Shown here: positions 1 to 64,000 of the stretch, one piece after another
How positions within the stretch are numbered: position 1 is the first letter of the stretch
How the letters are laid out: the number at the start of each line of letters is the position of its first letter
DNA from: Clavelina lepadiformis
Taxonomy: Eukaryota > Chordata > Ascidiacea > Aplousobranchia > Clavelinidae
Direction: 5' to 3'
Length of the DNA stretch: 64,000 bases
Assembly: GCF_947623445.1 (NCBI RefSeq)
Contig: NC_135242.1
Location: 620,001 to 684,000, forward strand
Made by a program: the position numbers and the translations under genes
The notes under the pieces: model-generated
What the model was told of the DNA's origin: nothing
The model's database searches: none
The model's input: the letters and a program-made list of their open reading frames with translations, nothing else

Positions 1-310
1 CTAATCGTGTTGTTTTCCCAACTGTTTTGGAAAAACATTAGTTAAAAGCAAGTTCTTATCTTATCCCCTTATCCAAACTCATAACTCGCGGTAAACTACC
101 ATAAAAATGATGCGCTTATTTAAGAAACTAAACACCAGTTTACTAAAAACTCTAATAAAAATTACTTATGAACAACAAACTAATCTTTTTGAAGCTTGTT
201 CATGCGTTGGCTCCTACCTTCAACAATTAACACCGTCACTAAAGCGTATGAGACAGATAAATGCTTTACATCAAGTCAAGTAATAAATAGTTCCATTTTA
301 ATATTCCCAG
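1..310 (+). other. Intron of the TSSK-like gene (no coding signal)
   Basis: The first coding segment at 311 begins inside the kinase catalytic loop with a split codon, so this stretch is intron. The N-lobe exons (glycine loop, VAIK lysine, helix C) must lie left of the window. It is AT-rich and I see no coding segment in it on either strand. Confidence 0.7.
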
Positions 311-1232
<922 letters not shown>

Positions 1233-1723
1233 TTCTGGAGGAAATGTCCGCTTTTGAGGAACTTCTTTACATTTATTACGTTTTATAACAAAAATCTTAC
1301 TACATAAATCATTGGGATAGAACTCGAGCGCCATCCACTTAACTGCATTAACACGTTCGAAAATCTTATATTTTATGAAACCGATCTGATCACTAATTGC
1401 CATCCACGGGGTGGTGATGTTGAGCACGTTTTCAACTGCATTCGCATAATTGTAAATTTGTAACAAACCAGCGCAACAGCAGAAACATGAAAAGTAACTT
1501 TGCTTAAATTGCAATACGCCAGGGGCAGTGATATACAAGGCAGCATGACACTAACATACACCAACTTCAACTGTATATACTGTAATTTTATAACCTTCAA
1601 CAGACTACACTAGAAACTGACATGATTTGAAACTAAGGCCATATTCTGTGTATGCATTATAGCAGCGTTTTAATTGCAATCAGCTGAACTCTTAAGTTTG
1701 ATTGACAAAAATTTCTGCACGTG
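1233..1723. other. Convergent 3' intergenic region TSSK/NUDCD1
   Basis: About 490 bp between two convergent stop codons. It should hold both 3' UTRs. A reverse-complement AATAAA (TTTATT) at 1272-1277 could serve the minus-strand NUDCD1 transcript. No other gene is supported. Confidence 0.5.
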
Positions 1724-3565
1724 TCAAGCCCCAGCATCAACTGATATTTTAAAGACAACAAGTTCGCTGGATGTCAGCACGTACATTCGTTCATTCGACG
1801 CAACAAAGCCTAGAATGTTGTCGTTGCTGTCCAGGGTTGCCACCTGTTGCACGGCCACTTTACCAATGACCTGTCCGGACGATCGATTCCGCAGAGATGT
1901 TGTCAGCGGCGATGGCTGTCGGTAGATGAAGATCCGGCGCTGACATTCGCACAACGCTACGTACGACACATCAGGGGCACAAGCACAGAATTTAAGGTTA
2001 GTCTTGGAGGCGTGCACGTACCCAAGTGCATTAAAGGTAGCGCGATGCTTCCACAAGCGCCTGTTTGTGCCATCGCTGGTTACCTGCGGCTGCCACACGA
2101 AAGCATCAACATCATGTCGAAATACAACACCAAGTGGTTCGTTAGCATCAAGAACGCAATTAAACAACCACCGTAAACTGCTGACATCAGCATGATGCGT
2201 GAAAGTTTCACTCACGCTATCGAATTTTGCGAATGAAGCTGAAGAGTCATAATACGAGTCACATTCCTCCAATTCTCCAGGTCGAAAGACTCCCTCGCCA
2301 GGATTCTCTGTACTCAATGTCTCGGATGTCAGATGCTCCAGCTGCTTGTGAACTCTGGCGACCTCTTCCGAGTCAAGTTCAAGTTCACCTCGGTCATCAT
2401 CTTCGACAACAGAGAACCAGGTGTGACCTTCGACGGACTTCTGGATGGTCACCTCCAAGCGACCATCAATGATGGACCAGTTGCTCTCTTCTGGAACAGC
2501 ATCATGACAAAGACAGCCGTCGAGGAGGATGTTTGGTTCTGCATCTTTGTCAGGACGAATTCCCACTTTGATCTTTCTTGAACTTAAACTGTAAACAACA
2601 GACTGTTTATTGGCTGCAGGAGGCAGATCAATAAATACCAACACATCTTCCTTTGTCTGCTTCCATTTATACGGTGCTGGAGGTTTTGTGTTTTTATCAT
2701 TTTCATCAACGCCTGACTGAACAATGTCGTTTATTTCTGGATCTGCTTCGGAATTCCAACCTGGGCTATATTTAAATGGTGAGCTTGAAGCGATGTGCAG
2801 CTCTGTGGAGTCTTTGGCCAGCGCACAATAATTAGGAACATTTTTGCCGCGGAAGAGCTTTGACGCAGAAAGTTGGTAATCTTCATCGTTGGTTGATTTC
2901 TCCAAAGTTATCCATTCCAGTAAAACTTCGGTGACTGTTTCTGCTCCTTTCTCTGGCTCAGGTGAAGATATTTCCTCAAATTTAATAAAAAGGCATTCCA
3001 AAAAGTCTCTCTTTACATCGTCAGCTCCATCACTTCGTGCAGCAGAGTTAATAATCAGCGAAGGACTTTTCTTAACTTCATCGAAGTAAACAATCCTCCA
3101 CACATCGGTCGTCCAGCTTGCTCTGCATCCCGTTTCGAGAACGTACATCGCTCCGAACCCATCGCATGACACGCACAGTGTCGGTGATGGAAAATAAACA
3201 CTAGGTGGCAGTCTATCAGTATCAACTGCAATCTCTGAGCCAAAACTGAAGACAACCTTTGACGGTTCGATGTGAGTCTCTAGAGGAATGTGAAACCTCC
3301 GAAGGCAGAAAGTAGAATCCACAAAATAAACATTTTCCTTGTTCCAAGGATCAAGAATCAGATAATTGTGTAAAGTGAAGCATTTTATTTTTTCATAAGA
3401 AAATTCCTCATCGCCCGCATTGACTTGATATACACCGTCGGGAATTGCAGCTTTGTATGATGGCAGCGGGTTTAATGACAACTTGTAAGATTCAAATTTT
3501 GAATCGATTAATTTACGATCTGGTCGAAGTTCCACCAACGCCGGCTTCTTCACCTTATCAGCCAT
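1724..3565 (-). CDS. NUDCD1: NudC domain-containing protein 1 (NUDCD1), intronless
   Basis: Single uninterrupted frame of 613 codons, starting MADKVKKPALVELRPDR; human NUDCD1 (CML66) is about 583 residues. A CS/p23-like NudC domain lies around residues 298-390 (PYKWKQTKEDVLVFIDLP, later VTIQKSVEGHTWFSV). N- and C-terminal regions match the remembered NUDCD1 pattern, including the C-terminal block with LGYVHASKTNLKFCACAP. The human protein is a Hsp90/Hsp70 co-chaperone-type factor linked to the DHX15 splicing helicase; here that role is inferred from family membership. Lack of introns between intron-rich neighbours could reflect an old retrocopy replacement or plain intron loss; the frame looks fully functional. 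Confidence 0.9.
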   Translation of the reverse strand: MADKVKKPALVELRPDRKLIDSKFESYKLSLNPLPSYKAAIPDGVYQVNAGDEEFSYEKIKCFTLHNYLILDPWNKENVYFVDSTFCLRRFHIPLETHIEPSKVVFSFGSEIAVDTDRLPPSVYFPSPTLCVSCDGFGAMYVLETGCRASWTTDVWRIVYFDEVKKSPSLIINSAARSDGADDVKRDFLECLFIKFEEISSPEPEKGAETVTEVLLEWITLEKSTNDEDYQLSASKLFRGKNVPNYCALAKDSTELHIASSSPFKYSPGWNSEADPEINDIVQSGVDENDKNTKPPAPYKWKQTKEDVLVFIDLPPAANKQSVVYSLSSRKIKVGIRPDKDAEPNILLDGCLCHDAVPEESNWSIIDGRLEVTIQKSVEGHTWFSVVEDDDRGELELDSEEVARVHKQLEHLTSETLSTENPGEGVFRPGELEECDSYYDSSASFAKFDSVSETFTHHADVSSLRWLFNCVLDANEPLGVVFRHDVDAFVWQPQVTSDGTNRRLWKHRATFNALGYVHASKTNLKFCACAPDVSYVALCECQRRIFIYRQPSPLTTSLRNRSSGQVIGKVAVQQVATLDSNDNILGFVASNERMYVLTSSELVVFKISVDAGA

Positions 3566-5979
3566 TTCCTAAATTTAGAATCAATCTGTAACACATTTGC
3601 TCAAATTTTAGTGAAAGCAACAAAATATTGCAGTGTAGGTCGTCTTTATTTTTGCATTCTGTCTTGAGAAATACCAAAAAACGGAATCATGAATTGAAAA
3701 TGACAAATTATGGAATTACATGGACCCACTGAGCAAGAGCAGATGGAAGAAGCAATTGCGGCCAGCGGTGCCAAAACGACACTCGACAGACCCGCAGGTC
3801 AAGGTGGTTCTAAAATGATAAGATTTAGCGACATAAATATGGTTTTGGTTGCGTTTCTTCATGTCACCCCATCGTGTGGCAGGCATTCAAGTTTCGAATG
3901 AACCAGAAGGTCACACTGCAGGACTCTTGGTGGGTGGTTATTGACATCACATAACACAATTTCCCAACAAAAATACTTCTCATGCAATGCACTACACGTG
4001 CACTTATAAAGTACAAGTTAAGTTCCTGGCCCTTTTCAACCAAGGTAGATAAACCACACAAAAATAAAGAAATATGGTAATTCACATCGCTATTATTCAT
4101 TCAGTTAAACTCAAACTTAGGTAAAGAGGCAACATTCTTAGATCAAGCAAGCATGTTAATGACGTCATTATTACTAATACAGGCGTATACTGATATTAGC
4201 ATGGTATCTGCAGTTATAAATAAGTTATGTTAAATTGATAATTGCACACCACAACAGAAAGCATGGAACTGCCCTCAACGCTTTTCAAGACTCTGCTTGG
4301 TGCAGAAAAATGTCTCTTTTTTTACCACCAACAAGAGGTTTAGGTTAGTTCTCGTTGCAGACTGCAACATGCACATTTATGCAGTACATTTATTTTACAC
4401 CCGGCACACCTCCAACAAGACATCTAATCAAATCGAGAAGTGCCTCCCATCAATCAATCAAACCATCCAGCCTGGGTGTAAAATCCGATATAATTTGCAC
4501 ACCTTATACCTGAAACTGTTGAAAGTAAAAGATCTTGAGAGAAGAAATTTTGTGTAAAGAAACAAAACTATTGGCATGCATTTTGCGACTGCACAGTCCA
4601 GACTGCAAAGTTTGGCATAAGGTGCACTCAATACCTGAATAACCTGCTTTTCATGAGTTTCAGTCAGTCAGTGCATTATTTCGCATCTAATGACTTGGAC
4701 AGAATTTCTGTGAACTTAACTTTTAACTGATTTAAAGACTGAATTAGTCAACGTGTGTACATTTCTGTGTAACTGCGCACCTAAGTGTTCAATTTCATTG
4801 CATCTAAGCTTTTTTGGTTGTTTAGCGCACCTAAGATCTTGCTGATTATAAAACGATCATACTCCACAGTCCTTAGTGGAAAGATTGGCGCCTGCATGCC
4901 TGATTTCGAGAAGAAAACTGTCGCACTTTTAAAATTTCCAAATTCGGTAACAGTCGGTATAATAGACGCTGCCTATCAAATTTATTCAAATTAATCTCGT
5001 TCAGTCTTTCTAGTTTTAATATAAAAAGTTATTCAGTCTTTCTAGTTAGACTATTAACATCAAAATATGCTCAAGTAGACAAGCCTTAAGCACTTAAACT
5101 AGCCTTAGGCCTAAGCATAAAAAACTTATTTCACTTGTGATACCAAAATGTACCACATGTGCCATTGTGTGGAAACATTCCTATACCCACTATAGGCCTA
5201 TACCTGCTTCGCAAAATAGTAACACAGTAAGAAAAGACTCTTCCAGTGTATACCGTAGTAATTACTGATGCTACTGTGACAACGTGAATAAATTTGCTGC
5301 ATTTGACAGTAAATTATAAGATCAAAGTCAATAATTTTAAAAGCAATTAAAAATATAACAAACGCAATTTCTGACATAAAAAAACTTTTTTGTCTGAAAA
5401 TAATTTCCAATGAAGTTATTCCTTCTATGAATGAGAACTACCTCAATAATTCATAGAAATCATATTCTTTCACAATTTAACAATTGCTTCCTTCCATGCA
5501 AACAATCAAAAGATGATGAAATATATTTATTGGAATAGTGCACCTTTAATTAAAATATGTGCGGATATTTTATGAAATGAAAATACAGCCGAAAACCATT
5601 TCATGAATCATGATGACACTTTACAAAAAATAACTAAGCAAAAATATTATTTAAGATTCCGTAATAGGCTTGAGAACATCACTGAGATGACAATTTATGG
5701 CACTTGCAACTTCCAACTAAAGATTTGCTGTTTACCATAAATGCAAAAGTTAAAGTTATCATTTCTTAGGTTTAGCAACAGTTGCTGGTTTTAGTTAGTT
5801 GAAGAGAAAAAATCACAGATACACAGCTATGGGAAAACGCCCAATAAAAATTTATGTTATATAATGAAATTACACATATGTCCTATTTACACCTCAAGAA
5901 ACTTTAAATAATTGCAATATAATAACTGCATGTGCATAGCATGTAAAAAATTACAAAACTAGTATTGGAACAAAGCAAA
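3566..5979. other. Intergenic, NUDCD1 promoter side to D2HGDH 3' end
   Basis: About 2.4 kb, AT-rich. It contains the NUDCD1 upstream region and a TGACGTCA octamer at 4160-4167. A short plus-strand open stretch at 3710-3840 starts with ATG and has codon-like composition, but no homology is recognised and no downstream exon is found. The rest shows no gene, RNA gene or clear repeat that I can support. Confidence 0.5.
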
Positions 5980-8900
5980 TTAAAAATTATCAGGCAGCAT
6001 TTTATAGGGATTTAAGATTCCTTTTGGATCAAAGAGCTGCTTTATTTTCTTCATCATCATAATCTCTTCCTTGGACTTGGTATAAGCCATGTACTGCCTC
6101 TTTTTGAATCTGAAACATTGCAATGTGTCTGGATAACTTCAGTTTGTTTCATGCAAATTGACAACAAATTTCAGGATATGAATAAAGATTCCGGAAATAG
6201 AAAGAGCAAATACCCGAGCCCATGCTCAGCACTGACACTGCCTTTATGCCTGGACGTCCATTCATAGACAAACGGTTCAACGGCAGAGTGAATGTCACGG
6301 CTGTATTTCTCACAGGTTATGTTTAAATGCAGGTTGCCGTCGCCTGTTGTTGTTAAAACTTACATGAACACTAAGTTGTGTAAAATATCTTAAAGTGTAG
6401 CATGTGCAAGGCTGTTAGATGGAGAAATTAGACACATAGTTGAACATGTGATATGGTGAAATTATCCACTTTTGCAACAGAACTAAAAGTTCATAGATTT
6501 AGTTCTAAATCGATAAAGCCAGGTACTATGTCACCTAAATGTCCATAACCAACAACACTTTTGCAAATTCCTTTCAAGTGTTCCCTTGATGCTCGCACCA
6601 GATCGTACATTTTATCTGTTGGCAGCGAGAAATCATATTTAAAATTGTAACCGTCATGCAACATCGCTTCTGCCATCCTCTCTCGTAAGCCCCATATTGC
6701 CTACGACATTGACAATTGATATGAGTATGGTATACATGCAATTCTAAAAAATCCTATTACATCACTCCGTTGTTTTACATATGTTTGATCAAAGGCTCTA
6801 AACAAGAGGACAATGCTTCACACAGACACAATATAACCTCCATCTTCGTATAATCTGTGGCAAGTGTTCCATCATCAGCTATCCCTGCATCCATCACCTC
6901 CTCCAGGAACCGGCCCAACTTCTCCTCATCATGGGAAGCATTTGATCCTGGATGAAAGAAATTGTTGGAAAATAAACTCCCTGGTCGACACAAATGGCAA
7001 AAACACATTGTGGTGCATTTATTGGAAGGCATCAATCGACGAAAAAGATGTGTTGGTTTGATATAACAATCTTTATCCTCGGTCTATGCATGAATGAAAC
7101 CAAGCGATGAATCCTCATTGCTTGAGCACTGGTTATCAAGTTAATCTTTGCGCAAGTTCCGATTGTCACATATTTTATTTTTGATTTTTTAAATTTATTT
7201 TATATTGTCCGAGCTGACCACCAGATCCACTGAACAGGAACAAGTGTCGTTAATAAGCTCAAGGGAATTACAATGACATAACGTCACTGGGTATCGAACT
7301 CAAAACACGAGCCACACATTTTGTGAGTCCAGCACTCTAAACACTCCAGTCGTGTTAATAGAAATGCAGGTACAAGTGGTTTACAACAATTATTGAGACA
7401 GATTATGACATCACTATTTACATTGTGGTGCTTAAAACTGAATTTACCTGATGTTTCGATGAGAATATAAAACGGACAATCAGCAATTGGGTTGGTCATG
7501 TTAAGGTGGTGAGTAACATTCCGCATACATTCCGAGTCCATGAACTCAACAGCCGATAAAATCTCACCTAAGTCTTTACGAGCACATTGCTGAATTTTTA
7601 AAACTTTCTCGAATGATTCCACCCCTATAAATTGCACAAAGTAGAATAACTTTGATGGTAAAGTTACATCTTAAGCTCTTTTTAAAATAAGAATAATTAA
7701 ATGAACTTAAAATGCAATAAAGCACAAATCAAAGACCAGATGTGTTTATTTGTACCAGTGGTAACCAACCTTCCCTATGTGCAGACACCTAGCAGTACAA
7801 ATCTTTCCTTTACAGACCCCAACATTAAAGTTGCTTATGGTGTTACATATTAAAGTAAAGTGAGAAATTAAAGTATAACTCGCAGACCCTATTTCCACCT
7901 TCGCAGACCCCCAGGCTGGAAACCACTGACGTATATATTAGCAGTCAAAGTGTACCGAGAAAAGCGACATTCACAGATGCAGGCTTCTGAGGGCAGAGGA
8001 TGGAGAGAGCGGTGACCACCCCGAGTGTTCCTTCCGACCCGATCATCAACTGCTTCAGGTCATACCCGGTGTTGTCCTTGCGTAACGTCGACAGACAATC
8101 AAGCACCTTGCCGTCTGATAACACCTGAACAAATATTGAAATATAAAAAAAACCTTCAATTGTTTTGAATGTAACATTAATAGGATGGTTTAAGCCAGAC
8201 ACAAGAATCTTAATTCACTGGCGTACAATTCATTAGTAAAATAATTATAAATGCCCAAGTCAAATGGTTTAAGTTACCTTAGTTAAAAACTTAATACTTT
8301 TAGTAGAATTACATCACTATGAATGCTAAGTGGCATACTGTCAGCTTCTCAGATCACATTTGACAAAACAGTTTTTGAAAAAATAAATTACGATGCAATT
8401 GTGCGTATTTTTGTTGAAATGAATGAATGCAAATGTTGATGTAATTCGGAGCTTTCAAACAACTCACTACATGACCAAGAATGAAAACAAAACACAGAGT
8501 TGTGCATTCGGCAATATTTCATTCATTTTTCATCATTTTACAGCAAAAAAACATTTCAACAGGTGGCGCTATAGCTGTGTTTTATTACACAATCGCATTT
8601 AACAGAGGCCTACTAACAAAATGAAATGACAGCGTAACCGTGCACAAAAAGACATTTCCATGCAAATCGCTTGAAATATGCAGCTGGTTTAAAGCAAAAA
8701 AAAGATCAACAAAAGTAACATCACAAATAAACTAGTCATACGTAGGAATTACATAACTAGTAATATAAAGTGTTGGTAAGTAAGGAATTAATTAATTATT
8801 GATTAATTATATAAATATATATAATTCTAATATATAATCATAAAATAATCAATTAGTGACTCATATAATTACTGCTTCAACTCCTAGTACAGTGCCACGT

Positions 8901-10495
8901 AGCGATCCATATCTCAATAATCTGAGTCCCCCGGCATTGGTGGAAATATTTCCCCCCAGGTGGCAACTTCCTTTCGCACCAAGGTCCAGTGGAGCAATCA
9001 GACCATGACCTGCAAGCTCCTTATTGGCTGTTTCCAAAATGCAGCCGGCCTGGCACACCAATACACCTGACAGAATGAAGCTCAATGACAGAATGAACGG
9101 CAAAATCGAGAGATTACGTTTTTAAGCAGTTTGCAACGATATCTGTGGATTTTCACCTGAAATTGGATCAATTGAAATTATTTTGTTCATTCTTTGTGTC
9201 GAGAGAATCACTTCGTCAAACACAGGAACACTTCCACCCACAAGCCCAGTGTTTCCACCCTTAAAATGATTGAATTTAAAACAATACGGGCAACAATTAC
9301 TGAAAAACTTGAAGTCTTAAAAAGTTGACGCAAGTGAAACTCCGACAAACCTGTGGACAGACAGCCAGGTTTCTTTCATTACAATGTTTCAATATTTCCG
9401 ACACTTCTTTGGTGGACTTTGGCTTCACCATGAGCTTTATGGCCATGTTAATTTTTCAAGAACATAAATAATAACAAACAAATGGAAAAAATGCTTTCGC
9501 TGTATATAGATAATGATTTAAACACCAAAAAATCTGTATTTGAAGCAAAATTGCATTATTGGAGGTAAGCAGTTGTGTTCGTTGAAAAAATAAGATGCTT
9601 AAATAAAGTAAGGCGATAGATTATATAGTTACACATCGGTGTAGCAAATGGCTTTGACTGATGACTATGACTTCTGCAAAACTAAAATAATCTTGCATTT
9701 CTACATGAAAAATTGAATGCAAAAAATTTATGTTGGGATAAATCCTTAAAACTCAATTCTGATATGAAAATAAGAGACCCACGACTTTAAGATTAAGAAG
9801 AAAGAAGATGACTAATATTGCAAAACATATCTAAACATTTTACAAAATATTCCGTAAAATTTTGCTGTAAAATAATCGAAATCAAAATAATCGCTTGTAT
9901 TAAATTAAGAGTTTTGTTTGCACAACTCATTGAAAGTTTAAGTGCCACTAAAAGTTAAATTAAATTCTGCAATCTACACAAGAAATCATTAATTCTTACC
10001 TTACTTTGCCCTCGAACAGTTTTCAACCAGTCAATATTATTTCCCTCCAAATCGCTTGGATCAGCAACAACGTGTGAACATCCGACGATGTCACTAAATA
10101 TGCTGATGTCTTCCGAGGCAATTTCTCCATAGTTTCCCCTGGAATAGTCAAAAATAGTAAAAAACTTAAGAAAAAATTGCAATGCTGCGGCATCATATCT
10201 TATCATAGTTGACAGTTGCGGAAAAAATTAAAAATTTTAATTTGTTAAAATAATTGATTTTGTTTTTCCAAAAAACTTAATCAAGTTGATAAAGAAGAAA
10301 AAAAAACAAAAGTTTCCAATTTCCAAGCAAATCATAATCTACATGGCTGCAGGCCTATTACGGTACGAGCTTAGAAAATGACCTTTCAACTTTGTAAGTG
10401 TCCGACGTCAGTGGTGTTTGACTGAAGGCGGCTCGGACATTTCTGATTAAACTTTTACTTGCAGCAAACTTACTTAAAGCTTGAAGGAGACGCAT
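5980..10495 (-). CDS. D2HGDH: D-2-hydroxyglutarate dehydrogenase, mitochondrial
   Basis: FAD-dependent mitochondrial enzyme that oxidises D-2-hydroxyglutarate to 2-oxoglutarate. Eleven exons on the minus strand, given here in genomic order: 5980-6109, 6214-6343, 6535-6700, 6838-6947, 7448-7624, 7956-8124, 8873-9066, 9157-9259, 9351-9434, 10000-10138, 10383-10495. They sum to 1515 nt, an exact 504 residues plus stop (human 521). The start ATG gives a basic, serine-rich leader ([20 protein letters not shown]) typical of mitochondrial import. FAD-binding motifs are [19 protein letters not shown] and [20 protein letters not shown]; next come [18 protein letters not shown] and GSEGTLG. The C-terminal cap has [15 protein letters not shown], with the metal-site histidines, SAEHGLG, and ends [16 protein letters not shown]. 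All catalytic motifs look intact. A hAT-like MITE sits in the intron at 7756-7928. Confidence 0.93.
7756..7928. mobile_element. Short hAT-like MITE in a D2HGDH intron
   Basis: A 173-bp segment starting CAGTGGTAACCAACC and ending in the reverse complement of CAGTGGTTTCCAGCCTGGGG. This terminal inverted repeat is the form typical of hAT-superfamily non-autonomous elements (CAGTGGTTCCCAACC type). An 8-bp target duplication is not clearly preserved, so this is an old copy. It is intronic and does not affect coding exons. Confidence 0.65.
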
Positions 10496-13161
10496 TACTG
10501 GACGCACGCATAGAAGCCTCTGCAAAATCTAATTCTACTTGGAGTAAGCTTTACTCCGTCACAAACACCGGCACGCTTGTCCACTTTATGCGACTGCAGA
10601 ACTCCGGTGCATTAAAATATAACAATTGATGACGGGAGTGTTTGCTTTGTGGGGAGTTACCCTGTGGCGATACAATCAAATAACACTTCAAAATTATTTT
10701 GTAGCTTTAAGGAGCGAAGTCCCAGTTTAATATCGACATGGGATGAAAGTTCATTCAGTGCCAGTGCCATTCTACAAGCTGAATGCGGGGGAAAAGGAAA
10801 CAGTACGAGTCAACTGATGCTGAATATATCTATATTAACAGTATATTTGACAAGTTGTCCCCAGGTTTCTCAGCTGGAGGTCTCAATGTTATTCGATAAC
10901 GTAACCTGCTCCATGGAACTGGACACGGGCTCTCAAGGAAGTTTTTTATCTGCGTCCATATGGGAGCAGTTGGCCAGTCCTAAACTGAGGAGACCAGACT
11001 TCAGCTACCACTTAGCTTCGTCTCACCCAATGCCTGTAAAAGGATGTTTAACTGCAACAACGGTGTCACCAACATCGGCTACGGAAGCAGATGTAACCTT
11101 CACGGTTTCAGCAATTCCCGGGCTCAACCTTCTCGACCGGGACGCAGCTAAAGAAATGGAATTTTCCTTAGCCCGCATGCTCTATCCCGTTGCAGTGTGA
11201 TGCCGACTCAACATAGTCACCGGTATCGAGATGCCCGAACAAGGTGGACTGAGCGGATACGAGCTGGAAGTGCAGTTTTAGGCCGATACCAAACCTATGT
11301 TCTGCAAACCAACATCAGTTCTGATAGTTTAGCAAGAGAACATCAACAAAGCATGAAACGTCGGGATTGCAAAGGGCACCTGGACACGAGCTATGTTCAA
11401 CTGTTGGGGCAGCCCGATAGTTCCTGTACGTAGAGCCTTGCTGCAAGGAGAATCCAAAGCTACAATTAAAGTTTTTGGAGGTTATTTCATCTCAGTCACT
11501 GGCCAGCTGGAAGCTCATCGCCATCTCCTACCACTTCCGGAAGAGTTACTGCGAAAGCTTGATAGATTCTGTTTTTCAAAGATTAACCTGGCTGACGTTC
11601 ACCATCAGATTGGACAAATATCTGGAGAGTGACAAGCGACTGGCTTTCAATAATTATCGAAGAGTTCTGCTGCAGAACTGCTTAACGTTCAGCATTTCTT
11701 CAGCCCATGAAGATTTTCATGCACAATATAGATGGTGGGTGACTTTAGTTGAGGTAAGATACAAGGGTAGATAATTTTTAACAAAGAATTTGTAACCAGG
11801 TTTATTTCTGAGATATCTGGCAGAAATATCCAAAATCCCAATCCCAAAATTTATCTTCAATTTTTGTTCTCTCAATAATGAGAACTCAGATAAACATGTG
11901 TTGAGGTTAAACAAAAGAATGTTGCTTATTAAGAATTTTATGCTGATTTGTGTTACAGAAAACAAAAATGTTTGGTTGTAAACAAGAACTTGTATATGAA
12001 AACAGTAATTCGTTGCACTACTTGTTACGCTGATAAAAATCTAGAATTTTAAGATTGTAAACAAAAGCACTATCTGTCAGTTAAACATTCTGGCCAACAT
12101 TACAGCGATCCGTCTTTTACTGTAGAAGTCTTTGTTCTGGTTCGTGCACTATCCTGGCACGTTGACCTTTGTGGCGTCATTAGAGGACTTGTGAGCTTAA
12201 ACTGTGATTGTGACTTAAACGTGATGCTTGGATCACCAGGACAACCATAACCAGCAATTCAACCATTGCAGACTTATGGACTTAAAGTTATACGTGGCTC
12301 CAACCGCCACTGGGTCATGCGGGATATTGTCATTTATGAAAATTGGTTTTCGGGAAACCGTTGTGTAAACCCATCCAAATACTAGTGACGTTCTGCACAC
12401 AGATTTCACATTGACACGTCATTAAAATGACTTGGATACAATTCTGTATGACACAGATTCTGCTCAGTAACTGTTGGTGATAAAAAGAAACAAAACTTCA
12501 GCTAATTTTTGTTGTTGTGTTGAGCGTTGATTTCAAGATAGGCTACATCGGTAGTTATCTAATAACATGATTCTCACAGTTTTTGTTGGCGATCGCAATA
12601 ATAATGGATGGAATTTATATATTCATGGAGATTTCGCATTTTTGTCAATGACAAGGAAAAGACAAACAAATAAATGATCATCAATCAATCATTTTATTTT
12701 TTGTCAAAAGCGCGGGGGGACGAAAAAAATCAAACCGGTTGTTACTGGCATATGCCAATGAACGGGAAAAGAAACAAAGCTTAAAAAAATAAGGTAATAG
12801 TTGTTGATAAGAACTAGCACAGCCACTAAACCTATAAAGTATGTTTTTATTTTATTCCAATCTTCCTTGTGATTTTATTCATTAATTGTTCGTGATCATG
12901 TGTTTTATTGTGATATAACTACAACGGTGAGCATCCTAAGTTTCGCTCCGCACAGTCAATGGCGATAAATAAACGGTACGATAATCTTGGGCGACTCTAC
13001 GCGACGCCATTTCGCTCAAAGTGTCTATTTTTACTTTCCGCTAATCGATTAGGCGCTGTTGGTTTTTGTGCAGTAGGTTGGAATTTCTCGATGATTCCGT
13101 GTCCAGTTTCAGGTGTGTCGCGTTTGCTTTAAGGTTCGCTTGGTTGTCTTAAAAATAGCCC
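10496..13161. other. Intergenic D2HGDH/NTPCR with retroelement remnant
   Basis: Divergent spacer between D2HGDH (minus) and NTPCR (plus), so it contains both promoters. The part from about 10.65 to 11.7 kb is a decayed retroelement, listed separately. From about 11.8 to 12.9 kb the sequence is AT-rich without a supported feature. The last 250 bp upstream of NTPCR are less AT-rich and probably hold its promoter and 5' UTR. Confidence 0.5.
10649..11740 (+). mobile_element. Decayed LTR-retroelement pol remnant (Ty3/Gypsy-like)
   Basis: A broken fossil on the plus strand. A retropepsin-like segment around 10.88-11.17 kb shows the aspartic-protease signature ELDTGSQGSF followed by a plausible flap and IPGLNLLDRDA region. 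A segment near 11.58-11.61 kb (KINLADVHHQIG) recalls the conserved KxDLxxAYHQI block at the start of Ty3/Gypsy reverse transcriptases. No LTRs, integrase or RNase H were recognised nearby, so only a fragment remains and it is broken in several places. Boundaries are approximate. It lies about 150 bp upstream of the D2HGDH start codon. Confidence 0.55.
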
Positions 13162-13719
13162 ATGCCTCGTCATCATATTTTTCTTACCGGTGTACCGGGT
13201 GTGGGGAAAACCACTTTAATTAAGAAAATTGTAAAAGCCCTCCAGGACAAAGGACGCATCTTGAACGGATTTTACACCGAAGAGTTGCGGGAAAACGGTT
13301 CCAGAACCGGGTTCGACGTTGTGAGCTTAGATGGATCGCGTTCCCCTCTGGCAAGAATACGGAAAGATGCAACTTATAAGAAACAACCCACGGTTGGAAA
13401 ATATGCTGTTAAATTGGATGAATTTGAAAGAACAGCGATCCCATTGTTAAAACACGAAGTAAGAGCTGACCGAAATGTCGTGGTTGTTATTGATGAAGTT
13501 GGAAAAATGGAACTATTTAGTAAAGTTTTCCAGAGCAAAGTTTCCCAATTATTAAATTGCAGTGAAGTTGTTGTTCTGGGGACAATACCAGTCAAGAAAA
13601 GTTTTCCCATACAATTTGTTGAAGAAATAAGACAAAGGGCTGATGTTAGAGTTTTTGAAATAACTTTTCAGAATAGAAATAACATTTTTGAAGAAATAAT
13701 AAATTCGCTTCTTGTTTAA
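13162..13719 (+). CDS. NTPCR: Cancer-related nucleoside-triphosphatase (NTPCR / THEP1 family), intronless
   Basis: Complete 185-residue P-loop NTPase (human NTPCR about 190 residues) that hydrolyses nucleoside triphosphates with broad specificity. Walker A is GVPGVGKTT at residues 10-18; Walker B is VVVVIDEVGKMEL around residues 106-118, the DEVGKMEL signature being diagnostic of the THEP1/NTPCR family. Other family blocks present are GFYTEELRENGSRTGFDVVSLDG and YAVKLDEFE, and a late VLGTIP segment. Both N- and C-terminus are intact and no intron is needed. The upstream ATG context has no competing in-frame start. Confidence 0.95.
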   Translation: MPRHHIFLTGVPGVGKTTLIKKIVKALQDKGRILNGFYTEELRENGSRTGFDVVSLDGSRSPLARIRKDATYKKQPTVGKYAVKLDEFERTAIPLLKHEVRADRNVVVVIDEVGKMELFSKVFQSKVSQLLNCSEVVVLGTIPVKKSFPIQFVEEIRQRADVRVFEITFQNRNNIFEEIINSLLV

Positions 13720-14105
13720 TGAAAATGACTCCATTTTTTGATGCTTTGGCGTCGCTCTCGTTTATGGTTGAATGCATTTCTAGGTCTATACAGGTCTATA
13801 GTTCAATACTTTCTACTCAGCCAATAAATCTTGTGCTAGCCTACAGTTTGTTGGCTTAGGTTTTACCTATAAATACAACTTAACTCCCCTGTAATATATT
13901 TTGCACATTTATATACATTTAGTGGTGAACTGTGCAATTAGATTACAGGTTAGGTCAACTGATTAGGCCTATTTAGGCTATTTAGTTTCGTGACTACTGG
14001 GATCACATGTTATATAAATATTTCTCTTTATAAAGTTATTAATGTTTATTAGTTGCTTTCAATTTTAGTGCTGATAGATTATGTGAGAATTTACTTTTCA
14101 AAATT
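13720..14105. other. Short intergenic region NTPCR/HIP1
   Basis: About 385 bp holding the NTPCR 3' end and the presumed HIP1 promoter and 5' UTR. AT-rich; no feature beyond that can be supported. Confidence 0.5.
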
Positions 14106-17100
14106 ATGACAACATTATCGAGCATGCTTCGGCGAACTCCAACACTCGATGCCGACAAAGAAGCATTCGAAAAGGTTCAGGTAAATGAAAATTTTTCGTG
14201 ATAAATCAATTTTACAATTATAGTTTTCTAACTGGACAGAACGTTTTAAGAAATCCAATTAATTTTCAAAAGTAACTTCAAACTTTCACCAACTTCAAAC
14301 TAACAACAATAATGTCAACTAAGCATTTGGTGATTTCATTTATACTTTTAGTATTTTATCTAAATATCAGAAACTACCATTTGGAAATTGTCATTTTGAA
14401 GTAATTTCTTCCGATAATATGTTGGTGTTTATGAGGTTATGTTCATCTCAACTCAGCATCCCATCTTTTAATAAAACAACAATTAGTCATACATGGCTCA
14501 TAATTCAATCAGTCTGTTGTTAGAAACTTTCTACCTCCATATTTTAAACTTCAATTAACGTATTTCAGAGCTAGCTTTAACCATTTTCTAAGCAACTTCA
14601 GTATGTGTTACCACTTGCAATGTTTCCATAACAACGCGTCTGATGCAGCAATTAGCGTAATCGTCCCAAAAAGTGGTGACGCATTTCCTGGCAGCTTCCT
14701 GAGTCACGTCACTTGTATTGAGTTGATCATAGGCAGCTTGTGGTAAGAAAATGAACATCTTTCTTAGCTGTAGCTGATTGGCAGAACTAGCAAACATATA
14801 GATATTTACATATGTATCAAGTTTAAAGTTTGGCCATGAGACACAATCAGTCAATCATACATATTTAGATCATAAATGCAAGATTTAGGATAATTGAGTA
14901 ATGTGTGTAGTATATCCATTTGTACATGCAATGATAGCATCGTGTGTATAGTAGGTGGATTACTGGCACTTCTGCTGTGCACAAAGTACCGAAATATTTC
15001 TTTGCAGTCAGATAATGAAGAATAAGACATTAAAATGGTGTTCAGTAAAGTTCAGTTTTAGGACTCCTTGTATATATGTAATTAATAATTTAGCACACAA
15101 TCTCAGTTGCGTAGTCTGGTTACAGCTCTTGCTTATTTAGTTTTTTGATGTTATTTTTATCGAAGTTACTGTATCGGTGTAGCAACTAGTGCTGCTGCAG
15201 ATCTCATAATGAAGAAAGCAGCATCTTTGGATGAGCTTCGTGATAGAAAGCCTGCAAATACCCTTCAAATAAGAAGAGAAGATGTTGTAAGAATTTATTG
15301 ATCAATCTTTGAGCCTTCAATTGCTGATAAGCCACTCTTTGTCCTTTTCAATAAAATTGTTATATATAGGATAGTTTCACACAATATTTCTGCTACCAGT
15401 GAAAACATTTTATTCTGTGTCCAGCATGTTTATATGCTCCATTGTGAAATGATTAATTCTGCTCAATGACCAAATAATTAAACCTACTCATGTTTTATGG
15501 CCACATAGTAATTCTTTGTTAGTTCAAGCATTGTATTTATATCTATATGTATATATATATAGAGAGAGGGTATATAATTACCGATGTTTTAATATTTGCA
15601 GACGATAAGCATCCAAAAAGCGATAAATGCCGTTGAATGTGCTGCCAAAGAAAAACACGTGCGAAGTAAGATTGTCAAAATGCAGCATTATACATAATGT
15701 ATGGGTTTGATCCTTTCATGCGTTACGTGCATAATGTGCTTCACTGCTTTTTTAGCTTGTAACTTCAACATTGGTTCACATGTGGTGAGATATTGGCGTG
15801 TCCCAATTATGACAAGATGATTAATTATCGTTCTCTCTTTTCATTATTTGTTCTACAAACTCTGTTTGCTTTTAATGGCTCTTGCTTTGAAAAAGCTACG
15901 TTCAGACAAACACACAACCACACACCAGCCCTGGTAATCAATATCTTATATGACCCTAAGGAGCCTCAAGAGCAATATTGAACCGAAAAACTCATAATCT
16001 TTGTGATGTTTGATATTGGTAGCATTTATTGATCAGCAACATAATGAGACAAAGACAACATTATGCTGTATTCTAAGCAATTAATACATATCTGATGACG
16101 ACGGCTATCACATTCTACTTTCTCATTGCTCTCACTTGATTTTATTCAGATGCGATTCTGGGAACTTACCAGGACAAGGGAGCTCAGATGTTCTGGCATG
16201 TGGTCAGGCGGTTGCCGTTGTCCACCCAGTCCATCATTGCTTGGAAGTTCTGCCACGTGCTGCATAAAGTGCTGAGAGACGGACACGCGAACGTGAGCCT
16301 TTTTGCACTTTTGAAGCTGATTATATTCAACTTACTATGCTCGTTTTGTTGTACAGTTACGATATTTTTTGTTTTCAGGTTTTACGAGATTCCTTGAAAT
16401 ACAGACAGCAGCTGAAAGATTTGGGAAAGAATTGGGTGAATTATTTTGATGTTTTTACTTCTTTGTAGAGCTGTCAATTAGCACTAGAACAAGTTACAGG
16501 GATTTAAAATTCAAACAATGTTGTGTAGTAGTTGCCATAATCTGCATAAGCCATTTCAAAATGCACGAACGCAGACTGCAGTGTTCTGCATAATCTCACA
16601 ATCGAACACTTTAAAGACTATCGTTGTTGTTCTATCTGCAGTCTCACATGCAGCGTGGATATGGAAGGTTGATTGGGTCTTACCTTTCGTGCCTCACGCA
16701 ACGGATGGAATTTCATAAGAAAGTAAGACGCTGTTGACACATTGTCGTTGAAATGTTTAATTTCACACTCTGTCCAGTATATTACTGGGAGATATGCACT
16801 GTGTAAATTTCGTGATTATAATTAGTTAGAGACATTAATTAGTTAGTTAGAGGCATTAATAGTTAGAAATTAGTTTCCTTATTTGCATATCCTTGTTGTT
16901 GGGGCAGAGTGTGCTTTATAAACTATTTATAAATCAATGGTCAATTTCTTGCCTTATTTTTGTTGATTTAACTCAGTATTGTTCTTACTGTGATTTCATT
17001 TCAATGTGACCTAATGGTATTATGACATCATTGTTGTTATTGTGATGTAGTATGAGGAGTTCCCGGGCAACCTTTCAATTGCAGATGAGACCCTGGAGAA

Positions 17101-20100
17101 GATAGGACATAACGACATCAACGCATAGTAAGTTGTCTATGGCTGTCATAGCTTCAGACTACATCCTTGTAAAACAAACATACGCGACAAGGCCTCCATT
17201 TTACCTAACATGGAAACATCATGTGCACGGCAACCAAGCTCTTTGCGAAGCTTGTTGTCTGGTTTTTGATAGTTGACCCAGGATGTTTACTTTAATGGCC
17301 TCAATGCCGTACAACACTCTGTAACTACCAGTGTATAACTCTAGACTCTGCTTTTTCCAATGTTTTTGTTCTGCAGTATCCGACGTCCGATTTGCTGCCA
17401 TAAAAAGTCGGTTAAACACACGCTTCCTCTGCAACACTTATGTCATAATCCATATTTAGTGATGCGCTAGTTATAACGATGATGTCATGGCTTAAAATAG
17501 ATGAAATGAAATGAACAGGCTTCTCGTTGTAGAGTTTCATGCTAAGATTGAGTTAAAAACAGCTGAAATTAAGTTAACAAAAGGTGTGGCTGATGACAGC
17601 GTCCTTGTAACTTAAGTTTTATTCAAGCATCATTCAAAATGTCTTGCCCCATTCTTACTGTGTCATGATGGCTTGTTGGTATTGTGCTTGAAGCGATACT
17701 TGCTGTTTTGTAGAAAAACAACCGTATTTTATTTTATTTAATTGCTTTTAGTTGTTACTATTTGCTATTGCTACTACTTATACATACATATAGATATGAT
17801 TATTATATTTTATTATGATTATTACTAACCGGTACTTTAGCTTTGTTGTGTGTCAAATTTGTAGTTTATAATATACCTTGGTGGTGATGATAACATTCAG
17901 TATTATTATGTCATTGCTATCACCATTAAAATTCCAGTTTTGAATTGTGCGTCGATATTCTCGATTGTCTTGATTGTCTCATGGACCTACAGCAGAAAGG
18001 TGACATCATCACTAACTGTACATTGCCTAAGAAAGTGTCCGTACAATTTGACGTACTTGATTCACAATATTGATATTATATTGCAAAGCTTATATTTATG
18101 TGTATCGGGAATGTACAATCATGTTTTTCAGTCTTCAGCACACTGGACATGTCTCGTGCTATTTCCTTGACCGGTCCCGGCCAGTGTCGACTCGCTCCGT
18201 TAATTCCAGTCATCCTCGACTCGAGTCAACTATACGACTATGCAGTGAAACTTTTATTTAAACTCCACGCTTGTACGTATCTTTTGCATGCACGTCTAGG
18301 TCCTCGTTTTAAAGTTAGTCTTGTATCTTGTTTTCCAACAATCGGCAATACTTAGTATGTTGCTTGTAGTTGCAATTATTAAACTGTGTTGTTGTGTCTA
18401 TGGCAGCTCTACCTGCAGACACTCTTAGTGGCCATCGACAGCGATTCCAGGAAAATTATAAAAGATTGAAGAAGTTTTACAACGTTTGCAGCAATCTTCA
18501 ATATTTCAAGCGACTGATACAAGTGCCGCAGATGCCAGATGTGAGTGAGATGTGTTGAGCTTGACCTTGACCTGACTAGATTAACTAATACCATATCTCA
18601 TATTATTCTGGCTGGGATTTATCAAATTTTATTTCTTGGTAGAAGTGTTGAAAACTTAAATCTCATTATTTTTACGACTCTTGCTTTTGCGTCTAAACAA
18701 GTTCATTACAGTGTTTGACTCTTCTTTTTTCTCAGACTCCTCCAGACTTTTTGTTGAACTCGGATGGGAGTCATGAGCTGGGTCCAGTTCGAGTCATGCA
18801 AGAGGAAGATGCCCCAGATCACGATCGATCCCCATCTCCAGAACCGGAGGTGAGCTTCCTTCCTTCTTGTTATTGTCAATTCCGAAAGAGTTTTTGTACA
18901 AATTTTGTTTTTCATAATCCAGCCAACGGTTGGCCAGCTCGTCGACACGAACTTCGACGAGATGTTCGGTGGAATGGAGGAAAGCTTCCCATTTAACGGA
19001 GTCACAAATCAACCGGATCCGAGAGATGAAGAAATTGAGAGACTCCGAGCTGAGATTGCGAAGTTGAAGGCGGAAATTGAGATGATGCAGACAGAGGTGA
19101 TGGCAAATCTCCCTACTCCCATCAAACATTACTCTCTTTGATTGTTATTAGCAGAAGATTTTAAACCTTGTTGTCCCCAGCTAGTTATTACATCATAATA
19201 TCTCGTAACCTTTCTTCTATTTTGAAGATATTGAAATATTTTTCAAAATACTTTCATTATTTTATTTTGTTCCTCAGCATTCCGACGAAGTGAGGAGATT
19301 GCTTCAGGAGATTGACGAATTGAAGCGAGACATCGAAGCGAATCAGATCATTGCTCACGACTTGAACGATGAGAATATTAAGTTGAAGAAGGACTCGGAG
19401 CGACTCCAGGCACAAGCTGATGCTGCAGCAAAAGTCCAGAGTCTGCTCCCGGACATTGAAAGTATTTTGCACTTCTCCATTTTGTGACTTTCTTCAAAGC
19501 CTTCCTTCTTCATTGCCTTATACAGGGCTAGTGTCTAATTACTGCTTTGTCGTAATTTTGCACAGAGAGAGCTCACGGAAGCGAAGAGATGTATAAGAAG
19601 TTGAAGGAGAAGCATCTTGCCCTCGTTAAAGATCACGCCGACCTGCTGAGAAAAGTAGCTTCCTGTTTGGAATTTAGTAATTTCACGCTTGTTGTTTGCC
19701 TTCACCTTGCTCTGATTTATGCTCATGTAGAATGCCGATAACAAGAAAGTTGCAGAATCTCTCCACCAGAGTGCAGGCGAGAGTGAAAATGAAAGAAATA
19801 AACTTCGGGATGAAAACGCTGATTTACGGCGCCAACTTGAACTCGCAAAATCATCAGCAAATAAGAAAGATCGCTTACGAGACGAAGAACAACAGAGACT
19901 GCTAGGTATGGACTGACCATATATCATCAGGGTAGCTGGTGAACTTGAATAAAACTTGTTGTTGTGTCAATCGTACCTGTGGCACAAGTGACGTACCTTC
20001 CATGTGCCAGTTGCCGTGTTTATAGCGTTCACTGACTTTGGCAAGATTACTCTGAGTGTCAGTGATGGGCCGGACAAAATAATTTCAAATTTGTCTTCAG

Positions 20101-23100
20101 TTGCTGCCGTGGACGAGGCCCGGGACATGGTGAGATTTGCTCTTGCCTCGCTCGATGAGGAGAACCAGAGTCGGACGTGCAGTGCGCAATCTTTGATCCT
20201 CGTTGTGGAGCAAACCGCTGCATGCCTCGATAATCTCAACCAACAGTCATCTCAATACAAGGAAACTAAAGGTGACTTGGTTTTGAAATTTGTAACCAGT
20301 TACGCAAATGATGGTGAAATCATATTTGAAAGATGCGACATGTTCGCTTGATCTCAACCAAGAACTGATCTTGCAGAAATATCTGGATTAATTCAAACTA
20401 TATCTTCATTTGGCCACTGGGTGGCAGAGACGATCGAAAACGGTGGTGCAACATGCAACATGGCTCCAGACAACCAGGGAGATCGTAAGTTTAAGAACAT
20501 CAGTGTTAAGCATCAAGCATAAGCCAACATGTAGTTTGTATCATAAACCACATGTGTGCCTTCACCACACACACTGACATGTGATGCTTGCGTAGCGTTA
20601 AGTCCAACCAAGAGAAGTTGCTACGTGTCCGACCTGGTCATGGGTAAGTGAGCATCAGCCCATAACCTGCATGTCCGCATTGTTGATTAATATCCCATCT
20701 ATCAAAAGTTTTGTTGGAATTAAACCTATTAAACTACTCACTGGTGTGAGAGAACGCCATCAAGTTTTCAATTTAATTTTCTTGTGAAATCTTACAAATT
20801 GTTTCTGAAGGCGATAAAAAAATGAAAGGAACAATTTTATTTGATTGCATTTCTGAAATATTTCTCGTGTTATCTTCTGACAATCCATGCATGACTTTAT
20901 TACAGAAATAATATTTTGATGTTGCCATAACAACCTGCCGATGGTGTAACTGCTTGATGTCTTAATCGCCTGCAATGTTGCTGTTTGATTGGTTGCTATG
21001 TCACAATGTTTCTTAAATTAAAAATTAACGGTTTTATGAGAAGTTGTTGTTCAGCCTGCGTCGGATGAAATGCTTAAAGTTTTTATACATTCACTGATTG
21101 GTCAATGTTGGTTCTTAAACTATGTATTTTGAGACAATTTTCTCATTGATTCTTGAGGACATGTTGGACATGACACGTGCCATAACTCGTTGGCAATAAT
21201 TCACCAAACTTCAGACTGTTTTGAGTCTATAGTTTTAACGCAAACAAATCTTACACTTGTTTTCTAAAACTTCTCATGATTTTACGCTCAACTGAAACAT
21301 CTTCAAGGTTTGTGAAAAACTTCGAAATTTTGCCCAAATAATCTTATTTTTGGTTGCGCAGGGTTAGAAACAGCTTGTCGGGGTTGTGGGGAGGATTCCT
21401 TCGCACTCCTCGATCAATTGAAGGAGGAGAGAGGATCGACGTCATGTGATGGAGTCAAGAGAAGACTTGAGGAAATTCTAAACAACGCTAAAGTAAAAAT
21501 TAAAAATATTTTGACTCGTTTGTGCAAAATAATTGATCTGCTGTAAAAGCGCCATCTGGTGTACCACAATGCACGCTTCATCCAAGCTGCTGTTTTCCTG
21601 CAGGATTTGCTTCCGAAGATATCGGATGAACGAGGCAGCGACCTCCACGATCTGGTCGAGCAGGAAATGGCTTCAACCACTCAAGCAGTCGAACAGGCGG
21701 CCGAGCGTATTGAAGCGTTACTCAATGAAGCGCGACAACGTGACAGCGGAGTAAACCTGGAAGTAAACGAAAGGTATGTCGCCTCGCTTACTCCCCCAGT
21801 GGCGATAGTTCAGGTTTACTCACATCATCACACGATTGTTCGTTTAGAATTCTAGATTCTTGCACGGAGCTGATGAAGTGCATCCGTGTCCTCATCGCGA
21901 CATCCAAGGAGCTTCAGAGAGAGATCGTAGCACAGGGAAGGGTGAGAGCACTTCCTCCTCCCTGTTGGTGGCGTCAAGCTGCCTGGTAACTTGCATCTTT
22001 TTTTCATCCAGGGAGCTTCATCGTCGAAGGAGTTCTACATGAAGAACTCGAGATGGACCGAGGGCTTGATATCGGCCGCCAAGGCAGTGGGCTGGGGCGC
22101 CACCATGCTCACGTGAGCATTGAATTTATCGTTCATTCGATATCGTTAAGAATATCACAATCACTTGTTAATAATTTACTCATCAGGGACTCTGCGGACC
22201 TGGTTGTCCAGGGCAACGGGAAGTTCGAGGAGTTGATGGTCTGGTCTCACGAGATCTCGGCAAGTACAGCACAGCTTGTCGCTGCATCACGGGTTAGTTT
22301 GATGTCTATGTCTTGTTCAAAGTTACATGTAACGTAGAGATTTATAAGAACTCTACATTGAGTTTTTCAGAATTAAAATTATATGTTTTTGCTCGAATTT
22401 ATTTTCAGGTGAAAGCATCAAAGGAAAGTGAAAAACTTGGCCGCTTGCAATCGGCATCACGTAACGTGAATGGCGCCACTGCTCGTGTAGTGGCATCGAC
22501 AAATGCAGGAAGGCGACAGCTAGATGACGCTAGTGAGTCAATGGCAGACATAGCAGCAACTGTGACTCAGACGCAGGTTAAACGAAAAGAAATGGACTCA
22601 CAGGTTTGTTTCAGAAATAATCCCCACAATCGACGAACACTGATAAAAATGGTCTTCTTTGTGACGTAGGACTTTATCTAAAATGTGTTATGTGATGTCA
22701 ATGTTCAGGTTAGAGTGCTGGAATTGGAGCAGTCGCTACAGCAGGAGAGGATAAGGCTGGGAACTTTGAGGAAAAAGCGTTATGAGCTTGACGGAGTCAA
22801 AGATGAGGAAGAAAACGAAGCGGACTCTCCTCAGGAAGAGGTGAGATCAGTTCATTGTGAATATGAAGAATCCACAAATGTTTTGTGAAGTCTCAACCAA
22901 TAGAGTTCATGTCATATTGCTTCATGGTCCGTTGCTTTTTTGAAAACGACAACTGCAACCAATTCATCGCTGAAATTTCATTAGTTTCGTCACAAACCAC
23001 GTTTATGATGTGTCGTGTTTGTCTCAATCTTGTTCAAACAAAAAAACTTCTGCTTCTGATAAATTTCTTCCTCATTTAAATTTCATGAAACCTCAAACTC

Positions 23101-23203
23101 TGATCATTTATTGCAGGTCCAAGTGGCATCAAACGCCAGTGCTCCTGTGAAGCCAGCTGTTCCACAGAAGCCAGTTGTTCCACCGAAACCTGTAGAACAA
23201 TGA
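14106..23203 (+). CDS. HIP1: Huntingtin-interacting protein 1 / HIP1-related type endocytic adaptor
   Basis: Clathrin-coat adaptor linking phosphoinositide membranes, clathrin/AP2 and actin. Twenty-four coding exons: 14106-14180, 15602-15665, 16150-16292, 16379-16435, 16642-16722, 17051-17127, 17938-17999, 18132-18272, 18407-18540, 18736-18849, 18923-19096, 19278-19461, 19566-19654, 19731-19905, 20101-20271, 20377-20484, 21362-21492, 21604-21773, 21848-21941, 22012-22112, 22187-22292, 22409-22603, 22709-22840, 23117-23203. They total 2865 nt, 954 residues (human HIP1 1037). ANTH domain about 1-278 (AWKFCHVLHKVLRDGHAN, QCRLAPLIPVILDSSQLYDY). NFDEMFGG resembles the FDDIFGSS adaptor-binding stretch of human HIP1. 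Coiled coil about 316-525, shorter than in human. THATCH/I-LWEQ actin-binding domain about 660-910 (SRWTEGLISAAKAVGWGAT, GNGKFEELMVWSHEISASTA). Proline-rich end PVVPPKPVEQ. Could be called HIP1R equally well, because this looks like the single pre-duplication gene. Confidence 0.93.
15209..15286 (+). CDS. Candidate alternative first coding exon of HIP1
   Basis: Within the first HIP1 intron an ATG opens 26 codons (MKKAASLDELRDRKPANTLQ then IRREDV), ending at a good donor (GTT|GTAAGAA) in phase 0, exactly the phase needed to join the second coding exon at 15602. As an internal cassette from the AG at 15200 it would bring an in-frame TAA, so it fits a second promoter rather than a skipped exon. 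It would replace the residues corresponding to the conserved pre-ANTH helix. Seen directly: ATG, frame, donor. Inferred: transcription start upstream. Confidence 0.5.
20596..20643 (+). CDS. Candidate 48-nt cassette exon of HIP1
   Basis: Between the exons at 20377-20484 and 21362-21492 lies a 48-nt segment with an AG acceptor (GCGTAG) and a strong donor (G|GTAAGTG). It keeps phase (enters and leaves after codon position 1) and has no stop. It would insert PLSPTKRSCYVSDLVM. Without it the flanking residues line up with human HIP1 without a gap, so it looks like an optional insert in the linker before the THATCH region. The LSPTK piece matches a proline-directed kinase consensus. Confidence 0.45.
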
Positions 23204-26200
23204 TGTGCCACTAGGAACAGGGTGGCGCCGTACTTTAACGGCTCTCACACGCCACATCACACACTTTTTGTCCGAACCACATGGTCCAGCTCTTAGAACT
23301 CGCGTGTGCTTCTCTGCTGTCTGCTTGCTATACACAACACTGTTCAGTCATTCCATTAGTTGTTCCTCTCTTTATAAACTGCACAGAACCGACCAGCTAT
23401 TGGCAGGTCATCTTCATACACAACTGCTGTCGGTCATTCTTAACTGAATTCGTTTCGTGTGATCGTAGGCATTGTTGCCTTCATTAATCCATGATGGATG
23501 GCGACAACTTGTTTCCAACACAATCCATTGGTGTAATGCTTTCAATTTACCTGCAGTTGTTTACGTTGAAAGTTTCGCAGCCTCCGGTTGTATTATCCAG
23601 CCCGAGCTTTGATCATGGTCCTATAGTGTTGTAACTGCCTTCTCACGTGCCATAATGAAATCTCGCCGTGTAACATCGTCATTTATTACCATAACTTCAC
23701 TTTTGTGAGAAATCATGTCTGAAAAAGATTTTTGTCTTTATTATAACGTCACAAATGTTGTGGTTCTCTGCACTTAAACTGTTATTGTGTACCTGTACAA
23801 AATAGAGTTGTTTGCATATAATCTCGACTTTTCAAGTTTATGACGTGGTTTGATTGACACCGGCCAGTGTTCGTGACATGAGACCGGATTATTCAGTTTG
23901 TCCGAAGTTGAGTTTCTTGACGTTCCTCAAGTCGCACCACCGCATGGTGTCGTTGGTGAGCTTCTCGCTTCTGTTGACGTCACGTTCTCCATGCCCGTGT
24001 TGGCAATTACTATGATCGGTACTGTTGCCTAATCAAGGTTAAACTTCTGTTAACACCAAGTTAACACACAAATTGAAATAAGAAAACGGCGATTTTGTTT
24101 ACACTTTTAGCATAAATACCAGCTCTGAGCTATTCTATCAGCGACGTTGCATTTGCAAGTAGTTGCCTAGCAAGCCACATTGCACGGTCCAGTACCTTTT
24201 GACGAAGGGTTACGTCTGTATCCGCGCCAGATGTAACTTTCAATGACCTCTTTAGGAACTTCCCACAGGGTTTCAGATCAACTGAAGCAACCAGGTGTCG
24301 TACTCATTTCTGTAAAAGAAGGCCATTGTGTAACCAGTTGTAATGAGGTTATGCCAATCCATCGGCCCAGGTCAAAGTAAGACGAATTTTAGATGCCGTA
24401 CTTCGCGAAACAATAACTTCTTGGCAACTCAGTTTAGCAGTTAGATAAATGCCTCTGTGTAAGAACTAAGAATAATATAGATTTTATTTGTACGGTGGAA
24501 TCCTATATAAGCATTGTATTGTGACTTCACAAAATATTCCTTGGAGTAAGATTTCTATGTCGTTGATTAACTTGACCTGGGGTTAAAGAGAGTTGGAAGC
24601 CATTCACTCCTTTTTTCAGGTTGTTTCCATTTTCCACGCCTCCCCCTGTTGAACTTGGGAGTTTATGGCGTGTCATGTCATAATAGGTTGGCAGGCTTTC
24701 AAAGCCGCTGGTGGCTTGTATGGAAAGTTAACGTTGTCATCTGATGATCCGTCAGTTGCCCAGGACAAGTTTAGGCTACGTTTTCGTAGACACTGTAGCT
24801 CGACCAAGAGAATCAGTTGTCCTGGCTGTAACCATTAACTGACTAACGAAGTGAAGCATTAACTTATGAATGTAAAATGTTCAGATGTTCGTGGCTTGGC
24901 CTAGCTTAAACGCGTCTAATTGTTGAAAGCGTTAGACTCTTTAACCTTTGCACTCCCTCATAAACACCTGAATCGAAAGAAAAATAATCAGTCTATGAAA
25001 CACAAAGTTATGATTATGACGTAGGCTTATAATTCCTCAACATGCGATCCTTATATGCTGAGAGGGCAGAAGTGTAGAGACCGTAATTCTTTCGGAAGGT
25101 GAAAACGAATACAGATTTTTGTCATGTTATTGAGAAGTTGTGTTTAGTTGTCAGTTAGTTTAACGCTGAAGATGGCTCTTTAGGCTACGGTACCTCACCT
25201 ATTCCACAAAGCATAAGAAAGAAGCTTGTTTGAGGAACGTCACATGTTCAATGACCGTCGTCATCGCTCGAGGCCCAACTGGAGAGTTTGTATAATCACA
25301 GAGTTGGCGCCGATTTATCAGCGCGTAATTGTTGTTTTGCTGCATAGGCCTTTACTAACTATATTATCAAGAAAGCTACATATTAAATTTTGGCATTAGA
25401 TTTATTAAAGAAGGCGCATGAAATACAAAGGGGGTTTCAACAGTCAATGCAAGTCGTTGAAAGACGTTTTCTGGTCCTTATAGTTAAGGATCAAGACAGC
25501 CATTATACTACCAGCCTATGGTAATACTTACAGCTGATGGATGTCCTGCAGTTGCTTGTGGATTGTGAGTTCATAATTGATGTCTTCCAATCAGCAAGTC
25601 CAGCTGTCTGTCCAACCTGCCATTGTTGCAGAGCACCTGAGATATACTCAGTAAAACTGAGAAAGTTAAAGTTTACTGTTGAGGATTTTTTTCTCATTGA
25701 CAGAGAAGTCTTAGGTTGTATGATTAATTACAATTATGATATCACAAAGATTATCAATTACTTTATTGCGAGCTGTATTTTCTGTTTCAATTTTACATTT
25801 GATATGTTAGTGTTTGCCACTCTAAGCAAATGTAAAATTGTATTAACCTGATGTATTAGCACAGTAATATGTGTTTGGAATAACTTTATGTAAACTTAAC
25901 CGAAAGATTGGTATCTGTAATTGTAACCGTCAAGCATTATCATGGGTACTGTTGCAGTTGGTAGACTTGAGAAAGCTTTGGTTTTTGAAGTGTGGAAGGT
26001 TTTACATTGTTTTGTCATATTCGAGTCTATTTTTAACTGTTAGCTTTATCCTGTTTATTGAGAAGGTTTCTTGGAAAAATTTTACTTGAGCCCCATCTAC
26101 TGATTTGTATAATTTGTCTGACTGAAATACAGAAACATTGTCCGCACAAATTGGTAATGGGAAGCATAAAAACTTGGTTCTACATGCTACATATTACAAG

Positions 26201-29200
26201 GGACTTGTTTAGTGTTGAGTTTATCATTGTTTTTATTGTCCTTATTCGTGCAGTGTTATTATTCAATGCATGATTCAGTGATTCATTAAAATAAGCACCA
26301 GGCTTTTACTCATCACATTAAAATGCATCCACACTAAGTTGACAGTTTCCATTAAGTGAATGCTGTGTTAAGTATAGGTCTGAGTCTCTGTAGGTCTTAA
26401 CTGTGTCTGGGATTGGACAGCAAGTTTTAAATCCGATCATATTAAGAATAAAATGCAACAATGTATCGACAATAACTTTAATATAGTCAGCAATTTTGCT
26501 TAAGAAGTATTAAGACAGTATTAAGTTTTACGATTAAATTGTGCTCTCAAATACTTTTTTATTTAATTACCAGCGAGTGATTGTTAGACAATGGAAATGA
26601 AATGAAATTATTCCTTTTCGAGAAAAGAATTTTTTTGGTGCAATTTATTGTTAAGTAAAACATCTTCGCACTGGCCATAGAGTCTCTGCAAGTTATTCCA
26701 GATCAGTTAAAATCCAGTGTATAGAATTTAAGTTGAATATCAAGCAGGTCTTCTTAGCGGGGACCTGTCTTGCTGGTAATAACAACATAACTGCATTGAA
26801 AGAATGTTATTAATTGCCATATAAGCACTTGATTGTGATGCATGGGCTGGATTCGGTGGGAAATATCAGCTGGTCTGTCCGCTTATTGGCTATTGTAGAT
26901 ACCTTGTGACCAGAGCAGCTGTACATATGCACCATAGTTAAAACTTAGTCAACTATTTTCCGCTCTGAATGTAATTTTGGAAACATAATGAATGCATCAC
27001 CCGCTGAGTTGCGCCCATTTGGTAACGTCAGGCCGAAATTGGGCCATTCAACCATTACAAATTGCCTCTTCCAAGTAGATAAACAGCAGATTTCCCAGTT
27101 TATTTAAGTTCGCTGGGTTTCAGTTATGGCAGACAACGCGGAAGACACAACGAGTTGCAAAGCGATACTTTTAAGTTTTAACACAACAGATGTCGTTATT
27201 GTGACGTAACGAAAACGGCCGTTACCGTTATGAAGGAAATTGTTGAAAGGTTAGAAATGAAGCGAGCGCATTCTATATCACCCATACATCTTAAGTCATG
27301 TTCGATATAGAGGAATGACGCAATTAGTGACGTAGATAGTTCGTTATGTTAACCCGGAAATTTGTATCATCCGCTGCAGGTGAATACGAACGGTTCGTTT
27401 GTTTCTCGTTGTTCTCGTAGACTTCTGGTGAAGGGTGGTGATGACGTTGGCTGCTCGCAGGGTTCATGACTTTGTTCAGAAGCTTTGCTGCTTACGAGGT
27501 GGAAATCCAAGTGTCGCACAGACAACATTTTGTCTTTGTTTTGCTGGAACGCGCCGGTGTCTCTATTCTATTGGATGCCCGTTATTTATATAGGTCGCGG
27601 CATATGGTTGTCGGCGTTGTGACGTCACTATAGCAACTGCTGCGGTATGGGGCCAATATTTCGTTGTCTTTGCTGTGAGTGCTGGTTTTAAGAGGATTTT
27701 GCAGGCGCGCAAGTAAGTTGCTTTGTTTGATTAAATAGTGATCTTGGAGATTCTAGGCCAAAGATACAGCAGCCTAAATGTGCAGCGTTTATTATTGGAG
27801 CATAACTACAAGCGAATCGTGTATTAACAGTGTCATGACGCGATATGATGTAAGCCTATTGCAGCCATGCTGTCATCTGTTTGCTATGTGCGTTCGGTTT
27901 CCTTTTGAATTAATAATTCGCGGTCGTTTAAACCCATTCGCGTTTCCTGGTTTGTTGTTGCGCGTCTTTATTTCCGCGTTATTGTCTTACGATAACCTGG
28001 TTATCTAGTTCATTGGTTTGAGGCAATTTCTTTAACTGTCAAGTTGTGGACGGAAGTTGCAGCAGATTTTCTTTGGCAAGTTTGTACTTAATCCGCTAGA
28101 GGCAGTCATGCATGAAATACGTCTTCTCGCTTCCTTTTTTTTTAATCGAATTCCCCGCCAAGCAGCTTTTTATCGTGTTTATGTGGAGTTTTTTTGTCCA
28201 ATTGAAATTGTCCTGCTATTTTGGGTGACTTTTGTTGTTGTTGAGCGAAAATGATTTTATTACTCGCCAATTTCGTGCATTGCTTTAATGTGCGTGATTT
28301 TTATTGGTGGTTTATTATCATCGTTTGAATTGTGTTATGAGGTCATAATGGTATCACACGTGTGAATTATGCTCGCGGCGTTCACGAAGTGATTCCAGTT
28401 TTGCATTATGTCGTCATCATTGAATTTCTAACGGCGATGTAAACATGACTGCCATGGAGGATCTATTGCTTTGGAGTGACGTCGATAATCGACGCCTTTG
28501 TTTTTGTAACAGTCGATCGATGAACTTGTATATAAACGTTAGATATTCTGCGATTGATTTCAAGGCTCCTAGTAAATTGTCAAAATAGGCGGCTTAGTTT
28601 ATTTGAATGCTTAGCGTTAACGACGTCATAAATGTAATAATGGATTCTGCCTTACAAATTATAACATTTATGACGTCATAAATAGTGTGCACCAGAGGTC
28701 GAGGACATTCAGGCGAGTGGATGTGATGTCATAGTTTGCTGCAGATGAGGTTGATGACTTTAATAATTTCTATTCTAAGCAAAAAAGATCTCACCTTATT
28801 ATGATTCTTTTCGATGGTTCTGATTTAATCTTTCGCGTGAACTTTTGTGATTATGACGTAACAATGGTCAGAAAAATCTTTTACAGTCAGGTGGTCGAAG
28901 TTGTCATAATCGTGTGGTCACGCTTGACTGCCTACGATATGCATATTATTTGCGATTGTTTTGTGACGTAGCGATTTAGGGCGGCGATATCTTCGCTTGT
29001 GACTTACGAAATAAGTTGTTAGGGCCGCACCCGGAAGTATTACTCTCAAACACAGATTATGCCGTACCATCACGTGACTAATTGGATCGGGTTCGTTGAA
29101 CTTGTGAGGTATGACGTCACCCCGACCGCTTCAGGTTCGGAATTGTTTTGTCACTGTGACAAGTTGAGAGCATGAAACTTTATAGCCTAAGTTTCCACCA

Positions 29201-30529
29201 GATTGCAAATACTTGTTTTGTGATTTGTCAATTGTTTATGAAAGATGTTTGGCATTGTGACGAAACAATGTAACAACAGCGTAAGATCCCAGCGTGTATT
29301 TATATGAACTGGGGATTTTTTATGAATTTGCTGCCACAGTTTGAAGCCATTGGTCATCGTACCAGCGCGTCAATTGACATTTTCTAGAAAATCTTTCTAG
29401 AATGCTGCCAGCTTAAAGTAAACTCTCTCTCAAGGCTGTTTGCACTCCCGCCCCATATTATAACGATGCATGACGTCACTTGTTAGGTTTGACGAAATGT
29501 TTGCCGTCACGCTTCATCGATCGTCGGTTGTGAGTTCATAATTCTGTTTATGACAACAGGTCATGTGCAGACTGTCGAAGCTGGACCCTGGTCGTTGTAC
29601 ATTGCCGACATCGTTAAAATAGAAAGTGAGGCCTGCTGTAGGTTTATTTTGGGAAAACTGAAGCTTTTAAGCCGCCGGTGACGTCTTTGAAATATGAGGC
29701 GCAAGTCCTTATTGTTTGATCATTTGCCAAATATCGCTGTGTGGTGCTTAGCAGTGTACAAGGCGGTTTATGAGCGCTGGAATGCCAAAAGCATATGACA
29801 AGGTTTGACTGGTTCGTGGGATTGGGGCAAATATGATATCTACGTGTTTGGCTGAATGATGTATTTTGTTTTATTTATTTTTCGAAGCGATTAGATCATG
29901 TGACTTTGCTAATCAGGTGTCCACCGGAAACAAATTTTTTGCGACTTAAATAGTTGTCGTTCAAACAGCCAGTGCGTATTGAAGTTATGACCTCATAAGG
30001 CCCATCGTGTCGTGGGTGTTTATCCAATGACATACAGATTGGAAGTCCAATAAATTCCGCTTTGCCCACAACCTATCCGCGCATGTGTATGCATATGAAG
30101 CAATTTTACAACCCATGTCCATTTTTGATCAAGGGGTATTTAACAGTTAGCTTGATAGGCTCACGTCATTACTGTTTGTGTGAAGGCTTACCAGAGAGAG
30201 ATATAGAGACATATGGACAGAGAGACCTAAGATATAGGAAATATAGAGACAGAGTGGAATACTGTACATTCTATAGCGCTCCACTGAACAATGCCACTTT
30301 GAAACAAAGGTAAAGAGCATACGTAAATTTCTGAGAGTTTTAACCAATCAGCTCTTATGGTCTGAGGTTATGTGAGGTATAGCTTGTCTTGTATCTACTT
30401 TGTTGTATGATCTACCTGTCATCTATGATCTACCTTGTTTAACAGAAGGTATTTTTTGCAGTTTAGCTGTTTTATAAAAATGACTAATCACACTGTGACT
30501 TTTTAACTCTTTAACATTCGGTGCTGATC
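23204..30529. other. 7.3-kb region without a recognised gene; HIP1 3' UTR and BCR upstream region
   Basis: The first part should be the HIP1 3' UTR. From 24 to 30.5 kb short open stretches occur (for example 25537-25851), but none has recognisable homology or codon-like composition and I do not call them. From 27.3 to 29.6 kb CRE-like octamers cluster (27620, 28671, 29112, 29471), with a CRE-tipped inverted repeat at 28622-28677; this may be the BCR promoter or enhancer zone and may hold non-coding 5' exons. A purine-rich GAGA-type low-complexity tract lies around 30190-30255. Confidence 0.5.
28622..28677. repeat. CRE-tipped inverted repeat (20-bp arms, 16-nt loop)
   Basis: Left arm 28622-28641 (GACGTCATAAATGTAATAAT) pairs with right arm 28658-28677 at 19 of 20 positions across a 16-nt spacer. 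Each outer end carries a CRE/ATF-like GACGTCA; the right one is a full TGACGTCA at 28671-28678. It could be a small MITE remnant, a cruciform-forming regulatory palindrome, or the stem of an RNA. The sequence alone does not decide. Confidence 0.65.
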
Positions 30530-33500
30530 ATGGACGAGCAGAGGGAAGTTTTTCTCACTCAGTGGAAAGAAAAATTTCCTGGGGTACCCACTCCGAACAC
30601 AACATTTAGTGGAACCGACGAAATCGAAGAAAGTTTAGGTTTGTGCAAAAATGCCATAAAAGGATTAGAAGACAGGTTAAGTCAAGAGAAGTTTCATCTC
30701 ATATTTCTGCAGGTATTTTGCTACGAGCAATGCACTGTATCAACCTCTTGGCTTAAGTATAAAAATTTGTTTGTTTGTTTACTTAAACACGACATTAAAC
30801 ACTTTTTTGTGATGTGCTGCAGCTTAAACCTTGTATCATCTTACACATGAACAGCACTCAGCATAAAACATAAGAAGAATAATGATGTAACAATAATCAC
30901 GATGATGAGGTAATAAAGTTGCAGGAATAACAAGTAATCACTTTCAGACTCACCTAGCTGCCAAGAAGAAGAGTTACTCACGGGAGAGGTGGGGCTACAA
31001 CCGTGCAGGATCCTCATCCTTTGAATCGGACAAAGAACCTGCGACAGAGATTGATGAAAACGCAATTTTCCTCGCAGCAGGAAACGAGAATGATCATCTG
31101 GAACCTGATGGTGACGCGGTGCCTCCTTCGAATAAGCCCGTTGTTCTACTCCGAGAAAACAATGATGAAAGGGGTCAGAGTTCAAACAGAGTATCTAAAG
31201 TTCTGGAGAACGTTAAACTTTTCGAATCAAGAGCAGACAGTAAAGAAGGAGGAGGTGGCGAAAATGCAACAAACTCTGGATTAGTTCCTCGATCAAGTGT
31301 AAGGAAGAGAACCGCTTACCTGGAAGTAAGTCGATTGTCTTCTTTTTCATCATCCTTCCTCCACGAAGTGCAGTTTTGCCATTTGGGCTCTACTCACATA
31401 ATGTCCCACCCCTGATGCTTTCACAGTGATGCTGTCTGTGTTTACTCTGACTATTTTGACAAATATTTTAGATGCAAGCAAATTATTATTTCGGTTAAAC
31501 CTACAACTTGTGCATGATTAACTTATGGCCAGTATGGCCTATTGCAAAACATTGCTTCAGACCCACACAAAAATTATTTCCTGTCTTCGTTATGTGCTTT
31601 GCTTTCTTCCAGAGTGATTAGTTTATTAAATTAGATAGTAGGTTTAAATGTTATCGACGTTCCTGGTAAAAAGCGTGACTCACAAGAGCTGCATGCTACG
31701 TCTTATTTATAGTCAGTGTTCCTTTTATGAGTGTGTAGTTAACAGGAAGTGGCTTACTAAGAGATTTGTGTCGCAGTCGACAAAAATTAACCAGAACGTT
31801 TACACGGCATTAGCCAACGAGTGAGCCTCTTAATTAATGGCTGCTCCTCACTTTAAGGTCTGGGAATGCAAAACTGGCGCTGATAAAGACGAGAAAACTG
31901 CAGAAGTTATCGAGCAAACAGATGAAAATTTAGAAGCTGCAATTGCGATGGCAACCGGCCTAAAGTCACAACCGAGCCAAAGACGAGAAGATTATGTGGA
32001 AGTCTGGCGGTGTAACACCGGTGACCAGGTAGCCAGGATCAACTCGATTAATTCTTTGTGTTTGTTTTCTATTGGTGTACATATCATTAGGCTTACTTTT
32101 AAGTGCTGAGAGTGAGCATATTGTATGATTCTGATCTGGTAAACATCTGAGAATTATGTGTGTCAAATGTGAGCTAAAATTAATGAACAACATATACTTG
32201 GTATTGTATAGTTGGTGTAGTATCAAGTTTCTCTTTAATTTCATCGGACTTCACAACAAGATCGTAGAATTACAAAACATATAATTAAATTTAGGTGAGT
32301 GTTGGTGTGGTCTACGATGACCAAGATGAATTTGCACAACACCATCTCAAACCTCTTCAAGAGGAAGTTGACGGAAATGAGGTGAACTTTGACCTTTTGA
32401 TGTTTTTATTTTGCTCCCAATCATTTGTTATATTGTCTGTGTCTGTGTCAGTATCTCAATCACATCGCTTTATGGCAAGTATAATAATATACAATACAAT
32501 AGAAAAGTGAGCAACATGCATATGTTAGATGAATCATGTTGTGTTGTCTTTAGATGTCCATGACACACACGCTTCCGAAATAAAGTATCGTTTGCTTGTA
32601 GGAAAGAAAGATTATTTGCTTGTTAGAAAATGAATGTCCATGTCAAATATTTTCATACAGCTTAACCCTGCATACATTATCATATTAAATCTCATCACAG
32701 TGTTGTGAGCAGATGACTTTGAATATTCAAATGAATGTTATTGCAGGATTATGACATCACTGATATTGACATGAAGGACGGTTATGGGAAGCGACATTAC
32801 ACTATGGCAGGTTCCGATGTTAAACTTTTAAGAAACGAATCACGATCTGACCCTTCCAGGCTCACCTGGCCGGCTTCTGCTCGAGCGCAAGTAAGTCCCA
32901 TAGACATCCCATAGACACTGTTACATACTGCACTCTCTACATTTAAACTAATGGCCTAAATGTTTTTAGTAATTTGTTGGTCGTAATATGCAATAATACA
33001 CCATGTGCTATTCAAAGATTTTATTTCTGTTTTTCTGGCCTCTCTTTGGCACCTTGTCAATATAAACTTTCCCAACTGTTTGCCAATTTTCCAAGGCAAT
33101 CTGCAAACTTTCCATCAACAAACAAAATTAGAAAAGCAGTATTTTATTTTTAGAAATTTTAATATTCCAGTGAATAATTTCTAAGAATCCATCTTCTGAC
33201 GTCACAATGCATGCGTTGCAGTCAGAAAATGGATGACGCACAGTGGTTTTAATTTCCAGTAAATAACGGCTTTGTTATCTCAAGGTACTCATGCCGATAA
33301 AGCAAATTAAACCATTTTCCTCTTATCATTAATTATGTCTTCACACCACGCCTATAATATGCTTTGTTTTGAGAAGCTGTTATTATATTACTTGGTTAAG
33401 TCATAACAAGGCTTGAGTTGGATTGTTGTTGTCTGCATGCCATTATGAGGTAAAAATCAAGATATGAACTGCAAAGGTAGGAAAAGATTTAACAAAATAA

Positions 33501-36500
33501 AAATGGAACTCATATAAATTTATGAAGCAGAGTGGATTAAAGTTTGTATGAAGGACAGAATTAAACCGACAATATGTTTAACTGCAGGTTAAAGTGTCCT
33601 TTTTCTAGTTTAGCTAGCTGTCCATGAATAATGCATAGAGCACTTCAAAAATTGTGAAGTGTTTATTATCCAGTTCACGCCTTAAGCCTAGAACTGGCTT
33701 GTATGGAAAAGAATCAACGTAACTTAATATCGGAAATTTTGTACTTAAGTTGACTTTATACTTGACAAGTTAAATGTATTGAAGTGCACTGGGAAGGTTT
33801 CCTGCATCATCGTTTGCTTAACTATCATTGAATGGACCGGATGAGCTTAAAAAGTAGTCAGGGACAATTACTTATAAGCTAGAAATTAGTCCTTCATGTG
33901 ATTATGACATGTTTTCTTGGTATGAATCACATTGTATTGTCATATCAAGCAGCTGATACAGTGATATGAGGGCATGGAAGCTTGTAAGACCTGCGATTGT
34001 GTTGTTCCTCTTATATCGTTCTCGACTCATCAGTTGGATTGCCTGATTGCGATGTAAGAAGGACTTTCCGCTTAAAATCGAAACGCATGATTTGTCTGTT
34101 GATTAATTTACTAGGAAATGTGCCATATATGGAACAGAACTCGATTTGTTTTCTTTCCTCGAAGTCGTGCTGAGAATTTCCGCTGCTACTGCTTCAAATG
34201 TCAGATTGGGACTTTATAGTAAAAACTTCTTTATTTCCGGGCTAAATATAAGCGCAAGAATAACTTTTTATTTAAGATAAGTGCAGGATTGTTTGTTACT
34301 CGTTCTCATACTGTCAAACTGACAAGTAGTGTTTGTATTTATTGACAGCATCAAGAACCAAGATAAAAGCAACTGTGTGTTTGTGTTTGTCCTCCTGCTA
34401 AATGGTTACCCTGTACTTTAGGTTGGAAGAAATAGTTGTAGTGATATGCAAGAACTAATGTGGAAGTGATACAGGATGTTCATCTTCATATTTGAACGTT
34501 GTTGGCTGCAGGCTCATGTTTAACTTCAGTTTCTGCGACGTAACGAATGTGTTGCCACATACTGTATTTAGTCTATTTTCTCACATAGTTGAGGTCTTAA
34601 TGATGTGTTGTATCACATCCTTATAGACAAACTAGGTAAAGTTATTAAATTACACCGTAGTTGTGCGTCAAGCTACATTGCTTTTATAATTGTCAAGCGT
34701 TGCCTGAGGACTTTAATTCACACATACCCGCTAAGTTTGCGCAGAACCAACCCAATTTCCTGTGTAAACATTCAATTGTAAGTGTGGCCATTCAGGAAAG
34801 GTTGTGCCTAATCAGTCATGTATGAAGATAGACTATTCCAGTGGTTGCGTTATACAGGAATCTGGTCACTCAATCAGTTTGAGACAAGTGTAGTCATGTA
34901 GTGGAAGTGTGTAGGTGGGTGTATCTTTCAAAACATATAAGATTCAAAGCATTAGCTGCCTTTGTAGGCTATTTATACATGACACAGTGAGAGTAGGTAA
35001 TCTTGCTTAAAATAACTGAAAGAAAAGCAATGAGTCAGAATTCTAAATCATATCTATTTTAAGTTTTTGTGTCTCTTATTTTTGCTCTCCCTTATATTGT
35101 TGCTTTGATGGTTTGTCTACATATAGCACAGTTTTATGTCACATTGTTTCATCAGGGGAAATTTTTGTTTGCAAAACTCGTGTCGTACTTGTGTGCCATG
35201 AACTATGGTTTATTGTTTAAAAATATTTATTATATACATAGGCTTTGTGTTGTTCACTTGTGACCCATTTTGTTGTGATTAGACTTTAATCTTCAATCAT
35301 AAGATATAAGCTGAATATATGCCATTTATTACATCATAATGATTCCATTGTATCCCTCCCTGCCAGTGCCCATTATGATTGCAAACAGCATTGGTGTAGC
35401 TGCAGCAACTGCATCAGTTAGTAACTATGAAGTTTTCCGCTTCTAATTTTCTGTCGTAGTTTGTAGATGAGCTGGTTTGTGCTACGTTGTCATAACAATA
35501 ACAAACTATATATTTGCATATTGTAGATGATATGATTGGGGTCTTGTTTTTATTTTAATAACAGATCGGTTTTATTAATAGAATTATTTAAGGTGGCCAA
35601 TTGATTTCATCAAAAGCCTGAACCCACATTGTCTTCTCTATGATTAATTCAGTATTTTGTTTGTCTTCATTTCGTCACTAGCAGTTCTAAACATAAACAT
35701 AAACATAAACAGTCCAACATAAACAATTCTGTCCCAGTGATTATGTTAAAGTGATCATGACCATTGTTAAAGTGGATCATGTTAATTTACATTGTTGACA
35801 CCTAAATCAGTTAAAATGGATTCAACTTTTGCCCAGGATGGAGACGCGGATGAAAACTCTGACAATCTCGATGATAACGGGGATGCGTATTCGGGACTCG
35901 ATCTCAGTGACCTTGACGACGATGACTCGCATCATTTCTCCGACTCTCCGCAGAGTGGAAGTAGTCGTCATGACAGTGTGGACTCTGCACCCGAGCCAAC
36001 CGCCACGAGCAATGTAAGTGACGGAAAATATGCGGAAAAATTTCCAATTTTCAATGATGCCATGTCGTTTATAGTGAGACTGACTCACTGATGATGCCTG
36101 ACTGTAGGCATCGGCGAAATATGTTTCTGTTTGAAATTGTGAAAACCGGCAATTGGCAAATTGTTTATTCATTTTTAAAATTTTTGTTTTCAGGGCAAAG
36201 CGAGCAACCACTTAGAAATATCGCCGCTGCACAAACTCCGTCGAGCTCGTACCACGAACGAGAGGATGAGTGTCGCATTTTCTGCGTTTCAGACCACCGA
36301 GTGGTCAGACGAGGACCACATTGATTCTTCCGGACCGGATAGATCTTCGTTGATCTCGGTCCAATCCACGGATGTCCAGTCATCCGATGAGGACGGTGAG
36401 TTCCAGAAATATGCTTGTTCCGACTCTTTGCTTGTTACAGGACTCATCTAGCTGCAGTCAAACTAGTTTGTTGCGGTTTTTGTAACTTCATGAGTTATAG

Positions 36501-39500
36501 GAATAGTTGCAAAAGTGTTAACAAGTTTTCCGATGTTTTTACAAACACAGGTCACATGACAAATGACACGTCGTTGTCGTCCTACCCGGCCACTGCCCCC
36601 ATCAAGTCGGACAGCCCAACCCCGATATTTGTCTTTTCAAGGTGAACAAATTGTGTATTACTTTTTCAATGTGGTAGCGCGTTTTTTCTGACTTAGTATT
36701 TTCCATCCAGACCGAAAAGTGTTCACTCTGATGATAGTCTGATGACAGATGCCGGCAAACCGGTCATCTCAATGGTGGAAGGACAAGTCCCTGAATACGG
36801 CTCACCAAAGGTCACAAGCTCCCAGATAAACCTTTCAACCTTACTGTCTGTTTACAAGCATTTAAGCTTTGACCAAAGCCATAGCAGCACTACAGTATAT
36901 TTGTATACTTGGTAATAGAAGTAGTTAGTGGTTTAGTGCTGCGTAATGGAGCCAAAAGGGTTGTAATTTGCAACAGTTGAACTTAAAACGGCCGCAACCC
37001 GTTCAGTCCAACACAATACAACCTGGTTAATAGCTCAGTGGTGTTACAGAGCGACGCGGTGTCAGACATGGTCGACTACCAGAAAGTTCGAAGCATCGCA
37101 GAGGCAGAAAAGTTGCGGATGAGGAGATGGGTCCTGTCATCTCTGCTTGAAACTGAACAAGCCTACCTTCAATACCTTAACACTTTATTGCTGGTGACTA
37201 TGCTTTGCTTTTTTGTCCAATTTTTGTGTCACCTAAATATTCCCCAATAATAATGCTTACATAAATTACCACTACATTGAGTCAATGTATTGTCGCACTT
37301 ATCAACATTCCTGTCAACCTCTCCTCATTAGTACATGAAGCCGCTGAAAGCAACGATCGGGACTTCCCAGCCTGTCATGTCTGCGCAGGACTTTGACACT
37401 TTGTTCTACCGCGTTCCCGAGCTCCACAACCTGCACGGGAGCTTCTATGACAAGCTGAAACCAAAACTTGATGACTGGAGCGCAGACACCAGCGTTGGAG
37501 ACCTTTTTAGAAGACTGGTATCTATTTGATTGTCAAGTCATGTCTATTATTATGTCATAAGGATGTTAGTGTATCATAATTATCGCTTATTTGTTGGCAT
37601 TTCTTGATTAAGAAAAGCACCTGTGTTTTTCATTACTAATGTTGAAATTACTTCAATTTCCTCACAAGCATTTTCTTGTCTTAGTTGAGCAAATTGAGCT
37701 TGTATGCTGACTATTTGAACAACTACAAGCGAGCTCAACACACTGTCGAGAAATGTGCCAAAGAGAATGCTCAGTTTGCCCAAATTATTGAGGTTGGTTT
37801 TCAAATTTTTGCTTCATTATAAGTTATGTGAGCCTCAGCGTCATCGTCAGCTTATTAACGAAACAGCGGAAACATTTTCTACTTTCTTCTGCAGAGCTTG
37901 AAAGTCCAGTCGAGAGGAAGCAAGGACGCAGAGTCTATAAGTCTCATCGGTTGGTGTTTCCTTAGATAGCTTCATAGTTGTAACGATGTCATAGAAACAC
38001 ATTTTAAGCTTCACTACGTTATACAGAGGTGCTTTACAAACCGGTGGAGCGTGTCATGCGAACAACCCTGGTACTACAAGATATACTCAAGCACACTCCA
38101 CATAGACATCCGGATTATCAGATCTTAAGACAGGTTGGTGATTCATGCATCTTTATTCATTGTTGTGGTGACTAAGACCCATGCGCTAAAATGGCAACAC
38201 CCATGTTTGTCATGTCAGTTTCCAACCCCACCATGTCATGCAGATGTACCTTGTTATTATAATGTTCTGTTGAATTTGTTGCCACTTCATGCCTTAATGT
38301 ATGTAAGCATTGTTGCCAATGTTACAAAAACAACCATAACTCTTTGTGATCATGGTGATGACATAGAAATCACACGTTGAATGAGCCGACATTCTCAGAA
38401 CAATAAGTTTTAACCCTGGTGTGGGTTTATCCGCTTCTCTGGTTCTCTGTACCCAACTTGTTAGGCAAGATAAGATGAATCTTCATCAATTCCATCCTGC
38501 AGGTCTTGAAGCAATCCCAGCAGTTCCTGGGGAGGATCAACTCCACATCTTCGTCTTCCTTTAAGCCGCGCCGTGTCCCATCATCTGCAGCAGCAGCCGC
38601 GCGATCCGCTGATCGTGAGCTCATAAAGGAAGGATTCTTGGTCGAGGTGAGTTGCTCTGATTCAACAATCACTACATTATGACCCTTGCTGATGTCATAA
38701 AGCAGAAAGATATCAAGGCATGTGACTACACCAGGGATAACTTGATTGGTTGAACACAATTCGAGTGAACTAAGTATTCAACGAAGCTGGATATTTTGAG
38801 ATTTCTATATTAATATTTTAATATTAGATGTCACTCACGTGCTCAACACCACGTGACTTGTGGCGTCCTGAATCGATTTCAGTGCGATTAAGTCCCATAA
38901 CAAGCACCTTCTATATATAGTCGTGGGGTGGTGAGTAAGCGCCAGGTTAAACATTGGGGTTTGGCTTAGAATCACACTTCACGCTTGAGCGCACGAGGAC
39001 ACACAGAAGTGCTTTTCTCCCAACCCCTGTCTTATCATTAAAGTTCTATTTTCGCAGGTTGCCAGCGATGGAAGTAGGAAGTTGCGACATTGCTTTCTCT
39101 TCAGCGACCTCCTGCTATGCGCCAAGCAAAAGAACGCGGCTGGGTTTGTTTATTCAGTCATTGCTTTAGTTGTTGGCTCGGGTTTGGCTTAAACTTGTTG
39201 ACTTCAGAACTCTCAGCTTCAGTGTGTGTTTGTCTATAGCCTAGTTCGTTATTTGTTTGGATTCAAATAAAACACCTTCAGCTTGTTAATTTGTGACCTC
39301 AATTTTACTCTAATGATTACAATTCGTCTCCCTACAGCTCGGATGCGAAGCTCAATAATTTTTTTGTTGTCTCATAAACATCTGCATTATGACTTAAGAA
39401 AATCTCTTAGTGACATCACAACTTGCTTTTTTTCCAGAATGTTCCATTCGAAGGATAGCTACGAGTGCAAATGGTACATCCCCCTCGCCGACCTGTCTTT

Positions 39501-42500
39501 CCAGCCCAGGGAGGATTCTGAAGGTTTGTGACGTGTTGTTAAGAGTTTTATTGTGGCTCAACTTGTTACAACACGGTTTATAAAAATATTCTTTATTTTT
39601 AAATTATTTACCAGAATTTCATCGTGAACGTCAATTGATAAAATGTGAATTCAGGAGCAAAGTGCTTGTGGTTACGATTCATGTCGAAAACTAATATAAG
39701 ACCCAACACAGTAGAAAACTAACAATATCGTCAAATAAATCTTCATTCTACAAGTGTTTATATTTCTTCTCATCATTCCACGTTCTTTTTCTTTTCAGCT
39801 GTTCCTGACGTGCCCCCGACCAGCGAGGACGAGCTCCGTACGTTGAGCAACAAGGCGCAGCAGCTCAAGCGCGACATCTCACGGGAGCACAAGCGACACA
39901 CGAAGGAGCAAGGAAAAGCATCAGAAAGCTCCCCTGCGAAGAGCAGGAGGGAGGAGAGATTGAGGAAGAAGTTGGCGGAGATTGAAGCGAGGATCGTTCT
40001 CGCCGCCCCCGACCTCGCGCTCAGGATTTACCACATGCAGGGCAAGGTTTGTTCTCTCTTATCACGTCATTGTGACGTCATAATGTTTGTCCAGTTATAA
40101 TCAAGTGGTAATATTTTTCTCTCGCTCTTTGCACGGTAGGAAGAACGTCGTAAGGTAGGAAAGGTGTTTGCCTACTCGGTGAATGCATGTTGCAGTAGAC
40201 ATCATATAACGTTCATCCATTTGATGCAAAAGTCGACAAGTGTTTATGTTGTTTCTGTGGATGCAGCATCACGTCGCATCATCATAGTTTGATGACGCGT
40301 TGAACTAACACGTTGTCGTTGCTTGTTGGTGGCTTCAATGCCCTCTATAACATATGTAATATGTCAATGCTTGCTGACTGATGTAACGACTGGTTAGCGA
40401 TGGAACTAAATTACTTGGCACGAAATATGTGTTTGTGCAAGCATCAATATCATTTGACTGCTCGCTTAGAATAAAACATTCTAAACTCATTTAATATTGA
40501 GACAAATGATGTTCCAGTGCTACATGTTCCTCATGTCGTCCGACTACGAAAGAATCGAATGGACAGAGGCGATTATGAAGCAACAAGAGTCCTGTTTCAA
40601 GTCATTCTCCCTCACCTCGTTTGAAGTCAACCTTCTGCTTGCAACATGCGTCAGGCAACGCAAGGTACCCGCTGCATGTACCTAGTCGCACACATACAAA
40701 ACCTCATAACAACTTGTTCCTTTGTGTAACATCTATACTTGGACCGGGCTTGAGTATATTTGTAGGTACTGATGGCCAGACTCTTTGACTGATGACTATA
40801 TAATTATAATTAACTGATGCTCTTACAGCAGATCAGACATTTTTTTATCCCACAAATAACATGATCTGCTTCTTAATTGACATATTTGTATGAAGATGAA
40901 CACAGCTGGGTCGATGTTCATGAAGGAGGAGGAAGATTTATTGTCTGGATACCTCAACGTCACAATACACTCAGGGCAAGGCTTTCTACGAGCATGCAGT
41001 AAGTTGAAGCTCGTTGCCTAATCGCGACATAGTTGACGTCATCGTTGATTTGCGCAGTTCACTTCCTTGTTTTAACGTCATTGCATCTGCTGCGTTCGTT
41101 TCAACTTTGACCTTCCTCGTGTCAGACCCCTACTGCACGCTCGAGGTCGACTCGTACGGTCAGTTCCAGACCAAAGCGAAAACACGTCCCTGCCACGACA
41201 CAAAGGACCCGGTCTGGGACGAAGAATTCGAGATTGACGTCGATGGCGCCATGACCTTGAGAATCCTCTGCTACGACCGCGCGCGAGAGGCGTCAGCCGG
41301 TGCCTCCTATGACGACGATGTGCTTATCGCTAAAGGAAAAGTTGGAGTGAGTTGTTGCCGTGGAAAGTTAAGACGAGTGATTGAAGCAGATAGATTGCAA
41401 CTATAAGTAGCTGTTTAAGTTTATTTCATACACTCGGTGGCGCTTCAGTGTTCTTCCGTTAGTTTGTTAGGTTTTAACTTTGACGACCGCTTAGAAATTT
41501 TTAGAGATTGTGACTTTTAAAGACCAACTGCTAATTTTCTACTGTAACTACAGAAGCTTTAAGCTTTAAGGGACCGTTTCGGTCGCGCAGAAAAATCTTC
41601 CAAAATCCACAGTTTCCATAAAACATGAAACCAATCCACGTAATAGCTCGGGTTAATTTCAAGACAGAGACATGATATAGTTATAGTAGAACTCATCAAA
41701 TGCAATCAAGCATGGATTTGACACTTCATTCTCCCTATGCTTAGTTGATCCAAGAATCGCTCCGGGATAAAGGGGAGTGGAAGGAGGAGAGCGTCCTCAT
41801 GAACGAACTTGCCATCCGTGTTTCGGTCAAGTTCACGCCGAGAGAGCACAGTCTTCAAAGGTTGCCCTCCAAGAAGCAAAATGGTGCCTTTGGAGTCAAG
41901 ATTGAAACCGTGGCCAAGTATGTCTCCTATGCTGCCTAGTTCCACCAATATAAGGCTATAACTGAAAAATGTGTTTGATAAACGTGGGGTCGCCAAACTC
42001 TTGCAACTTCCATGCAAGCCATGGAGGAGGTGTTCCTCATTCTACTCCACTCGTCATCGTTAAAATCTTCTTTTTTGAAGGCGAGATAGCTCCGGGATCC
42101 CGAGCATAGTCCGGAAGTGCGTTGCGGAGGTTGAGAGGCGAGGGATGAACGAGGTTGGAATTTATCGCGTGTCCGGAGTAGCATCCGAGATCCAAGCTCT
42201 GAAAGCATCTTTCGACACGAGTAAGTATTGTATTGTTATAATATTATGAAGTCATAATTCAGGTCCTGTTTGTTTATTATGACGTCACTTTCCCGCAGAC
42301 CGCAAGGACGTTGCAGTTCTACTCAACGAGGTTGACGTCAACGCTGTGGCCGGAGTTTTAAAACTTTACTTCCGCGAATTGCCGGAACCTTTGTTCACAG
42401 ACGCCAGATACGGGTGATTATGGTTTATTAACTTTTATGCCAATCATATCGGGTCCACATTATTACGTCATAATGCGTTACGTTTATGTCGTTTCTTTTT

Positions 42501-43439
42501 TCACTATTTTCAGGGATTTTGTTGAAGCTTCTTCCCTAACAGACCCCGACACGAAGCAGCGCACAATCTCACGTCTCCTAGCGGACCTACCAGCACCCAA
42601 TTACAAAACCCTGCACTTTCTACGCAAGCACCTCATCAAGTGCGTCATAATTCATATTTAATGATGTCATAAAGTGAATAATGATGTCACAACAGAGTCT
42701 TTATAACCCAGGGTGGCGAACAACGAGTCGATGAACAAAATGAGTCCTCACAACCTGGCCACTGTATTCGGACCGACCCTGCTGCGTCCTGCTGAGGACA
42801 AATCGTTGAGCGGGAAAACCTCGACCACACAGAGCGCGCTCGCTCTTAACGCGCTCAGACTCGACGTTCATTATCAGGTGACTCTTTTATTTCAAACTGA
42901 GTCACTTTAAATCCGCGCAATATGTTATCGTTGTCCTTTTGCCCCACCCACTTGTCGTTACAAATGATCGCCTATGACGTAATAAGGTAGTCATTGTTGA
43001 ACGTGCTCCACAGATGGATGTGCTCCTCTACTGCCTGGAGCTGGATGAGATGTTGGACTACGACAGCATGAAGAGCAACAACAGTAGTCCGGAGAAAAGT
43101 CTCTCTAGGAGCTTCGAGAATCTTTCCACGAAGACGAGCGATGCTGGGGCGGAAAAAGCCCCAACTTTTTCGAGATCGGTGACTGATGGCAATTTAGGGG
43201 GCGGGGGGAAGCCCGTGATCATCCCTAAAAATGACGTTTCTTCAAACACTCTGGTGCCCCCGCCGCCATCCAGCCAACCCCGGTATCACCCCTATGAGGA
43301 GATTTTCATCCCCCCGCGCACCCAGCAACCCCCCAAACCCCCGGTAAGTCGAAAACCGAGTGTCGAGACCCGACCAAAACCCAAACCCGCCCCACGACGA
43401 AGCCAGGCCCCGAAGCAGACGATTGTGACCGATCTGTGA
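30530..43439 (+). CDS. BCR: BCR-type RhoGEF and GTPase-activating protein
   Basis: Dual regulator of Rho-family GTPases. Twenty-seven coding exons: 30530-30712, 30948-31325, 31858-32028, 32295-32381, 32747-32890, 35837-36013, 36194-36395, 36551-36641, 36711-36810, 37050-37193, 37332-37517, 37685-37792, 37895-37949, 38027-38133, 38503-38646, 39058-39143, 39438-39523, 39799-40046, 40518-40664, 40896-40998, 41126-41346, 41745-41917, 42081-42220, 42299-42413, 42514-42639, 42712-42877, 43014-43439. The sum is 4314 nt, 1437 residues (human 1271). N-terminal oligomerisation coiled coil about 1-75, then [17 protein letters not shown] domain about 512-750 ([20 protein letters not shown]), PH about 745-948 ([38 protein letters not shown]), C2 about 950-1060 ([20 protein letters not shown] is close to PYCTLEVDS in BCR), RhoGAP about 1114-1316 with the arginine finger in GIYRVSG and [12 protein letters not shown]. 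The proline-rich tail ends TIVTDL, a class I PDZ ligand type like human STEV. The ABR/BCR split is vertebrate, so this serves as orthologue of both. Confidence 0.93.
31777..31820 (+). CDS. Possible alternative terminal exon of BCR
   Basis: After a TCGCAG acceptor, 15 codons ([15 protein letters not shown]) continue in frame from the exon ending at 31325 and are followed at once by TGA (31821-31823), which overlaps a GTGAGC donor. Spliced onward it would put the next exon out of frame, so if used it should either end a short N-terminal isoform of about 200 residues carrying the oligomerisation coil, or trigger decay. Weak evidence, based on splice signals and frame only. Confidence 0.3.
32891..35836 (+). 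other. Largest BCR intron (2.9 kb)
   Basis: AT-rich intron with no recognised gene. It holds a TGACGTCA octamer (33197-33204), a short ACATAA-type tandem run (about 35690-35712), and near its end an ATG at 35816 that is in frame with the downstream exon (MDSTFAQ then DGDADENS). That ATG could start a shorter isoform lacking the oligomerisation domain. Confidence 0.5.
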
Positions 43440-44692
43440 TGATTATGACGTAACGTGACGTGCTAAACCGCCTCCTATTTATATACTTTCTGATTTCGCT
43501 TCTGTATTGAGTGTATTCATTCGATTGAATTCCACCTTTCTATTGTCTTTATTTCGTCATAATTGTTCTTAGTATTCATCGTTGCAGTTTATGTTTGTGA
43601 CGTCATGGTTCGTGGTCGTTTGGAGATCACGATCATATGTGATATTGCGGTACCATCACGTGGTACCGTTCGTTCCCATGATAACTTTTCACGGCTTTCA
43701 AATCGCCGTGAGCGGCAGTATCTTTGTATTTGAAAAGAAATTTGTCATTTCATGCGCATGCAATAAGCGTGATGCTTCTGTGAACCTGCCATTGTATCTG
43801 CCCCTTTATTTCAAGGTCAACTTATTCTTTCATGATTCACAGCTTTGCCTAGTTTGGTTCCATTCCTCAAAATATTTCCAATTCGTTCAACTTTGTCGGA
43901 CTTTTAATTCCGAAATTCCTTAAAGTTTTTATTCGGAATCTGATTTAGAAATATTTTCTCAACATTTTAAGTTGATCCAAGTTTGTTGATGACACTTTCA
44001 CGACAAAAATGTCCAAAGAATTGATCTTTTCCCGCTGTAGTCGCTTTTATTCGCGTGCAATAGATGAAAGCTGCCATTGGTCGAGCCGCTGTACATAGAC
44101 TGGTACGCTCCGTGTCGTCCACTTATATTTGCCACTGGTATTATTATGATGTAATAAATAATTTTCTCGAATTTATTTGCTCTCCATATATGGTCATAGC
44201 CATGTTTGTTTTTTCTGACGGAATTTGTTTCTGACAATTTACGATCGATGCCACGCCAACGTCATACATAAGTCATACATACGTCATTAGCACAGAACCG
44301 CGTGGGGTAAAAGTTTGAAATTTAAAACAACTCCACCTTTCCCGAATTTATTTTTCCCGGTTGTTTCCACCATGACGTAATATGCTAGTCATATACCTTC
44401 AAATGATGACGTCGTTTATGTTGACAGAAATTAATTGCTATGCAACGATCCCCGAGATTTCACGCGCATCAGTTACAGCGGTGATTGTGAAATTAAAACT
44501 GTATATTATATGAGCATCGGTGAAATTTTGGTTATTAACGTAGTTACAAAACAAAAACGAAACAAGGATATAACAAATTCGCAGCAACTGGAAACGTATA
44601 TTGCACTGCCTAACACTGTTTATTATCACCTAGTTGTGATGTCACTTTCATACACTCCAATAATAAAACATTAACAAATAGTGACGTCATAA
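43440..44692. other. Convergent 3' region BCR / C3orf38-like copy A
   Basis: Between the BCR stop and the minus-strand stop at 44693. AATAAA at 44153-44158 and at 44662-44667 are candidate BCR polyadenylation signals. A GGTACC-flanked CACGTG-containing short palindrome lies near 43650-43672, and TGACGTCA at 43598 and 44692. No gene supported. Confidence 0.5.
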
Positions 44693-46651
44693 TCATAACC
44701 TTAAAGCGGATATGACCTTCTCACTCAAAGTTGGCATTGTGGTGTCACGTGATAACGTGATTATCAATGTTGAAAGTTTAATTTTCCAGCTGTTCTCAAT
44801 GCAAGGGTCAAGTTTAAATTCAAAAATCTGCTCAAACCTACCCACGCTTTGTGTGCCTTGGTGCAATTGCCTGTACAGGACACCACAGACACCCACTTTT
44901 GCCACGTCAGGTGCTTTCATAATGGCTTTGCGACCGCTAGGAGTGTCGTTTGTGTTGAAACAAAATTCATCTTGCTTGGTTATGTTTTCCAGAGCTTGGC
45001 GAGTCTCCTCAGGCCCTGAGCAGGTGGTCGTTGAGCTTTCTTCGTTTTCGTTGTTGCGGAAGACACAGGAAAATTTGCACCCCGGCAGGAAGATGTCGCT
45101 CTTCCATTCTCTCGAAGAAACTTCACTGTTAAGTGAGTTGAGCATCGGATAGAACCAACTAACGAATTCCGCTGAAATGTCTCGGCTCCCATCTGGCATT
45201 ACGTCACTAACTAAAAACGCCGAATCTCTATCAGCTTCCCTCCCTTCTGTTGAAGTAGATGCCTGTACGTAACAAAGCCAGTAAGCATAGAGATCCTATA
45301 TTATTCAAAGAAACATGGCGAACCACCAAAAACCACAAACACATTGCTCATCGCAACAAAGCACGCCGATGCATTTACTATACTAGAGAGACTAGAGAGT
45401 ACATAAACGTAAACCGAGAAAGGAAACGATTGAACATGCTGAATTTTGTGATAAACGTTGGTTTAGTTTTGTCGTTAGTTTCAGGACATGAACGAAATCA
45501 TCGCAAACGTAAAATTATATCTTTGTATAAGAAGATTGAAATGATAAAGATTGTTTCTTGATGCGATCAATCTGTTGGCGCAAGAGAAATGTTGCCGGAT
45601 TCATTTAAGGATAAATTCTGGGAAAATGCTCAAATAAGATAAGGATATGGACAAAGATAAGATTATTACAAAACTAGCATTGATACGAATCAGAAATAAA
45701 CGAAGGAAATCATAGCAGGCAGCTTACGTCATGATCATTTCCCGTTTCTTGCCGGCGTCTTATATAATCACTAAAACGCCGAATCAACTTCGCTTTCGTT
45801 TCTTGAAATGTAAAACTTCGATATCCCTAAAATTACAGGCATCGGAAGTTAACCCAACAAAAATAATTTCCCGAGGTAACAAAAAATTAGAAAATAATAT
45901 AACAAAGACAAAGGTTAGATTTTGCCGAAGCACACATTTTGTTTTCTGGCTTGCTACCCTTTGGTATAAAAATTTGACAATGACATTTTTGTGGATTCTT
46001 TTCCTCTCCAACAAAGTCTTCACATTTTCTGCGTAATCCAAAATAATTGAAATAGATTCTGTAAAATATAAAGCGCAGGGTTCTCAAACTCATATTGCTC
46101 TGAAGGTCAAATGAAGACTTCTAATTTAACCGGAGAGTCGCAATACAACCATATACATATGCATATTTACAGCCACTAACATATGCAAAACACACACAAA
46201 TTACACAATACACATTAAGAATAACATTATATATTCTAATTAAAGGTAACACAATAAGATCGCTTTAAAAATGTTTTATTGCAATTTTTTATTGTAAGAC
46301 TTCTTAATTTTATAAACAACTTTGCGGCGCTTAAAGAGTAAATTGTTTATTATTTGAAAATTCCAAAATAAGCAACAACGCCGGTCGGGTGTTTGAGACC
46401 CTTGACGTCATAAAGCAAGTTACGTGTTTTACAACCTAAACTCAATGTAAAAATCAGCTCCTGGTATGATGGACCACCAATTGCGTAAAAGCAACATTAT
46501 ATTTAAAAAAACGGGCTACTCAGACCGTACCCTCTCTTGTTCCTGCAACGATGCTGTTGTTAGTTGTGGTCTCTACTAACAGATTTAAAACCGAGTCGTC
46601 AAGTTGGTTTAAAAGTCGCTCGCACACCAGCCTTGCAACGCCTTCAATCAT
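44693..46651 (-). CDS. C3orf38: C3orf38-like (DUF4518) protein, copy A
   Basis: Member of the C3orf38 family, whose C-terminal part is NTF2-like; molecular function is poorly known and I assign none. Exons on the minus strand, genomic order: 44693-45262, 45728-45826, 45958-46058, 46531-46651, summing to 891 nt, 296 residues (human about 329). Family blocks: MIEGVARLVCERLLNQLDDS, SIIL DYAENVKTLLERK, EFVSWFYPMLNSLN, then VAKVGVCGVLYRQ, FEQIFEFKLDPCIENSWKIK. These match the remembered human [34 protein letters not shown] and VENTWKIKF. Compared with copy B, the two short middle exons are not found; exon 3 is extended by six codons and joins the last exon in phase. Frame looks intact. Head-to-head with copy B at 50.1 kb. 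Confidence 0.82.
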
Positions 46652-47041
46652 GATTCACTTTCGTTATTACCTATTGTTGCGCCTTGACACCGGAAAATCA
46701 GATTATGAAGATTTAAATTTGTCTCTACATAACAATTTAAGCCAACACATGATTGGCTTGGGAAGGTCACCAACACACGAATTAATAAAAAACTCATTTA
46801 GATATCACAGTGACAAGAGTTTTGCTTTTTGATTCATAAGAACCAGATCGTAAACAAATCCTGTGATGAATTTTCCTTCACTTTCTGCCACTGCAACAAT
46901 GTCTTTACATCTTTTGAGCTGTTCAAAACAATTCAAATGGCTTCTGATACCCAAAAAACAAAAATCCTTCCTTACAGGCTCTGAGACTCTCACTGTGAGA
47001 GTTGGGGCCACTATCAAGCTTATATAGTCTCTGATGGTGAG
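46652..47041. other. Upstream region of C3orf38-like copy A
   Basis: The first roughly 90 bp (46652-46740) form a 5' block shared almost exactly with the third exon-1 copy and partly with copy B (GGCGCAACAATAGGTAATAAC on the coding strand). Beyond it a 71-codon minus-strand open stretch (46805-47017) has protein-like composition (VRVSEPVRKDFCFLGIRSHL) but no recognised homology. Confidence 0.5.
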
Positions 47042-47517
47042 TGTTGTCGCGATAGCCTGAATACCTTTGTTACGACTCCTCTCTTTTGATTATTTCGTCG
47101 TTTGATGTCATCATTAGTTTGCCAGCTTGAGCAAATATACCCAGCCTGGGAATTGTGTTTACAGAGAGCTGATTCCTAAGTGGGATGCTGGTAGGTTATT
47201 TATTTACAAGTCATCGTAAATATGATAATAGGTGCAGCGAGGTTAGGTCACCTGTCATTTACTTGTATTGTTTTATCGCTTCTATGATGTGATAATTGTT
47301 TGTGCACGTCACACTCAGTACGTTTAAATGCTGATTGTTTCATTGTGTTTAATTCTAATTATTTGTCCGTTTAAATTATCTCATGTTTCTCACCTTTCGT
47401 TTTCTTATCTTCAACTTCATCCTTGTTGTGTAACTTGCGTGCTGTAGAAACCTTAATTGAAAGATTTGAGATGTTCAGTTGGGTTTGGTCGCATGAGAAG
47501 AAATAAAATTACTCTTT
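47042..47517 (+). repeat. LTR-like dispersed repeat, copy 1
   Basis: About 476 bp, starting TGTTGTCGCGATAGCCTGAA and ending AAATAAAATTACTCTTT. A direct-orientation copy lies at 52087-52570 with clearly high but imperfect identity. TG start, internal AATAAA close to the 3' end and the length suggest a solitary LTR of an LTR retroelement; no internal coding region lies between the copies. It abuts intron-1 sequence of the third C3orf38-like exon copy. A target duplication is not obvious. Fossil, moderately old. Confidence 0.55.
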
Positions 47518-47540
47518 ATATCCCGTTACTTTGATCATAC

Positions 47541-47992
47541 CCGGTCTCGCTGCTACAACGATGCTGTTGTTAGTTGAGATACCGTAAAACCTCTATTTGA
47601 GCGCCACCTCTAATAGAACACCACTTTTAGCGGCGGAATTGTATTAGCAGGTCTCTTGATTTTAACCAGTGAATTTGTGATTACTTACCAGTAATCACCC
47701 TGTATTGGTATATTTTCTAATTACCTGTATATACCGGTAAATGTGTTTGGTGTTTTTTCTTTTCATTAATAAACTTTATTTCAAAATTCTGACCAGCTAG
47801 TCGAAAAATAGAGCGCCAACCTCTAATTGAAAGTCACCTCTAATAGAACGCCACTTTTAAACAAGAGTTGAAAAATAGAGCGCCATGGCGGTGAAATAGA
47901 GGTTTTACGGCATCTGCTAAGAGCCTTAAAACCGAGTCATCAAGTTGGTTTAAAAGTTGCTCGCACACCAGCCTTGCAACGCCTTCAATCAT
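47541..47992 (-). pseudogene. Solitary third copy of C3orf38-like exon 1, interrupted by a MITE
   Basis: On the minus strand the start codon region and exon 1 of the C3orf38-like gene recur (MIEGVARLVCEQLLNQLDDS), with the exon-1 donor and the first bases of intron 1 (GGTATGATCAAAGTA) as in copy B. The exon is split by a 329-bp transposon at 47582-47910. No later exons are found downstream on this strand, where an LTR-like repeat follows. It is therefore a partial duplicate, not a gene. Confidence 0.85.
47582..47910. mobile_element. TA-inserting MITE (CCGTAAAACCTCTATTT termini)
   Basis: A 329-bp non-autonomous DNA transposon with terminal inverted repeats CCGTAAAACCTCTATTT at both ends. Subterminal GAGCGCCA / TAATAGAACGCCAC motifs repeat inside. 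It is flanked by TA on the left and CA (probably a mutated TA) on the right. Copies A and B of the host exon give the unoccupied site (GAGATATCTG in copy B), which proves insertion. TA duplication and this terminal style fit the Tc1/mariner (pogo-like) superfamily. Confidence 0.8.
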
Positions 47993-48703
47993 ATCTCACT
48001 TTCGTTATTACCTATTGTTGCGCCTTGACACCGGAAAATCAGATTATGAAGATTTAAATTTGTTTCTTTCTTCTTTTCTTTTTCTTTTTACTTGCAGCAA
48101 CAGAATCCTATCTACACTATGTGTCCCGACCCTGCACACAGTCATAGCAAAACGTGGCGTACAGTTGCACTGATTGCTGTAGAAACTTGAAATTTGGTGA
48201 CTCTTTCTAAAAAATGTTTAGCTATCTGTCTATGTTTGTTTTATAAAGTTTGATTTTGTAATTTTTGAGATATTGTCATAATTTTCATAATTTTGCTCTC
48301 TATCCGCATTGAAGCGTATCGTTTTCGTTTACTCAATTACGCACCACTAACTCGACTAACTATTCTCTTGCGTTCTCTTCTCGCGGTCAGCTGGTTTTCC
48401 GCACAGCGGGGGCGCGGCGTAAAAAGAAAAACTTCTAGAAATGTATTACTTGTAGAAACACTTAATTTACACTAAATGCACTTTCTTTAGTTTTACAATT
48501 ATGATGTATACAGGAAACCAGATGTTTTTGCTACTAACCTGTAAAAATCCGATCAGTTTACGACGTATAGTTTTCGAGTAATTAACGATTGAAAATTTGT
48601 GTGCAGTGTCGGCCACACCTAGTTAAAGTAGTAATGTCGCGCACCCGGTTTAGATAAGGTTAAATAAGTTATTGAAGATTAATTAAATATATTGAATAAG
48701 ATA
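47993..48703. other. Spacer within the duplication block
   Basis: The first about 70 bp repeat the conserved 5' block of the C3orf38-like copies; after a pyrimidine-rich tract near 48060-48100 similarity stops. The rest shows no supported gene or repeat. Confidence 0.45.
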
Positions 48704-49164
48704 CAGTGAGACCTCGTTAATCCGAACCCCGAACAACCGGATTCCCCGTTATCCGACACAAAACTGCCGGGAACGGATTTCTTCCTATGCATTTTACCCC
48801 TTTACTCCAGAAACCCCGCTGTCCGACTCCGACACAAAAGTTTTGGAACAATTTTGCAAATCAATAGCAATAAAATCCGATAAACCGGTCTATTAAGAGT
48901 GAAGCGAAAATGATTCACGATTGTCCTAGATACAGTAGTTTGTTGACGAAAACATTAGTCGATTATTTACGCATAATAATGTTGCAGTTTCATTCTTTAA
49001 ACTCCTACGCATACTTTGAATTGGAGTAAGGTGCATACTGCTTTTTGAACACGGTGCTACATTTGCAAGATTGATTGATTTTTCACTTTCCAATAATCCA
49101 GATACCCCGCTAAACCTACATTTTATGACGAAACAAAGTGGTCCGGATTAACGAGGTCTGACTG
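48704..49164. mobile_element. pogo/Tigger-like MITE
   Basis: A 461-bp element with termini CAGTGAGACCTCGTTAATCC (left) and, read from the right end, CAGTCAGACCTCGTTAATCC. It is flanked by perfect TA dinucleotides (48702-48703 and 49165-49166). Internal pieces (GTTATCCGACAC, CTGTCCGACTCCGACAC) have the style of pogo-class (Tc1/mariner) termini. No transposase coding is present. Confidence 0.82.
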
Positions 49165-49523
49165 TATATTAAATCGTGGAGTGTATTAGTTACTATTTAA
49201 CCAACAGCCTCTAGCTTGTGTATGTTTGCTCAAGGACGCCAGCGACGAGGTTGGAATGCAAAACAATCAAAAGTGAAGTATCGTGTCAGGATCGCCCTTC
49301 GCCGTTTTTGATTCTTTCTCCCTGCAATGTCGGTTAGAAAAGACTTTTGTCTCCGAACAGTTTCATTCCCTGGAATGTTTGGCAATAATGTATAATAACT
49401 TGATAGTGATTTATATCGTTGTTCAGCTGCCGCGAGTAGAAAGGGAAGGAAAAGAAGAATGAGACCGGTTTAAAGCTTCATAAGTTGTTTTTCCAGTGTC
49501 AAGGCGCAACAATAGGTAATAAC

Positions 49524-50111
49524 TAGGGCGATTATTTTTTGACTTGTCAAAAAAAGTCAAAAATTTGTCGAATTTACAGCGTTAGGTCAAAAATGGTCAA
49601 ACTTGTTTAAAAAGTCAAAATTTTTTACCAAGTTAAAATTGTTTACAAACTGCATTGTCGTGGTGTCATAGAGGTTGCACTAGTAGGTGAACTTGTCATT
49701 TTACATTGTACACCTTGCAGCTTATTTTATACTGTTATATATGGCCCATTGTCTACTTATTGTGAATCAGCTCTTGCTTCGGTTTTGCTTTAGATACTTC
49801 ATGTATCTTTAGTTTAGACAAATGTATTGAACAGTTTTTGTTGTGTCTTATTTGCAGTTTTTTTGGCAGTGATTCGTAATTAGCTCATTTCCCTTTTCAG
49901 AATAGGCTAGGTCTGTGTTCAGATTTTTGCTCTTCTTTACTACAATAAATTTTAACTTTTTGTATAATAATGCCTAATTTAACTACTTGATTTCTTCATA
50001 GGCTTACGTCAAAATTTGTCAAAAAAAAGTTTTTTTATCTCAAAATTTGTCGAAATTTTCAATTTTTAGGTCGAAAACTTTCGTTTTTTAGGTCAAAAAA
50101 TAACCGCCCTA
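49524..50111. mobile_element. hAT-like MITE in the 5' UTR of C3orf38-like copy B
   Basis: A 588-bp non-coding element with terminal inverted repeats TAGGGCGATTATTTTTTGAC / TAGGGCGGTTATTTTTTGAC. It contains several internal GTCAAAAA-type repeats. It splits a 5' block that is continuous in copy A and in the third copy (AATAGGTAATAACGAAAGTG). GTAATAAC on the left and ATAATAAC on the right are consistent with an 8-bp target duplication, fitting hAT. It lies only about 20 bp before the start codon of copy B, so it probably forms most of that gene's 5' leader or promoter. Confidence 0.75.
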
Positions 50112-50133
50112 ATAATAATAACCAAAGTGAATC

Positions 50134-51875
50134 ATGATTGAAGGCGTTGCAAGGCTGGTGTGCGAGCAACTTTTAAACCAACTTGATGACTCGGTTTTAA
50201 GGATCTTGGCAGATATCTCAACTAACAACAGCATCGTTGTGGCATCAAGACCGGGTATGATCAAAGTAGCGAGATATTAACTTAATGTTGCTTTTATTCA
50301 ATTGATGTTCTTTTATACCAAGAAGTGTTTCCATTTTTGGTTTTAGTGTTAAAGTGAGTCTTGCTTTGTGCTCTACAGAGGCCATTTCAATTATTTTGGA
50401 CTATTCAGAGGAGGTGAAGACTTTGCTGGAACGACAGAAAATGCAGAGGAATTATCTCACACAATTTTTTCACACGCAGGTTGCGCATCAGAAAACAAAT
50501 CCGTTTGTTTGTTTCTTTAAAATCTCAACGTGCTTCGTTGTCGATGTATTTTGTTTTGTGTTAGCTCCAAAGTAGCTCCTTGTGTAAAATTGTTGTGTAG
50601 CATTGCGTTGTGACGTAACCAAGTCCGATTGCTACAATTTTAGGGCGTTCGAAATTTGTCTAAAGAAACGAAACCGAAGTTGATTGAGCGTTTCCTGGAT
50701 TACATCAGACGCCAGCAGGGAACTGTAAGTCATTATGACGTAGGTTGTGTCTGTGTTTGCTGCAATTTTCCCTTGACCTGGTTTTGAAATCTTAATCTCA
50801 TTCATTTTTATTCATAATCATGATTTTTTTTACATCTTTTTCAGCATTCATCGACAAGTGAACCCAGAAATGTCCCCCTTGCACTACCAAATGCACCGGC
50901 CCCCATGGTAGGAAATAATCCTAATCTCATATTTACGTGCTAGTTACAATTTGTTTAATCGTTCGTAATATTAAGTTGAAGTTCAATCGTCAAGTTAATA
51001 TTTAACTTAGAGCTTCGGTGCTACTTCCATGACATTCGCACAACCTGTCGAAGGATTTGAAGACAGTCATAAGGTGAATATTTTTTAAATTTAAATATTT
51101 CAACTTCAAATGACAACGACTGTAAACTATAGACTTCGTTCGTTATACGTGTAGTTCATGTGTAAACAATTTTCTGTTTATCGGTGCAACGATATGTTCT
51201 GTTATGAATAACAGTGTCGTTCTGATTTTGAGTGATTAAAGCCATGTTTATCTAATTACTAAGATGTTTATGTTTCGTCACGGGCAGGCGTCTACGTCAA
51301 AAAAGAAACATTCTCGGTCGACAAGTGAAAACAGATTTGCATTCTTTGCAAACGTTGCTGACGTAACACCAGAGAAGGATGACGTCATGTCAGGGGAATT
51401 CGTTAGTTGGTTCTATCCGATGCTTAACTCACTTAACGGGGGAGATGCCTCGAGAGAATGGAAGAGCGACATCTTCCTGCCGGGATGCAAGTTTTCCTGT
51501 GTCTTCCGTAACAATGGAAAGGAAGACGGAAGTTCAACGACGACCATCTGCTCAGGACCTGCCGCCACTCGAAAAGCTTTCGAAGACATAATGAGGCAAA
51601 ATAACTTGTGTTTCAACGCAAATAACACTCCTAACGGTCGCAAAGCTATTATGAAAGCACATGATGTGGCAAAAGTGGGTGTGTGCGGTTTGTTGCGCCA
51701 GAGCTCGCAACTAGGCACACTAAGTGTTGGTGCATTTGAGCAGATTTTTCAACTTAAATTCAGCCCTCACATGCACACCTGGAAAATCAAGTTATCAGAA
51801 CTGACAATGACGTCATCGAGTAAAAACAGCATGCCTACCTTGAGTGAAAACGCCCTGCTCGCTCTGAGATCATAA
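50134..51875 (+). CDS. C3orf38: C3orf38-like (DUF4518) protein, copy B
   Basis: Six exons: 50134-50254, 50379-50479, 50644-50724, 50845-50907, 51011-51073, 51288-51875; the sum is 1017 nt, 338 residues, close to human C3orf38 (about 329). N-terminal helical part MIEGVARLVCEQLLNQLDDS, ILDYSEEVKTLLERQ, then NLSKETKPKLIERFLDYI (human region with VHAILAYSQSAEELLRR is similar). A variable serine/proline-rich linker covers exons 4 and 5. The C-terminal NTF2-like domain has EFVSWFYPMLNSLNGGD, DIFLPGCKFSCVFRN, KVGVCGLLRQ, GAFEQIFQLKF and TWKIKLSELTM. About 70 percent identical by eye to copy A over the last exon. This copy keeps the fuller exon set and is probably the more ancestral structure. Function unknown. 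Confidence 0.87.
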
Positions 51876-52086
51876 TCATTACGTCATCATTTGGAAGGTT
51901 TTTTTTATTGCGTCATCGTAATATCCCACTAGCGGTTACAACCTTCAGTTGGCAGTGTAGTCAATCAACAAAATTTTAGAGTCTTATTTCGTACAGAAGT
52001 GCACCACCAAGTCAAAGTGGTATCACTCGTTGATAAGTCTGCTTTTAAGCCTACAACCGTGTTGTACAGTATACTCTTATTATGAA

Positions 52087-52570
52087 TGTTGTCGCGATAG
52101 CCTGAATACCTTTGTTACGACTCCTCTCTTTTAATTATTTCGTCGTTTGATGTCATCATTGGTTTGCCAGCTTGAGCAAATATACCCAGCCTGGGAATTG
52201 TGTTTACAGAGAGCTGACTCCTGAGTGGGATGCTGGTAGGTTGATTATTTACAAGTCATCGTAAATATGATAATAGGTGCCGCTTAGTTACGTCACTTGT
52301 CATTTCCTTCCATTGTTTTACGCTTGTATGCCGTGATAATTGTTTGTGCATGTTACAGTCAGTACGTTTAAATGCTGATTGTTTCATTGTGTTTAATTTT
52401 AATTATTTGTCTATTTAAATTATCTCACGTCTGGCACTTTTTTCACCTTTTCACGTTTCACGTCTATCATTTCATCCTTGTTGTGTGCTGTAGAAACCTT
52501 AGTTGAATGATTCCGAATGATTAGTGTTCGGTCGGGTTCGGTCGCATGAGATGAAATAAAATTACTCTTT
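52087..52570 (+). repeat. LTR-like dispersed repeat, copy 2
   Basis: Direct repeat of 47042-47517, about 484 bp, same orientation, with matching TGTTGTCGCGATAGCC start and AAATAAAATTACTCTTT end; here CA follows, giving a TG...CA span typical of LTRs. It lies about 210 bp downstream of copy B of the C3orf38-like gene. Likely a solitary LTR fossil. Substitutions and small length differences between the copies point to separate, not very recent insertions or an old duplication. Confidence 0.55.
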
Positions 52571-53949
52571 CAATGTTCACCGCGCATGTGGGAAAAGTAT
52601 AACCAAGATTTAATGCTAGGATCTCTGAACTGTATAGACAAAGGTGGTTCGCGATTTCTATGCGGATATTCTTACAGAAAAATTCAATCAAGTTCACGAG
52701 ACTTATCAGAAAGTTCTATTTTTCAAAAATAACTGCTTTGTCTTGAAAAGACACCGCCGGTTCCGTTGCGAGAAGCAATCTCGCGCACTTAGTCAGTGAC
52801 TTACAAATAAAGTTGTAATGAAATGGTGGTTTAACGTTCCTTAGCCTGTAAGGACGACCACTTCAATTACAATGTTTGTCTGTAGAATTGCTTAATGTCC
52901 TCGAAGTGAAATGAGTCTCAGGTCGTTGTTTCGCTTTTCTAAATCTTAGAATTAATTGTACACCTCGACAACTGTATATTCTGATTATATTGAAGCTTCA
53001 TTGAACGAATAAATCAAGATAAAACATTGTGACAGCAACAGCACAAAGACATGTGGCGGCGTTGAACGTAAAAGCCAAAAAAGGACTGAATAAATCAAAA
53101 TGCACGCACAGGGGAAGCAGTTGATTACGTCACGCAGTGTTATGCTTCACTGATTCCATAGATGAGAATTCTATGTAGTACACAATTTTATATTACATTA
53201 ATTGATATATTTATCACAAAGTATTTATCATGCAAAAAAATTGTTGCTGCCAAATGTGTCAATAAATCCAATAACAAAAAAATCTTAATTCAACACCACA
53301 CTACACTAGCAGTATGTTGCTCTTCCATATTATTTCTCTCTTTAGTTTATCCTATGCGTACGCACTTTCTCTTTCCCTGGTCGGCCGCTAGTTTGTGGAA
53401 AAGTTTTTTCCGATCATTGAATGCATATTGTTTAAGCGTACAATGTTTGATAGTAAGCATCTTTATCGCCTCTCCAAATCAATGAAAAAAATGGCAATAA
53501 TTAAAAACAATTTAAAAAATAAAGTAACTTTTCTGTCTTAGGTGGAAGTTTTCAGCATTTTATTGACGACTTTTTCCGGACAACATGAGCCACCTTGTGT
53601 CAGGTTTCAATCAAACTTAGATGCAAATTAGTCGTTGTCTTTGGCATCAGGCGACCGGTAGTTTTGTTTTTGCCTGCCCAGGTCGCTTGTCACGCAGCTT
53701 TAACATCCGTTTGCAGCAATGCTGCTTCACAAAGCTTTGTATAAATGTTGTATTTCAGAACTGTGGATTTCTGCAGCTTATTTGATTATCTACTTTTTAT
53801 GGCAAAATTGGCGATATTGTAGTAACCTCAGGGGTTTTATCTGTTATATTGATAATTTGGCCGTGTTTGCTACATCACAGATTTGACCTTAGTCCATAGT
53901 TTACAGTCTTAAGCATAGTGTGGCGTACATCTGTAGGCCTATATATAAG

Positions 53950-54377
53950 CAGAGGTGGACAGTCGGTACCGGTACTTGGCGAAAAATGTACGGATGGTTC
54001 CGGTATTCGGTACTATTTCAAACAAGTAGTTCGGCACCTCGTCGGTACTCGGTATAGGTACTTTTTGTGTAAAAGATTCTGCTGCAAATGCAATGTTTGC
54101 TGCGCTATTATGCCCCCTGTAAAGGTTACTCCAGGTCATAATATATGTAACGTTAATCGCTTGCAAATTTGCTTGACATTTCTAGATTAATAAACATCAA
54201 CACATGCTAAAATTGGTATAAAGGATTAATTAACATGTATTATTGAAAACATAATTGTCAAAATTTTGAAATTATCACGTGAAAAATGTGGAGTACCGGG
54301 ACCAACCGAAATTTCTTGACAAATATAATTCAGTACAGTAATTCGGTACTATAGTGCCGTAGTACTGCCCACCTATG
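53950..54377. mobile_element. hAT-like MITE
   Basis: A 428-bp element with termini CAGAGGTGGACAGT (left) and CATAGGTGGGCAGT (right end, reverse complement), rich in GGTACT/GGTACC pieces. Flanks TATATAAG and CATGTAAG agree at six of eight positions, fitting a decayed 8-bp target duplication. CAGAGGTGGGCA-type ends are common in hAT elements. No transposase coding. Confidence 0.7.
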
Positions 54378-54834
54378 CATGTAAGTCATTGAATTTAATT
54401 TGTACCTTAATTGAGGTTTGTTCGCAATACGCACGAGGTAAATCAACGTGTACGCCAAATTTTTTTTATCTTCATGATGAATTATAATAAACAAACAAAG
54501 AATTAAAGCTTGAGTGCACGCCATCGTACCAAAATTATTGTTTTTGCACACACGAATTCAAATCGAAAACTGCCATACTTTCCAGTCAAGGCAACTAGAA
54601 ATTGAATGTAATAGGTAAAGCAGCTTGTTTAATGTCAGAACCAGGAACAGAAACGCGTGATTATACGTGCAATTAGAAACATTCACAATCATAATGTGAG
54701 TTATATTAATTGGCACACCTGTCAATGACGGTGGCATAGCACAAAAGTACCTTTTATTGAAGATGACGTCTCATTTTTTAACGCCAGGCTTTTTAGGTTT
54801 TGCTTGAACACAAAGTTTGATTATATTAGCTGTT

Positions 54835-56025
54835 ATGGCAAAATCAAGCAAACTCACTGATGCGGAAAGGCACAAACTTATTGAGAAACTTAACAAAGAA
54901 ACTGAGGAATTTATCAAGGAAAGGCAGGAAAAAAATAAGGATTACGTCTACAAGGACGGATTCACAGATGAAAACATTGATGAAATATTAGCAACACATC
55001 CCGCGTTTATGAAATCGCAGCCAACTGCAGAAGAAATTGAAAATAATCCTCTCCTTAAAGGTCTCCAAATGATACAGTATGACCCGGATGACACCCCCTA
55101 CGAGAAGGCAATGGCTCATAAGAAAGACGGCAATTTTCAGTTCAAATGCAAACAATACAAGAGAGCTTGCTTGGCTTATACAGAAGCTATTAAAGCGAAA
55201 TGTGACGACAATGACTTGATGGCAGTCCTGTACACGAATCGCGCCGCGGCAAACTTTCGTCTTCAAAACTATCGATCGTCGTTGCTGGATGCAACTTATG
55301 CGGTGAAGCTCTCACCGGAACGAGTTAAGTCATTACTCCGTTGCGCTCATTGCTGTGAGGCGATGAAACGGTACGATGACGCGATGGACTGGTGCAAGAT
55401 TGTTCTCAGCCTGGATGAGGAAAACAAGGAAGCGGCAGAAAGTTTAGAAAATTGCTCCAAGCTGAAGAAAGTATCTGATCGGGATAAACGTAAAGAAGAG
55501 TTATCAAAAGAGAAGACGAGAAAACAAAATGTTCTTTTGCTGGATACGATTAAATCCCACGGTGTGCAATTAGATGTCTGTGAAATTGCAGATGATGATG
55601 ATGAAGTATCCACGGTGATTTCTATGTTTCAATCGCACGGAGAAAATAACGTCAAAGTTCACCTCAATGTGGACAATGAGCTTGTGTGGCCGGTGTTCTT
55701 TGCTTATCCTGAGTTTCAAATCACCGATTTTATTGAACAATTCAATGAAAGTTCCACTTTTTTCGACCATCTTTGGATGATGTTTGATAAACCAGCTGAT
55801 TGGGATGTCAAAGGTCATTACACATCTGAGCATCTTGTTGCTTTCTATGAAAATGTAGGAAGTAAAACCTTGTGTAAAGCTCCTTTGTACTCCACCCTAC
55901 GTGACGTTCTCTCTCGCAAAACTTATGTTGTGCATTATGGAACGCCTAATTTCTTCATATTGTCAACGAAATCAGAGTTTTACAAAAGTTTTGTATCCAA
56001 ATGGAATTCTGTTGAATATGCATGA
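54835..56025 (+). CDS. TTC4: Tetratricopeptide repeat protein 4 (TTC4), intronless
   Basis: Co-chaperone of Hsp90/Hsp70 (yeast Cns1 family). The ATG at 54835 gives 396 residues (human 387); no ATG lies upstream in this frame close by. Three TPR units cover about residues 80-205 (AMAHKKDGNFQFKCKQYKRA, YTNRAAANFRLQNYRSSLLD, SLLRCAHCCEAMKRYDDAMD), followed by a charged helix (KKVSDRDKRKEELSKEKTRK) and the conserved C-terminal wheel-like domain (LVWPVFFAYPEFQITDFIEQ). The N-terminal HPAFM and LKGLQMIQYDPDDTPYE segments are also family hallmarks. Complete. MNAT1 follows on the same strand 331 bp downstream. Confidence 0.95.
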   Translation: MAKSSKLTDAERHKLIEKLNKETEEFIKERQEKNKDYVYKDGFTDENIDEILATHPAFMKSQPTAEEIENNPLLKGLQMIQYDPDDTPYEKAMAHKKDGNFQFKCKQYKRACLAYTEAIKAKCDDNDLMAVLYTNRAAANFRLQNYRSSLLDATYAVKLSPERVKSLLRCAHCCEAMKRYDDAMDWCKIVLSLDEENKEAAESLENCSKLKKVSDRDKRKEELSKEKTRKQNVLLLDTIKSHGVQLDVCEIADDDDEVSTVISMFQSHGENNVKVHLNVDNELVWPVFFAYPEFQITDFIEQFNESSTFFDHLWMMFDKPADWDVKGHYTSEHLVAFYENVGSKTLCKAPLYSTLRDVLSRKTYVVHYGTPNFFILSTKSEFYKSFVSKWNSVEYA

Positions 56026-56356
56026 GCACTTATTGATTGTGCTGCCATTAAAATGCAGGCTATGTAATTTAAATGAAATCTTGCTGCCAAAGTTGCTATA
56101 CATTGTATTTCCACTTTGTGCGCATGTTTGTGGTTAGTGTAGTGTTTAGGCCTTTGTGAGAGATGTTTTCGTGAAAATATGTATTTTAGATCGCTACGAT
56201 TAGTAACGTTGTGGCACAAATTGTAGATTTTCCCAGAAATTTGTTGGCGGTGAACCACAGCTGAATTTTTAATCAAGACTTTTGTGTCTTTCTCTACAAT
56301 TGCTGCTTCTGTTAACTTTATCTGTTTGTGCATGAACAGGCTTTTAAAATTAAAAT

Positions 56357-58349
56357 ATGGATGAATTGTCGTGTCCAAGATGTCGAATGACAAAATACAG
56401 GAACCCGTCACTGCGCTTGCTGATAAACGCGTGTGGACATGCACTGTGTGAGGCGTGCGTTGAACTCGTCTTTACGAGAGAGTCAGCACCTTGCCCCGAC
56501 TGTGGTCGCTCTCTCAGGAGAAACGACTTCAGAATGCAGTTGTTCGAAGATACAAGTTGGTTTTCTGACGTATTTCTATCATAAAATCTTTGCATAAAGA
56601 TGTGTTGATTGTGCTTTAAAAGCATTTTTTGTGTTGAATGCTATAATATAATTGTTCTATTATTAATCATTATTTCTGATACAAATGTAACTCAATTGAT
56701 TTTATTGTGACTGGTTTCAGGAGTTGACAAAGAAGTTGACATAAGGAAAAGTGTTCTGAAGATTTACAACAAGCAAGAGACAGATTTCAACTCACTTAAC
56801 GAATACAACGACTACCTAGAAGTAATTGAGGAAATTGTTTGGAATCTTGAGAGCGGGAAAAATGAAAAAGAAACCAAAGAGCGAATTGCTTTGTACAAGT
56901 AAGACTCGAAGAACTACGTATGTTGTTTCTATGGGACGGATAACAAAATTTAAATAAATAAATAAAATAATATAGAAAATAACAAAAATTTTAAGCCCCG
57001 TAGATAAGTAACGTGACAGCGAGGCTAATAAAATACATGGATCACGTTATGGCGAGCAAGGAACTCTAACTGCTCCGTCACCAAGACAACAAATTACTTT
57101 ACTCATATTGCAAACCTGGTTTCATACCTAATACATGGTTTCATTCCAATCTAATCAGGCAATTATTTTATCTGGAAATATGTCTTCGCGCAAACCAATT
57201 GCTGTATTCAAATGATTTTTTAAAACTCTAAAGAGTATCGACAATATCCGCCTGGTTTCATCTTTCTATCAGGCAGTGGTATTCTTAAGCGTGGCCTTAG
57301 TACTGTCTAATGCTCTATAGCAGTTTCTCAAACTAATATTAACATAATTTCAATGAGCATGGCAGGTTGCTATTAGGACTGAATGGAAACCAGATGGAAT
57401 TTTTTTTCTTTGTATAGTAGAAGGTGTAATTTGAGCTTTGAAATTGCTGGAGAGGAACTGATTAAAACTGTGTTAAAAATTGTAAAAACAAATTTTGTAA
57501 AAGAAGTAAAAATGAATTTACCACTTGTGACTTGTGCAATGAACCACAACATAGAAATAAGTTCAGTGCACAAATGCATCTTGCAAAATTGTGATAACAC
57601 TTTATAGTTTTGACTTAAATTGCTGATAATTAATAAATCGTTGAAAATTTAAACATATTGCAGTTTTATGTGAAAACTGTGAACGCAATCATCATCGAAC
57701 CAAGATCACAAACGTGAAATAAATTTTTTTATAGAATATGAGAGAGAATATCTTTTGTAATCTTTCCAGACAGGAGAACGAGCCTCAGATCCGTCGGAAC
57801 CAGGTCCGCATCACCCAGGAGAGGAGCTACTTCAAGGAGCAGGTTGCTCAGGAGGCAAAGGAGCGGGAGTTGCGTGCTCAGATGCTCCGTCAGATTGATA
57901 AAGAGGCGGATGCTGCAAGGAGGTTGGGAGAAGAGAAGTTGTTGAATGACCTCGCAAAAAACTCTTCCTTGTCATCAGCTGAAGTGCTGGAACGACACCG
58001 CAAGTTAAAACTGGAGGAGGAAAAAACGAGGAATATTTCCTCCCTGGAAGAGCGCATGTCCATCGGAGGCTTCAACAATGAAGCGGACGACGTAATCCTT
58101 TCAAATCGCGCAATTCCAGAATCCGAGAAGACATTCAAGCACACACCCATGGTGGTGGACATAACAGGGCCCAGTATGCCGAACAGAAACGCCATATTTG
58201 AATCCGGTTATCTCCGGCACGTGCGTGAGGCCAGACTGCAAGACTTGGGCGGCGGATACACCAGTGTCCTGGCTTGTGAGAGAGCACTATATGACGCGTT
58301 CGGTGGATTATACTTCAGCCCTGCAAGCACAGCGCACGGGGTCATGTGA
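56357..58349 (+). CDS. MNAT1: CDK-activating kinase assembly factor MAT1
   Basis: RING-finger subunit that stabilises the CDK7-cyclin H complex and anchors it to TFIIH. Three exons, 56357-56555, 56721-56898 and 57770-58349, total 957 nt, 318 residues (human 309). The C3HC4 RING has C6, C9, C26, H28, C31, C34, C46 and C49. Next come [20 protein letters not shown], a long charged helix region (residues about 130-220) and the C-terminal hydrophobic domain with [20 protein letters not shown]. An AATAAA pair at 58402-58407 and shortly after, just past the stop, likely ends the transcript. The 870-bp second intron holds no supported feature. Confidence 0.95.
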
Positions 58350-61300
58350 TGTGAGTGATGTAGTCTGTGGAAGTCTTCAAGACAATGTTTTAGCGTGTTG
58401 AAATAAAACTTGAAATAAATATTGTGACTGATACTTGTATTGTCGTATTATTTCCAATCGTTTGACTGGAATTTGTTTTATTTTGAGGTGGAATTCTCAC
58501 TGGAAAATCCCTAACACTCACTGCTAGGAGAAATCCAATTATGTTTATGAACTTTGAGGAATTTTTCCTTAGTCTGCGGATAAGGATTCCTTCCTGGTCA
58601 CCGTCCATGTAAATATTACAGCTGATACATAGCCTAATATAGCTGGTAGACGTTTTGCTCACACTTCGTGGGTGTCTAGGGCGTGCGACAAATGTTAGGT
58701 TGACCTGGTCCCGGACGAAGAACGAAGCTTTCTTGGCCAGCGCTGTACAGGCTCATAACCAGCCTGCTTATACAGGTGGAGCTCAACAAATTCTAGGTTC
58801 ACACTGAACTTAGAAAATCATTTTTTACAAGCAAAATTTTTGATAAGTTATTGACAATGATAAATTTTTATCATATTCGTATTATGACGTATTGACATGA
58901 TATAACTGGTGCTAACTAGACGGCCAATAACAGAAGTACGGGAACCCGTGCTCTAATAAACAGATAATAATATCAGTGGCCTGTTAGGGAAACTCCCATC
59001 TGCCAGCTGCTATAGACAAGTTATATGATTTCAGATTGATCATTGAACTAAATGAAAAATAAAGCGCAAATTCCCATCACTGTTGACGCAATGGGCTGGG
59101 GTTTTTCCAGGAGGGATTGAGCCCCACCTGGCCCCCTGCTGGCTACGGGCCTGGAACTAATCGGCCAACAATTAATCGCACGAACGTAATGATATTCATG
59201 AAGATTCAAAAAGTAAGAGTTAATAAGAGAAAAGCAACTAAAGAAAAAATGTCAATTAAGCGAGAAAAAGAAAACTTCGAAAACATGTGGCGTGGCGCTT
59301 GCCGCCGCGTGTATGTTGTGCGATAGAACTACCTCGTCATGCACGTTTGAAATTGTTTATGTATGAAATAGTTCTTGCGGTTTCATCGGCAACACAAGTT
59401 ACACAACGTGTGTTGAAACACGGTCGTACCTTGGTGCGGACAACGTCTCAATACATCGTCAAACGAACAATAAAACACAAAATAGCTGGAAACCTTTTCT
59501 CTGTCAGTAGGTTTGAAGTGCTCTATCGCTATCTAACGGTCAGAGTGGTGAGCGTTACATGCCACATGTGGCGTGGTTAGCACTTGCCCAGCAGTGGCCG
59601 AAACCGATCAACAGGGTGTCGTTCATTTTTCGCCATTTGCTGTGGAAGAAGAAAACGAAGTACAACTAACCGTCACAGGCATCTTACAAGCGGTAAACGG
59701 ATAGCGAGCATGGTTTTGCTTGGAGGGCCACGCATGGACCGCATTGACGGTGATAATGAGATTTCAAAACATTTGTCATTTGCTAATTTAATTTGTGTGC
59801 TTGTCATCGTAAATATCCAACGCTGTGAGTTAAATTATCGCAGCAACACTACAAATTTCAGCAAAAACCTTTCAATTAGGCCTGGTCAATCTTATAGGCC
59901 TATTCGCATAAATTATTATGGTCGATGTTTTATATTTAGGCTGAAACACCCATCCCTGTAGCTTTGCTTCTGACAAACGTCACGCTTGTCAGAACAGATA
60001 AAAAGACATTCTAGAACCTAGCCCTGAAATTCTCGCTCAAATGCGTCGGCATTATTTAAAACGGGGCTTACCCGACGAATTCCGCCCCATGCCGCTAACT
60101 TCCCGAAGAGACCCGCGCTAAAGCAAAGTGATTCATTGAAATTGGGATATCTATGTAGTGGTAACGATCGTCGCAAGTGAAGAAATGCGAGCTTGAATAT
60201 TTAATAGTAAGTGCAAATATTTTTGATTGATAGTTCACTGTGACGTAAGCTTGCTTAACTGAAGGTGGTACTGTATTTATGTGTTATAGCTGATTGTATT
60301 TCTTTGTGTAGTTGTGTATTAATTACATGCTGTGTTAGTGTGCAATACATTCAAGGATGTGTGATAAACAGAATTTAAATTTCTGGTTAAGTTTTTTTTC
60401 CACTTCGCTTTACCATAGACCACGCGAGCGATATTTAAATAATCTTCGTCATAACCTGGCTTTTGTTCAATCGTAACAACAGCATAAAGACCAGAGACAC
60501 ATGACTTGTTTTAAAAAGAACTAAACTTACTGAGGTGGAAAATAAATTCGACCTAGGCGTGACGACTTGTAGCAAAGATGGCAAGTCCTGGTCAAGTTGG
60601 AGAAACCTTGCCGACATATTACCTGATTACTTTTCCGTGTTGTTTAACCCGTCAGGACTTACTTAACCGTGAAAACTTTAACAGTAATTGTCGCGTTACT
60701 GTCTTCGCTGTACCCAGCTCTGCTACTTCGAACAAAACGTAACTTGAAACTGTCCTTTCCTTCTATTGAGCTTAACTGCTTTTGAAATGGAAGTAGGTTC
60801 ACACGATTCTGTTCGTATAATGCCGCTCAACAGTTATTTGTAATGGTAGGGACACATTCTCATAGCTGTTGCCCAGTAGGCTTCTTAAACTATCAAGTTA
60901 GTTACTGTAAAGTTACTTTTAAATAAAATGGGTGTGATTAAAAAATGCTTGTAGTCGCCTTGTGCGTTTCTACCTCGTGTGTTTCATGAGTTAACTTGAG
61001 TGGTTCGTTTGACTTCAATGACTTCTTTGAAATATTTTATGGCCTTTGACCAGTCGCATTCTGCTCTTAATGTTTGCTTTCGCATCGATTTTGTCGAGGC
61101 CAAACATTACGTACTTGCCCACCACGACGATTGGATTTTACGGCCGTTAATCTGATCATCATGTTTTATAAGTTGTATGAAACTTTTCTTTGTTGCATAA
61201 ATTCATTTATTAACGAAAGGTTCTTTGGTCTTTCATCGCTTGCTTTGTCCTGTTGGATGTTTGTGTATGCTGGTAGCATTAGTTCGTAAGAGGAAGATAT

Positions 61301-62903
61301 GATAACGGGTTCGCTCTCTGTACTTTGGACATTGTGTTTGGTTTACCAAACCGCTTTTTCACGAACAAACACACTTCCGTCTAAATCGAACAATGTATGA
61401 ATATTATTGTCTCGGAGCGTACCAACTGGTTAAGATGAACTAAATTTAGCCATCGGTTGAATGTAGCTTGCTTGATTGTTGTTTTATTTCCATCAAACAA
61501 AAAAAACATTCTTTTATTTGCTGTCGACCGTTAAAACAATTATGGGCTTTGTTACCTTCCACTCAACTTTCCTGGTTCTCTGGCATCAGATTTCGGTGAG
61601 TGACGCTTCTGACAATGGGCGCTGGCACAAAACCAGTTTGTGGTTTGTGGTTTTCTGTTGTACCTAAACACTTCCCAACCTCCCAGCCTGAACTCGCATC
61701 GAGTTTTATTGGTCCGGTTCAAGCCAGGTCGAGCTAAACCTCCGTCAATAGCAGGCTCTCTGCAACCATGTCTATAGCTCGTGTTGACTGCCTGGTGACC
61801 TTTGGCCTCAGTTTCGGGTGACGTGTTTAATCTTAAAATCGACAAAACGCGAAATATCGTCACCTGATCGAGAAATGTCAGCAAAGCAGGAAGCTTCGGG
61901 GCGACTTTGTTTGTCAAAATTACGCAACGGTTTAATTTTTATGACGCAGATCGCGAAAGACCGCTGAGTTGCTGCTGCTCACTTCAGGACATCAGTCATA
62001 TTTGCAGTTGTGTCAAGTTCTTTTGTGACGTCACTTTAAGGAATTGTTGTGCACTTGTGACGTAATCGTGATGGGTACGTGTTGTTATAGACCTCATGAG
62101 GTCGCAATAGAGCCGAAACAGGAAACTTACCACGTTGAAATAGAAAAGAAAAAAATCTAAAATATGTCTAAAATATTCTGGAAGTTAACGCCAAAACAAA
62201 ACCCTTTTATTCATAACTTTGCTATTTAAAAGAACAAGTTGATGTAATATCGGCAGAACGTTTCGTGGTAGAGCAATCAGGATGGAGTTAAGGCGCGTAG
62301 CAAAAGCGCAAGCATGCGTGACCGAATTTAAGCGGAGTCTGCGTCACCGTTGAAAACCAAGCAGGAAAGATTAGTTTTGAGGCAAAACTCTAGGAAAAAT
62401 AGAGAATTTGAAACAAACGGTTGAGTTTATTTTGATCTTATTCTTTTTTATCTTTATAACAACGTGATATGATCGGGTTGCGCTACACAGGAAGTCACTA
62501 GCCTTACTGTTGCGTCACACACAAGGATCAATAACCCGATCACGTGATAGCTATGTTTAGATTGCAAAATGAATTTAGCTTGGCGGGTTAGGTCAATTCC
62601 TATCTCAGCTTAAATATTATGACACAATAAGTGGAATGTGACGTGGCGATAACCTTTGTTTATTGGCATCGTGATACTTATAACCACATAGGCCGCTAAA
62701 AACCATGTTGACTGCTGCTGCCGGACCTGGAGCGAGGTCGATTTGATTCAGCTTCACATTTTCGTTTCGTAAATTCTCGATTTTATTTCAGATTATTTTA
62801 CTGGGTTCATTGGTGTGTGACGTAATCATGATTTATTATTTACAGGTGTGTTAAAACAATGACGTAATCTTATCTGCAAACGTCACAGTAGGAGTAGTGC
62901 ATT
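58350..62903. other. 4.5-kb region without a recognised gene
   Basis: After the MNAT1 polyadenylation signals no reading frame has recognisable homology. Open stretches at 59117-59580 and 59584-59961 are short, arginine/threonine-rich and lack splice-consistent partners. A GC-richer patch at 59090-59160 (GCTGGCTACGGGCCTGG) resembles the ends of decayed DNA transposons, but its second end was not found. TGACGTCA occurs at 62026-62033. Confidence 0.45.
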
Positions 62904-63065
62904 ATGGGAAGGAAGGGAGTGTTGATTGAGGAATCGCCTGTTCACTCCGGATTGGCCGACGCAATGGTACCTTGCACATACGTCAGAATAAAGGACAACT
63001 CGCGCGTTCCGTGCTTCAGTAAAGTGGGACGAGGATGGATGGTCCCGGTAGCGATGCTGCAGCAG
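62904..63065 (+). CDS. Putative first coding exon of an unassigned gene (3'-partial)
   Basis: ATG at 62904 opens 54 codons up to a strong donor (CAG|GTAAGG) in phase 0. The peptide has balanced, protein-like composition (MGRKGVLIEESPVHSGLADA, later VGRGWMVPVAMLQQ). Two cysteines sit in PCTYVRI and RVPCFSK. I do not recognise the family. CRE half-sites (TGACGTAATC) lie within 90 bp upstream, as in promoters elsewhere in the window. The remaining exons should lie to the right of the window. Confidence 0.5.
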
Positions 63066-64000
63066 GTAAGGCGCGTTCTCACTCGTCTTGACGCCCTCTA
63101 CGTCATATCAATCCGCGAGCGTCATCGAAAATGCGCAGAGATTTGTTTCGCGCAAACCGCCGCCAACTTCCTATCACCTTGGTCAGTCTGCTCACTGGGA
63201 CCGGAGTCGTTCTTTTCCTGTTCCAAGGAACCATCGCTTTAAAGTGTTTGTTTATTTTTCCTACAGCTGCTACTGTTTTTTTTGTGCATTTGTCTGTTTG
63301 GAAATAGAAAGAGTTGACAGCGATAAGAGAAAGTCATAAAAATACTTGACGCCTATTTAATTGAAACACGACTCTTCGGAAAACTTTTTAATTTTCATGC
63401 CATCACCGTCGAACCGTAAAACACTCGGCGATGTCTTGTGGTTTAATATTCACTTAACGTGCAGGGGGGCCTAAATGTGGGCGATAACTTCTGCAATTAA
63501 GACCATGCTGTCGGTTATCCAACGATATGAGCGCTTACTCTGGAAAGGTTTAGCGCTTGCCGTAGCAGTCGTTTCAAATGGGTGGCTGCTACTCCAGGAA
63601 ATGCATAGTTCCATTATTCTGCGGGTGCCGTGTGCCAGAGGGTTGGTGTCGATGAATTGCGCTTAAAGATAGAACGACGTCAGTTTCCTTCCCTATATTG
63701 GTGTTCGCGTTTAATATCCGCTGCAGGCTAATAGCGGAAACACAGTGGATTTTACAATGGGAAGCATTAAGCATCAGCATGCATTAAAGTAGCAACAGCC
63801 AGCAACAGTCTGGCGTTTTCTGTTCTTTGACACTAATTTATTCTTAGCAGTACGACTGGCGGTCAGAATTAAAATATAATTTGAATGAGGCGGCTAGACA
63901 CAGGCACGGCACTTTAGCTGTATCAGCAAGTTGCGTCGTTGCGTGTCACCAGGTCTCCTATTACATGCAAGCTTGGTGGTAATATGCAGGATGTCGGTTA
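63066..64000 (+). other. Probable intron or unassigned sequence to window end
   Basis: Follows the putative donor at 63066. No further exon or known element recognised; short open stretches here have no homology I know. Confidence 0.4.

Follow-up and report, generated by a model that had tools for sequence, protein, structure and literature searches.

Genes of the DUF4518 (C3orf38) type occur more than once at the locus studied here, which raises the question of how the copies arose, which of them still work and what role they keep. We analysed the window, i.e. the whole stretch of 64,000 nucleotides (G000:C3:620001-684000), and the genome searched comprised 209,060,895 bases in 95 contigs.

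Gene models and copy number

A reading of the sequence alone had claimed that two intact DUF4518/C3orf38 paralogues stand head to head, and had suggested comparing both proteins with the DUF4518 Pfam family. The claim was borne out by two closed gene models, and the comparison by a family match for both proteins. The genes of the pair are divergent, with ATGs at 50134 (plus strand) and 46651 (minus strand) lying 3.5 kb apart. The plus copy (50134..51875) has six exons (50134-50254, 50379-50479, 50644-50724, 50845-50907, 51011-51073 and 51288-51875) and a closed frame of 338 aa. The minus copy (44693..46651) has four exons (46651-46531, 46058-45958, 45826-45728 and 45262-44693) and a closed frame of 296 aa. 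All eight introns, five in the plus and three in the minus model, are bounded by GT/AG. Neither intact copy resembles a processed (retro) copy, since introns are kept in both. The plus protein matches PF15008 with an E-value of 4.4e-46 and 157.7 bits (profile positions 6-270 of 271) and the minus protein with an E-value of 3.7e-51 and 174.4 bits (positions 6-269 of 271), for a curated cut-off of 27 bits. Both match the profile over nearly its full length; what may set them apart is that two copies share one locus, and the linker of the minus copy is shortened. We take the human member of PF15008 to be C3orf38.

A translated search of the whole genome with the plus protein gave 10 matches for 10 candidates, and the PF15008 profile, at E-values up to 1, gave 4 matches for 6 candidates. 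All of these fall at the same locus, and no DUF4518 match was found outside it in 209 Mb by either search. The family thus appears to be confined to this locus in the assembly, which agrees with the local amplification claimed earlier, and the start-codon region was rightly counted as present three times (ATGs at 46651 and 47992 on the minus strand and at 50134 on the plus strand). Within the portions available of the open-access literature on C3orf38, DUF4518 and gene duplication in Clavelina lepadiformis, no account of a duplicated C3orf38 was found. Among viral contigs, 56 pattern matches were obtained as candidate outgroup relatives of the DUF4518 genes, none of them confirmed.

The sequence-only reading had also described two full exon sets with closed frames. 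The closed frames hold, but the sets differ, with six exons in the plus and four in the minus copy. Exon 1 (121 nt) and exon 2 (101 nt) have the same length in both, the last exons measure 588 nt (plus) versus 570 nt (minus), and intron phases are equal for exons 1-3 and the last exon. Exon 3 is 99 nt long in the minus copy versus 81 nt in the plus copy, a difference made up of one extra codon and a donor shifted 15 nt downstream. The minus model is devoid of exons 4 and 5. No clear counterpart of exon 5 was found; minus intron 3 aligns with plus exon 4 and still has the CAG acceptor, but 16 codons on it runs into a TGA, and the aligned place lacks a donor (the alignment was computed and the translation read by eye). 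In view of this decayed stretch, an original absence of exon 4 from the minus copy was rejected. The ancestor probably had exon 4, which the minus copy would then have lost.

Constraint on the intact copies

Over 294 aligned codons, the plus and minus copies show a dS of 0.58 and a dN of 0.27, giving a dN/dS of 0.47 (95% bootstrap interval 0.34-0.66). As 37% of 2000 bootstraps reach 0.5, this ratio alone is compatible with one relaxed copy. For the C-terminal part (plus residues 180-338) the ratio is 0.40 (0.25-0.64), and 18% of bootstraps reach 0.5. Differences in exon 6 are distributed as 42, 43 and 67 over codon positions 1, 2 and 3 (chi-square p 0.019), so that position 3 is favoured; the signal is weak in exons 2-3 (19, 12 and 26, p 0.076), and exon 1 gives no signal of constraint (4, 7 and 6, p 0.66; dN/dS 1.2, CI 0.40-6.1).

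Neutral drift was simulated with uniform substitutions, neither selection nor indels, and 400 runs per copy and distance. At a distance of 0.05, 11% of plus and 9.5% of minus frames stayed free of stops, and at 0.1 these proportions were 1.5% and 4%. None of 400 survived at distances of 0.2 and 0.29, the observed dS of 0.58 corresponding to about 0.29 per lineage. The open frames at this distance suggest that, for the greater part of their time apart, both copies were very probably under selection; a recent loss of one copy is compatible with this.

Such a loss is the core of the first competing explanation, in which only one gene works and the other copy gave up its role too recently to have acquired a stop. 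A dN/dS of 0.47 is close to the expectation for one constrained and one free copy, and features of both copies fit: an insert of roughly 590 bp, ending 20 nt before the plus ATG, parts this ATG from the upstream sequence that the plus copy shares with the other two, and linker exon 4 is missing from the minus copy. However, both frames are open at a distance where simulated drift closes them, both proteins score far above the Pfam cut-off, and plus residues 180-209 combine a dN of 0.065 with a dS of 0.23, although the interval of this ratio is wide (0.06-1.1). We therefore consider a single working gene unlikely, and prefer two genes that both remained protein-coding.

The third copy and the 5' ends

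Exon 1 of the third copy lies on the minus strand at 47541..47992, where it runs from 47992 to 47912 and resumes at about 47581-47541, being split by an insert at 47582-47911. A tblastn search with the plus protein gave two matches, one 96% identical over 27 aa and the next 72% identical over 18 aa, the latter extending past the exon end; at the DNA level, 47912-48010 and 47515-47581 are 94% and 91% identical to the plus copy. This exon 1 had been described as solitary, which did not hold, as a decayed exon 2 is found downstream on the same strand (46852..46944, read from 46944 to 46852). It matches plus exon 2 by blastn at 73% over 71 nt (E 1.2e-5 in a 9.5-kb region), and its fourth codon is a stop in frame (TGA), the translation reading EAI*IVLNSSKDVKTLLQWQKVKEN... 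By tblastn it matches the plus protein at 48% over 31 aa (E 0.005) and the minus protein at 40% over 25 aa (E 0.20), and 67 and 63 of 98 nucleotides are identical to plus and minus exon 2, respectively. When both proteins were compared with the window by tblastn, intact copies aside, exon 3 and the later exons gave no hit at E <0.1; a match to the last exon at 47468-47412 is at chance level (E 4.9). On these sequence features, the third copy reads as a dead gene fragment, made of an exon 1 split by a MITE-like insert and a decayed exon 2.

Similarity between the copies is unevenly distributed. For the intact pair, dS is as low as 0.13 in exon 1, but it reaches 0.57 in exon 6 and 1.22 when exons 2 and 3 are pooled, exon 2 by itself being saturated; the contrast of exon 1 with the rest gives a Fisher p of 3.5e-4, calculated on rounded counts. 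Identity between the plus and minus copies is 88% before the ATG and 86% within exon 1, drops to 74% in early intron 1 and 64% in exon 2, and stands at 76% and 75% in exons 3 and 6, with 71% over the 35 nt that follow the stop. We then considered, with gap columns dropped, alignment columns in which a single one of the three copies is odd. Upstream of the ATG, the plus copy is odd in nine columns, the minus copy in none and the third copy in four. The first 53 nt of exon 1 contain one variable column among the three copies; beyond this point the plus copy is odd in three columns, the minus copy in 19 and the third copy in three, and all differ in two. When the 32 columns with an odd plus or minus copy were permuted, 1 of 100,000 shuffles was as extreme, for a test chosen after the alignment was seen. 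The simplest reading, and to our mind a fairly probable one, is gene conversion, with a tract common to the minus and third copies that would end in exon 1. As the comparison covers three sequences without an outgroup, differences in rate, such as a relaxation in front of the plus copy once the insert had arrived, are also to be considered, and the same patchwork could come from a plus upstream region and a minus exon 1 that changed faster.

The three 5' ends could instead have stayed alike through selection on their sequence, as a promoter or signal, which would fit the first 53 nt of exon 1, where a single column varies. This explanation is doubtful, because the third copy shares the similarity though dead, synonymous divergence in exon 1 is low as well, and upstream noncoding states common to the minus and third copies are absent from the plus copy.

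It has also to be asked whether the third exon 1 belongs to a dead copy at all or serves the minus gene as an alternative first exon. It sits on the strand of that gene, 1.3 kb upstream, and the context of its donor is similar to that found at plus exon 1. Yet its own decayed exon 2 follows it, and its coding part is split by the 330-bp insert, which makes such a use very unlikely. Least credible of all is an assembly artefact, i.e. a mis-join or retained haplotype behind the inverted arrangement, as the window contains no N bases, the inverted copies lie within one 25.7 Mb contig, they are about 25% different in exon 6 and carry different insertions, and, if the genome is that of C. lepadiformis kaClaLepa1, which was covered 117-fold by HiFi reads from DNA sheared to 12-20 kb (PMC10884593), the sequenced fragments exceed the 7.9-kb locus.

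Repeats and neighbouring features

Four repeat insertions had been proposed at the locus, and all four have relatives elsewhere in the genome. The insert inside exon 1 of the third copy (47582..47911, 330 bp) is MITE-like, with terminal inverted repeats. At least three other places carry it with 99% identity over 321-322 nt, and at least 94 pieces match it, with 40 of 81 candidates scored; this identity suggests that its insertion was probably recent. Another MITE-like insert with terminal inverted repeats is located between the copies (48690..49172) and has relatives at 39 or more places elsewhere, 87-92% identical along most of its length, with at least 42 matching pieces (40 of 548 candidates scored). 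The third MITE-like insert is the one that precedes the plus copy (49525..50113), its edges and inverted repeats having been read by eye; its end (51-66 nt of the query) recurs in at least 37 places outside, with at least 41 matches (40 of 154 candidates scored). This insert may have displaced the plus-copy promoter or taken its place. The last one (46078..46406) lies within intron 1 of the minus copy and is an older repeat, with partial matches at 69-85% in 15 pieces and 10 places outside the locus (11 candidates scored); its termini are presumably hAT-like.

A further block of 489 bp (47029..47517, plus strand, opposite to the third-copy gene strand) lies between exons 1 and 2 of the third copy. 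It is 85% identical, in the same direction, to a partner that flanks the plus copy on its 3' side (52074..52570, plus strand), the end of which, 52570, is the right-hand edge of the region described in the sequence-only reading. Four genome-wide matches were obtained for this block, namely the pair itself and two short fragments (71 and 81 nt) at 78-79%. With only two substantial copies in the genome, both at the locus, a dispersed transposon was ruled out, and the block would be part of a local rearrangement or a very-low-copy element. An AATAAA read in the sequence near the end of the partner block suggests that the latter is possibly the 3' UTR of the plus copy. Among the matches scored, those of this block and of the four dispersed inserts fall on contigs C1 to C9 only.

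Other features were observed in the window. To the right of the pair, an open frame of 405 aa (54808-56025, plus strand) resembles the TTC4/Cns1 co-chaperone (Wheel domain E 1.6e-19, plus TPRs), and 57735-58349 (plus strand) contains a piece of MAT1, the CDK-activating kinase assembly factor (MAT1 C-terminal anchor E 2.1e-19). To its left, a C2-domain piece was detected at 41008-41406 (plus strand, E 5.5e-08). An open frame of 186 aa (13159-13719, plus strand) covers the full NTPase_1 profile (PF03266, E 3.3e-53), and one of 614 aa (1724-3568, minus strand) carries a CS domain (E 8.4e-14), which we take to be NUDCD1-like. An open frame of 194 aa (10616-11200, plus strand) matches aspartyl protease families weakly, below cut-off (E 0.0016), and is possibly a retroelement piece. 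Searching the whole window against Rfam at gathering score gave no match.

History of the locus and role of the family

Birth-and-death evolution of local gene duplicates, accompanied by gene conversion, is a known general process. The intact pair, the decayed third copy and the patchy similarity of the 5' ends are what this process leaves; the present case differs by its small scale, two genes and a fragment. We take the event for a local duplication of an ordinary kind, with birth-and-death. The full history that we regard as likely is a local duplication giving an inverted working pair and a decayed third copy, the 5' ends being exchanged later and the ancestral role retained. A DUF4518/C3orf38-type gene would have duplicated locally, giving two working genes placed head to head and one copy more. 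The intact pair would have stayed protein-coding for most of its separate history while diverging moderately; the minus copy would have lost exon 4, ending with no recognisable exon 5 in its linker and with its frame kept. The 5' ends (about 75 nt upstream and the first half of exon 1) would have been exchanged between neighbours by gene conversion after the original duplication. The third copy would have decayed to a dead remnant and then been hit by a MITE-like element.

As to function, PMC11954569 assigns C3orf38 to a STRING cluster labelled NTF2-like and lipocalin, and PMC9576728 counts it as one of the nine most understudied in a set of 347 potential selectively essential genes. In the open-access C3orf38 literature consulted, no established mechanism was found. 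An AlphaFold2 model of the part encoded by exon 6, built with only two sequences, had a mean pLDDT of 31.5 and was too poor to compare, and the single match of the minus protein to PDB sequences (best E 0.85) was taken as chance.

The amplification had been suggested as a possible mark of new function. The analysis does not directly support this, and the dN/dS of 0.47 fits mild constraint on both copies or one relaxed copy. Most likely, both proteins keep the ancestral C3orf38 role, with redundancy or a division of expression. Conversely, the roles may have split, the minus protein having gained a distinct activity or partner with the loss of exon 4 and the shortened linker, and repeated conversion keeping both N-terminal starts alike; we hold this to be improbable. 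If it were true, the pair would offer a natural two-paralogue system for dissecting C3orf38 function. The two diverged copies show which parts tolerate change (the linker and several C-terminal stretches) versus those that changed least between the plus and minus proteins, EFVSWFYPMLNSLN and SREWKSDIFLPGCKFSCVFRNN. This distinction between tolerant and little-changed stretches could serve as a guide for mutagenesis of C3orf38-type proteins.
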